The position numbers and the translations under genes are program-made. Below, one piece after another: positions 1 to 28,563 of a DNA stretch of 28,563 bases. The notes below the pieces were generated by a model, which saw nothing but the letters and a program-made list of their open reading frames with translations, did no database searches and was not told the DNA's origin. Where the stretch lies: IMG/VR virus record IMGVR_UViG_3300045963_000149, positions 1 to 28,563 of that record; one strand, 5' to 3'. This stretch comes from a virus. How positions within the stretch are numbered: position 1 is the stretch's first letter; the number at the start of each line of letters is the position of its first letter.

Positions 1-549
1 GAAGATGCGCTGGTCACGTTCGTCACTACTGGCAAGTTGAGTTTCAAGAGCCTCGCCGACTCGATCCTTGCCGACCTCGTGCGAATCGCAGTGCAGCAAC
101 AGATCACCCAGCCGCTCGCGAAATCGTTGCTCGGCTCGACGACTGGCGGCGCGGGCGGTGGCGACTTCCTCTCCAGCGTCGTTCAGCTTGGACTGGGCCT
201 GTTCAGTGGCGGCGGTTACAACGGGTCGACGGGCGGAATCAACGGTGGAAGTGCAGTTCTTCCGAACTCGCTGCGTGGCGGGCTCGCTGACGGCGGATCG
301 TTCGGCCGTGGTGAACTTCGGCCGATCAACGAGCGTGGGCCGGAAATCCTCACCGTCGGCAGCAAGTCGTATCTTGCCACCGGCAACGAAGGAGGGTCGG
401 TTACGCCGATCGGCGGTAGTGGCGGTTCGCGCTCGATCACCGTCATGAACAATTTCACCGTCGGCAACTCGATCGACCGACGCACGCAAGACCAGATCGC
501 CGCATTCGCGGGCGCCGGAGTCAAGCGGGCCACAGAGAGAAACACCTGA
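1..549 (+). CDS. Tail tape measure protein, C-terminal part (gene cut by left edge)
   Basis: The frame is open from base 1 (E-D-A-L-V-T-F-V-T-T-G-K-L-S-F-K) to TGA at 547-549, so this is the 3' end of a longer gene and the TTG at 37 is not a real start. The segment TTGKLSFKSLADSILADL, followed by a Q/I-rich helix and then Gly/Ser-rich sequence, is typical of the C-terminus of lambda-type tape measure proteins. These set tail length and line the tail tube before DNA ejection. The last 100 residues are low-complexity Gly/Ser followed by a short ordered tail. The stop overlaps the next start (TGATG), which indicates translational coupling with the tail-tip genes. The family call rests on this C-terminal piece only. 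Confidence 0.8.
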   Translation, partial: EDALVTFVTTGKLSFKSLADSILADLVRIAVQQQITQPLAKSLLGSTTGGAGGGDFLSSVVQLGLGLFSGGGYNGSTGGINGGSAVLPNSLRGGLADGGSFGRGELRPINERGPEILTVGSKSYLATGNEGGSVTPIGGSGGSRSITVMNNFTVGNSIDRRTQDQIAAFAGAGVKRATERNT

Positions 550-1166
550 TGACGTTCCTCGACCAACGACTCGACTCCCGCATCGAGCAAGGCGCCAGCG
601 GCGGACCGACCATGCCCGGCCGGGTCAAGGCGTACCTGCCGAACGGTCGCATGTATCAGAACTTCCTCGCGCAGGCGCCAATCCACCGGTTCGACGTCTC
701 CCATGGGCTACGGAACAATGCCGACCACCAGTTGATCCTCGACACGTGGTACGTCGTGATGATGACCCCCTACGAGGGGTTCAGATTTAGGGACTGGAGG
801 GATTACCGGGCGACGGACCTGAACTCGCGCTGCGTGCTCATCACGGGCGCTACGTTCCAGTTGCAGCGGGTCCACACGTTCGCCGGGGTGAGCGTCTACC
901 GCAACATCACGAAGCCGTGTGCCACTCCGGCCATCGTCATCACGCGCAACCGATCGGGCGCCTTCACGACGGCCTCCGCGACGATCGACAACACCACCGG
1001 GATCGCGACGATCACCGGGCACGTGACGGGCGACACCTACACGTGGGTTGGTGAGTTCGACATCCCGGTCACCTTCACGGGTGACGAGTGGGTCAGCCAG
1101 TTGCAGGCGACGATGGTCAACCTCGCCGTGATCCCGCCGTCGATCAAGCTGGAAGAAATCCGTTGA
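549..1166 (+). CDS. Tail-tip (distal tail) protein, DUF2460 / GTA gp12-like
   Basis: This 205-residue protein has the hallmarks of the DUF2460 family: an F-x-R-F-D-V-S-H-G-L-R segment near residues 50-60, then Y-E-G-F-R-F-R-D-W-x-D-Y around residues 75-87, and a C-terminal V-P-P-S-I-K-L-x-E-I-R close to the expected end. In Rhodobacter gene transfer agents and many siphoviruses the homologue follows the tape measure gene and forms part of the distal tail or hub, as it does here. The ATG overlaps the upstream TGA by one base, and the stop overlaps the next start. Length is normal for the family. A structural role follows from family and gene order, not from catalytic motifs. Confidence 0.85.
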   Translation: MTFLDQRLDSRIEQGASGGPTMPGRVKAYLPNGRMYQNFLAQAPIHRFDVSHGLRNNADHQLILDTWYVVMMTPYEGFRFRDWRDYRATDLNSRCVLITGATFQLQRVHTFAGVSVYRNITKPCATPAIVITRNRSGAFTTASATIDNTTGIATITGHVTGDTYTWVGEFDIPVTFTGDEWVSQLQATMVNLAVIPPSIKLEEIR

Positions 1167-2035
1167 AGACGATCCCGACCGCGCTCGCGACCCACTACAC
1201 GCAGGGCGCGACGTCGGTCGTTCACTTCTTCCTCATCACGCGCACTGACCTTTCGGTCTTTGGTTTCACCAGTCACTCGGCCGACCTCACGATCGGCGCC
1301 CAGTTGTATCGAAGCGCGCCCGGGTTGTCCGTGACGAACATCGTCAGCACAGCTGGGTTTGCGGTCGACAACTTGGAACTCTCGACGTCGAACGATAGTA
1401 CGGTCTTCACGCGCTCGGACGTCCTCGCGGGCCGGTGGAAAAACGCCGCCTTCCTGATTTCGAAGGGAAACTGGGCGAACCCGACCGACGGACTGGAGTC
1501 GGTCCTCGGTGGAACGATCGGCGACGGCACGCTCAAGAGCGGTGGGCTCGTGCTGGAAATGCGCGGACTTCAACAGTACCTACAGCAACCAGTCGGGGAT
1601 ACATCGTCGAAGACTTGCCGCGCCCGGTTCGCCGACTTCCCGACGCCGAACAACAACAACCGCTGCACCCTCACTGCGGCCACGTACACCTTCACTGCCG
1701 CGGTGACGTCGGTCACCAATAATCAGACGTTCGTCTCGACCACCCTCACGCAAGCCGACGACTATTTCGGGGAGGGAATCCTGACGTGGACGTCCGGCCC
1801 GAACTCCGGCACCCGGCAGAAGGTCCGCACGTTCACGACCGGCGGGAACATCACGCTGACGCTCCCCATGCTGTTGACCGTGTCGATCGGTAACACGTTC
1901 TCGATCATCGCCGGATGCCGCCACAGGCTGAACGAAGACTGTAAAATCAAGTTCGCCAACGTCGTCAACTTCCAAGGCGAGCCGCATAGACCCTCCACGG
2001 ACGACTTGACGAAGTCGCCGGACACCAAAGCATGA
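1163..2035 (+). CDS. Tail-tip hub protein, DUF2163 / GTA gp13-like
   Basis: A 290-residue protein read from TTG at 1163. An in-frame GTG at 1088 exists, but the extra 25 residues only shadow the upstream gene. The TTG follows GGAAG and forms a TTGA overlap with the DUF2460 stop. Family marks are the N-terminal L-A-T-H-Y-T-Q-G-A-T stretch, a Cys-containing central segment (K-T-C-R-A-R-F-A-D, then R-C-T-L), and the characteristic end G-C-R-H-R-L-N-x-D-C-K-x-K-F-A-N-V-x-N-F-Q-G-E-P-H. DUF2163 proteins form the hub between the distal tail and the central fibre in GTA-like tails. The paired cysteines are conserved in the family, possibly for metal or Fe-S binding as reported for GTA hub proteins. 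The stop is in ATGA overlap with the peptidase. Confidence 0.85.
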   Translation: MKTIPTALATHYTQGATSVVHFFLITRTDLSVFGFTSHSADLTIGAQLYRSAPGLSVTNIVSTAGFAVDNLELSTSNDSTVFTRSDVLAGRWKNAAFLISKGNWANPTDGLESVLGGTIGDGTLKSGGLVLEMRGLQQYLQQPVGDTSSKTCRARFADFPTPNNNNRCTLTAATYTFTAAVTSVTNNQTFVSTTLTQADDYFGEGILTWTSGPNSGTRQKVRTFTTGGNITLTLPMLLTVSIGNTFSIIAGCRHRLNEDCKIKFANVVNFQGEPHRPSTDDLTKSPDTKA

Positions 2036-2466
2036 TCCCGCGCCTTGAGGTCGTTTGCTGTGCTAGGACGTGGGTCGGTACTCCGTACCAGCATCAGGCC
2101 CGCCTCAAGGGCGTTGGCGTGGACTGCGCGGGACTCGTGATCGGGATTGCGCGCGAACTCGGGATAGTCGCTCCGAACTTCGACGTGAACGGCTACTCCC
2201 CGCAGCCGGATGGCGTCTCGCTGGTTGAGTGGTGCGGTCAGTCGATGACCTCGATCAAGCAGGCCGACATGCGCCCCGGCGACGTCGTGGTGGTCGCTTT
2301 CGACTCGGCGCCCGGCCATATGGGCGTGTGCGGCGACTACCTTTACGGTGGCCTCTCTATCATCCATGCCTTGAACGGGTCTGCGGAGCGTGTCGTCGAG
2401 ACGCGTCTGGAGTTCTCACGCTCAATGCGCTTCGTCCGCGCCTACGAACTGCCGGGGGTCTTCTAA
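2032..2466 (+). CDS. NlpC/P60-family tail peptidase, GTA gp14-like
   Basis: A 144-residue cysteine peptidase. The catalytic Cys lies in G-V-D-C-A-G-L-V (C32), the catalytic His in P-G-H-M-G-V (H96), and a candidate third polar residue is H112 in I-I-H-A-L. R-P-G-D-V-V-V-V before the His is a typical NlpC/P60 strand. The size fits the compact phage NlpC family found in GTA-type tail tips. It probably cleaves peptidoglycan stem peptides locally during DNA entry, acting in the periplasm as part of the virion. The ATG overlaps the previous stop as ATGA, and the gene ends directly before the receptor-binding protein gene, the usual order gp12-gp13-gp14-gp15. Confidence 0.9.
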   Translation: MIPRLEVVCCARTWVGTPYQHQARLKGVGVDCAGLVIGIARELGIVAPNFDVNGYSPQPDGVSLVEWCGQSMTSIKQADMRPGDVVVVAFDSAPGHMGVCGDYLYGGLSIIHALNGSAERVVETRLEFSRSMRFVRAYELPGVF

Positions 2467-5400
2467 GTGACCACTCAACAAGTCATCACCATCGCGGGCG
2501 CGGCCATCGGTTCGGCCGTCGGCTTCCCGCAACTGGGGCTGATCGCCGGTAGCCTGCTTGGCTCGACGTTCGCCCCGACGCAGAAGGCCTACGGACCGCG
2601 CCTCGGCGACCTCCGCGTGGTCGGAACCGAACCCGGCCCGATCCCGTATATGGAAGGAACCGTCCGGACCGCTGGGCAGATCGCGTGGGCCTCGACGCGC
2701 CGGGAAATCGCGACGACCGTCAGCCAAGGCAAGGGCGGCGGCGGGGGTGCACAGTCCACGACGTACACCTACGAAATCGACGTCCTCTACTTGTTCTCGG
2801 ACTGTCAAATGGCGGGGCTGACCCGCATTTGGGCGAACGGGAAGTTGATTTTCAACCGCTCCGCGAGCGCCGACGTCAAGAGTGCCATCGCCTCTTATGA
2901 CTCCGAGTTTTGGACGTCGGTGACCTTCTACTCGGGGTCGTCGAGCCAGTTGCCAGACCCGACTTACGAGGCGGCGGTAGGGGTTGGTAACGCTCCCGGG
3001 TATCGCGGTCGCGCGACCGTGATGATCAAAAGTATGCAACTCGGGACATCGGGTCAAATTCCGAACCTAACCTTCGAACTCACGCGCGACGCGACGAGTG
3101 CCGACGTTTCTTCCTACTACGGGACATTCGCCAAACCTAGCCCGATCGCTTTCCAGCAAGCGGCGGTTTACAAAAGTGCGTCGTACTTTCTCTATAACGA
3201 CAGTTCGTTCTCGCCAAATTTCACGATATTGAAGTCGACCGGATACGGCACTCCAAAGGTTTACCGAAATTTGACCTTGAACCTTCGCTATTCCGCGTTT
3301 GCTCCCGTGTGGGTGCAGACGAACGGGTCGCCCCGGGCGGTCTATGCGACGTTCAATGGCGCACTGATTTCTGGCGGGTTGAACGTCGAAATGATCGACG
3401 CGGAAAGCGGTGCGGTCACTCCCGTCATTTCCTACATCCCAGCAAGCGACGCGGAGGTATTGCTTCCGTATCAGCGGCGCACTGCCTACGACGAAGTTCA
3501 AAAAGTGTGGGTGATGTGCACCCAAGCCACCAGTACCGCGGATCAACAGGCGCCGTTCATCATCAACAGCGCGTCAACTTACACGCGCTGCGCAAGCATC
3601 ACTGGGATCGCCGCTCTTGCCGCGTGGAGCGGGATGATTTACGCGCTTGTAGAAAATGGTGGCTATTGGCGCGTGAAGCGCTACAACTACTCCGGGGTGT
3701 TCGTCGATGAGGTGATCGACCTTGCGGGCGCTTACGGGTCGGCGTCTGGTGGCATCTATACGCAATGGTTGCGCGTCGATTCTGATGGTGTGGTGTGGGC
3801 GTTCCAACAGTACAGCGGCAGGTTGTTCAAGGTCACGACGGTGTTCGAAGAGGTGAGCACCCCGGCGAACGTCATCACCTACAACTCCAACACGCAAGAT
3901 GGGGTTTTCTACTGCGATGGTGATTTTGCGGCGTTCGGTTATGAGGTGACGGGTGTATTTCCAAGCTTTTCTTATAACTTCGTGTTCCGTCGGTTCCGCG
4001 TCCCAACGCCGTCCCCGCAAACCCTCCAGACAGTAGTCGAGCGCCTTTGTGCGCGCGCCACTTTGACGTCCGGCCTGTACGACGCGACGGCCCTCTCGAC
4101 GATCACCAAGCCGGTTCGATCGCTCTCGGTAAGCCAGACGACGCCGGTCCGACAAGTGCTAGAGCAACTCGCGAGCGTCTACTTTTTCGGCCTCGTCGCG
4201 AGCGACAAACTCTACTTCCGGCCCCGGGGCGGGAGTTCGGTCGCCACGATCCCGTTCGCCAACATCGGCGCGGGCGAGGGTAGCGCTCAAGACGACCCGC
4301 TGAACCTCAAGATCGCCAATGACTTGGAAATCCCGGCGCAGGTTTCTTTGACCTACCCGAACGTCGACGCGGATTTCAACACCTCGACCGAGTACAGCGA
4401 TCGACTGCTTACCGGTCAAACCTCGACGTCGGTCGTTCAAACCATCATCGGCATGAAACCAGCGGAGGCCAAGGGCACCGCGGACTCGCTTGTCGCGGAC
4501 GCCGCCGCCTCGGTTTTCTCGACTACCATTTCGGTCTTCAACGAGTACGCCAGAATTGAACCGACGGATATCGTCTCGATCGTCGATCAGGACGGCTCGA
4601 CGTATCGCATGCGCGTCACGCGCAAGACGGAGTCCGGCCCGGTCATTTCCCTCGACCTCGTTCTCGACGACGCAAGCGCGTTGATCGCTTCGGGCGTAAC
4701 GAGCCTCGACTACACCTCAACCAGTTCGGTCAACGCCTTCGGAGAGACGACGCTCCGCCTTCTTGACATTCCGATTCTTCGGGACGGCGACGACCCGGTG
4801 GGGCTCTACCTCGCGGTGGCGCCGACGGCGACCATCTGGCCCGGGGCGTCGATCTACAAATCGGTCGACGGGGCGACCTACGGTTTGATTTACACCGTCC
4901 CCGACAAGACCACCATGGGGATCACGACCACTGCGCTCGACTCGTGGTCGCGCGGGTTCGTGTTCGACGAGACTTCCAGCGTCACGGTCACGCTCGACTC
5001 GGGCACGCTTGCTTCGTACACCCGCGACGACATTTTCAACGGGACGCCCCCGGCGTACTTGATCGGCTCCGAAATCCTGTACGCGCGGACGGCCACGTTG
5101 GTGTCGGCCGGGGTCTACACGCTCACCGGCCTGCTGCGCGGCATGCGCGGTACTGAGTGGGCCATGACGGGCCACGCCGCCGGGGAAAATTTCACCGTGC
5201 TCGCGACCTCGGGCCTGCGTCGCGAGGTGTTGGCGACCTCGGACATCGGGGCGTTGCGCTACTACAAGGCGCCGACCGTCGGTCGATCCCTCTCGACGGC
5301 GGACGCAAAAACGCTCACGCTCGCCGCGGTCGGAAAGAAGCCATTCTCGCCGGTCGGGTTGCGCGGTAGTCGTGGGGTTGTGTCGGCGGGCGCATCGAAC

Positions 5401-7626
5401 GTGCAACTGCTGCTGCACATGAACGGCTCGCCAATGTTCGCGGACTCTTCAAGCGCGGCCAACGTGATGGCCGTCTATGGCGGTGCGACGACCAGTTTCA
5501 CGCAGGCAAAGTTCGGCGCCGCGTCTGGGCTATTCAACGGAACGAGTTCCTTTCTCACCGCGCCCACCGGGACCAATTTCCAGTTCTCCGGCGACTTCAC
5601 CGTCGAGGCATGGATCTACCCGACGACCGCAAGCATCAGCGCGGGCGCGATCAAGACGATTTTCAGCCACTACACCGTCGCGACGAACACGACGGGGTTC
5701 GTTCTTTTCCAACTGAACAACACGATCTGCTTTTTTCAGAACGGCACGCAGATCACCGGCGGCGCGACGCTGGTGGCGAATGCATGGCAGCACGTCGCGC
5801 TGTGCCGGGTTGGCACTTCGATTCGACTTTTCATCAACGGGACGCAGACCGGGTCGACCTACACCTCGGGGGCAAATTTCTCGGACGGCAATTGCTTCAT
5901 CGGACGAGACTCAGTTTCTGCCATCCAGTATTTCGACGGTTACATGGACGATGTGCGCGTCACCAAAGGCGTGGGGCGTTACTCAGCGAATTTCACCGCA
6001 CCGGCCGCGCAATTCGACTCGACGGATGCCAGCTTCGCCAGCGTCACGCTGCTGCTCAACATGAACGCCAACCCACTCGGCGCGGCGTTCATAGACAGTA
6101 GCCAATACGCTCGCACGGTCACCGCGACGGGCGGCGCTCAGATGGTCGCTGCGCAGTCGAAATTCGGCGCGACATCGGCGCTGTTCAATGGTGCCAATGC
6201 GTACCTCAATTGCTCGAGTGGGGCGGCCTTCCAGTTCGCTGGAGACTTCACCGTCGAGGCGTGGATATACCCGACAACGGCCGGCTTATCTGGGACGAGG
6301 ATCTTCTTCGACACGCGCTCCGGCGCGCTCACTCCGGGCTTTGCTTTCTACCTCCAAGGCGGTCTGTTGAGTTTCTACTCCAACGGAGTAGGGATTGCCG
6401 CAACGGTATCGATCACCGCCAACGTGTGGACGCATGTCGCACTTACCCGCTCAGGGTCGAGCGTTCAAATGTGGAAAAACGGCGTTCAGGAAGGTCCTAC
6501 TGGAACTTTCTCGGCAAATATGAGCGACGGCAATTGCACCGTCGGAAAGCAGCACTACGACGCCTCGGCCTACTTCGACGGCTACGTCGACGAACTCAAA
6601 GTCACCAACGGCCAAGCGCTTTATACGGCTACCTTCACTCCGCCAACGGAAGAGTTTCCTGAGCCGTGGGCCAGCGATGCAAGTTTCGGCGGCGTAGTGC
6701 TACTGCTTCACCTAGACGGAACGAGCGGCCAAACAACAACTTCCGACAGTAGCGCGTCACCGAAAACCATGACGGTTTCTGGGTGCTCGCTTTCGACGAC
6801 GGCGCCAAAGTTCGGGGCGACATCGCTCGTTCTCGGCGGTTCCAGTCAACGAGTCTCCTGTCCCGGGAGCACGGACTTCGCCATGGGCTCTGGAGACTTT
6901 ACCGTCGAGGCTTGGGTGAAGATCACCAACACCGCCACCGACCAGTGCATCGTGGCGCATCAGAACAGCGCCTTCCTGACTGGCATCGGCTTCATTCTCG
7001 GGTGCGCGACCAACCTCTACAACATCCAGTTTTTCGAAGGTGGTTCGGTCTACTCGACCAACGGAGCGGCCACCGCCAACGTGTGGCAGCACGTCGCTGC
7101 GACGCGATCCGGCGGCACGCTGACGCTGTACGTCGACGGGGTTGCCACTGGCTCCACGTCAATCGCCGGTCGAACGATGAACGACGTAAGCAGTGGCGGA
7201 TCGCTAATAGTTGGCAACCGCATCGATCTGGCCTATCAGTTGACGGGTTATATCGATGACGTGCGGATTACCAAGGGAGTTGCGCGCTACGGGTCGTCAT
7301 TCTCTCCGTCCGCTTCTCGGTTCCCTGATGTGTCGGCATCGGTTGGCGTTGATCTGAGTTGGGATCGCCGCACACGGTTGGCGAAGAATTTCACGTCTGG
7401 CTATGCGCCGCTGGGCGAGGCGTCTGAGGCCTACGAGGTCGACGTGTGGAGCGACAACACCTACACGACGCGCAAGCGCACGATCACAACAAGCACAGCA
7501 CTCGCGAACTACTCGCAGTCCCAGCAAGTAACTGACTTCGGTGCGGTTCAATCGACGATTTACGTCGATGTGTATCAAATTTCGGCGGTCGTTGGCCGTG
7601 GCTACAAACTCAGAGGAGCGGTCTGA
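2467..7626 (+). CDS. Tail tip / host-specificity protein, GTA gp15-like, with lectin-like insertions
   Basis: A 1719-residue protein starting at GTG directly after the peptidase stop. Residues 1-215 and about 510-970 match the GTA gp15 / phage host-specificity scaffold: a glycine-rich N-terminal hydrophobic segment, P-Y-M-E-G-T-V-R-T-A-G-Q-I-A-W, L-Y-L-F-S-D-C, then V-V-E-R-L-C-A-R-A and V-S-L-T-Y-P-N-V. Residues about 216-510 are an extra segment rich in W/Y-G turns (D-S-D-G-V-V-W-A-F, G-R-L-F-K-V) that could be a beta-propeller. Residues 979-1620 hold three LamG/ConA-like lectin domains. The scaffold resumes at 1626 with V-D-L-S-W-D-R-R-T-R and P-L-G-E-A-S-E-A-Y-E-V. It should sit at the tail tip and bind the host surface, the lectin domains suggesting a glycan. 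Typical gp15 relatives are much shorter. Confidence 0.85.
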   Translation: MTTQQVITIAGAAIGSAVGFPQLGLIAGSLLGSTFAPTQKAYGPRLGDLRVVGTEPGPIPYMEGTVRTAGQIAWASTRREIATTVSQGKGGGGGAQSTTYTYEIDVLYLFSDCQMAGLTRIWANGKLIFNRSASADVKSAIASYDSEFWTSVTFYSGSSSQLPDPTYEAAVGVGNAPGYRGRATVMIKSMQLGTSGQIPNLTFELTRDATSADVSSYYGTFAKPSPIAFQQAAVYKSASYFLYNDSSFSPNFTILKSTGYGTPKVYRNLTLNLRYSAFAPVWVQTNGSPRAVYATFNGALISGGLNVEMIDAESGAVTPVISYIPASDAEVLLPYQRRTAYDEVQKVWVMCTQATSTADQQAPFIINSASTYTRCASITGIAALAAWSGMIYALVENGGYWRVKRYNYSGVFVDEVIDLAGAYGSASGGIYTQWLRVDSDGVVWAFQQYSGRLFKVTTVFEEVSTPANVITYNSNTQDGVFYCDGDFAAFGYEVTGVFPSFSYNFVFRRFRVPTPSPQTLQTVVERLCARATLTSGLYDATALSTITKPVRSLSVSQTTPVRQVLEQLASVYFFGLVASDKLYFRPRGGSSVATIPFANIGAGEGSAQDDPLNLKIANDLEIPAQVSLTYPNVDADFNTSTEYSDRLLTGQTSTSVVQTIIGMKPAEAKGTADSLVADAAASVFSTTISVFNEYARIEPTDIVSIVDQDGSTYRMRVTRKTESGPVISLDLVLDDASALIASGVTSLDYTSTSSVNAFGETTLRLLDIPILRDGDDPVGLYLAVAPTATIWPGASIYKSVDGATYGLIYTVPDKTTMGITTTALDSWSRGFVFDETSSVTVTLDSGTLASYTRDDIFNGTPPAYLIGSEILYARTATLVSAGVYTLTGLLRGMRGTEWAMTGHAAGENFTVLATSGLRREVLATSDIGALRYYKAPTVGRSLSTADAKTLTLAAVGKKPFSPVGLRGSRGVVSAGASNVQLLLHMNGSPMFADSSSAANVMAVYGGATTSFTQAKFGAASGLFNGTSSFLTAPTGTNFQFSGDFTVEAWIYPTTASISAGAIKTIFSHYTVATNTTGFVLFQLNNTICFFQNGTQITGGATLVANAWQHVALCRVGTSIRLFINGTQTGSTYTSGANFSDGNCFIGRDSVSAIQYFDGYMDDVRVTKGVGRYSANFTAPAAQFDSTDASFASVTLLLNMNANPLGAAFIDSSQYARTVTATGGAQMVAAQSKFGATSALFNGANAYLNCSSGAAFQFAGDFTVEAWIYPTTAGLSGTRIFFDTRSGALTPGFAFYLQGGLLSFYSNGVGIAATVSITANVWTHVALTRSGSSVQMWKNGVQEGPTGTFSANMSDGNCTVGKQHYDASAYFDGYVDELKVTNGQALYTATFTPPTEEFPEPWASDASFGGVVLLLHLDGTSGQTTTSDSSASPKTMTVSGCSLSTTAPKFGATSLVLGGSSQRVSCPGSTDFAMGSGDFTVEAWVKITNTATDQCIVAHQNSAFLTGIGFILGCATNLYNIQFFEGGSVYSTNGAATANVWQHVAATRSGGTLTLYVDGVATGSTSIAGRTMNDVSSGGSLIVGNRIDLAYQLTGYIDDVRITKGVARYGSSFSPSASRFPDVSASVGVDLSWDRRTRLAKNFTSGYAPLGEASEAYEVDVWSDNTYTTRKRTITTSTALANYSQSQQVTDFGAVQSTIYVDVYQISAVVGRGYKLRGAV
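5401..7330 (+). repeat. Three diverged in-gene repeats encoding LamG-like domains
   Basis: Units begin at about 5401, 6040 and 6691 (protein residues 979, 1192 and 1409). Each encodes the same order: a V-x-L-L-L-x-M/L-N/D start, K-F-G-A-x-S-x-L-F-N-G, G-D-F-T-V-E-A-W, W-Q/T-H-V-A, a short N/D-G turn, Y-F/Q-x-G-Y-x-D-D/E and V-T-K-G-V-x-R-Y. At DNA level only cores such as GACTTCACCGTCGAGGC are still near identical (around 5594, 6245 and 6896), so these are old duplications and not an assembly artefact. Units are about 640-650 nt. Confidence 0.85.
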
Positions 7627-8276
7627 TGTCAGACTCAACGACGAACCTGCCGCAGCTTTCGGCCTCGCAAAACAACCAAGAGGCTCGGCTTAACGAACTG
7701 CTCGACGCTGCTTCCCCGGCCACGTACTATGGACGGAACGCGGCGACGTGCTCTGCATTGACGTGGGGTTACTTCGGCGGGAAGTTGCTGATCGACGGGG
7801 TCGCTACGGTGACGACGAACGGGACGGTGACTTTGGCGGCGTCGACGACGAACTACGTTCAGGTCAGCCGCGCGGGCGTCGTCACCACTAACGTCGCGCG
7901 CGACCCGGCGCTGGCTCCGCTGTATGCCATCGTGACGGGCGCCGCCTCGGTGACCAGCTACACGGACGAGCGGGACATCAACGGCTACGAGCGACTGTCG
8001 CATGGGGCGGCGTCGATCGCGCTGACCACGGCCAACGTGACCCTCTCGCAGGCGCAGGCGCTCTGCGACACGCTCACGGTCACTGGGGCACTGACTGCCG
8101 TGCGCGACCTCGTGGTGCCACTCGTGAGGCGCCGCTGGTTGATACGGCACACGGGGACCGCCTTCGGCGTGCGCGTGATCGGCGCCACCGGGACTGGTAT
8201 CACCGTCGGAATCGGTTTGAGCGCCTTCGTCGAGTGCGACGGCACCAATGTTTTCCGAGTAACCGCAGACGTCTAA
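7626..8276 (+). CDS. Putative tail-associated protein, unknown function
   Basis: A 216-residue protein with a strong ribosome binding site (GAGGAG, 5-10 nt before the ATG), whose start overlaps the stop of the host-specificity gene by one base. The N-terminus has N-N-Q-E-A-R-L-N-E-L-L-D-A followed by W-G-Y-F-G-G-K-L-L-I-D-G, then alternating small and beta-branched residues that look beta-rich. This pattern recurs in small proteins encoded after phage tail-tip genes and may be an accessory fibre or decoration protein. I recognise no catalytic motif, membrane segment or signal peptide. The structural role is inferred from position and composition. It is the last gene before the lysis cassette. 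Confidence 0.65.
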   Translation: MSDSTTNLPQLSASQNNQEARLNELLDAASPATYYGRNAATCSALTWGYFGGKLLIDGVATVTTNGTVTLAASTTNYVQVSRAGVVTTNVARDPALAPLYAIVTGAASVTSYTDERDINGYERLSHGAASIALTTANVTLSQAQALCDTLTVTGALTAVRDLVVPLVRRRWLIRHTGTAFGVRVIGATGTGITVGIGLSAFVECDGTNVFRVTADV

Positions 8277-8287
8277 CAGGACACCCC

Positions 8288-8521
8288 ATGCCCGAATCCC
8301 CGATCACCCCCGACTCAGTACAGATCGCCCGCCTAGAGGAGCGGATGAAAAGGATGGAGAAAGACATGACCGATATGAGTGAAAAACTCGACATCGTCGT
8401 CCGCGCGTTGAGCGAAGCCAAAGGAGGCTGGCGCACGCTCATGCTCATCGGTGGCGCCGCGGCGTCGCTTGGTGGCTTGATCAGTTGGTTCGCAACTCAC
8501 TTCACCATGAAAGGCACCTAA
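8288..8521 (+). CDS. Small coiled-coil membrane protein, XhlA-like, lysis-associated
   Basis: A 77-residue protein starting at ATG 8288 with AGGA upstream; the in-frame codon at 8234 lies inside the preceding gene and is not used. Residues 11-45 form an amphipathic charged helix (repeated E-R-M-K-R-M-E-K and M-S-E-K-L-D heptads), and residues 49-70 a single hydrophobic membrane segment (L-M-L-I-G-G-A-A-A-S-L-G-G-L). The cytoplasmic coiled coil plus one C-terminal membrane segment resembles haemolysin XhlA-type phage proteins, which accompany holins. The stop TAA overlaps the holin ATG by one base, so the two are probably co-translated. It could be an antiholin or holin partner. Confidence 0.65.
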   Translation: MPESPITPDSVQIARLEERMKRMEKDMTDMSEKLDIVVRALSEAKGGWRTLMLIGGAAASLGGLISWFATHFTMKGT

Positions 8522-8760
8522 TGAAACTTTTCCCGACCCTCATCCCCGACGCGCGCCGCGCGTGGCGTTACCTCTCCGTGCAAGCCTCCGTCGTGGGCGG
8601 CGCGATCGTCCTCGCGTGGGGCCAGATTCCCGACGAGGTCAAGGGCTACCTCCCGCCGGAGTTCCTCAAGTGGATGGTGTTCACCGTCTTCGTGGTGATC
8701 CCGGTCCTCCGCGTGATCGATCAGGGCGGCACGGCTACCAAAACGGACGCCGCGCCATGA
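8521..8760 (+). CDS. Putative holin
   Basis: A 79-residue protein starting at ATG 8521, directly overlapping the preceding TAA. The N-terminal D-A-R-R-A-W-R-Y-L-S-V-Q-A is followed by a hydrophobic helix at about residues 19-36, a polar loop (I-P-D-E-V-K-G-Y-L-P-P-E-F) and a second hydrophobic helix at about residues 48-67, ending in a short charged tail. Two membrane helices, small size, a polar hairpin and position directly before the endolysin fit a class II-type holin, which opens the inner membrane at lysis time. The stop TGA overlaps the endolysin ATG as ATGA. The holin call is from context and topology; I see no family-specific motif. Confidence 0.75.
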   Translation: MKLFPTLIPDARRAWRYLSVQASVVGGAIVLAWGQIPDEVKGYLPPEFLKWMVFTVFVVIPVLRVIDQGGTATKTDAAP

Positions 8761-9371
8761 TCGACGTCGCCACGCTAGTGAGGTGCGGCGTGGCGGCGAC
8801 TCAGGCGCGCATCTACGCCGACTCACTGGATGCCGCGTGCGCGCGGTTCAAGATAAACACCAAGCCTCGCATCGCGGCGTTCCTCGCGCAGACTTACCAC
8901 GAGTCGCAGAAGTTCACCCGGACTGAGGAGTCGCTCTACTACACGACGCCGCAGCACATCCGGGATATGTGGCCGACCCGGGTCACGACGCTCGCGGAGG
9001 CCGCGAAGCTGTGCCGAAACCCGCAGGTCTTGGCGAACCGGGTCTACGCAAACCGGCTCGGTAACGGCCCGGAGTCGAGCGGTGACGGCTGGGCATTTCG
9101 CGGTCATGGGCTCATCCAGATGACCGGCCGAGACTGGGCGAAGAAGGCCACCGCCGGGCTTGGGATCGACTTCGTAGCGAACTTCGGCTTGGCCGGGGAG
9201 CCGGGCGGTGCTTGTCTGACCGCGGCTTGGATATGGAGCGAAATCAACGCCAACGACTTGGCCGACGCCAGCCTGATCGATGCCATCACCCGCCGCGTCA
9301 ATGGGCCGGGAATGGTCGGCGCGGACGACCGGCGGAGTCGGTTCGACGACAACCTGAGGGCCCTTGCATGA
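8757..9371 (+). CDS. Endolysin, glycoside hydrolase family 19 (chitinase-like muramidase)
   Basis: A 204-residue protein starting at ATG 8757 in ATGA overlap with the holin; the longer frame to 8562 is a shadow of the holin gene. Clear GH19 marks are the catalytic Glu in Q-T-Y-H-E-S (E49), a second acidic site in T-R-T-E-E-S (E57/E58), A-N-R-L-G-N-G-P-E-S-S-G-D-G at about 98-111, and the motif W-x-F-R-G-H-G-L-I-Q-M-T-G-R at 112-125. R-V-N-G near the C-terminus is also typical. Phage GH19 enzymes hydrolyse the glycan strands of peptidoglycan. There is no signal peptide or SAR segment, so release should depend on the holin upstream. Length is normal for single-domain phage GH19 lysins. Confidence 0.92.
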   Translation: MIDVATLVRCGVAATQARIYADSLDAACARFKINTKPRIAAFLAQTYHESQKFTRTEESLYYTTPQHIRDMWPTRVTTLAEAAKLCRNPQVLANRVYANRLGNGPESSGDGWAFRGHGLIQMTGRDWAKKATAGLGIDFVANFGLAGEPGGACLTAAWIWSEINANDLADASLIDAITRRVNGPGMVGADDRRSRFDDNLRALA

Positions 9372-9946
9372 ACTCACTGATCGTGAAGGTGGTCGCCCTG
9401 CTCGCGGCGATTTCGGCCGTGACCATTTGGCACTTCCGCGAGGTGCACTCCGCCGAAGCCGACGGCCACGAACGGGGTGCCTCGGAGGTCGCCGCGAAGT
9501 GGGATCAGGAGCGCCAACGAATCACCGCCGCCGCACTGACGGCATCCGAACTTGCACGCCAAAAGGAGGCCGCTTATGTCACCGCAGTCGAATCCACGAG
9601 AGAACACTATGCCCGCGAAAGCGACGCCAGCAAGGTTGCTGCTGCTCGCGCTGCTTCTGAACTTGGCCGCTTGCGCGTCGCCGTCGCGAACGCCCGGCCC
9701 GCTGGATCAGGGGTTGGTCGATGCGGAGGCGCAGGCCCGAATCCGCCACCCAATGATCACGCCGCTGTCGATGCCCCGCGAGTTGATGAAACCGCCCCGG
9801 GAGTCGGGGTATTACTCATCGCATGCGGAGAGCAGCTTCAAGACGTGGCAAGAGTGGCTGACGAACTTGGGGACCAAGTCCGCGGACTGCAACGCCACAC
9901 AGAGTCGCTGCTAGAGCACATCGCTGGCCAGCCGCCAATCCCCTGA
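9368..9946 (+). CDS. Rz: Inner-membrane spanin subunit (Rz-like)
   Basis: A 192-residue protein starting at ATG 9368 (ATGA overlap with the endolysin). An N-terminal membrane anchor spans about residues 4-21. A long Ala/Glu/Arg-rich coiled-coil periplasmic region follows (residues about 30-105, with E-R-G-A-S-E-V-A-A-K-W and Q-R-I-T-A-A-A heptads), then a Pro-rich low-complexity stretch and a second helical segment. This is the layout of phage i-spanins, which join with the outer-membrane lipoprotein Rz1 to fuse the membranes in the last step of lysis. The C-terminal extension beyond residue 105 overlaps the Rz1 frame, and its Gly/Pro-rich part is probably shaped by that overlap. Its stop overlaps the sigma factor start. 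Confidence 0.88.
   Translation: MNSLIVKVVALLAAISAVTIWHFREVHSAEADGHERGASEVAAKWDQERQRITAAALTASELARQKEAAYVTAVESTREHYARESDASKVAAARAASELGRLRVAVANARPAGSGVGRCGGAGPNPPPNDHAAVDAPRVDETAPGVGVLLIACGEQLQDVARVADELGDQVRGLQRHTESLLEHIAGQPPIP
9609..9914 (+). CDS. Rz1: Outer-membrane spanin lipoprotein (Rz1-like), nested inside Rz
   Basis: A 101-residue frame lying wholly inside Rz in the +1 frame. Starting at ATG 9609, a short basic N-terminus (K4, R9) leads into a Leu/Ala core ending in the lipobox L-N-L-A-A-C, with the lipidated Cys at residue 22. The mature part is Pro-rich (P-S-R-T-P-G-P, T-P-L-S-M-P, K-P-P), as expected for o-spanins. This is the classical embedded Rz/Rz1 arrangement of lambda-like lysis cassettes. 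ATG codons at 9552 and 9576 are also in frame, but 9609 gives the signal peptide the right length. The C-terminus (about residues 75-101) is helical and possibly interacts with Rz. Confidence 0.85.
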   Translation: MPAKATPARLLLLALLLNLAACASPSRTPGPLDQGLVDAEAQARIRHPMITPLSMPRELMKPPRESGYYSSHAESSFKTWQEWLTNLGTKSADCNATQSRC

Positions 9947-10509
9947 TGAACCACACGAGTGGTCTCAAGCAGTACGAGCCACTCGTTCGCAGCATTGCCA
10001 TCAAGATGCTCCGCAACTTACCAGCCAACATCGAACTTGATGACTTGATGCAGGTTGGTATGATTGCCACACACGAGTGCATGCAGCGGTTCGTTGATGA
10101 TGGTCGTGCAAAGTTCGAGAGCTACGCAGGTCTGAGGATCAGTGGAGCGATGATCGACGAGTTGCGTCGAGCTGACCCACTGAGCCGCAATGAACGGAAA
10201 AAAGGCTCAACCACACAGATTGTCTTGTTCGAAGATCTTGGCGAGGATGATGTCGACTTCATAGAGACCATGGCTGCTGACGAGTCGTTTGATCCTGTCA
10301 AGCAACTGCAGAATCGGCGCATGGATACGGCCCTGGTCAACGCAGTCGCAGATCTATCCGAGCGTGACCGCAATGTCATGAGCATGTACTACGAACACGA
10401 CATGAAGCTCCGCGAGATCGGGGTCGTCATGGGCCTCACAGAGTCGCGTATCTGCAAGATGATGCGTGACATTATCAACGAACTTAGAGAGCGTCTGAGC
10501 GAACACTGA
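9946..10509 (+). CDS. FliA-like RNA polymerase sigma factor lacking region 3
   Basis: A 187-residue sigma-70 family protein closest to sigma-28/FliA. Region 2 spans about residues 8-80: Y-E-P-L-V-R-S-I-A, the L-P-A-N-I-E-L-D-D-L-M-Q-V-G-M core-binding motif, and F-E-S-Y-A-G-L-R-I-S-G-A-M-I-D-E-L-R-R, a FliA signature. Region 4 is at about residues 130-185: L-S-E-R-D-R-N-V-M-S-M-Y-Y, L-R-E-I-G-V-V-M-G-L-T-E-S-R-I, a helix-turn-helix. The segment between is only about 50 residues, mostly acidic (G-E-D-D-V-D-F-I-E), and has no recognisable region 3; FliA is usually about 240 residues. The start overlaps the Rz stop. It could redirect host RNA polymerase to phage promoters or interfere with host flagellar regulation. 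A strong terminator follows. Confidence 0.88.
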   Translation: MNHTSGLKQYEPLVRSIAIKMLRNLPANIELDDLMQVGMIATHECMQRFVDDGRAKFESYAGLRISGAMIDELRRADPLSRNERKKGSTTQIVLFEDLGEDDVDFIETMAADESFDPVKQLQNRRMDTALVNAVADLSERDRNVMSMYYEHDMKLREIGVVMGLTESRICKMMRDIINELRERLSEH

Positions 10510-10532
10510 GCGGCCTCATAAGCATTGTCTCC

Positions 10533-10582
10533 TTGGTCTGTGGACCAATTAGCCCTAGCCGAAAGGCTGGGGCTTTTTTTTT
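10533..10582 (+). terminator. Intrinsic terminator after the sigma factor gene, preceded by a second hairpin
   Basis: AGCCCTAGCC (10551-10560), a GAAA loop and GGCTGGGGCT (10565-10574) form a 10-bp stem with one G-U pair. Eight T follow at 10575-10582, a textbook Rho-independent terminator. Just upstream, TTGGTC (10533-10538) and GACCAA (10543-10548) form a smaller perfect hairpin around TGTG. Together they close the tail-lysis-sigma transcription unit. Confidence 0.92.
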
Positions 10583-10591
10583 CACTTGCAT

Positions 10592-10656
10592 AAAAATAAT
10601 TGTAAGAACTGATGTATACTGTCTTCACTGCAACATCGCAGTCTCAATGTCGAAAG
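10592..10656 (+). promoter_or_regulatory. Promoter/leader module, copy 1
   Basis: AAAAATAA tract, TTGTAA (10600-10605), TATACT box (10615-10620), then exactly 6 nt to an ACTGC-AACATC-GCAGT stem-loop (10627-10642) and CTCAATGTCGAAAG. Compared with copies 2-6 the second TTGTA half-site is missing and the GG of the ribosome binding site has changed. The mini-ORF frame seen in other copies is broken here. It precedes the gene at 10663. Confidence 0.8.
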
Positions 10657-10662
10657 TCCACC

Positions 10663-10860
10663 ATGTACGCACTTGCACTATTCATCGACGAAATTCATGA
10701 CAAAGGATATTTCGTCGCCGATGATCAAGATATCACCATCAACAAATCAGAAGCTATGCACTTCGAGACATCCGAATTAGCTCACTGGGCCGTCAAGATC
10801 GTGAACTCCACATGGGAATTTTCACCATGTGAAATCTTCCGCGTCGTGCAAATCGCTTAA
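10663..10860 (+). CDS. Small protein of unknown function, cassette gene 1
   Basis: A 65-residue acidic protein starting at ATG 10663, the first start after the leader module; the in-frame start at 10612 lies within the promoter and is not used. The sequence begins M-Y-A-L-A-L-F-I-D-E and has a central S-E-A-M-H-F-E-T-S-E stretch. I see no signal peptide, membrane helix or metal motif. Its ribosome binding site is weak (CGAAAGTCC), unlike the other cassettes. Position right after the sigma gene terminator and its own promoter module suggests an early host-takeover protein, but that is inference. Confidence 0.7.
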   Translation: MYALALFIDEIHDKGYFVADDQDITINKSEAMHFETSELAHWAVKIVNSTWEFSPCEIFRVVQIA

Positions 10861-10880
10861 AAAAGAGCCTCATTGTGTAC

Positions 10881-11033
10881 ATGACCGTCTCTGAGTTTCT
10901 GCTCTCGCTCAACCAATACGAGTACTTAGCTTGTCTGAAGCACGACGATCCTGACTGCGACTTCAAGACTCTCTTTGATGTCGTCACGTATTGGGCCTCT
11001 CTCCACCATCCGCACATCGTGATTACCCCATAA
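10881..11033 (+). CDS. Possible small ORF of 50 residues, cassette region 1
   Basis: An open frame between the previous gene and the next promoter module, starting at ATG 10881 (or GTG 10875, better spaced behind AAAAGAG). It reads M-T-V-S-E-F-L-L-S-L-N-Q-Y-E-Y-L and ends V-I-T-P-TAA, the stop lying at the first base of the module's A-tract. Composition is balanced and protein-like with an acidic centre (K-H-D-D-P-D-C-D-F). It fills a gap that would otherwise hold nothing, and cassette genes here are packed tightly. There is no homology I can name, and the ribosome binding site is poor, so it could be non-coding. Confidence 0.45.
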   Translation: MTVSEFLLSLNQYEYLACLKHDDPDCDFKTLFDVVTYWASLHHPHIVITP

Positions 11034-11106
11034 AAATAGTTGTACATTTTGTTGTAGTTGATGTATACTGTCTTCACTGCAACATCGCAGTCTCAATGTC
11101 GAAAGG
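11032..11106 (+). promoter_or_regulatory. Promoter/leader module, copy 2
   Basis: AAAAATAG, TTGTAC (11040-11045) and TTGTAG (11052-11057) 12 bp apart, TATACT (11064-11069), 6 nt, stem-loop ACTGC-AACATC-GCAGT (11076-11091), then CTCAATGTCGAAAGG, with AAAGG as ribosome binding site. A mini-ORF ATG-TCG-AAA-GGC-TGA (11096-11110) ends 3 nt before the gene start at 11114, in the same frame. Confidence 0.85.
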
Positions 11107-11113
11107 CTGAATC

Positions 11114-11317
11114 ATGACAAAGCAAAAAGTGATCCAAGGTTACACGGTGGAAATCGATGGAACGGACTGCTTCGTGACCAAGGGCAAGTTCTCCGCCAGT
11201 CTTGCAGCGATGCAGGTAACTGGAACCCTGGAATCCAACGGGTTCAGCGAATCACACGATGTTCCTGAATCTGCTCAAGTAGCGATCGAGCAGTGGGCCG
11301 TGAACAACGGCTGGTAA
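11114..11317 (+). CDS. Small protein of unknown function, cassette gene 2
   Basis: A 67-residue protein starting at ATG 11114, 8 nt after the AAAGG of leader copy 2. It opens M-T-K-Q-K-V-I-Q-G-Y-T-V-E-I-D-G and ends A-V-N-N-G-W; the alternating pattern in the first half suggests a small beta-rich fold. I see no known motif. It is followed within 10 nt by a GGGGC-TTCG-GCCCC hairpin. Its own promoter module suggests independent control, possibly reading through into the next gene, which has only a leader remnant. Confidence 0.75.
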   Translation: MTKQKVIQGYTVEIDGTDCFVTKGKFSASLAAMQVTGTLESNGFSESHDVPESAQVAIEQWAVNNGW

Positions 11318-11324
11318 GCAAGCA

Positions 11325-11343
11325 ATGGGGCTTCGGCCCCCAT
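11325..11343 (+). terminator. UUCG hairpin at the end of cassette 2
   Basis: ATGGGGC-TTCG-GCCCC(C)AT. A stable GC-rich stem with a UUCG tetraloop but no T-run behind it, so it may be a 3'-end stabiliser or weak terminator and not a full intrinsic terminator. Confidence 0.6.
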
Positions 11344-11366
11344 CATCAATGTCGAAGGAGTTTTCA

Positions 11367-11639
11367 ATGGCTACCAAGAAAGTCAAGTCCCGTCCAGTCT
11401 ATCTTTCCTATCCTGAGGCCGACGAGTACCGCAGCGGCTGCAAGGTGTCGTGGAATTACTACCGCGATGAAGCCAGAGCCAAGGAGGCAGCAATTGCAGC
11501 CAGGCACAATGCCAAGCTTCAAATGGCACAAGGCTACGACTTCGGATACCAGTGCCCAGGCAACATCACCAAGATGAGATCAAACTTCGACGGTGAGTGG
11601 GCCAAGTACAACGACATGTGGGAGGTGTGCATGCCATAA
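11367..11639 (+). CDS. Small protein of unknown function, cassette gene 3
   Basis: A 90-residue protein. ATG 11367 is preceded by GAAGGAG with good spacing and is the preferred start. ATG 11349 is in frame and belongs to a leader remnant (TCAATGTCGAAGG), which would add M-S-K-E-F-S. The sequence is basic at the N-terminus (A-T-K-K-V-K-S-R-P), has Tyr-rich stretches (Y-L-S-Y-P-E-A-D-E-Y) and an Ala/Lys-rich helix (A-R-A-K-E-A-A-I-A-A-R). There is no known motif. No promoter of the module type lies in front, so it is probably transcribed from the promoter of cassette 2. Confidence 0.75.
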   Translation: MATKKVKSRPVYLSYPEADEYRSGCKVSWNYYRDEARAKEAAIAARHNAKLQMAQGYDFGYQCPGNITKMRSNFDGEWAKYNDMWEVCMP

Positions 11640-11645
11640 GCAGCG

Positions 11646-11663
11646 AGGGGGCTTCGGCCCCCT
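11646..11663 (+). terminator. UUCG hairpin at the end of cassette 3
   Basis: AGGGGGC-TTCG-GCCCCCT, a 7-bp stem with a UUCG tetraloop, 7 nt after the stop and 7 nt before the A-tract of promoter copy 3. There is no T-run. Confidence 0.65.
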
Positions 11664-11669
11664 TGACTC

Positions 11670-11745
11670 AAAAATAGTTGTACAAGTCGTTGTAGACTGT
11701 TGTATACTGTCTTCACTGCATCGTCGCAGTCTCAATGTCGAAAGG
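11670..11745 (+). promoter_or_regulatory. Promoter/leader module, copy 3
   Basis: AAAAATAG, TTGTAC (11678-11683) and TTGTAG (11690-11695), TATACT (11703-11708), 6 nt, stem-loop ACTGC-ATCGTC-GCAGT (11715-11730; the loop differs while the stem is kept), then CTCAATGTCGAAAGG. The mini-ORF ATG-TCG-AAA-GGT-TAG (11735-11749) lies 3 nt before the gene start at 11753. Confidence 0.87.
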
Positions 11746-11752
11746 TTAGATC

Positions 11753-12625
11753 ATGAATGCTCAAGCAACGTCGTTCGATGACATGGAAGACGACTTAGAC
11801 TTTATCTCGTCCAACCCTCACAAGGAGTTGGCCAAGGAGAAAGAGTTGTACAAGGAGTCTTGCACGTCCTGCCATGGCAGCGGCCGCTTTGTCGGCTGGT
11901 CTTCGTACGGCAAGGAATGCTTCGCCTGTGAAGGCCGCGGCTTCAAGGAATTCAAGACGAGCCCTGAGTACCGCAAGGCTCGGGCAGCCAAGACAGCTGC
12001 CAACAAGGCGAGCGCTGCACGCGACAAAATGGTTGCTCAAAATGCCTGGCGCGCTGATCACCCAGACGTGATCGCCTGGGTCAATGGCCAAGACGGTCGC
12101 TTTGACTTCGGTACGGCGATGGCCAACGCTCTGCAGCAGTACGGCACCTTGACCGAAAACCAAGTTGCTGCCATCCGCCGCTGCATCGCTCGTGATGCTG
12201 ACTACAAGGCACAACGTGAGGAAAAGCTCAAGGCTGCTGCCGAAGTTGCACCGCAAGTCAACGCCTCCAAGTTGGAAGACGCCTTTCGTATTGCGAAAGG
12301 CAAGGGTCTCAAATGGCCCAAAATCAAGATCGCTGGCGTCAAGATCTCTCCTGCCAGTGAGACAAGCGCAAACGCTGGAGCCTTGTACGTCAAAGAGGGT
12401 GAGACCTACCTCGGCAAGGTTTTTGGTGGTCGGTTCCTTAAGAGCCGTGACTGCGGTGCAGAGCAAGAAGGCATTGTGGTCAACCTGATCAACGACCCCA
12501 AGGGCTACGCTGAAGCCTACGGCTTACGCACCGGTCAATGCTGCATCTGCAGCCGTGAGCTGACCAACAAAGAGTCGATCGACCGTGGCATCGGCCCGAT
12601 CTGTGCCGAGAAGTTCGGCTGGTAA
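11753..12625 (+). CDS. Two-zinc-motif protein with C-terminal DUF6011-like domain
   Basis: A 290-residue protein. The N-terminal part has a DnaJ-type zinc pair: C-T-S-C-H-G-S-G (C37, C40) and C-F-A-C-E-G-R-G (C56, C59). The middle (about residues 70-190) is helical and charged. Residues about 190-255 form a beta-rich stretch. The C-terminus (263-290) is C-C-I-C-S-R-E-L, then S-I-x-R-G-I-G-P-I-C-A, the DUF6011 signature, a second zinc-binding site common in phage and plasmid proteins handling nucleic acids. The function is unknown; a DNA- or RNA-binding role is inferred. The start is the ATG after leader copy 3, which has a good AAAGG, and a UUCG hairpin follows the stop. Confidence 0.82.
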   Translation: MNAQATSFDDMEDDLDFISSNPHKELAKEKELYKESCTSCHGSGRFVGWSSYGKECFACEGRGFKEFKTSPEYRKARAAKTAANKASAARDKMVAQNAWRADHPDVIAWVNGQDGRFDFGTAMANALQQYGTLTENQVAAIRRCIARDADYKAQREEKLKAAAEVAPQVNASKLEDAFRIAKGKGLKWPKIKIAGVKISPASETSANAGALYVKEGETYLGKVFGGRFLKSRDCGAEQEGIVVNLINDPKGYAEAYGLRTGQCCICSRELTNKESIDRGIGPICAEKFGW

Positions 12626-12633
12626 GCAGCGAT

Positions 12634-12647
12634 GGGGCTTCGGCCCC
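12634..12647 (+). terminator. UUCG hairpin at the end of cassette 4
   Basis: GGGGC-TTCG-GCCCC, 8 nt after the stop, directly followed by CAC and the A-tract of promoter copy 4. No T-run. Confidence 0.6.
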
Positions 12648-12650
12648 CAC

Positions 12651-12726
12651 AAAAATATTTGTACACGTGTTTGTAGAGTGCTGTACAATGCACTCACTGC
12701 AACATCGCAGTCTTAATGTCGAAAGG
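12651..12726 (+). promoter_or_regulatory. Promoter/leader module, copy 4
   Basis: AAAAATAT, TTGTAC (12659-12664) and TTGTAG (12671-12676), TACAAT (12684-12689), 6 nt (GCACTC instead of GTCTTC), stem-loop ACTGC-AACATC-GCAGT (12696-12711), CTTAATGTCGAAAGG. The mini-ORF ATG-TCG-AAA-GGC-TAG (12716-12730) is kept. It drives the gene at 12734. Confidence 0.87.
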
Positions 12727-12733
12727 CTAGATC

Positions 12734-13486
12734 ATGACTGAAGAAAACAACCTCGACTCGGTAATGCGTCGTGTCAAAAAGCTCCTGGCAATTGCTCAGG
12801 ACGCACGCGGTGACGCCAACGAGTGTGCTGCAGCTGCACGGATGGCCGAGTCCATCATGCGCAAGTATGAAATCGAGCACGCTGACGTGATCAGCGCTGA
12901 GATTAAAAACGCCGGTGCTGAAGCGTTCGACTACTGCAACATCGGCGCTGGCATGGACGTATCTTGGAAAGTTAAGACGGCCAGCGGTTGGGCCGGTTGG
13001 TTGGCCGTTGCTGTGGCAAACCTCTACGAATGCCAGGCACGGTACGGCGAAGTCGAAGGGTACAAGACCATCAAGTTCAGTGGTTACCGCACGGACGTAC
13101 AGATGGCCAAGTTCACCTACGAGTACATTGTCAATCAGATGGGCGCTGCTTCACGTGAGTTTACTAAGAATCACACAGGCGAGTTTGGCGTACGCGCTGA
13201 AGCTGAGTCTTTCCGCCGAGGCTTCATCCAAGCCTGCATTGCCTCTCTCAAGAAGCTGATCGAAGAGAAGAAGGCAGAGATGCAAGAGGCTGCCTCAAGC
13301 CGCGCGCTTGTCATCGTCAAGTCTCAAGCGGTGGCTCAGCACTTCGGCGAGGTCAAGTACGGCGCGTCCAACAGCAAGACACGTCAAGGCGAAGCTTACG
13401 ATCAAGGCCGAACGAAGGGCAGCCAAGTGGACGTCACACGGCGTGGTGTTGGTCACAGCGGAGGCACAGCTCCACGACTCAAGTAA
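12734..13486 (+). CDS. DUF2786-domain protein
   Basis: A 250-residue protein. The first 50 residues match DUF2786: V-K-K-L-L-A-I-A-Q-D, then N-E-C-A-A-A-A-R-M-A-E-S-I-M-R-K-Y-E-I. The following region has W-A-G-W-L-A-V-A-V-A-N-L-Y and F-S-G-Y-R-T-D-V-Q-M-A-K-F-T-Y-E-Y, which commonly continues the family in phages. A helical stretch (about 165-195) and a basic Gly/Ser-rich tail (T-R-R-G-V-G-H-S-G-G) end the protein. The biochemical function is not known; similar genes are widespread in phage early regions. Translation should start at ATG 12734 after leader copy 4, and a GGGGC-TTCT-GCCCC hairpin closes the cassette. Confidence 0.85.
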   Translation: MTEENNLDSVMRRVKKLLAIAQDARGDANECAAAARMAESIMRKYEIEHADVISAEIKNAGAEAFDYCNIGAGMDVSWKVKTASGWAGWLAVAVANLYECQARYGEVEGYKTIKFSGYRTDVQMAKFTYEYIVNQMGAASREFTKNHTGEFGVRAEAESFRRGFIQACIASLKKLIEEKKAEMQEAASSRALVIVKSQAVAQHFGEVKYGASNSKTRQGEAYDQGRTKGSQVDVTRRGVGHSGGTAPRLK

Positions 13487-13489
13487 ACA

Positions 13490-13507
13490 AAGGGGCTTCT
13501 GCCCCTT
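13490..13507 (+). terminator. Hairpin at the end of cassette 5
   Basis: AAGGGGC-TTCT-GCCCCTT, a 7-bp perfect stem immediately after the stop region. The loop is UUCU, not UUCG. It runs straight into the AT-rich start of promoter copy 5. Confidence 0.65.
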
Positions 13508-13555
13508 AAATATTTGTACAAGTTGTTGTAAAATGTAGTGTACAATGTCGAAAGG
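13508..13555 (+). promoter_or_regulatory. Promoter/leader module, copy 5, without the stem-loop
   Basis: AAATATTTGTAC (half-site 13514-13519) and TTGTAA (13526-13531), TACAAT (13541-13546), directly followed by GTCGAAAGG. The stem-loop and its flanks are absent, exactly as if 28 nt between two AATG repeats of a copy-4-type module had been deleted. The mini-ORF ATG-TCG-AAA-GGT-TAG (13545-13559) remains, 3 nt before the gene at 13563. Confidence 0.82.
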
Positions 13556-13562
13556 TTAGATC

Positions 13563-13739
13563 ATGAACATGTGGACAAAGCTGATTACCGTGTGGCTCAA
13601 CGTCGATATCACTATTGCTGTTAAAGTTAAAGATGAACTCTGCGAGATGGGCATCAGCTTCAGCAACAGCACCGAGCGTCAACTCAAGCGCGCCGCCAAA
13701 GAGGCACTGGAAACTCTCAAAGCCAGAGGACAAGCGTGA
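13563..13739 (+). CDS. Small protein of unknown function, cassette gene 6
   Basis: A 58-residue protein starting at ATG 13563 after leader copy 5 (AAAGG 8 nt upstream). The N-terminus is hydrophobic (M-W-T-K-L-I-T-V-W-L-N-V), followed by a charged helix (S-T-E-R-Q-L-K-R-A-A-K-E-A-L-E-T-L-K). The stop TGA overlaps the GTG start of the dCMP deaminase (GTGA), so both genes are probably translated from the same messenger. There is no known motif. Its reading frame, leader and coupling make it a convincing gene in spite of its size. Confidence 0.72.
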   Translation: MNMWTKLITVWLNVDITIAVKVKDELCEMGISFSNSTERQLKRAAKEALETLKARGQA

Positions 13740-14158
13740 GACCTACACTAGATCAGTACTTCATGGAGATAGCACACGTGGCAGCCAAGCGTGCTACGTG
13801 TGCACGGCGCAGAGTTGGATGCGTCATCGTTGACGCCAACGGCTACATCCTGTCGACAGGCTACAACGGCATGCCAAAGGGTTTCCCTCACTGCATCGAT
13901 GAGCCATGTGACGGCGCCAATTACCCGAGCGGCACAGGCCTCGACTTGTGCCAGTCATTGCACGCTGAGCAGAATGCCATTGCTCGGCTGCGTGAACCGT
14001 TCCTGGCACACACGCTCTACTGCACGACTGCCCCTTGCATCAGTTGTGTGAAACTGATCCTGGCCACTAGTATGCAGCGGATTGTGTTCGACTCCGACTA
14101 TCTCAGTGGCGGCAAAGACCTGTGGTTGAGGGCAAACAAGGTCTGGGACAAGCTGTGA
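13736..14158 (+). CDS. Deoxycytidylate (dCMP) deaminase
   Basis: A 140-residue zinc enzyme converting dCMP to dUMP. Motifs: V-G-C-V-I-V-D (27-33), T-G-Y-N-G-M-P-K-G (41-49), the catalytic H-A-E-Q-N-A-I (H76, E78) and P-C-I-S-C (C101, C104) binding zinc. C-x-D-E-P-C in the substrate loop is typical of the ComEB/T4 Cd class. It starts at GTG 13736 in GTGA overlap with the upstream gene and is itself overlapped by the polymerase start, so it is produced with the replication gene. The dUMP it supplies would feed the thymidylate-synthase-like enzyme on the opposite strand (19822-20469), which fits a modified-pyrimidine pathway. Confidence 0.93.
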   Translation: MRPTLDQYFMEIAHVAAKRATCARRRVGCVIVDANGYILSTGYNGMPKGFPHCIDEPCDGANYPSGTGLDLCQSLHAEQNAIARLREPFLAHTLYCTTAPCISCVKLILATSMQRIVFDSDYLSGGKDLWLRANKVWDKL

Positions 14159-15963
14159 AGATCAGGCCAAAGGCGGTACTCGACATCGAGTGCTACCGCA
14201 ATTTCTTCCTCATTGCACTCAAGAACATTGAGACTGGCAGAGTCGCCACGTTCGAGCGCTCTGACTGGACCGACTTCGACAGTGAGCAACTCAAGCGCGT
14301 GCTTGTCAAGTACACCATCGTGACGTTCAACGGTAAGCGCTATGACGAGTTGCTGCTAAAGGCTTGCATTCGTGGAGCAGACAATGCTGAACTAAAGAAG
14401 CTCAGCGATGACATCATCATCAACGACCTCAAAGCCTGGCACGCAGAGACCAACTATCGCCTGCTGCCATGCACGTACATCGACCACATCGACTTGATCG
14501 AGGTGGCCCCTGGCAAAGCCAGCCTAAAAATCTACGGTGGCAGGCTGCACAGCAAGCGGATGCAGGACTTGCCGATTGCACCTGACGCAGAGATCAGCTC
14601 AGTCAGTCGTGAGCTGTTGGCAGACTATTGCGTCAACGACCTCAACACGACGATCGATCTGTACAAGAGCATCAGAAAGCAAATCGAGCTGCGTGAACGA
14701 ATGAGCAACGAGTACGAAGTCGACTTGCGTTCCAAGTCAGACGCACAGATGGCCGAAGCAGTCATCCGCAGCCAGATTGAAAAAATCAAGGGCGAACGGA
14801 TCTATCGGCCTGAGTTCAGCAAGGACTACTCATTCAACTACCGGGCTCCATCGTGGGTCAGCTTCAAACACATTGAGCTTGTGAAAGCACTGCAAGTCTT
14901 CACCTCTGTCACGTTCAAGCTCGATGAGAAAGGTGACGTCAAAGAGCCTGACGAAGTCGGCGCACTCAAGTTCAGCATCAACGACACTGTCTACCAGCTA
15001 GGCATTGGCGGCATCCACTCATGTGAGAAGAAGCTGTTTCACGTAGCATCTTCGCAATGTGGTATTTACGACCGCGACGTGACCTCGTACTATCCAAACA
15101 TTATCTTGAACCAGCGGCTTGCTCCTGAGCACTTAGGCGCTGACTTCTTGAAGGTTTACAGGTCCATCGTTGAGAGGCGCATTCACGCCAAACGAACCGG
15201 TGACAGTGTCACTGACGCGTCTCTCAAGATCACGATCAATGGTTCGTTTGGCAAGTTCGGTTCAAAGTGGTCTGCCTTGTACGGACCGAACTTGCTGATC
15301 CAGACTACGGTCACGGGTCAGTTGGCGTTATTGATGCTCATCGAATCTCTTGAAGACATCGGAGCTCGTGTGGTCAGTGCAAACACCGATGGCATCGTGA
15401 TCCTCTGTAATGTTACTCACAGAGCTTGCATGCTTAAGCGCATCGAGCTGTGGGAGAAGCAGACTGGCTTTGGCACAGAAGAGACCGAGTACGCTGCGCT
15501 CTATTCTAGGGACGTCAACAACTACATCGCGCTGAAAAAAGACGGCAGCTACAAGGTCAAAGGCGCGTACGCTGACCCGAACCTAAGCAAGACACCTGCT
15601 CACCAGATCTGCGTCAAGGCTGTGATCGACTACCTACAGTTCGGTCTGCCGATCGAGATGACGGTCAGGCGCTGCAAGGACATCAAGCAATTCGTCACAG
15701 TGCGTGCCGTGACAGGCGGTGCAGTCAAAGGTGACGACTATTTAGGCAAAGCTGTCCGCTGGTACTACGCCATTGGAGAGACGTCTGCTATTCACTACAA
15801 GAAGAACGGCAACAAGGTCCCACGTACAGATGGAGCCAAGCCGGTCATGGAGCTGCCAAGCAAGCTTCCGTCCGACCTAGATCATGCATGGTACATCAAA
15901 GAGGCATACGACATGTTAGCCGACATTGGAATCAAACAACCACCCACAACCACGAAGGAGTAG
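14155..15963 (+). CDS. Compact family B-like DNA polymerase with 3'-5' exonuclease motifs
   Basis: A 602-residue replicative polymerase starting at GTG 14155 (GTGA overlap with the deaminase). Exonuclease motifs: L-D-I-E (D10, E12), F-N-G-K-R-Y-D (N59, D64) and Y-C-V-N-D (D162). Polymerase motif A is Y-D-R-D-V-T-S-Y-Y-P (D308), motif B is K-I-T-I-N-G-S-F-G (K358, N362), and motif C is S-A-N-T-D-G-I (D412). Motif C reads NTD where DTD is usual; the second Asp, which binds metal, is kept. Only about 50 residues separate motifs A and B, so the fingers region is short and I see no protein-priming TPR insertions. It should replicate the phage genome with the helicase and ssDNA-binding protein on the other strand. 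Confidence 0.88.
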   Translation: MKIRPKAVLDIECYRNFFLIALKNIETGRVATFERSDWTDFDSEQLKRVLVKYTIVTFNGKRYDELLLKACIRGADNAELKKLSDDIIINDLKAWHAETNYRLLPCTYIDHIDLIEVAPGKASLKIYGGRLHSKRMQDLPIAPDAEISSVSRELLADYCVNDLNTTIDLYKSIRKQIELRERMSNEYEVDLRSKSDAQMAEAVIRSQIEKIKGERIYRPEFSKDYSFNYRAPSWVSFKHIELVKALQVFTSVTFKLDEKGDVKEPDEVGALKFSINDTVYQLGIGGIHSCEKKLFHVASSQCGIYDRDVTSYYPNIILNQRLAPEHLGADFLKVYRSIVERRIHAKRTGDSVTDASLKITINGSFGKFGSKWSALYGPNLLIQTTVTGQLALLMLIESLEDIGARVVSANTDGIVILCNVTHRACMLKRIELWEKQTGFGTEETEYAALYSRDVNNYIALKKDGSYKVKGAYADPNLSKTPAHQICVKAVIDYLQFGLPIEMTVRRCKDIKQFVTVRAVTGGAVKGDDYLGKAVRWYYAIGETSAIHYKKNGNKVPRTDGAKPVMELPSKLPSDLDHAWYIKEAYDMLADIGIKQPPTTTKE

Positions 15964-15965
15964 CC

Positions 15966-16082
15966 ATGCTAGACGACCTGAAAAACGAAGTCATTGACCA
16001 ACTGCCTGGGAGTGTCATTGCGATACTCGTGGCATTCGTTGGCGGCTTTTGGATCGGGATCTTAATGAGGGCGTGGGTATGA
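15966..16082 (+). CDS. Small single-pass membrane protein, 38 residues
   Basis: Starts at ATG 15966 with an excellent AAGGAG 5 nt upstream, at the very end of the polymerase gene. A short acidic N-terminus (M-L-D-D-L-K-N-E-V-I-D-Q-L-P) leads into one hydrophobic helix (about residues 16-35). The stop overlaps the next ATG as ATGA. The strong ribosome binding site and coupling argue for a real gene despite its length. The function is unknown; a small inner-membrane protein, possibly acting on host envelope functions. Confidence 0.7.
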   Translation: MLDDLKNEVIDQLPGSVIAILVAFVGGFWIGILMRAWV

Positions 16083-16345
16083 CCCTAATCCAACGTCTAC
16101 GCGAAGACGCAGAACACCATGCCGAAGTTGCGAACCAGTGTGACTGCCGACCAGAAGACACGATCAACTGGCAGCATCGTTGCAATGCCCTAGAAGCCGC
16201 GGACAGTCTAGAGCAAGATATGGAAGCAATCAAGAGGCTTGAAAGAGCCCTAGCAGAGTACATTCTCGTGACCCCGCTGCCCGTTCAACGGGAGATCATG
16301 GCCAAGCTAAGGAATAGTGATGGCGTATCTGCACAGCAAAGCTGA
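16079..16345 (+). CDS. Small protein of unknown function, 88 residues
   Basis: Starts at ATG 16079 (ATGA overlap with the membrane protein; GAGGGCG upstream). The sequence M-T-L-I-Q-R-L-R-E-D-A-E-H-H, then N-W-Q-H-R-C-N-A-L-E-A-A-D-S-L-E-Q-D, is strongly helical and charged. This resembles small phage proteins with a T-L-I-x-R-L-R start; the minus-strand gene at 27192 begins similarly (M-T-T-L-I-Q-R-L-R), so the two may share an origin. No catalytic motif is visible. The stop overlaps the next gene. Confidence 0.7.
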   Translation: MTLIQRLREDAEHHAEVANQCDCRPEDTINWQHRCNALEAADSLEQDMEAIKRLERALAEYILVTPLPVQREIMAKLRNSDGVSAQQS

Positions 16346-16613
16346 ACGCAAGCTTGAAGAGCTTGAGAACACTGTCCGGTTACTCAAATCGACCATGTTC
16401 ATGTTGAAGCACGGTTGTCCTGCAGATATCCTCTGCGACCAGATCAAACTGATGTGTGGTGCGACTGAGCCGTCAAAGATTCCATCACAATCAATCAAGC
16501 GTGTGGCTGACCACATGGTCGATGCCGCTGCACGTGTGGCTCTGCTGAAGAGTGGTGCATTCAGCGAAGAAGAGCTTGAGGTCATTCGTGCTCAGATCAA
16601 AGGAGCGCTGTGA
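16320..16613 (+). CDS. Small protein of unknown function, 97 residues
   Basis: ATG 16320 behind AAGGAA is preferred over the adjacent GTG at 16317. The protein is helical (A-E-R-K-L-E-E-L-E-N-T-V-R-L-L), with C-P-A-D-I-L-C in the middle and a charged C-terminus (S-E-E-E-L-E-V-I-R-A-Q-I-K). It overlaps the end of the previous gene by 26 nt in another frame. No family is recognised. It is co-oriented and tightly packed with the small genes after the polymerase. Confidence 0.7.
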   Translation: MAYLHSKAERKLEELENTVRLLKSTMFMLKHGCPADILCDQIKLMCGATEPSKIPSQSIKRVADHMVDAAARVALLKSGAFSEEELEVIRAQIKGAL

Positions 16614-16637
16614 TGTCTCAAACTAGTGGGAAAGTCT

Positions 16638-16847
16638 ATGATCAAAACTCTATTTGATAGCGGCCACACGCTCATCGACAACAATGTCGGTGACTTAGAC
16701 TTGGTCTGCCCATTCGAACGTCAAACCCTGTTCGTACCAGCGATGATTGGTATCACACTGACTAACAAGACGAAGTGCCCTATCTGTGGCTCCCAGTTGG
16801 GGATTCGTATCAAGGACAACGACTACGGCTCAAACTCCGTTGACTAG
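16638..16847 (+). CDS. Small protein with C-P-I-C-G zinc-like motif
   Basis: A 69-residue protein. ATG 16638 with GGGAAAG upstream is preferred over GTG 16626. It contains D-L-V-C-P-F-E-R and C-P-I-C-G-S-Q-L, three cysteines in the spacing of half a zinc ribbon, so metal binding is possible but incomplete on sequence alone. It is the last plus-strand gene, and its final 18 nt overlap, tail to tail, the end of the minus-strand gene at 16830. Confidence 0.65.
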   Translation: MIKTLFDSGHTLIDNNVGDLDLVCPFERQTLFVPAMIGITLTNKTKCPICGSQLGIRIKDNDYGSNSVD

Positions 16848-17963
16848 CATCTTGTACTCAAGTGGCGACATTTTGCCCTTGATCACGTAGTCGTCCGATG
16901 GGTGGACGTCGATCTCGTTGAACGACTTGATCAGCCCATAGTCGAGCATGGCCTTCTGTCTGCCGAATGGGTGGTCCTGGATTGTGCTACTGTTCCACAG
17001 CGTGTCGCGGTCCAGATGGTTGTAGTCATGGCCAGGCCTGACATAATTTTCAATCCAGCGGATGAAGTCGCAGCAGATGTCCTCAGCATCATATGGGTGC
17101 TCGCCCGTATCGCTCTGAATCTGTTCCATCACAGCATCGAGGAACGACTCCTCTGGGCCACGTCCAAGCGGCCTCGCCAGGTACTTGATGCACTCTTTTG
17201 CGTTTGTGCCGTAGAAAAACGGCGTGTTGCGCCAAACCAGACCTGGGTAGAAGTCTGCGATGTCTGCAATCACAGCTGCGTACTGGAACTTGTAGGCCCG
17301 AAGATTTTTCAGCTTGTTCCAGGCAAACATCCACTCACCGACTTTACGCAGTGTTGGTTTGTCCGATTGATTCAGCATCTCAGCCAACTCCCTCGCTAAG
17401 CTTGGCGCGTAGGCTGCTAGGAACGTGTCACCTCCAAGCTTAAACCGGCCGCTTGGCTTTGGGAATGCTGGAAACTGGTAGCCGACACTTGTGTAGATCT
17501 TCATCGTATCCGGGCGATTGGCCACCACGTCGATCATGTCTTCAATCGAACGGCACTCAGACAGGTGCGGAAGGATAGTGTTGTTGTATCCGCTTGGCTT
17601 CTTGGCGTAGTTGATGCCGCTTCCAGTCACACGATGAAGGATGAAGACGTACAGCCATTCAGGCAGATCCCAGTACTCGTGGATGAAGTCAAACTTGTCG
17701 CAAATGGGTTTGCGCACCGCGTGTAGCTTGTTTGCGTACGGGTGCTCAGGACTGTTGGCGTACCACAGGTCTAGGACAATCTGCGTAAATCCGGCATACT
17801 TACGGTTGACCACGTCGTAGAGATGCACGTTCTGCATGAGAGGGTCTTTGACCGTCCCTTGGTCTTGTGGAATCGTGCCGAGGTTGCACTCTATCTGCTG
17901 CGTCTTCGCCATCTGGTAGTAGCGAAGAAACTCGTTGTAGTAGCGCGTCTTCTCTATTCTCAT
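16830..17963 (-). CDS. Putative amino acid:DNA transferase (aGPT-pyrophosphorylase-like, DNA-glycosylase fold)
   Basis: A 377-residue protein starting at ATG 17963 (AGAGAGG upstream, ATGA overlap with the PLP enzyme gene). The frame to 17996 would add residues read from inside the upstream gene. The core has W-L-Y-V-F-I-L-H-R-V-T-G-S-G-I-N-Y at about 103-119, then G-Y-N-N-T-I-L, and F-Q-Y-A-A-V-I-A-D with F-F-Y-G-T-N-A-K-E-C at 227-258. The R-x-T-G-S-G segment and this layout resemble the alpha-glutamyl/putrescinyl-thymine pyrophosphorylase clade. In phages such as ViI and M6 these proteins attach an amino acid to phosphorylated 5-hydroxymethyluracil in DNA. The PLP enzyme and hydroxymethylase-like neighbours support this. 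The assignment is by eye; a divergent glycosylase-like protein of other function is possible. Confidence 0.6.
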   Translation of the reverse strand: MRIEKTRYYNEFLRYYQMAKTQQIECNLGTIPQDQGTVKDPLMQNVHLYDVVNRKYAGFTQIVLDLWYANSPEHPYANKLHAVRKPICDKFDFIHEYWDLPEWLYVFILHRVTGSGINYAKKPSGYNNTILPHLSECRSIEDMIDVVANRPDTMKIYTSVGYQFPAFPKPSGRFKLGGDTFLAAYAPSLARELAEMLNQSDKPTLRKVGEWMFAWNKLKNLRAYKFQYAAVIADIADFYPGLVWRNTPFFYGTNAKECIKYLARPLGRGPEESFLDAVMEQIQSDTGEHPYDAEDICCDFIRWIENYVRPGHDYNHLDRDTLWNSSTIQDHPFGRQKAMLDYGLIKSFNEIDVHPSDDYVIKGKMSPLEYKMLVNGV

Positions 17964-18865
17964 AGACCTCTCTCTAAGTCGCTCATGTCGTGCCACTCTC
18001 TCTGACTGCGGATGGACTCTATCAGACCAGGTGTGAGATGGCGCTCAATGTCTGCGTCTGCTCCTACGTTGATGAAGATCGCACCGGGTTTTGCAAAGAC
18101 GTCGAAGTCTGTCCAGCACTTAGCATCGTAGTTGGCCGTCGATGGAAATGGCGGGTACTCTGCAGGCTTGACGTCTTTCAAGAACGGCGTCGTTGAGCTA
18201 ATGACTTTGGCATTGCCGATCTCGCCGTCGTGCATGTTGCGAGACACTGCGATGCCTCGTGCTTCAACTGCAGGCCAAGCAATCTGGAACGCTCTGATTG
18301 CTGTGCCAGTGGACACGGCCATCCAGATCTGAGTAGGGTCTTTGCCGATCTTCTTGCTGATGTTGATCGACACGTTGACCAGGCCTGCAGTGACCAAAGG
18401 CACGCCTGTCAGACCGAACGGCAAGAACAACGCGCCGTGCTTTGTGGCCCATCGCTTTGCATACGTGTTCAACGTTGGCATTGCAGCGATCTTGATGAAG
18501 CGAAGGTCCGCTCCCCTGGCTTTGAGAACGGCCTGGTGCTTGGATGGATGCTCAGCTGCAGGACAAAAGAAGACGCACTTCTTGCCATACATTTCTGCGA
18601 GAGTGGCGATAGCGTCCGGCGCGTGGCCAACTCGCGGTGCGCAGTAGACCAACACGTCTTCTTTAGCTTCAGCTATGATCCTCTCTGCGCCAAATGCCTT
18701 GAGGCCTGCAGGTGCCTTGTCTGCTCTGAAGATCCACTTGTCCTCATAGGCTTCGACGGTCGGTTCAGGCATTCTGCCCTTGAAGCTGTCGTACATGTCA
18801 ACGTAGTCCTGCCGAGTGTGGCTCAGCAGGTCTTTGTTCGTTGTGTCCCGCGTGACGGTGAACAT
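17960..18865 (-). CDS. PLP-dependent enzyme, fold type II (ACC deaminase/TrpB-like)
   Basis: A 301-residue protein whose ATG directly follows the stop of the SGNH gene (TGAATG). The N-terminal W-I-F-R-A-D-K-A-P-A-G-L-K-A-F-G-A-E-R matches the R-x-D-x-x-x-x-G-x-K-x-R region of fold type II enzymes, with K56 the likely Schiff-base lysine. A-E-H-P-S-K-H-Q-A-V-L-K-A-R-G-A at about 104-119 is the usual domain-closing segment, and S-T-G-T (185-188) the phosphate-binding loop. Relatives deaminate, decarboxylate or eliminate from amino acids. In described hypermodification systems a PLP enzyme processes the amino acid already attached to DNA. Position between the SGNH-like and transferase-like genes fits that. 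The substrate is unknown. Confidence 0.8.
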   Translation of the reverse strand: MFTVTRDTTNKDLLSHTRQDYVDMYDSFKGRMPEPTVEAYEDKWIFRADKAPAGLKAFGAERIIAEAKEDVLVYCAPRVGHAPDAIATLAEMYGKKCVFFCPAAEHPSKHQAVLKARGADLRFIKIAAMPTLNTYAKRWATKHGALFLPFGLTGVPLVTAGLVNVSINISKKIGKDPTQIWMAVSTGTAIRAFQIAWPAVEARGIAVSRNMHDGEIGNAKVISSTTPFLKDVKPAEYPPFPSTANYDAKCWTDFDVFAKPGAIFINVGADADIERHLTPGLIESIRSQREWHDMSDLERGL

Positions 18866-19825
18866 TCAGCTCCAATCAAAATAGCGGCGATAGTACTTGG
18901 GTGCGATGTGGACCGAGCCACCCATTTCCATGAACCTCTCAGCATAGAGCTCAGGGTCCATGTCGTACCAGCTAAATGGTGGTTGCACAAGATCGATGCC
19001 GTGTTTGCCAATCTCATCCATGAAATGATTAGTCCAACCTGACCGCTGACACTGCGTGCCACAGAATGGCGTGTTGTTGTAGTAGCCTGTCTTAGGCAGC
19101 TTGCGACCCTCATACTCCACTGGCACAGGCGCAGCAACTTCAACTTCGCACATGTAGTCGTCTTGGATCGATTTGACGTGGTCTGCGTAGTCTTTGCAGA
19201 GCTTTCTGATACCCTCGACAGGATTGGCAAGGCGACCGATATGGTGTCGGATGTCTATTGATCCATAGACCAAAGTTACGCGCTCCGGTGTTATGCTGAG
19301 CGCGTCGATTTGTGTTTTGATTGAGCCTGATTTGAGTACGCCATGGAGAGTGGCACCGTTGGTTCTGAGCACGCTGCTCCCGGATGCGCTGAATGCCGTT
19401 GAGTGGCTGTCGCCGATGGTGACGTGTGACTGACCAAGGCCTGCCATTGTCAAGGTCTCAGAGGCATAGAGCCTTTGACCCAGTGTGTCAAGAAGATGGG
19501 CCAAAGCAGGGTGGCACGTCGACTGGCCTAGCCGCTTGCTGAGTTGCTCAACGTAGTCTGGCATCGGAATGTCCAGGCTGATGAGCTTAACCGGCTCAGC
19601 TAGCAGCATGTCCATCAGATTGTCGATGACTTTGTCGGTCACGCCGCCGAACAGATTCATCGTGCCGCCGAAGTTGACACCATGATCGAGGTAGAGAAAT
19701 GAGTGACCGGTCAAGCTGCCACCGTCGCTGATCTTTGATCCAAGCAGATCAGCCCAGACCATAGACCAACCACGAACGTGACTGCGGCCATTCGCCGGAA
19801 TGCCTGAAAACGGATTAAAGATCAT
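18866..19825 (-). CDS. SGNH/GDSL hydrolase-like protein in the modification operon
   Basis: A 319-residue protein starting at ATG 19825 (ATGA overlap with the synthase-like gene; the longer frame to 19921 is inside that gene). Block I is V-T-I-G-D-S-H-S (G138-S142) with Ser140 the expected nucleophile. V-Y-G-S-I-D-I-R-H-H-I-G (187-197) corresponds to the third block as in relatives with G-E-I-D-x-R-x-H. S-V-H-I-A-P-K-Y-Y near the C-terminus would hold the catalytic His. SGNH enzymes are esterases, acyl hydrolases or acyltransferases. The N-terminal 130 residues are not recognised. Tight coupling between synthase and PLP genes implies a step in the same pathway, for example acyl transfer to or from a modified base, but no activity is proven. 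Confidence 0.68.
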   Translation of the reverse strand: MIFNPFSGIPANGRSHVRGWSMVWADLLGSKISDGGSLTGHSFLYLDHGVNFGGTMNLFGGVTDKVIDNLMDMLLAEPVKLISLDIPMPDYVEQLSKRLGQSTCHPALAHLLDTLGQRLYASETLTMAGLGQSHVTIGDSHSTAFSASGSSVLRTNGATLHGVLKSGSIKTQIDALSITPERVTLVYGSIDIRHHIGRLANPVEGIRKLCKDYADHVKSIQDDYMCEVEVAAPVPVEYEGRKLPKTGYYNNTPFCGTQCQRSGWTNHFMDEIGKHGIDLVQPPFSWYDMDPELYAERFMEMGGSVHIAPKYYRRYFDWS

Positions 19826-20469
19826 ACGAGGTTGAAGTGGCGTGGATAGACGTGCAAGCTGCCGGCATTCCAGTAAATCGGACCTTTCTTGAGCTCCGGG
19901 TACTGTCGTTCCAAGTTGCACAAGGCCATGTCTTGTACGAAGTTGTGCCAGTGCCAGTCGCCCTTGTAGCCGAAGACGACATCGCTACTCCGCATGTTGA
20001 CGATGTAGTGCAGTTCATTGTTGCGGATCAACATTTGCGTCGAGTATGTGCACATGAAGTCCTTCATGCCGTTACGCCTGGAGTCCTCGTGCATGGTCGG
20101 CCTAGTGTAGATCATCACAGCTTGGCGACTTGTTGCATTGGCTTCTAAGGCCTTGATTGCAGTGAGGTACTGTCTATGGTTGTCCTCACTGAAAACGCAC
20201 CACCCATAGTTGGAGTTGATCTCGCCATCGAGTGATGCTATTTGCTTCCAGATTGCCGGGATGGGCGCAGGAATGTCTTCGATCTTAAGCGACTGGCTCA
20301 GGTACCATTGCAGCTCACGACGACACCAGCCATGGACCACATCGCCAAAAATCGTCTCTTCGTCAGCTATAAACGACGCATTGATGATCTCGAGGTTGCC
20401 GTCTTCGGAAAAGATCTGCTGGCTCAACAGGTTCTTGAATGTCTGCTGAATGTCCCTGACTGTTTTCAT
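19822..20469 (-). CDS. Thymidylate synthase / deoxynucleotide hydroxymethylase-like enzyme
   Basis: A 215-residue protein starting at ATG 20469 (ATGA overlap with the MazG-like gene). It follows the thymidylate synthase fold: S-N-Y-G-W near residue 90, S-R-Q-A-V-M (114-119), the nucleophile in D-F-M-C-T-Y-S (C140), M-R-S-S-D-V-V-F-G-Y (159-168), and the end G-S-L-H-V-Y-P-R-H (203-211). By eye, D171 falls where thymidylate synthases have the Asn that recognises uracil, as in T4 dCMP hydroxymethylase. This argues for a hydroxymethylase and against plain thymidylate synthase, but leaves dUMP versus dCMP open. It is shorter than typical synthases (about 260), mainly at the N-terminus. It would produce the 5-hydroxymethyl precursor for DNA hypermodification. 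Confidence 0.82.
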   Translation of the reverse strand: MKTVRDIQQTFKNLLSQQIFSEDGNLEIINASFIADEETIFGDVVHGWCRRELQWYLSQSLKIEDIPAPIPAIWKQIASLDGEINSNYGWCVFSEDNHRQYLTAIKALEANATSRQAVMIYTRPTMHEDSRRNGMKDFMCTYSTQMLIRNNELHYIVNMRSSDVVFGYKGDWHWHNFVQDMALCNLERQYPELKKGPIYWNAGSLHVYPRHFNLV

Positions 20470-21230
20470 CGTACGAACCGATCGTCTTTGTCCTTGTTGT
20501 GCTCGACGTGCTCCATTAGGATGAGCAACTGAGTACCTGCATGGGCAAGATGGTGGTGATTGGATTCAGGGTCTTTGTCAACGCCTCTCCAGAAGTCGAA
20601 CAGGTGACGCAGGATCGAACCGTATGTGCGACTCCATGCCACAGTGTCTCCTTCACGATACGAGTTGGCAAAGTACTTCCTGGTGCCAAAGCCGAACACG
20701 TTGGCGATCTGCATCATAGGGCCAATCGGCAGCAGGTCCACACGAACCTTGTCGCTGTCGAACTTAGGCGCAAAGCCTGGAACAATCGTGCCGTCTGAGC
20801 TCGGTGCAACCTTTGTGCCGGTGAGCTTAGTGATTCTTTTTTCCATCACATCGAACAGGATCTTGTTCAGTTCTTCCTCAGGGCCAGTCCAACCTGCCGG
20901 CTTGACCAAGTCACGCTTGAAGCCGCGCTTACTGGCTTCAGCACTGGCGGCCAATTCCTTCTTCATGTTTGCGCGCATCACAGTCTCAAAGCCTTCAAGC
21001 AGCGGAAAACCGTGACGCTCAAGAGTGCCGACAGTAAATACGAGCAAGTCGAGCAGAGCATCGTACTCATCGACAAGACCTACGGCCTCTTTGTACTCGT
21101 CCAACTCCTCTTGCATGGCCTTGACGCGAAACTCCTTCTCAGTCAAATCGAGATGAGCCGGATCGCCGTCATGAGACAAGCCGAATTTTTTGTGCATGTC
21201 CTGCACTAGCTTATAGAGTCGAGACTCCAT
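20466..21230 (-). CDS. MazG-like nucleoside triphosphate pyrophosphohydrolase with dATP/dGTP diphosphohydrolase N-terminal-type domain
   Basis: A 254-residue two-part protein with a strong AAGGAG before ATG 21230. Residues 1-75 carry a PRA-PH/MazG-like helical core: E-E-L-D-E (41-45) and D-E-Y-D-A-L-L-D (54-61), the acidic metal-binding pair. Residues about 106-245 contain K-F-D-S-D-K-V-R-V-D-L-L-P, G-T-R-K-Y-F-A-N, then H-L-F-D-F-W-R-G and H-H-H-L-A-H-A-G-T-Q-L-L, as in DUF5664/dGTP_diPhyd_N proteins. Such enzymes clear particular dNTPs. First in the coupled modification operon, it may remove the canonical nucleotide (dTTP or dCTP) or dUTP so that the modified one is incorporated. Nucleotide specificity cannot be read from the sequence. 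Confidence 0.78.
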   Translation of the reverse strand: MESRLYKLVQDMHKKFGLSHDGDPAHLDLTEKEFRVKAMQEELDEYKEAVGLVDEYDALLDLLVFTVGTLERHGFPLLEGFETVMRANMKKELAASAEASKRGFKRDLVKPAGWTGPEEELNKILFDVMEKRITKLTGTKVAPSSDGTIVPGFAPKFDSDKVRVDLLPIGPMMQIANVFGFGTRKYFANSYREGDTVAWSRTYGSILRHLFDFWRGVDKDPESNHHHLAHAGTQLLILMEHVEHNKDKDDRFVR

Positions 21231-21252
21231 GGTTTCTCCTTGGTGAATGGGT

Positions 21253-21319
21253 GGAGGGGTGTGGCAGGCCGGAGGCTTTTTCAGCTACTCCTCATCCTTA
21301 CGGGTAGAGGCACCCCTCC
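21253..21319 (-). promoter_or_regulatory. Possible structured leader before the modification operon
   Basis: In the 95-nt gap between the ssDNA-binding gene and the MazG-like gene, CACCCCTCC (21311-21319) and GGAGGGGTG (21253-21261) are perfect complements enclosing 49 nt. That loop holds further short complementary runs (CCTC/GAGG and GCC/GGC on the minus strand), so a branched RNA fold is possible. It lies about 12 nt before the AAGGAG. There is no T-run for termination. Confidence 0.45.
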
Positions 21320-21325
21320 GAAAAA

Positions 21326-21871
21326 TCAGTCGAGCATCGAGTCTTTCTTGGCGAAGTCTGCAAAGTCGTCTTCGGCGTTGGTGCGACCGCTGAACGCTTC
21401 GTCGTCACGAACCTTCATCAGATTGTCGAGAGCGATAGACACACCCTTGCCGCCAGTCGGGTGATCCCATGCGTAGGCACGGATCGAGGCACGAAACCAT
21501 GCGCCTGAGTAGATCTCGTTGGCGTTCATGATTGGGTTGAGATCGATGTTGACGATGCCAGGCTTGTTCTTGCTGGTTGCCTGGATAGACCAACGACCTT
21601 CGAACTCAGGACGCGTATTGCCGTCGTCATCTGGTTCGTCGCCGTCTTTCTTGGGATTCTTCATCTTAAGAGGAATCTTGCCGAACTTGGCCTTAGCGGT
21701 CTCTTCGACCAGCGCGTCCAGTTTCTTCCAGAACGGGTCCTTCTTGTCGATCGGGATAGTGATCTGGTAACGCGGCTCAGGCTGCTTTTCACCTGGTGCC
21801 ACCTTGATAGCATGCGGTTCAAGAACGTGAACGAAAGAGCCACGGAATTCAGGAGTAACGAGTTTTGACAT
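21326..21871 (-). CDS. Single-stranded DNA-binding protein, DUF2815-like
   Basis: A 181-residue protein starting at ATG 21871; a TTG at 21886 in frame is less likely. It shows the DUF2815 pattern: F-R-G-S-F-V-H-V near the N-terminus, P-R-Y-Q-I-T-I-P-I-D-K-K-D, W-K-K-L-D-A-L-V-E-E, and G-A-W-F-R-A-S-I-R-A-Y-A-W plus G-V-S-I-A-L-D-N-L-M. It ends in an acidic tail (D-D-F-A-D-F-A-K-K-D), a common protein-recruiting feature of phage ssDNA-binding proteins. It sits after the nuclease and helicase and should coat ssDNA during replication or recombination. A TTGTAC/TTGTAG pair lies 35-52 nt upstream of the start. Confidence 0.85.
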   Translation of the reverse strand: MSKLVTPEFRGSFVHVLEPHAIKVAPGEKQPEPRYQITIPIDKKDPFWKKLDALVEETAKAKFGKIPLKMKNPKKDGDEPDDDGNTRPEFEGRWSIQATSKNKPGIVNIDLNPIMNANEIYSGAWFRASIRAYAWDHPTGGKGVSIALDNLMKVRDDEAFSGRTNAEDDFADFAKKDSMLD

Positions 21872-21905
21872 GATTGAGTCTCTCAACAGTTAAGGGTGAA
21901 TGATT

Positions 21906-21923
21906 CTACAACAACAAGTACAA
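21906..21923 (-). promoter_or_regulatory. TTGTAC-N6-TTGTAG element upstream of the ssDNA-binding gene (copy 7, partial)
   Basis: On the minus strand TTGTAC and TTGTAG stand 12 bp apart, as in promoter modules 2-6. The A-tract, the TATACT/TACAAT box, the stem-loop and the ATGTCGAAAGG leader are not present here. This suggests a protein-binding site separable from the promoter. Confidence 0.5.
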
Positions 21924-21927
21924 CTCT

Positions 21928-23040
21928 TCAGCTATTCGCAAAGTCTTTTGCGGCGGTAGCCGCTCTGGATATTGCGACACGTTTGTCCGTGTCAGGGACA
22001 ACCGTAGGCGAACCCTCTTTGGCAAAGACGAATCCATCAAGCGAGACGTCTTCACCTTTAAGGGCCTTTTCCATCTGAGCAACGGACAGCATTGCAGGCT
22101 CAGAGTAAATGAGGGCTGCAAACCCTTTTTCCTTGAGGAATTTCTCGACCGCACTCTCATCTGTCCAAGCACGGGTTCGTCGTCCCTCAACCACTTTGAA
22201 GCCAGGCAACTCTTTGCCTGCCAACAACGTGTCCTTCGCATAGTTCTCGACTGCGTTGATAAAGTCCTTCAAGATCGGCACCAACTTCATGTACTTGGCC
22301 ATCTCTTGAGGGTCGATCTCAACCTTGACGAAACTAGCAAAATCTACTACTGCCGCTTCGTCTGCGACCCTTCGTTTCTCTGGGCACTGGGCCTGTGAAC
22401 GACACCACTGGCATCCCTTTTCACTGAGCACGAATGTAGGTTCTTCGTTGATCCGCCTGTAAGCTTCGCGGAGCTCATCTGCAAATACCATCAACCGTGC
22501 CCTGTCGATCTTCCATGTGCTGATGTGTTCCAACGGAGGTTGAACAATCACAAGCGTGATCTCTTGGAAGTCGTAGATACAGTCGAACTTTAGGAATGCT
22601 CCTAGTGCGTAGCACATTAGCTGCGTATTCTCCTCCGCGTCAACTCTGTTGCCTTGGCCTGTCTTGAGGTCGGTCACTGTCAGCTTGCCTGGCGTCATGG
22701 ATACACAGTCTGCTGTGCCGTAGCAATCGAAGATGACTTCTTCAAGACTGACCTTGACTTCGTAGGCTTTGAAGCCAGGCAGACTCCTGACAAAGTCTAC
22801 GTAGACGGTTGCGATGTCGACGCAACTTCTGTCCATCGTCAGACCGTTGATTACTCTGCCTTCAAGGTCTTCAGGTTGCTTGTTTTCGGCCAAGCAGATC
22901 TCACTGAACGTATGGATAGCAGTTCCCTTTTCGGCGTACTGGCTGCTACCCTCGTTGGGGATGTCAGGCGGCAGATGGACTGAGCCTGAGCAAACCATCC
23001 AACGGCTGCTCGCTGATGGGCTAAGCTTAGCGTGCGCCAT
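21928..23040 (-). CDS. Cas4/RecB-like PD-(D/E)XK nuclease, DUF2800
   Basis: A 370-residue nuclease. ATG 23040 is taken as start; TTG 23046, overlapping the helicase stop, would add two residues. Nuclease motifs: E-K-G-T-A-I-H at 37-43, G-T-A-D (108-111), D-L-K-T-G (124-128) and E-N-T-Q-L-M-C-Y (137-144). One cysteine in R-W-M-V-C-S-G-S (C17) and three in C-Q-W-C-x5-C (C210, C213, C219) match the split four-Cys pattern that binds an iron-sulfur cluster in Cas4/AddB-type nucleases. The C-terminal 130 residues are a family-typical extension with W-T-D-E. It is probably a 5'-3' or end-processing exonuclease acting with the SNF2 helicase and ssDNA-binding protein. Confidence 0.87.
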   Translation of the reverse strand: MAHAKLSPSASSRWMVCSGSVHLPPDIPNEGSSQYAEKGTAIHTFSEICLAENKQPEDLEGRVINGLTMDRSCVDIATVYVDFVRSLPGFKAYEVKVSLEEVIFDCYGTADCVSMTPGKLTVTDLKTGQGNRVDAEENTQLMCYALGAFLKFDCIYDFQEITLVIVQPPLEHISTWKIDRARLMVFADELREAYRRINEEPTFVLSEKGCQWCRSQAQCPEKRRVADEAAVVDFASFVKVEIDPQEMAKYMKLVPILKDFINAVENYAKDTLLAGKELPGFKVVEGRRTRAWTDESAVEKFLKEKGFAALIYSEPAMLSVAQMEKALKGEDVSLDGFVFAKEGSPTVVPDTDKRVAISRAATAAKDFANS

Positions 23041-23042
23041 GT

Positions 23043-24650
23043 TCAAAAAGGAGCGTCGCCAAGAGCTGCATGGATCTCGCGCATCACGCTTTCGTAGTGC
23101 CCAGAAGGGATCTCGCTGACCTTCTTTGCGCCGGTGTCAGCAATGATCTTGAGTGCGTCAGCGCGTTTGCCGACATCGATCATCTTTGCCATACCTTCGC
23201 GGATGTGATCTAGCGTTAGGGCCACTTTGGTTGTAGCCGGCGCTGGTGTTGGCTTCTCTTCAGAGACTTCAACCTGTTCTTGCTTCGGCTCTTTGACCCC
23301 AGCTGTTGTTGAGAGTGAACTAAAGAGCTCGGCAAGCTCACGGAGCTTGCTTGCAATAGCCACGTTGTCGAGTTGTGCCATGTCTGTTTCCTTGATGATA
23401 AGTCCAATGATGTCCATCTTCTTCAACACGCTATGAAGCATGCGAGCGTCGATGGACTGGTGAATAGTCAGGATCTCGGCCGTGACCGGATTGACCTGAC
23501 CAATCCGGTGGCACCTGTCGGCTGGCTGATGAATGCCTTTAGGTGTCCACGAGGATTCAACGAAGACAACCCAATTGGCTGCTGTCAAAGTGAGTCCTTC
23601 ACCTGCAGCAACAAGATTGCCGACAAACACTCGGCACTTTGGGTCCTCTTGAAATGTTTTCTCAGCGTTGTAGCGTGCTTGCGCACTGTCACCACCAACA
23701 ACCCTGACTGGGTTGAACTCTGCCAGGCCGCTCAGAAGCTCGTCCACGATGTCACGATGATGAGCGAACACTACTATTTTGTCCATGACTTCAAGACGAT
23801 CCTTGATGTGCTGGATAGCTAGCGGCAGCTTGCGGTGCGCATTCATGTGCAAAATGTCTGGCATTGCCTCGAACGCTACCGGCTCTGGGTTCTTCTCGAT
23901 GTCGTCGATGTCGAACCGCTTCTCACGCTTGTCGACAGGCAGGTCCAGCTCCACTACGCTGTAGGTCTTGGGCGGCAACTCAGGCATGACATTCTCTTTG
24001 GTCATGCGCAGCATCACTGGCTCAAGGATCTCAACAAGCTCAGCTTCGTTGCTTGAGCGGCTGAAATCCCAGTTGCCCCAAGGGGTCTTCCAGCCTTTGC
24101 AGTAGAGTTTGCCAAATTCCATGTATCCAAGCTTAGTTGCGCCGATGGCGTACAGAAGTGGCCAGAGTTCAATCGGTCGGCTGACAACAGGAGTGCCCGA
24201 AAGCAGACGCACCTTCTCAGTCGTCCTGATCTTGCGACTGACCACGGCTGTACGCACAGCATCGTAGGACTTGCAGTAGTGCGACTCGTCAACGATCAGT
24301 GTCTCTAGGTGACCAAAGTCAACATGATGAACTGTGCGCTTACGCTTGCCTTCGACTTGGTCAAACTGCAACCAGTACATGGACTCGTAGTTCGTGATGA
24401 CCACGTCGGCCGGTGTGAACGGCTTCTTGGCACTTCGGACAACTGAGGTGGTCAACTCAGGCCGCCACTTGTTCAGCTCATGCTGCCATTTGAATTTCAT
24501 GGACGCGGTGCACACGACCAAGGCAGGAGGAGTGAGGTCTAGAGCCGAAATGACGGTTTTGCCTAGGCCCTGTTCAAGAGCAAGGAAGACCTTAGCGCGT
24601 GGTTGTAGCCAGCGCAAAGCAAAAGCCTGGAATGGCAGAACCTGATTCAT
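23043..24650 (-). CDS. SNF2-family DNA helicase/translocase
   Basis: A 535-residue superfamily 2 ATPase. Motif I is E-Q-G-L-G-K-T (26-32), Ia includes V-V-C-T-A-S (45-50), motif II is V-D-E-S-H (120-124), motif III L-S-G-T-P (150-154), motif V around G-E-G-L-T-L-T (350-356) and motif VI R-C-H-R-I-G-Q (379-385). This is the SNF2/SMARCAL1 subgroup common in phage replication modules. Residues about 430-535 are a separate tail: a Glu/Pro-rich linker, then a helical piece (D-H-I-R-E-G-M, A-L-K-I-I-A-D-T-G-A-K-K-V, then H-Y-E-S-V-M-R-E-I). This piece resembles small terminal domains appended to several phage recombination proteins. ATG 24650 is in ATGA overlap with the zinc ribbon gene. Confidence 0.92.
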   Translation of the reverse strand: MNQVLPFQAFALRWLQPRAKVFLALEQGLGKTVISALDLTPPALVVCTASMKFKWQHELNKWRPELTTSVVRSAKKPFTPADVVITNYESMYWLQFDQVEGKRKRTVHHVDFGHLETLIVDESHYCKSYDAVRTAVVSRKIRTTEKVRLLSGTPVVSRPIELWPLLYAIGATKLGYMEFGKLYCKGWKTPWGNWDFSRSSNEAELVEILEPVMLRMTKENVMPELPPKTYSVVELDLPVDKREKRFDIDDIEKNPEPVAFEAMPDILHMNAHRKLPLAIQHIKDRLEVMDKIVVFAHHRDIVDELLSGLAEFNPVRVVGGDSAQARYNAEKTFQEDPKCRVFVGNLVAAGEGLTLTAANWVVFVESSWTPKGIHQPADRCHRIGQVNPVTAEILTIHQSIDARMLHSVLKKMDIIGLIIKETDMAQLDNVAIASKLRELAELFSSLSTTAGVKEPKQEQVEVSEEKPTPAPATTKVALTLDHIREGMAKMIDVGKRADALKIIADTGAKKVSEIPSGHYESVMREIHAALGDAPF

Positions 24651-24832
24651 TTCGACATTGACTTGGTTTCAGAGATTGTACTGTGCTTTGTAGACTTTTT
24701 TCGTGATTTTATTGGTAGCTCCAATGTGGTGAAGCGATGCAAGTTGGCGCACTGGCGGCGCCTTCTCACACCGCCTTCTTGTTTACGTGTCTCCAGTAAA
24801 GTTGTCCATTGACCGCACTCAGGACAATCCAC
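24647..24832 (-). CDS. NrdR-like zinc ribbon protein
   Basis: A 61-residue protein starting at GTG 24832. The sequence D-C-P-E-C-G-Q-W-T-T-L-L-E-T-R, then R-R-R-R-Q-C-A-N-L-H-R-F-T-T-L-E, is the NrdR-type zinc ribbon (C-x-x-C, then R-R-R-x-C and R-F-T-T) with the last ligand probably a His in place of Cys. A basic Ser/Lys tail follows; the ATP-cone of cellular NrdR is absent. It may be a DNA-binding regulator or helicase partner. The stop overlaps the helicase start (ATGA). The ribosome binding site is weak, so the GTG is chosen because it places the zinc motif at the N-terminus, as in NrdR. Confidence 0.68.
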   Translation of the reverse strand: MDCPECGQWTTLLETRKQEGGVRRRRQCANLHRFTTLELPIKSRKKSTKHSTISETKSMSK

Positions 24833-24835
24833 AAC

Positions 24836-24997
24836 CTAAAAGACCACGATCATCAGAATTACCGCCCAGGCATAAAAGCCGATAAAGATTGGGAACTGCG
24901 GCGCCCATTGGTATGGCTCTTTTGCTTCTTCAATCTGATTGGTTGTGTACGGTCCAAATGCCTCTTGAAGGGTGCGTGGGAATTTTCGTGTGTTCAT
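24836..24997 (-). CDS. Small membrane protein, 53 residues
   Basis: Starts at ATG 24997 with GAGGG upstream; the longer frame to 25018 is less likely. The N-terminal half is M-N-T-R-K-F-P-R-T-L-Q-E-A-F-G-P-Y-T, followed by an acidic linker and one C-terminal hydrophobic helix (about 35-53). Proteins with R-x-F-P-R-T-L-x-E-A-F-G-P-Y are frequent in phage and prophage early operons; their function is not known to me. The helix would place it in the inner membrane with the N-terminus in the cytoplasm. Confidence 0.72.
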   Translation of the reverse strand: MNTRKFPRTLQEAFGPYTTNQIEEAKEPYQWAPQFPIFIGFYAWAVILMIVVF

Positions 24998-25004
24998 GAC
25001 GCCC

Positions 25005-25355
25005 TCATATAAAACCAAAAATGAGAGCTGCGATTATTACAATCAAACCGATACAATTGAAAAGATCTGATACAAACCAACTGAAGTCCGATGGCTTGTT
25101 CGGATTCTGTTCGCCTGCTTGATAGCTGCGTGCAAACTCTTTCAACACGGCTGACGGGTGTTGATCATCTTCAGGCCAGGCCAACTTGCCAATCCAGCGG
25201 TATCCGTCTTCACGTGCTGAGGGTGAATCTGGGTCGACGCGGTAGACGTTATCGTCTTCGTCCCACGCGTACAAAAGGCCGCCAATCTTTGCCTGGAAAG
25301 CGTGTGACTGGCAATCATGATGGTCTGGGTCAAGATAGTCGTCGTGTGCGCTCAT
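25005..25355 (-). CDS. Protein of unknown function with C-terminal membrane helix
   Basis: A 116-residue protein starting at ATG 25355 with AAGGAG upstream, inside the end of the preceding gene (ATGA overlap). The N-terminal 85 residues are very acidic and soluble (D-P-D-H-H-D-C-Q-S, D-E-D-D-N-V-Y-R-V-D-P-D), with D-G-Y-R-W-I-G-K-L. The last 22 residues form a hydrophobic helix (I-G-L-I-V-I-I-A-A-L-I-F-G). A tail-anchored membrane protein is the likely topology. No family is recognised. Confidence 0.75.
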   Translation of the reverse strand: MSAHDDYLDPDHHDCQSHAFQAKIGGLLYAWDEDDNVYRVDPDSPSAREDGYRWIGKLAWPEDDQHPSAVLKEFARSYQAGEQNPNKPSDFSWFVSDLFNCIGLIVIIAALIFGFI

Positions 25356-25630
25356 GATTGCTCCTTCGCCATAGCTCCCGAGCATTGCTTGATCCAGTTC
25401 AAGGTGTCTGGCTTGAACCTGTGATTGGTGTGAGAGACTACGTCAATTGCTGAGACAGTGACTGTCGTGCAGCGGTTAGCGTCTTCTGGGAAGTGGTAGT
25501 GGAAATGCTGGTAGATAGAGCCGCGCCATGCACTGTGCGCAGCAAAGCCAATGCCAAGTGCCCTGCATGCCACATACTCTCGCTGCGACCAGAGAGGGCC
25601 TGGATTGGTGAGTGGAATTGCCTGGGTCAT
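25352..25630 (-). CDS. Small protein of unknown function, 92 residues
   Basis: Starts at ATG 25630 in ATGA overlap with the upstream gene. It begins M-T-Q-A-I-P-L-T-N-P-G-P-L-W-S, has a Cys/Tyr/His-rich centre (Y-Q-H-F-H-Y-H-F-P-E-D) and ends Q-C-S-G-A-M-A-K-E-Q-S. The His-rich centre could bind metal. There is no recognisable family. Confidence 0.72.
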   Translation of the reverse strand: MTQAIPLTNPGPLWSQREYVACRALGIGFAAHSAWRGSIYQHFHYHFPEDANRCTTVTVSAIDVVSHTNHRFKPDTLNWIKQCSGAMAKEQS

Positions 25631-25938
25631 GAGGTTCCTTTCAGTGCTTTATTGGGTTGTCTCGGTAAAGCTGCGTCAGCAGTTGAGCGATCACTAGTCG
25701 CGCCTCGGATTTCCGATGCCAAAGCCTCGCAGAAATCAAATGTCGTTTCAACGTGATGCGGCCAGTTCGGAGCCTCCATGTTCTCGACAATCGCAGCGCA
25801 CCTCTCGCGTTCAGCCAGCACTGCGGTGGTGGCGTAGGCAGTCATCTGTTCGGCACTGTGGCTCCATACGTCTTTGGGGGTGCCGCTCTCATCGTCAAAA
25901 CAATGTGTATCGGGCTCAGGCAAGGGCGGCAGGTTCAT
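25627..25938 (-). CDS. Small phage protein with N-L-P-P-L-P-E-P-D start
   Basis: A 103-residue protein starting at ATG 25938 (ATGA overlap). The N-terminus N-L-P-P-L-P-E-P-D-T-H-C-F-D and the following V-W-S-H-S-A-E-Q-M-T-A-Y with A-E-R-E-R-C-A-A-I-V-E are a recurrent pattern in short proteins from proteobacterial phages. The function is unknown. A helix with A-V-L-A-E-R-E-R-C-A may mediate self-assembly. Confidence 0.75.
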   Translation of the reverse strand: MNLPPLPEPDTHCFDDESGTPKDVWSHSAEQMTAYATTAVLAERERCAAIVENMEAPNWPHHVETTFDFCEALASEIRGATSDRSTADAALPRQPNKALKGTS

Positions 25939-26153
25939 TCGGACTCCTTGTTCATCTTCGCCAGTTCCTCGCGGATGATTTCTCGGACGCGGCGCTCGGT
26001 CAGTTCAACAGGGACGAACGTTGTTGGGATCCAAGGTGATGGTGTGTCTCTTAGGCCACGACGAAACTCGCATTGACATTGCGGCCCAACATATCCCATG
26101 GCACCAGAAAAGCGAGGAAGATTGCAGTGCGGGCATTGGCTGGCTGTACTCAT
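25935..26153 (-). CDS. Small Cys-containing protein of unknown function
   Basis: A 72-residue protein (ATG 26153, ATGA overlap on both sides). The N-terminal part has C-P-H-C-N-L-P and C-Q-C, four cysteines that could form a zinc site. The second half is a charged helix (V-R-E-I-I-R-E-E-L-A-K-M-N-K). This is a small zinc-finger-plus-helix layout seen in phage accessory proteins; the role is unknown. Confidence 0.72.
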   Translation of the reverse strand: MSTASQCPHCNLPRFSGAMGYVGPQCQCEFRRGLRDTPSPWIPTTFVPVELTERRVREIIREELAKMNKESE

Positions 26154-26902
26154 TCAGACTCCTTGATCCCGTGCTCAGCTTCGATTGCGCGGGCGAACTC
26201 GTTTAATAGCAGGAACTTGTCTTGAAGACGACCGAAGGCCACTGGATCAGAAGTGCGAACAACGCACTCCGCGATCTGTTCCTCCGTCAGCGGCGCTCGG
26301 GGTGGGTGGGATGCGGTGTAGAGGGAAACTTTCGTCATGCCCTGCATTTCCGGCTCATCGGACTTGACCCAAAAGTCAACATCCAATTCACTCCCGACCA
26401 GTTCATGCTGTAGCGCACCATTCTTGAAACATGCCCACGCCACCGGCTCGGCGGCGGGTTCGTCTGAAAACTTGCGCGGCGACATTTTCCCGGTGTGCTC
26501 GTAGGTGGCTTGCACTGTGAATGCGGGCTTGAGCGGGACGTGGTTGTAGTCCTCGGCAGCGGGTTCGGCTTTTGGGCCATACGAGCTACCTGGCTGTCCG
26601 AGCTCATTGCTTCCAGTGCAAGCGTTTTGATGGTTTGTTGCATGCGGACACCGCTTGTTGCCGCAGATCGAACACAAGATCATTCGCTGGCGCATGATGT
26701 CTTGAGGCGTGCAGGTTTCGCAGCTACAGGCAGCGGGTTCGGCGAGGGAGGCATTCAGCGTTTGAGCCAGCCCTGCGGAATAGTTGAACCGCTCGTCATC
26801 GCTCGGGAAGTCGCCATCAACCCGAAGTGTCGCGTCGTAGTGAAAGTCGAAGTCGTCAATCACGCGCCCGTCATCGCGCACGGTGAATCGCTTTTGGTTC
26901 AT
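26150..26902 (-). CDS. Cys-rich phage protein of unknown function, 250 residues
   Basis: Starts at ATG 26902 (ATGA overlap). The middle has C-S-C-E-T-C and L-C-S-I-C-G-N-K-R-C-P-H-A-T-N-H (about residues 59-92), then G-S-N-E-L-G-Q-P-G-S-S-Y, a recognisable recurring phage segment. The second half has E-P-V-A-W-A-C-F-K-N-G and T-K-V-S-L-Y-T, followed by R-A-P-L-T-E-E-Q-I, also a recurrent phage module. It therefore looks like two commonly exchanged small modules joined. The linker is Ala/Glu/Pro-rich (A-E-P-A-A-E). Zinc binding is likely; the biological role is unknown. Confidence 0.75.
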   Translation of the reverse strand: MNQKRFTVRDDGRVIDDFDFHYDATLRVDGDFPSDDERFNYSAGLAQTLNASLAEPAACSCETCTPQDIMRQRMILCSICGNKRCPHATNHQNACTGSNELGQPGSSYGPKAEPAAEDYNHVPLKPAFTVQATYEHTGKMSPRKFSDEPAAEPVAWACFKNGALQHELVGSELDVDFWVKSDEPEMQGMTKVSLYTASHPPRAPLTEEQIAECVVRTSDPVAFGRLQDKFLLLNEFARAIEAEHGIKESE

Positions 26903-27195
26903 GTCTTCTCCCTTGCGGAGTCGATGGCGGCGTCAAGCGTCTCAAACACTTCCCCGGCGGGCAGCATTTCATTCTCAATTCCGAGTTTTTCGCTGTCGGT
27001 GGTGTACCCATGATCGCGCCACCACCGATACCGCTCTGCATCAACTGCATCAGCCAATGCCGCATCCCGTTCCCTGGCCAGCGATTCAATGGCGGTGCGG
27101 AGGGTGTCATGCGCTTTGGTGCTTGTGGTGTCGTTGTCAAACACGGCCTTGCCGTATTCATAAACCAGCTTCATCAGGGTGCCGGTGGTGGTCAT
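26899..27195 (-). CDS. Small protein of unknown function, 98 residues
   Basis: ATG 27195 in ATGA overlap. It is mostly helical, with A-E-R-Y-R-W-W-R-D-H-G-Y-T at about residues 53-65, a motif frequent in small phage proteins, and E-T-L-D-A-A-I-D-S-A-R at the end. No enzymatic motif is visible. Confidence 0.72.
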   Translation of the reverse strand: MTTTGTLMKLVYEYGKAVFDNDTTSTKAHDTLRTAIESLARERDAALADAVDAERYRWWRDHGYTTDSEKLGIENEMLPAGEVFETLDAAIDSAREKT

Positions 27196-27461
27196 GAGGT
27201 TGCTTTCAGTGTTGGCCGCACGAACGGTTTCAGGTCGTCAATGATTTCGTCGAAGGGCTTGCCGGTCTTGCGGTTCAAAAGCCATGCAGTCTGGAATCGC
27301 GGGACGTGCAGCAGGCGCACGGTTTCATAGCGGTCATGACCGACCCGCAACCGCTCGTTCTCGGCAGTGAGGCGCTCGATTTCGTCAGCGGCTTCGCTCA
27401 TCAAAGCGGTTTCGTGTTTCATGGTGAGGCAGGCGCGCAGGCGCTGGATCAGGGTGGTCAT
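27192..27461 (-). CDS. Small coiled-coil protein of unknown function
   Basis: An 89-residue protein (ATG 27461, ATGA overlap). It opens M-T-T-L-I-Q-R-L-R-A-C-L, followed by a heptad-rich helix (A-A-D-E-I-E-R-L-T-A-E-N-E-R-L-R at about 25-40), a short phage coiled-coil type. The C-terminal half (F-Q-T-A-W-L-L-N-R-K-T-G-K-P-F-D-E-I-I-D) resembles a small folded unit. The start is shared with the plus-strand gene at 16079. Confidence 0.72.
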   Translation of the reverse strand: MTTLIQRLRACLTMKHETALMSEAADEIERLTAENERLRVGHDRYETVRLLHVPRFQTAWLLNRKTGKPFDEIIDDLKPFVRPTLKATS

Positions 27462-27664
27462 GTCGCATCCTTATCTGCCTTAATTTGAAGCCGACGACGT
27501 TCCACTTCCATTCCTGCCAGTGCTGCGCCCTTAGAACTCCAGATGGTTGGCAGCACACAACCATTAAGGCAAACCTGGAACTCGTCTTTGCGGATTGAGA
27601 AGACTTGGTCTTTGATCATCCTGCGCTGGTCCAGGATCGATGAGAAAAAATACGGGCTTTTCAT
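27458..27664 (-). CDS. Small basic protein of unknown function, 68 residues
   Basis: ATG 27664 with ATGA overlaps at both ends. The sequence M-K-S-P-Y-F-F-S-S-I-L-D-Q-R-R-M-I-K and M-E-V-E-R-R-R-L-Q-I-K-A-D-K-D is basic overall, with two cysteines (V-C-L-N-G-C). A nucleic-acid-binding role is possible. No family is recognised. Confidence 0.7.
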   Translation of the reverse strand: MKSPYFFSSILDQRRMIKDQVFSIRKDEFQVCLNGCVLPTIWSSKGAALAGMEVERRRLQIKADKDAT

Positions 27665-27945
27665 GAGATCTCCTTGGTTGCCTTGCGGATAGCAGCTTTG
27701 GCCGCTGCCAACTGGGCATCGTCGAAAGCCGAGTCAGCTGGAAGAGTCATCCAAGACACCACGTTTTTCAGCGCAACCAGCAGCTCAGGGGCAGCTGCGA
27801 TGAGCGCGGCATCGGCCTTCCAGTTCTCGTTGTGGACGGATCCTGAGCAAATGTCCACGCTGTCCCTCCTGATTGGCATGGGCGTTACCGCCCACATCAA
27901 GCCGGCGGTTTGCACCTTCCACTTGCCTGGTGTGGGCTTGTTCAT
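27661..27945 (-). CDS. Small A-A-P-E-L-L family phage protein (paralogue A)
   Basis: A 94-residue protein starting at ATG 27945 behind AGGAG; the longer frame to 28014 lies in the upstream gene. It has P-G-K-W-K-V near the N-terminus, then D-A-A-L-I-A-A-A-P-E-L-L-V-A-L-K, and an Ala-rich end. The W plus A-A-P-E-L-L combination marks a widespread family of short phage proteins of unknown function. The preceding gene is a relative, so the two arose by duplication or repeated acquisition. Confidence 0.78.
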   Translation of the reverse strand: MNKPTPGKWKVQTAGLMWAVTPMPIRRDSVDICSGSVHNENWKADAALIAAAPELLVALKNVVSWMTLPADSAFDDAQLAAAKAAIRKATKEIS

Positions 27946-28232
27946 GCGGATTCTCCTAAAGCTTTGGCAATGGCGGCGCGGGCTTGATTGCAATACTCTT
28001 GATTGATCAACCAAAGGTCGGAGTTGACATGCTTGTCTAGGTTGGCAAACAGGTCGAGTGCAGTCAACAACTCAGGCGCAGCGGCGATCAAGCGGGCGTT
28101 GGCAATCGACTCCTCGTCGTCAACTGCGCCGACTTCGCCGCAGTAGGCAGCGATGCGATTGTCCGGCAGGATCACTGCATAGTGGCCGCCATCGTCGCCC
28201 GATGTCCACGGGCCTTGGGTGTATTTGCTCAT
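27942..28232 (-). CDS. Small A-A-P-E-L-L family phage protein (paralogue B)
   Basis: A 96-residue protein (ATG 28232; GGAG about 7 nt upstream). Y-T-Q-G-P-W-T-S-G-D-D-G at the N-terminus and N-A-R-L-I-A-A-A-P-E-L-L-T-A-L are the family marks. It ends A-R-A-A-I-A-K-A-L-G, paralleling the A-K-A-A-I-R-K-A-T of paralogue A. It is the first gene after the hairpin of the leading cassette and heads the chain of ATGA-overlapping genes. Confidence 0.78.
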   Translation of the reverse strand: MSKYTQGPWTSGDDGGHYAVILPDNRIAAYCGEVGAVDDEESIANARLIAAAPELLTALDLFANLDKHVNSDLWLINQEYCNQARAAIAKALGESA

Positions 28233-28258
28233 TCGAATCTCCTTAGTGACGTTGAGAT

Positions 28259-28274
28259 GGGGGCCGAAGCCCCC
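28259..28274 (-). terminator. UUCG hairpin after the first minus-strand gene
   Basis: On the minus strand GGGGGC-TTCG-GCCCCC, the same stem and tetraloop as in the plus-strand cassettes, 8 nt after the stop. There is no T-run, and the long operon continues downstream, so full termination here is doubtful. Confidence 0.6.
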
Positions 28275-28281
28275 GGTTGGT

Positions 28282-28479
28282 TTAGGAAGGATGACGCTCG
28301 CTGAAGGTTTGCATCCAGTAGCCCAAGACCCAGGTAGCGTCTTTCTTGGAGAGACCCGGGAAGGCTTCCATCAGGAAGGGAAGTGCACCGAACATGTTGG
28401 TAACGCCAGACGACCGGAGATTGTCCAGGTACGTGAGATGCTCTGGCTCGACTGGCTCAGGCAGGGTGTTGGTGTTCAT
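28282..28479 (-). CDS. Small protein of unknown function, leading gene of the minus-strand block
   Basis: A 65-residue protein starting at ATG 28479 after promoter/leader copy 6 (AAAGG 8 nt upstream). It begins M-N-T-N-T-L-P-E-P-V-E-P-E-H and has a helical C-terminal part (F-P-G-L-S-K-K-D-A-T-W-V-L-G-Y-W-M). It forms a cassette of the same layout as those on the plus strand: module, small gene, UUCG hairpin. The function is not recognised. Confidence 0.75.
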   Translation of the reverse strand: MNTNTLPEPVEPEHLTYLDNLRSSGVTNMFGALPFLMEAFPGLSKKDATWVLGYWMQTFSERHPS

Positions 28480-28487
28480 GATCTAAC

Positions 28488-28563
28488 CTTTCGACATTAA
28501 GACTGCGACGTTGCAGTGAGTGCATTGTACACTACATTTTACAACGCAGTGTACAACTATTTT
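28488..28563 (-). promoter_or_regulatory. Promoter/leader module, copy 6, on the minus strand at the right edge
   Basis: Read on the minus strand: AAAATAG, TTGTAC (28556-28551), TTGTAA 12 bp on (28544-28539), TACAAT (28529-28524), 6 nt, stem-loop ACTGC-AACGTC-GCAGT (28517-28502), CTTAATGTCGAAAGG, with the mini-ORF ATG-TCG-AAA-GGT-TAG 3 nt before the gene. It closely matches copies 4 and 5 and is the only full module promoter seen for the whole minus-strand block in this window. Confidence 0.87.

Follow-up and report, generated by a model that had tools for sequence, protein, structure and literature searches.

A transcription and translation start module, in which a promoter is followed at a fixed distance below its -10 box by a short stem-loop, has six copies, one of them without the stem-loop, in the DNA analysed here (the window, 28,563 bases from the record of an uncultivated virus, with tailed-phage tail, lysis and replication genes) and is present in at least about 42 other IMG/VR contigs (hand count), often in several copies per contig. 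The geometry of the module is fixed, its stems covary, and in the window and six relatives the stem palindromes were never found outside modules. By analogy with stem-loops that stabilise other messages, we consider it fairly probable that the module is a reused start cassette whose predicted 5'-terminal hairpin lengthens the life of early and replication mRNAs.

The six copies in the window sit where the initial annotation had placed them:

10592 to 10662, + strand: module copy 1, with TTGTA at 10600, TATACT at 10615-10620 and the hairpin at 10627-10642; its leader runs to ATG 10663 (65-aa ORF)
10627 to 10642, + strand: hairpin of copy 1, ACTGC-AACATC-GCAGT, with the predicted +1 at its first A; copies 2, 3, 4 and 6 are laid out alike
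11032 to 11113, + strand: module copy 2, with TTGTA at 11040 and 11052, TATACT at 11064-11069 and the hairpin at 11076-11091; its leader runs to ATG 11114 (67-aa ORF)
11670 to 11752, + strand: module copy 3, with TTGTA at 11678 and 11690, TATACT at 11703-11708 and the hairpin at 11715-11730; its leader runs to ATG 11753 (290 aa, phrog_4046, DUF6011)
12651 to 12733, + strand: module copy 4, with TTGTA at 12659 and 12671, TACAAT at 12684-12689 and the hairpin at 12696-12711; its leader runs to ATG 12734 (250 aa, phrog_421, DUF2786/DUF7168)
13508 to 13562, + strand: module copy 5, without hairpin, with TTGTA at 13514 and 13526 and TACAAT at 13541-13546, then GTCGAAAGG; downstream are a 58-aa ORF at 13563 and then the dCMP deaminase and DNA polymerase B genes
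28480 to 28563, - strand: module copy 6, with TTGTA at 28556 and 28544, TACAAT at 28529-28524 and the hairpin at 28517-28502; its leader runs to ATG 28479 (65-aa ORF)

The sequence ACTGC-N6-GCAGT occurs exactly five times in the window (10627, 11076, 11715 and 12696 on the + strand; 28517-28502 on the - strand), each time starting 6 nt after TATACT or TACAAT, as had been reported. The combination of box, 6 nt and a perfect hairpin of 5 bp with a loop of 6, found five times, has a mean of 0.055 and a maximum of 2 in 200 dinucleotide shuffles of the window, and TTGTA-N7-TTGTA, found seven times, has a mean of 0.01 and a maximum of 1. Recurrence of the promoter-plus-hairpin module in the window is thereby confirmed. 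The tandem TTGTA repeats are 12 bp apart and their position relative to the -10 box is variable. Two details of the initial annotation hold in part: paired TTGTA half-sites and AAAGG, described for all copies, are not both present in copy 1, which has a single TTGTA and reads ATGTCGAAAGTCC instead of AAAGG, and the stem bases, described as invariant, are so within the window, while relatives carry other stem types.

The same spacing was recovered in relatives by searches that left it free. When box-to-stem distances of 2-10 nt and loops of 3-9 nt were allowed, 56 of 57 distinct matches had a distance of 6 nt and a loop of 6, and the sole exception, L122, lies out of module context (it was set aside on this ground, as were L154 and L156-L159). 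An offset scan in seven contigs likewise gave its maximum at offset 6 with loop 6. One module copy (G007 16305) has a 5-nt loop and stands outside the 6-nt-loop counts. A search with the leader and the outer pairs but no requirement for a -10 box returned 34 distinct matches; in the 26 that lie in module context, every stem is completely paired and TACAAT (25) or TATAAT (1) stands exactly 6 nt upstream, and among the remaining eight, six show neither full pairing nor a box and two are paired without a box.

According to PMC5730371, the start position favoured by RNA polymerase is 7 bp below the -10 element. This is the first A of the stem, a base that is A in 61 of 61 copies. The stem is thus placed at the start of the transcript by prediction from the -10 box. 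If transcription does begin there, the 5' end of the mRNA would be base-paired from nucleotide 1.

Pairing within the stem is conserved more strictly than its sequence. When only the outer two pairs were fixed in the search pattern, 69 copies turned up across 45 stretches; five Watson-Crick pairs are present in 68 and a single G-U in the other one. With the stem left entirely free there were 60 distinct matches: the 55 in module context are all paired (53 with Watson-Crick pairs throughout, two with one G-U), and the other five, out of context, are unpaired. In an alignment of 60 copies, from which L120 was omitted because a second hairpin is inserted after the first and which does not include the L236 and L247 copies, 300 of 300 stem cells are paired, as would be looked for in a 5'-terminal stabilising stem-loop, where pairing rather than sequence is kept. 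Both sides have changed in 16 cells, at three of the five pairs, against 1.3 expected from shuffles; the rows take in closely related contigs, so that these cell counts are not independent events. Only two one-sided changes were seen, both giving G-U and none A-C. RNAalifold applied to the aligned copies gives the same helix.

Six stem types occur with their complements (ACGGC, ACTGC, ACAGC, ATGGC, ACGAC and ACACC), plus two G-U intermediates. Related though the rows are, the most common stem has been departed from in five different compensated ways. Three contigs (G004, G006 and G007) each mix stem types, and orthologous promoters can stand two compensated pairs apart, as with ACGGC/GCCGT in G002 and G005 and ACACC/GGTGT in G004. 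The stem is short, a point against the mRNA-protection reading: predicted folding energies of isolated hairpins are -4.2 to -6.9 kcal/mol, and the weakest stem pair of 70-nt leaders has a median predicted probability of 0.71 (5th percentile 0.27). The structural reading in the initial annotation is thus strongly supported by the copies in relatives, the fixed box-to-stem spacing, the covarying stems and the location of the hairpin at the preferred start position.

The carriers of the module are uncultivated phages which, judging from their DNA-replication genes, are related to one another. A search with the DNA polymerase of the window gave 67 loci, three of which (L005, L006 and L007) carry the module with other stems. 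It had been proposed that a motif search turning up no further copies would speak against the module; the copies in relatives exclude that outcome. In a survey for -10, -35 and hairpin, the 64 module-free loci, together with L150 and L151 from the same contig as one of them (1.07 Mb), show no peak near offset 6, with one match at offsets 4-9. By rank, the closest polymerases among named phages are those of Acidovorax phages, with 49% identity. No module was found in named phages when the window region, the corresponding region of a relative and single modules were compared by blastn with 50,697 phage records, where weak matches had E of 3 or more. Pattern searching of a whole-genome collection gave three matches, none in module context; one of these, L117, has five paired positions, of which the search pattern dictated two. 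No Rfam family matched the hairpin.

Outside the stem, the loop is conserved as A-A-Y-N-U-C. Its end bases are A.C in 58 of 61 copies and G.U in three (four of 62 with L236), never A-U or G-C; the G.U loops come from few lineages and perhaps reflect two or three events. A.C and G.U wobbles are alike in geometry. The stem is followed by a nearly invariant spacer, CUNAAUGUYG, and then by the Shine-Dalgarno sequence AAAGG or AAGGA, and the leader is mostly 36-40 nt long up to the start codon. An AUG lies within AUGU upstream of the gene start in 60 of 61 copies (for example at 11096, 11735 and 12716 in the window). A conserved leader peptide was considered and rejected, since the frame of the mini-ORF varies by copy (26 are two-codon ML, four are MSKG, the rest are other or open). 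Pairing of the loop with the spacer in a pseudoknot (ACAU with AUGU) was also discarded, as by eye, among the printed copies, the AACATC loops alone would pair. In L120 and L123 (about 10130, minus strand) an extra hairpin separates the 5' hairpin from the ribosome-site motif.

In the window and its relatives the module leads small genes, phrog_4046 and phrog_421 genes, a DUF932 protein gene and a gene with a sub-threshold MarR-type match, and the replication genes come after these, transcribed in the same direction. The earlier suggestion of a phage regulon signal therefore stands as far as a promoter common to replication and presumably early genes is concerned; no regulator was identified. 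Some promoters with the same box, TGTACAAT, have no hairpin. In relatives it serves the dCMP deaminase gene that precedes polymerase B, which is nearly leaderless, and a YdaS-like HTH gene, whose leader is almost absent in G002, G005, G006 and G007 and short in G001 and G004. The transcript of this HTH gene apparently starts at about the ATG and is leaderless at G002 53775(-), G005 38769(-), G006 18279(-) and G007 14973.

Copy 5 of the window also has no hairpin. Here TACAATG runs straight into TCGAAAGG, the pattern that a 28-nt deletion between AATG repeats would give. Because relatives of the 58-aa protein encoded behind copy 5 sit behind hairpin modules in G006, G007 and L110, the window lineage is likely to have lost the hairpin of this copy.

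A separate promoter type was observed in six relatives, in which TATAAT is followed after 9 nt by TCGCT-gaaagg-AGCGA and the loop is the Shine-Dalgarno sequence of the following gene. These sites are at G001 27224(-), G002 12198, G004 6941(-), G005 52854, G006 29697 and G007 3632(-).

The mechanism that we favour combines these features in a reusable cassette that starts both transcription and translation of early and replication genes in one phage group. A sigma70-type promoter, with a TTGTAC/TTGTGT-like upstream element and TACAAT or TATACT as -10 box, would be read by the host RNA polymerase, which would begin the transcript 7 bp below the -10 box, at the A that opens the stem. In a host that, as we suppose, has RNase E and RppH, the stem of 5 bp with its 6-nt loop would deny the pyrophosphatase RppH and RNase E a single-stranded 5' end and so prolong the life of the message, and the conserved spacer and Shine-Dalgarno sequence would then position the start codon. 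Protection by the hairpin is argued from known stabilising stem-loops, and conservation of the loop, which plain end protection does not need, counts against it as the whole account. Nor would protection be general, since hairpin-less promoters with the same box serve the dCMP deaminase and polymerase genes and the HTH gene in relatives.

Loop and spacer conservation leave room for an added ligand role. The hairpin may be a specific RNA ligand, its loop read at the mRNA 5' end by a phage or host protein that controls translation, stability or elongation in the manner of boxB or of phage repressors; the conserved loop bases, the A.C or G.U loop ends and the nearly invariant spacer would suit such a function. 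We nevertheless regard it as rather unlikely, given that no candidate RNA-binding protein was identified, that the G.U loops trace to so few lineages, and that a terminator scan of the window found no strong terminator within the module array that would call for antitermination. Antitermination at a nut/boxB site involves boxA, an N-like protein and terminators that must be passed. Also rather doubtful is a related proposal, that the hairpin is an RNA tag at nucleotide 1 whose wobble loop is read by a phage or host factor, marking and protecting early mRNAs genome-wide as a stand-in for a cap. A function primarily in translation, with the hairpin insulating the leader and keeping the Shine-Dalgarno region open and stability secondary, would agree with the stem lying just upstream of the ribosome site, with the leader length and with the inclusion of spacer and Shine-Dalgarno sequence in the module; it would leave unexplained the exact coincidence of the first stem base with the predicted +1, at an unvarying distance from the box, and we think it quite improbable.

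Two DNA-level explanations were also weighed. The palindrome could be an operator over the start site to which a phage repressor binds; one candidate is the YdaS/Cro-like HTH protein, whose gene lies beside the first module in relatives. A dimeric repressor would fit half-sites of 5 bp that are spaced 11 bp apart across +1, and a small HTH gene is present in all 12 module contigs searched other than the window. Half-sites of an operator should vary independently, yet 16 cells have changed on both sides and the two one-sided changes are G-U; a single half-site sequence per genome would be expected, yet several contigs mix stems; the palindrome is missing from the promoters of the HTH gene itself and of dCMP deaminase; HTH genes are present in G018 and G019, where the module pattern has no match; and no HTH gene of this kind was found in the window fragment. 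Covariation, mixed stems and one-sided changes confined to G-U are more in keeping with an RNA hairpin at the predicted +1 than with a DNA operator, and we judge the repressor reading unlikely, although an operator for some other protein is conceivable. Recognition of the module promoters by the phage sigma factor, whose gene (9946-10509) directly precedes copy 1, seems very improbable. A Sigma70_r2 match was found in only one of 15 records, the window itself, and in none of the 12 other module contigs, some of which are fragments, so this factor would not be required for the module in relatives; moreover, the boxes look like host sigma70 promoters.

Stabilising 5' hairpins and repeated start-associated inverted repeats in phages are both known already. 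One bacterium in which the former have been used is Cupriavidus necator, a member of the Burkholderiales. There the T7 gene 10 stem-loop raised expression and contributes to mRNA stabilisation, according to PMC6146998, and ompA and T7 gene 10 mRNAs are named as protected by 5' hairpins in PMC2254391, the latter being the precedent from a phage. Like the ompA, papA and phage T7 gene 10 stem-loops, the module hairpin precedes the ribosome site at what is predicted to be the mRNA 5' end, and its pairing is kept over its sequence. Unlike them, it has only 5 bp, a conserved loop and a place in a repeated promoter cassette, and its start and stabilising effect are predictions.

The ESAS of Cluster K mycobacteriophages are, in the available portion of PMC3203893, 17-bp imperfect inverted repeats with a variable spacer beside the GGGATAGGAGCCC-like SAS, and their authors state there that the departures from symmetry do not support RNA pairing. 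The module resembles ESAS, as far as that portion describes it, in placing an inverted repeat tied to a conserved ribosome-site motif upstream of several phage start codons, and differs in that its stems covary and keep a constant distance from the -10 box above them. With its 5-bp stem, its loop of 6 in 56 of 57 distinct matches and its leader motif CUNAAUGUYG..AAGG, we rejected its assignment to ESAS. In Cluster EG Microbacterium phages, 8-10 short inverted repeats precede start codons by 14-22 bp (PMC7302621). Unlike the module, the repeat there is an 18-bp palindrome with a 2-nt centre, identical in three genomes, and the excerpt mentions no promoter geometry. Searches of the open-licence literature turned up no description of the module. 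An N4-type hairpin promoter is a DNA hairpin with a 3-nt loop, upstream of +1, that is itself the promoter; this candidate was rejected as well, the module hairpin being below the -10 box with a loop of 6.

If the favoured reading is right, one group of phages has made 5'-end mRNA protection part of a promoter that it reuses, in contrast to the mycobacteriophage ESAS repeats, where RNA pairing is unsupported. The natural covariation would then provide a ready set of mutants, the module a natural promoter and stabiliser in one compact unit, of use in expression work, and the group a clean case for how far phages rely on the 5'-end-dependent decay pathway of the host.

Other elements were noted in the window:

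9946 to 10509, + strand: phage sigma factor gene (Sigma70_r2 and r4), directly upstream of the array and outside the module
10551 to 10574, + strand: intrinsic-terminator-like site between the sigma-factor gene and the module array
11327 to 11340, + strand: GGGGCTTCGGCCCC hairpin behind a module-led gene, with no T-run
21907 to 21923, - strand: TTGTA-N7-TTGTA before the ssDNA-binding-protein gene, the rest of the module missing
24651 to 24680, - strand: partial module copy before the helicase gene, TACAAT at 24680-24675 and AATGTCGAA, without hairpin
24676 to 24692, + strand: TTGTA tandem upstream of the helicase gene

The TTGTA tandems at 21907-21923(-) and 24676-24692(+), away from hairpin modules, suggest that the tandem is the site of a separate regulator. 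Behind the sigma gene, Rfam gave a sub-threshold match to Betaproteobacteria_toxic_sRNA at 10526-10581 (37.5 bits against a cut-off of 50, E 0.00019), which overlaps the terminator. Hairpins similar to the one at 11327 lie at 11648, 12634 and 13492 (+) and at 28273 (-). In the window, GGGGCTTC[GT]GCCCC hairpins without T-runs were found only after module-array genes, so that some units would be bounded by hairpins at both ends.

Follow-up and report, generated by a model that had tools for sequence, protein, structure and literature searches.

A conserved viral operon that appears to encode a cytosine version of amino-acid-type DNA hypermodification

Introduction

Amino-acid-type hypermodification of phage DNA is established for thymine in the phages M6, ViI and phiW-14 (background in PMC6449724), and the decoration of cytosine in phages consists mostly of sugars on 5-hydroxymethylcytosine (5-hmC). 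One known example is arabinosyl-hmC of the RB69 type (PMC6024577). The Synechococcus phage S-B43 has a 5-carboxymethylcytosine system in which CmoX and CmoY lead to a glycine amide (PMC12783734). In the Aeromonas phages 44RR, 31 and 25, gene 42 is present and glucosyltransferases are absent (PMC2993671). No publications on amino-acid-type hypermodification of 5-hmC were found in the openly accessible literature.

Here we describe an operon in 28,563 nucleotides of viral DNA (IMG/VR record IMGVR_UViG_3300045963_000149, positions 1 to 28,563; hereafter the window). As in M6, ViI and phiW-14 (Pseudomonas, Salmonella and Delftia phages, respectively), a phage gene cluster would hydroxymethylate a pyrimidine before replication. 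It shares a PLP enzyme of the same family with M6 and a putative transferase of the ADDT/HMUDK_hel structural group with all three. Unlike theirs, its predicted target is cytosine rather than thymine, as judged from Asp179 of the hydroxymethylase (HMase); it has no Pfam-detectable ADDT or HMUDK_hel and no visible P-loop DNA kinase, and, unlike in M6, no radical SAM gene was found in relatives bearing the module. The module also includes an SGNH enzyme, which is absent from the thymidine-type loci examined. The operon and its surroundings resemble T4 (gp56, gp42, gp1, alpha- and beta-glucosyltransferases) in having a gp42 homologue, a MazG-superfamily pyrophosphatase and a dCMP deaminase, but no glucosyltransferase was found among the window proteins scanned and no dNMP kinase was seen; SGNH, PLP and P1 proteins are present instead. 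The proposed product, like that of S-B43, is an amino acid on a C5-modified cytosine in phage DNA, whereas the S-B43 route depends on a carboxy-SAM methyltransferase together with an amide ligase that is ATP-dependent and works on DNA, neither of them among the families identified in the operon.

Results

Layout and spread of the operon

Five minus-strand ORFs, each starting with ATG and ending with TGA, were confirmed at the positions given by an earlier note on this DNA (Table 1). Three junctions are four-base ATGA overlaps and one is TGAATG, the two junction types given in that note, and the MazG-like gene comes first.

Table 1 Genes of the operon and two neighbouring genes in the window.
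Feature	Position	Strand	Remarks
MazG-like (PRA-PH) pyrophosphohydrolase with C-terminal dATP/dGTP diphosphohydrolase N-terminal-type domain	20466..21230	-	254 aa
Predicted dCMP hydroxymethylase (HMase), T4 gp42 type	19822..20469	-	215 aa
Putative SGNH/GDSL-fold enzyme	18866..19825	-	319 aa from its ATG
Fold-type II PLP enzyme	17960..18865	-	301 aa
P1, all-alpha amino acid:DNA transferase/HMUDK-helical-like protein, proposed DNA-base transferase	16830..17963	-	377 aa
dCMP deaminase, conserved module neighbour	13736..14158	+	phrog_174 E = 3e-42, PF00383 E = 7e-23
Family-B DNA polymerase (PolB)	14122..15963	+	phrog_1252 E = 2e-192

The gene order MazG-HMase-SGNH-PLP-P1-deaminase-PolB was found again in about 20 other contigs, and the gene set in about 80 contigs of several phage backbones: ~55-kb PolB phages, 118-kb, ~175–180-kb T4-like, 225-kb and MAG contigs. 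The SGNH and PLP genes are neighbours on the same strand, within 30 bp of each other, in 42 of 48 contigs. The dCMP deaminase (cluster c5), also seen by the earlier note, adjoins the HMase or P1 gene in most module loci. Each of the five genes is under purifying selection (dN/dS ~0–0.19 between the close relatives compared), and this, with the order conserved in about 20 contigs, indicates that the operon is not a chance arrangement.

The full module was found in no cultured phage, and P1 and its partner c6 gave no tblastn match among 50,697 phage records. T4-like contigs with P1 only were considered as a separate system and rejected, because SGNH and PLP genes lie elsewhere on the large contigs (G001 and G002). 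One of them, the T4-like G002, also has an Asp-type HMase apart from P1.

Hydroxymethylation is predicted to target cytosine

The MazG-like protein matched PF01503 (E = 6e-7, residues 9–88) and PF18909 (dGTP_diPhyd_N; E = 7e-24, residues 156–251) and is the proposed dCTP/dNTP pyrophosphatase of the pathway. The HMase, a member of the Pfam family Thymidylat_synt, was 48% identical to T4 gp42 over 222 columns, and its profile matched the T4 structure (PDB 1b49) with E = 9e-97, compared with ~1e-24 for the best thymidylate synthase. From sequence, the gene is assigned specifically to the T4 gp42-type dCMP hydroxymethylases, which corrects the earlier label of a thymidylate-synthase/hydroxymethylase-like enzyme.

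Equivalents of T4 E60, S94, Y96, D145, C148 and D179 are retained in the alignment to gp42. Residues E52, C140 and D171, corresponding to catalytic Glu60 and Cys148 and the dCMP determinant Asp179 of T4, are invariant in alignment A3. D179 sets dCMP-versus-dUMP specificity (PMC6400193). In the module loci, 73 places could be scored and 72 of them had Asp at this position. No Asp occurred in the M6/ViI/phiW-14-type thymidine loci, where Asn, the residue of dUMP-type hydroxymethylases, was commonest (46 places; neither count is deduplicated). The divergent HMases of module-bearing T4-like and jumbo phages likewise retain the Asp. A gp42-type HMase with conserved Asp179 argues that the pathway starts from 5-hmC, with cytosine as the base, and not from 5-hydroxymethyl-dU as first proposed. 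A TET/JBP route to 5-hmC was also considered; PF12851 was absent from the 12 records searched.

PLP and SGNH enzymes

The PLP enzyme matched PALP (E = 4e-7) and phrog_7093 (E = 3e-54), and has an STGT motif and an invariant Lys56, the candidate Schiff-base lysine. Comparison with the M6-type PLP enzymes by hhalign gave P = 5.5e-8 (unrelated controls, 0.05–0.5), cross-matches reached E ~1e-6, and a C-terminal motif, PFP...YDxKxW...IFxNxG, is common to both. These similarities identify it as a homologue of the PLP enzyme that accompanies ADDT in the thymidine pathway of M6.

The SGNH protein matched phrog_13881 (E = 7e-61; annotated in PHROG as of unknown function) and, weakly, Pfam SGNH/GDSL (E = 0.1). 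Its AF2 model (pLDDT 92.4) matched GDSL esterases in Foldseek (E = 3e-5, prob 1.0) and resembled carbohydrate and acetyl esterases. The candidate nucleophile Ser140, within GDSH, and His306 are both invariant. GSID or GNID stands where the block III GxND is expected, and block V has the spacing E300...H306 instead of DxxH. The modelled fold, with a block I Ser and a putative catalytic His, places the protein in the SGNH superfamily. The family names that had been given from the sequence to the MazG, SGNH and PLP proteins were thus borne out. SGNH and P1 are fused in one relative (786–790 aa, on a 225-kb contig labelled L124 and G004), suggesting that they probably act together, and we propose that SGNH is an acyl/aminoacyl transferase or esterase on the hydroxymethyl handle.

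These features also bear on an alternative in which the decoration of 5-hmC is either a sugar or just an acyl group, SGNH acylating or deacylating the hydroxymethyl or its sugar, P1 and PLP synthesizing the donor, and the base carrying no amino acid. The esterase likeness of the SGNH model is consistent with it, as are genes for UDP-galactopyranose mutase, which lie close to SGNH in phiAS4 and close to the module in L086 and L104, and the RB69 modification offers a precedent. In Tulanevirus the SGNH gene adjoins a UDP-galactopyranose mutase gene, which suggests a sugar context there. We nevertheless regard this alternative as unlikely, since the conserved operon has no glycosyltransferase gene and the relatives of both PLP and P1 occur in amino-acid hypermodification clusters.

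P1 resembles amino acid:DNA transferases in structure

P1 and 24 relatives had no Pfam or NCBIfam match by HMMER, including ADDT (PF18724) and HMUDK_hel (PF18723) at E ≤ 1, and HMMER gave no significant match of P1 to PHROGs or of its profile to PDB sequences. In Foldseek searches of BFVD, the AF2 model (pLDDT 82.5) matched proteins annotated "Amino acid:DNA transferase domain" (E = 1e-29 and 8e-4), an ADDT-annotated protein being 52% identical. The top ten also included the SP10 5-hmdU DNA kinase (prob 1.0), aGPT-PPlase1 and the HMUDK_hel proteins of phiW-14 and RSL1. Probabilities were 0.90–1.0, yet TM was only 0.4–0.5 for the distant matches. By hhalign, P1 was not significantly similar to the ADDT and HMUDK_hel alignments (P ~0.1); when these known siblings were compared with one another, P was no better than 0.02, and the comparison therefore lacks power. 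P1 against c6 gave P of 0.002–0.018, which is merely suggestive.

Structurally, P1 is thus placed in the aGPT-PPlase/amino acid:DNA transferase/HMUDK-helical group, and it is the proposed DNA-base transferase, which might attach an amino acid to a 5-hydroxymethylpyrimidine in DNA. The clade named in the earlier note is recovered by structure and not by sequence profile. The broader proposal, a pyrimidine hypermodification pathway related to those of ViI and M6 but of different composition, is supported by the PLP homology and the P1 structure.

The P1 model also showed weak likeness to the HhH glycosylases MutY/Ogg among PDB structures, and its neighbours in T4-like contigs are an HhH-GPD protein (c16; PF00730 E = 4e-7) on one flank and, on the other, a short protein (c12) that looks nuclease-like by eye and has no family match. 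P1 and c6 might accordingly be glycosylase-like proteins directed against cytosine DNA that is foreign or lacks the modification, as in T4 denB/base-excision restriction, with the HMase protecting the phage. This is improbable: P1 matches ADDT/HMUDK models better than glycosylases, and its coupling to SGNH and PLP, including the SGNH fusion, makes no sense for base excision.

Kinase and radical SAM genes

Pfam searches of module-bearing, near-complete relatives found neither HMUDK_hel nor ADDT, while the HMUDK_hel positive controls M6, ViI and phiW-14 all matched. Among 11 records, radical SAM PF04055 matched M6 alone, the positive control. A P-loop scan of two ~55-kb relatives (G008 and G009) revealed no DNA kinase and no hmdCMP kinase of the T4 gp1 type. 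The absence of kinase and radical SAM genes seen in the window was upheld, and the suggestion that they lie outside it found no support in the relatives. That reading, a thymidine route through 5-hydroxymethyl-dU akin to ViI/M6 with both genes beyond the window, would fit the PLP homology to M6 and the structural tie of P1 to ADDT/HMUDK, but is very improbable given the gp42-type enzyme with Asp179 and these negative searches.

Discussion

Proposed pathway

We consider it probable that the operon makes hypermodified cytosine via 5-hmC, followed by amino-acid-type decoration through SGNH, P1 and PLP. The MazG-like enzyme would hydrolyse dCTP to dCMP, as T4 gp56 does. The gp42-type enzyme, as homology strongly indicates, would form 5-hydroxymethyl-dCMP for incorporation by the phage polymerase; the family-B DNA polymerase is expected to use the modified dNTP. 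The subsequent steps are predicted. SGNH and P1, the latter as a base-flipping transferase, would act on DNA to turn the hydroxymethyl into an amino-acid-bearing group. SGNH might stand in for the M6/ViI kinase by forming an ester that activates the group for displacement by the amino acid, or might transfer an aminoacyl group directly. By analogy with its M6 homologue, the PLP enzyme would then remodel the amino acid on the base, decarboxylation and beta-elimination being two possible reactions. The final base, probably a 5-methyl(ene)cytosine carrying an amine or amino acid, would shield the DNA from host nucleases.

Four observations weigh against this pathway: the purely structural nature of the P1 tie to ADDT/HMUDK_hel, the non-standard GxND and DxxH spacing of SGNH, the lack of a visible gp1-type hmdCMP kinase in the two scanned relatives, and the UDP-galactopyranose mutase gene next to SGNH in Tulanevirus. 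More tentatively, the route may be kinase-free and SGNH-dependent, leading to an undescribed, amino-acid-derived hypermodified cytosine in several backbones and, in part, in cultured Aeromonas T4-like phages. The operon joins T4-type cytosine hydroxymethylation to M6-type enzymes so far tied only to thymine, assembled in several backbones.

Aeromonas T4-like phages

The Aeromonas T4-like phages 44RR, 31, 25 and phiAS4 share with the operon a gp42 homologue and an SGNH protein of the same PHROG family. No P1 or PLP homologue was detected in this group, where the neighbour of SGNH is an SSF transporter or UDP-galactopyranose mutase instead. What, if anything, decorates 5-hmC in 44RR, 31 and 25 is an old question that is now testable. 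In 44RR, ORF233c fuses SGNH to a domain with weak similarity to HMUDK_hel (E = 4e-4 / 0.0036), and this SGNH-HMUDK-helical-like fusion provides a concrete candidate from a phage that grows in culture.

Operon organization and distribution

The window, a complete virus record of 28,563 bp, carries five genes whose positions and junctions, as claimed in the earlier note, were borne out, the junctions being ATGA, ATGA, TGAATG, and ATGA in order. All five are under purifying selection. At the sequence level, the conserved operon combines a dCMP hydroxymethylase, an M6-like PLP enzyme, an SGNH-fold enzyme, and a protein (P1, 377 aa) with the fold of amino acid:DNA transferases (ADDT) and 5-hmdU DNA kinases (HMUDK). 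We infer that it makes a 5-hydroxymethylcytosine (hmC)-based, probably amino-acid-derived hypermodification.

Features of the operon and its surroundings in the window
Feature	Position	Strand
Conserved phage gene, phrog_4046/DUF6011	11753-12625	
Conserved phage gene, phrog_421/DUF7168-DUF2786	12734-13486	
dCMP deaminase	13736-14158	plus
Family-B DNA polymerase (PolB)	14122-15963	plus
P1	16830-17963	minus
PLP enzyme (PLP)	17960-18865	minus
SGNH enzyme (SGNH)	18866-19825	minus
Hydroxymethylase (HMase)	19822-20469	minus
MazG	20466-21230	minus

Among deduplicated contigs, the gene order was MazG-HMase-SGNH-PLP-P1-deaminase-PolB in PolB phages of about 45–56 kb and HMase-deaminase-P1-c6-SGNH-PLP in others. 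SGNH and PLP lay on the same strand within 30 bp of each other in 42 of 48 contigs. T4-like contigs carry an overlapping cluster of an HhH-GPD protein (c16), P1, a short c12, and c6 (334 aa) (L037:8842-12302), with PLP located elsewhere. In many module loci, c6, which had no family match, also separates P1 from SGNH or from PLP. In one of these T4-like contigs, the large G001, SGNH adjoins PLP; no hydroxymethylase was found on this contig, which stops at a dUTPase gene, the neighbor of the hydroxymethylase in a second large contig, G002, where an Asp-type hydroxymethylase is near PLP. In a collection of 50,697 phage records, P1 and c6 were found in no cultured phage. SGNH relatives were present in 40 Aeromonas/Stenotrophomonas T4-like records.

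Hydroxymethylase and base identity

The hydroxymethylase family profile matched T4 deoxycytidylate hydroxymethylase (E=9e-97) much more strongly than thymidylate synthases (best about 1e-24), which ruled out a generic thymidylate synthase for the second gene. The window enzyme shares 48% identity with T4 gp42 along its full length and keeps T4 Glu60, Ser94, Tyr96, Asp145, Cys148, and Asp179, the last being the determinant of dCMP versus dUMP (PMC6400193). Counting overlapping loci and some doubtful alignments, Asp occupied this position in 72 of 73 scorable places in module loci; the sole Asn came from MAG contig L151, which has a distant TS-type gene and only a P1 fragment. On the same counting, loci of the M6/ViI/phiW-14 type had Asn in 46 places, other residues in 14, and Asp in none. 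The divergent hydroxymethylases of module-bearing T4-like and jumbo contigs also kept Asp. The predicted base of the pathway is cytosine, and the gp42-type enzyme together with the Asp179 pattern makes 5-hmU, proposed earlier as the starting base, very unlikely.

The module differs from thymidine pathways in base and composition. Unlike T4, it is without glucosyltransferases, and its predicted chemistry sets it apart from the CmoX/CmoY cytosine system (PMC12783734). Some Aeromonas phages have gene 42 and no glucosyltransferase, and their hmC modification is unexplained (PMC2993671); the module offers a candidate for it.

PLP enzyme

The PLP enzyme has an invariant Lys56 and an STGT motif. Profile comparison with PLP enzymes encoded beside ADDT in M6-like phages gave P=5.5e-8, versus 0.05–0.5 for unrelated families, and both groups have a C-terminal PFP...YDxKxW...IFxNxG signature. 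Module PLP proteins from MAG contigs gave direct matches (about 1e-6) to the M6-type profile. Distant relatives were found in Erythrobacter phage R6L (gp1) and Microcystis phage Mae-JY30 (L113:9001-9735, L114:7387-9705); that of Mae-JY30, annotated as a ‘DNA modification methylase’, comes after two ParB/sulfiredoxin genes.

P1

No Pfam or NCBIfam family was matched by 25 P1 members, and the window P1 had no PHROG match. Its AlphaFold model (pLDDT 82.5) matched, in a viral structure library, a 52% identical ‘Amino acid:DNA transferase domain-containing’ protein and, more distantly, a second protein of that name, the SP10 5-hmdU DNA kinase, an aGPT-PPlase clade 1 protein, and the HMUDK helical-domain proteins of phiW-14 and phiRSL1. 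The best PDB matches were HhH glycosylases, and these were weak. The structural matches place P1, by predicted fold only, in the aGPT-PPlase/ADDT/HMUDK-helical group. The resemblance to the aGPT-pyrophosphorylase clade proposed earlier holds for fold; profile tests at the sequence level gave no significant match and have low power even when known siblings are compared with each other. At L046:11877-12995 and L052:11886-13010, operons of otherwise similar make-up have members of a divergent subfamily (about 30% identical) instead of the usual P1.

Activation and the SGNH enzyme

Pfam searches of module-bearing records gave no match to ADDT, HMUDK_hel, or radical SAM; the positive controls did match, M6 for all three and ViI and phiW-14 for ADDT and HMUDK_hel. 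In two near-complete relatives of ~55 kb, no P-loop kinase was visible apart from a primase-helicase. Near-complete relatives (L189, L192) showed no T4 gp1-type hmdCMP kinase. Activation of the hydroxymethyl group would either dispense with a P-loop kinase, in which case SGNH is the natural candidate, or be a host-supplied step; the same alternatives apply to the conversion of hmdCMP to the triphosphate.

The SGNH model (pLDDT 92.4) has an SGNH fold with likeness to GDSL acetyl esterases, and GDSH (Ser140) and His306 are invariant. SGNH and P1 form a single ORF of 786–790 aa on a 225-kb contig (L186:2379-4739). The same SGNH domain forms the N-terminal part of a 795-aa protein in Aeromonas phage 44RR. 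The C-terminus of this protein is the sole place in that genome with a match to HMUDK_hel, which falls below the curated cut-off (E=4e-4 when the genome was searched, 0.0036 by hmmscan). That SGNH is fused to transferase-group domains in two different ways suggests a joint role for SGNH and P1 in a single reaction sequence on DNA.

Directly upstream of the 44RR fusion is a sodium:solute symporter (ORF234c; L111:5399-9379), which might import a precursor. In phiAS4, the SGNH gene comes after a UDP-galactopyranose mutase gene (PF03275 E=6e-54) and an unannotated ORF of 358 aa (L112:4766-8038), which suggests furanosyl sugar chemistry on hmC in that phage.

Follow-up and report, generated by a model that had tools for sequence, protein, structure and literature searches.

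Complex amino-acid-derived modifications of phage DNA are best known on thymine. In the thymidine route, activated 5-hmdU receives amino acids, which PLP decarboxylases and other enzymes then tailor; a kinase phosphorylates the hydroxymethyl group of 5-hydroxymethyluridine (hmU) before the amino-acid transfer. The PLP decarboxylase of phage M6 is said to trim the base-linked amino acid. To our knowledge, and as the original prediction had also stated, no SGNH enzyme takes part in the described steps of thymidine hypermodification, and no work linking SGNH enzymes with DNA modification was found in our literature search, which did not cover the key thymidine-hypermodification papers.

We analysed a 28,563-base virus record, IMGVR_UViG_3300045963_000149 (the whole stretch is called the window below). 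Its locus shares with the thymidine systems of M6, PaMx11 and ViI (5-hmdU, amino-acid transfer, tailoring) a nucleotide hydroxymethylase of the TS fold, a predicted glycosylase-fold amino-acid transferase and a PLP enzyme of the phrog_7093 group. In contrast to these systems, however, the hydroxymethylase is of the cytosine and not the uracil type, the transferase has no Pfam ADDT match, an HMUDK_hel match is missing and an SGNH enzyme is present. The gp42 hmC pathway of T4 and RB69 (glucosylation/arabinosylation) likewise has a closely related dCMP hydroxymethylase and a nucleotide-hydrolase partner gene, whereas in the window transferase-like, PLP and SGNH genes occupy the place of the T4 hmC glycosyltransferases; T4-type glycosyltransferases were not specifically sought in the window. 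The carboxymethylcytosine-glycine system CmoA/CmoX/CmoY of Synechococcus phage S-B43 also puts an amino acid on a cytosine-based handle in phage DNA, but its enzymes are a carboxy-SAM methyltransferase and an ATP-dependent ligase (PMC12783734), in place of the hydroxymethylase, glycosylase-fold transferase, PLP and SGNH enzymes of the window. The SGNH O-acetyltransferases PatB, PatB1 and XOAT1, which act on polysaccharides or peptidoglycan (PMC9487903), have the SGNH fold and altered Block III/oxyanion-hole residues in common with the window protein, whereas the latter is intracellular, lies in a DNA-modification operon and has an N-terminal part of its own. The system is best called an amino-acid-type phage base hypermodification on 5-hydroxymethylcytosine (hmC), with the SGNH enzyme as an obligate member. 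The cassette appears to move the thymine-type amino-acid logic onto hmC in hundreds of uncultured phages, and it points to a DNA modification route without prior description.

Organization of the operon

Five minus-strand genes, encoding P0005, P0004, P0001, P0003 and P0002 in this order, form an operon in which neighbouring genes overlap or abut (Table 1). Read on the minus strand, the junctions are ATGA between the MazG and synthase genes (CGATGAAA), ATGA between the synthase and SGNH genes (...GTATGATC), TGAATG between the SGNH and PLP genes (GCTGAATG) and ATGA between the PLP and transferase genes (CTATGAGA). The SGNH product P0001 begins with MIFNPFSG and contains GDSHS at residues 138-142 and S-I-D-I-R-H-H at residues 189-195. 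Both the G-D-S-H-S and I-D-x-R-H-H blocks (the latter at residues 190-195) and the ATGA and TGAATG junctions between the synthase-like and PLP genes, on which the original prediction was built, were thus confirmed, with the key columns of the blocks kept in 78/78 sequences. Because the gene order recurs in relatives, most close ones also having short overlaps, and because the motif columns are invariant, the motifs and junctions go beyond chance. An alternative start of the P0001 ORF is a GTG at 19921, 96 bases upstream of 19825, but the start at 19825 is preferred because homologues align from MIFNPF and because it gives the ATGA overlap.

The plus strand of the window carries tail genes, a DNA polymerase gene and the dCMP deaminase gene, and the minus strand upstream of the operon carries genes for a single-strand-binding protein, a DUF2800/PD-(D/E)XK protein and an SNF2 helicase. 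P0005 probably shapes the dNTP pool, and the dCMP deaminase probably serves in nucleotide-pool control.

Table 1. Positions in the window of the cassette genes, a frequent neighbour and the key codons of the SGNH protein
Feature	Position	Strand	Evidence
Amino-acid:DNA-transferase-like protein, HhH-glycosylase-like (P0002)	16830..17963	(-)	model pLDDT 80.9; 8z2n Z 10.2
Fold-type-II PLP enzyme (P0003), distant M6 gp52 relative	17960..18865	(-)	PF00291 E 4e-7 (below curated cut-off); phrog_7093 E 3e-54
SGNH-fold protein P0001, 319 aa	18866..19825	(-)	PHROG 13881 E 1.1e-60; predicted fold; N-terminal alpha/beta part ~1-125, SGNH domain ~130-318
His306 codon, Block V histidine	18908..18910	(-)	His 78/78; position -3 (303) = S/K/Q/R/G
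D191-I-R193 codons, after Block III position (Asn -> Ile190)	19247..19255	(-)	I190 77/78, D191 78/78, R193 77/78
Ser140 codon, Block I nucleophile of G-D-S-H	19406..19408	(-)	78/78 conserved
dCMP hydroxymethylase, T4 gp42-type (P0004)	19822..20469	(-)	PDB 1b49 E 1.3e-62; Cys140 + Asp171
MazG/PRA-PH + dGTP_diPhyd_N domain nucleotide hydrolase (P0005)	20466..21230	(-)	PF18909 E 7e-24, PF01503 E 6e-7
dCMP deaminase, frequent accessory neighbour	13736..14158	(+)	related ORF in 52/84 loci

The hydroxymethylase is of the cytosine type

The specificity residue of these enzymes is Asp in gp42, which acts on cytosine, and Asn in thymidylate synthase, which acts on uracil. The closest PDB relative of P0004 was T4 gp42 (1b49), and the best thymidylate synthase reached only 2.9e-6. 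Cys140 and Asp171 of P0004 presumably correspond to Cys148 and Asp179 of gp42. The cytosine-specifying Asp was found in 16/16 aligned cassette members (the window and 15 others), and the catalytic Cys was likewise conserved across the aligned hydroxymethylases. As controls, the dUMP hydroxymethylase of M6 has Asn at the specificity position, 44RR gp42 has Asp and the 44RR thymidylate synthase has Asn. Sequence comparison thus strongly supports P0004 as a dCMP hydroxymethylase of the T4 gp42 type, so that the pathway would start from hmC and not from thymidine. The thymidine setting that had been proposed for this locus was rejected on account of the Asp at the specificity position.

The transferase and PLP neighbours

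The best PDB match of the P0002 model was the PaMx11 5-PmdU glycinyltransferase (PUGT, 8z2n), with 208 residues aligned and 2 Z units above the remaining matches, of which queuine-salvage and AGOG 8-oxoguanine glycosylase folds came next. In BFVD, a viral protein named 'Amino acid:DNA transferase' was 52% identical (E 2.5e-33). No Pfam or PHROG family matched P0002. The Pfam ADDT model PF18724 gave nothing at E up to 1, with M6 gp51 as control at 1e-46, and an hhalign comparison of the window transferase family with M6 ADDT or HMUDK_hel gave nothing significant. The relation of P0002 to ADDT is therefore visible by fold only.

M6 gp52 belongs to the same PHROG as P0003, phrog_7093, which matches gp52 with E 2e-159, and the two proteins share the C-terminal motif PFP..YD.K.W...F.N(V/I)G. 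Lys56, the candidate PLP lysine of P0003, is invariant. A phmmer search of P0003 against the PDB gave no match.

Linkage of the cassette genes in other phages

A survey seeded with the SGNH protein covered 27 close relatives, then the best 80 of 367, together with four prokaryotic contigs. When the resulting 84 loci were clustered, a PLP gene was found in 74, a transferase gene in 71, a hydroxymethylase gene in 53, a dCMP-deaminase-like ORF in 52 and an additional gene, here called gene X, in 37, counts that include many truncated contigs. In the reverse survey, seeded with the transferase, the best 80 of 558 relatives were kept, and SGNH and PLP genes were both present in all 35 of the 35 loci that had at least 3.5 kb on both sides; like the SGNH-seeded survey, it samples the relatives nearest to the query, which limits its reach. 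The family is thus found together with DNA-modification genes rather than mostly away from them, as had been predicted. In all, the cassette was found in hundreds of metagenomic phage contigs.

The order of the cassette genes varies between loci, and at least two host gene backgrounds occur, one of the SNF2/DUF2800/SSB type as in the window and one with other replication genes. The varied order and the different backgrounds indicate that the cassette travels as a module. Taken together, the surveys strongly support the SGNH gene as an obligate cassette member and as part of DNA modification. Among 50,697 phage records, neither the transferase family (two distant members tried) nor gene X was found. 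The operon, searched against phages at the nucleotide level, gave nothing beyond a 2% match with a dCMP hydroxymethylase gene.

Fold of the SGNH protein

The AlphaFold2 model of P0001, built from 34 relatives, had a mean pLDDT of 90.6. Residues ~130-318 have the SGNH/GDSL fold according to Foldseek and VIA-align, and the five-stranded flavodoxin-like core of this fold is present in the model, in agreement with the original prediction. The top structural match was 4s1p (Z 12.6, 163 residues aligned, rmsd 3.4), followed by many GDSL esterases (Z 10-12), PAF acetylhydrolase and TesA; the catalytic domain of the PatB O-acetyltransferase was also among the matches (Z 11.1). Esterases and acetyltransferases led the structure rankings of both Foldseek and VIA. 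Glycosyltransferases were absent among the structural matches of the model, an absence that does not count against them. By sequence, the Pfam Lipase_GDSL match was sub-threshold (13.5 bits against a cut-off of 23.6), the SGNH profile found no meaningful match in the PDB, and NCBIfam held no family for the SGNH protein or the transferase. Conservation is high in the N-terminal ~125 residues (SHV..W and HGVNFGG.LNLFGG), which were barely aligned by Foldseek or VIA, with no clear structural match.

Active site of the SGNH protein

Conservation was assessed in 78 SGNH sequences dereplicated at 90% identity, four of them from cultured phages. G138-D139-S140-H141, G188, D191, H195 and H306 were invariant (78/78), and R193 and E300 were kept in 77/78. 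The Block I nucleophilic Ser (GDS) is therefore present, as G-D-S-H in every sequence. By sequence alignment, candidates for the Block II oxyanion Gly are G157 (47/78) and G162 (75/78). The Block III oxyanion Asn (GxND) is missing in the 78 sequences: the motif reads G-[SN]-I-D, with Ile190 in 77/78 and Val in one, and position 189 is Asn in 41/78 and Ser in the window protein. The DxxH acid of Block V is also missing, since position 303 is S, K, Q, R or G and never D or E in the 78 sequences. Hence, of the Ser140/Asp/His triad that had been proposed, Ser140 and His306 stand as invariant residues, whereas the Block V acid is lost and the Block III Asn is replaced by Ile.

Ser-His dyads are known in CE2 esterases, which likewise have no Block V acid; the xylan acetyltransferase XOAT1 has a hydrophobic Block III, and the acetyltransferase PatB1 has an Asp-anchored Arg in its oxyanion hole (PMC9487903). 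The invariant D191-x-R193 is reminiscent of the Asp-anchored Arg of PatB1, but it stands at Block III, not at Block II.

In a second subgroup of 27/78 sequences, which come from transferase-seeded loci, Gln/Tyr replace W20/W24, conserved elsewhere, and Trp replaces F52. These changes may reflect a different acceptor or donor.

Relatives in cultured phages

In the 50,697 phage records, members of the SGNH family came from T4-like phages (38 Aeromonas records and 2 Stenotrophomonas records), with remote members in Tenacibaculum phages. ORF233c of Aeromonas phage 44RR2.8t and ORF233c of phage 31 belong to the same SGNH family with about 25-31% identity; like ORF50 of PTm1 (below), both carry the annotation 'hypothetical protein'. 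Four Aeromonas/Stenotrophomonas records were searched further: a gp42-type hydroxymethylase was present in 4/4, and the transferase and PLP families gave no match. The remote relative in Tenacibaculum phage PTm1, ORF50 (L165:7542-8561, profile E 1e-25), lies between ribonucleotide reductase genes; the synthase-like gene of PTm1 has the cytosine-type Asp, and no match to the PLP family was found in this phage. Like the window, the phages searched from this group and PTm1 thus carry a cytosine-type hydroxymethylase. That this enzyme is common to nearly all settings suggests that the SGNH protein acts on hmC or a direct derivative of it.

ORF233c of 44RR2.8t (L001:7992-10376) encodes 795 aa, with an SGNH domain and, unlike the window protein, a C-terminal fusion of ~460 aa; its gene adjoins a sodium/solute symporter gene. 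The C-terminal region gave weak HMUDK_hel matches in two libraries (E 0.0036), and hhalign of this part against HMUDK_hel and against the transferase families was not significant, so that the identity of the fusion rests on the two weak profile matches. In Aeromonas phage phiAS4 (L002:5766-9038), the SGNH gene is preceded by the gene of a UDP-galactopyranose mutase and by a 358-aa ORF without annotation that is glycosyltransferase-like by eye. Neighbours of this type hint at sugar-decorated hydroxymethylcytosine in Aeromonas phages.

Search for a DNA kinase

The title of 8z2n gives 5-phosphomethyl-dU as the substrate. HMUDK_hel matched neither the window record nor any of ten relatives; these records are possibly incomplete, and the M6 control gave 1.4e-57. 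One relative, G001, has 55,988 bases with structural and replication genes by eye; in a motif search of its clear genes, a kinase-type Walker A occurred only in a helicase-primase-like ORF. Conversely, the SGNH family was absent from eight hmU-type phage records, M6 included. With no HMUDK_hel in the cassettes and no SGNH gene in hmU phages, the SGNH enzyme and the kinase look like alternative partners of the transferase. The apparent lack of a kinase is argued from contigs that are not complete, from a motif search and from a single Pfam model; a kinase of unrelated type, or an enzyme of the host, could fill the role.

Proposed pathway and alternative functions

We hold with high confidence that P0001 is a constant part of a phage pathway for cytosine hypermodification via hmC. 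In the pathway that we propose, P0005 would hydrolyse dNTPs and P0004 would convert dCMP to hm-dCMP, which would be incorporated into the DNA as hmC. P0001 would then act on hmC in DNA as a Ser-His acyltransferase, in which Ser140 passes a donor acyl group to the 5-CH2-OH and D191-x-R193 contributes to the oxyanion hole in lieu of the lost Asn. P0002, with a fold that resembles PUGT, would flip the base and attach an amino acid or an amine to its 5-methylene; the acyl group might be displaced in this step, as PUGT displaces the phosphate from 5-phosphomethyl-dU. Finally P0003, a distant homologue of M6 gp52, would trim the base-linked amino acid.

The acyltransferase idea arises because a Ser-His pair with acyltransferase-like changes in the active site could esterify the hydroxymethyl group and so make it a leaving group. 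The SGNH fold, the invariant Ser140 and His306, the obligate partnership, the dCMP hydroxymethylase and the missing kinase match may be read in its favour, and action at the DNA level would fit the 44RR protein, in which the SGNH domain is joined to a putative HMUDK_hel-like region in a phage with a gp42-type hydroxymethylase. However, SGNH proteins are more often hydrolases than transferases, and the neighbours of the SGNH gene in Aeromonas phages include sugar genes, so the substrate there might be a sugar. We therefore give acyl transfer to hmC or an hmC derivative in DNA somewhat less than an even chance. That the SGNH enzyme replaces the DNA kinase altogether, with an hmC acyl ester as the leaving group for the amino-acid:DNA transferase in a kinase-free route, is a more speculative proposal and, in our judgement, rather improbable. 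If the chemistry holds, it would provide a new base and possibly enzymes for labelling or protecting hmC, a base of epigenetic interest; a kinase-free route would be one that is widespread among environmental phages but has no counterpart known from laboratory phages.

Most relatives of the fold are esterases, and Ser-His dyad esterases of the CE2 type exist (PMC9487903), so the protein could instead be an esterase or deacylase of the hmC pathway that produces the final modification by taking off an acyl or ester group, either one on the amino-acid-decorated base or one on the transferred amino acid. The obligate partnership with the transferase and PLP genes would also suit this role, but the Block III Ile and the invariant D-x-R are nearer to acyltransferase variants than to hydrolases, and the Aeromonas SGNH proteins occur without a transferase or PLP match, which makes an amino-acid ester unlikely as a common substrate there; we regard deacylation as doubtful. 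A similarly low probability is assigned to reuse of the SGNH fold on hmC DNA or nucleotide without an acyl-enzyme, either to transfer another group such as a sugar, a phosphate or an amino acid, or only for binding and positioning. The loss of both the classical Block III Asn and the Block V Asp, the conserved N-terminal ~125 residues without a clear match and the sugar-related neighbours in Aeromonas phages are consistent with such reuse, whereas the invariant G-D-S-H and the Block V-like S-V-H histidine look like those of a working Ser-His pair, and esterases and acetyltransferases rank first in both structure searches.

Two further readings fare much worse. Many of the SGNH domains known from phages form part of tail proteins that target surface polymers, and P0001 might in principle have no role in DNA modification and act, for instance, on lipids or capsule of the host, its link to the operon being positional only. 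This is very unlikely for a free-standing, cytosolic-looking protein within a nucleotide/DNA operon, given the 35/35 reverse linkage in at least two gene backgrounds and the putative fusion of DNA-modification type in 44RR. A new step in thymidine (hmU) hypermodification, as originally predicted, would explain the resemblance of the transferase and PLP genes to their M6 and PaMx11 counterparts. It is extremely unlikely, since every cassette member checked has a dCMP-type hydroxymethylase (the Asn controls being the dUMP enzyme of M6 and the TS of 44RR), the HMUDK_hel kinase domain was not found and the eight hmU-type records lack SGNH. The DNA-modification reading of the SGNH gene is thus strongly supported, with acyl transfer to hmC as the reaction that we favour.

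Variation among the cassettes

Two long contigs, G007 and G008, have the rest of the cassette and no hydroxymethylase match; these exceptions to the shared cytosine hydroxymethylase speak against action on hmC, but the two contigs may be fragments. Gene X (L076:7015-7995 (+) and ~37 other loci) encodes ~325 aa and adjoins the transferase gene in about half of the cassettes. It has no Pfam, PHROG or NCBIfam match. An hhalign comparison with the transferase family gave E ~1e-4, and its motif GTGHFDGM resembles GPGAIRGL of HMUDK_hel; gene X is perhaps a second glycosylase-fold transferase. In L077 and L078, the usual place of the PLP gene, directly after the SGNH gene, is taken by a gene for a CTP_transf_like nucleotidyltransferase (8963-9397), which suggests a different tailoring step.
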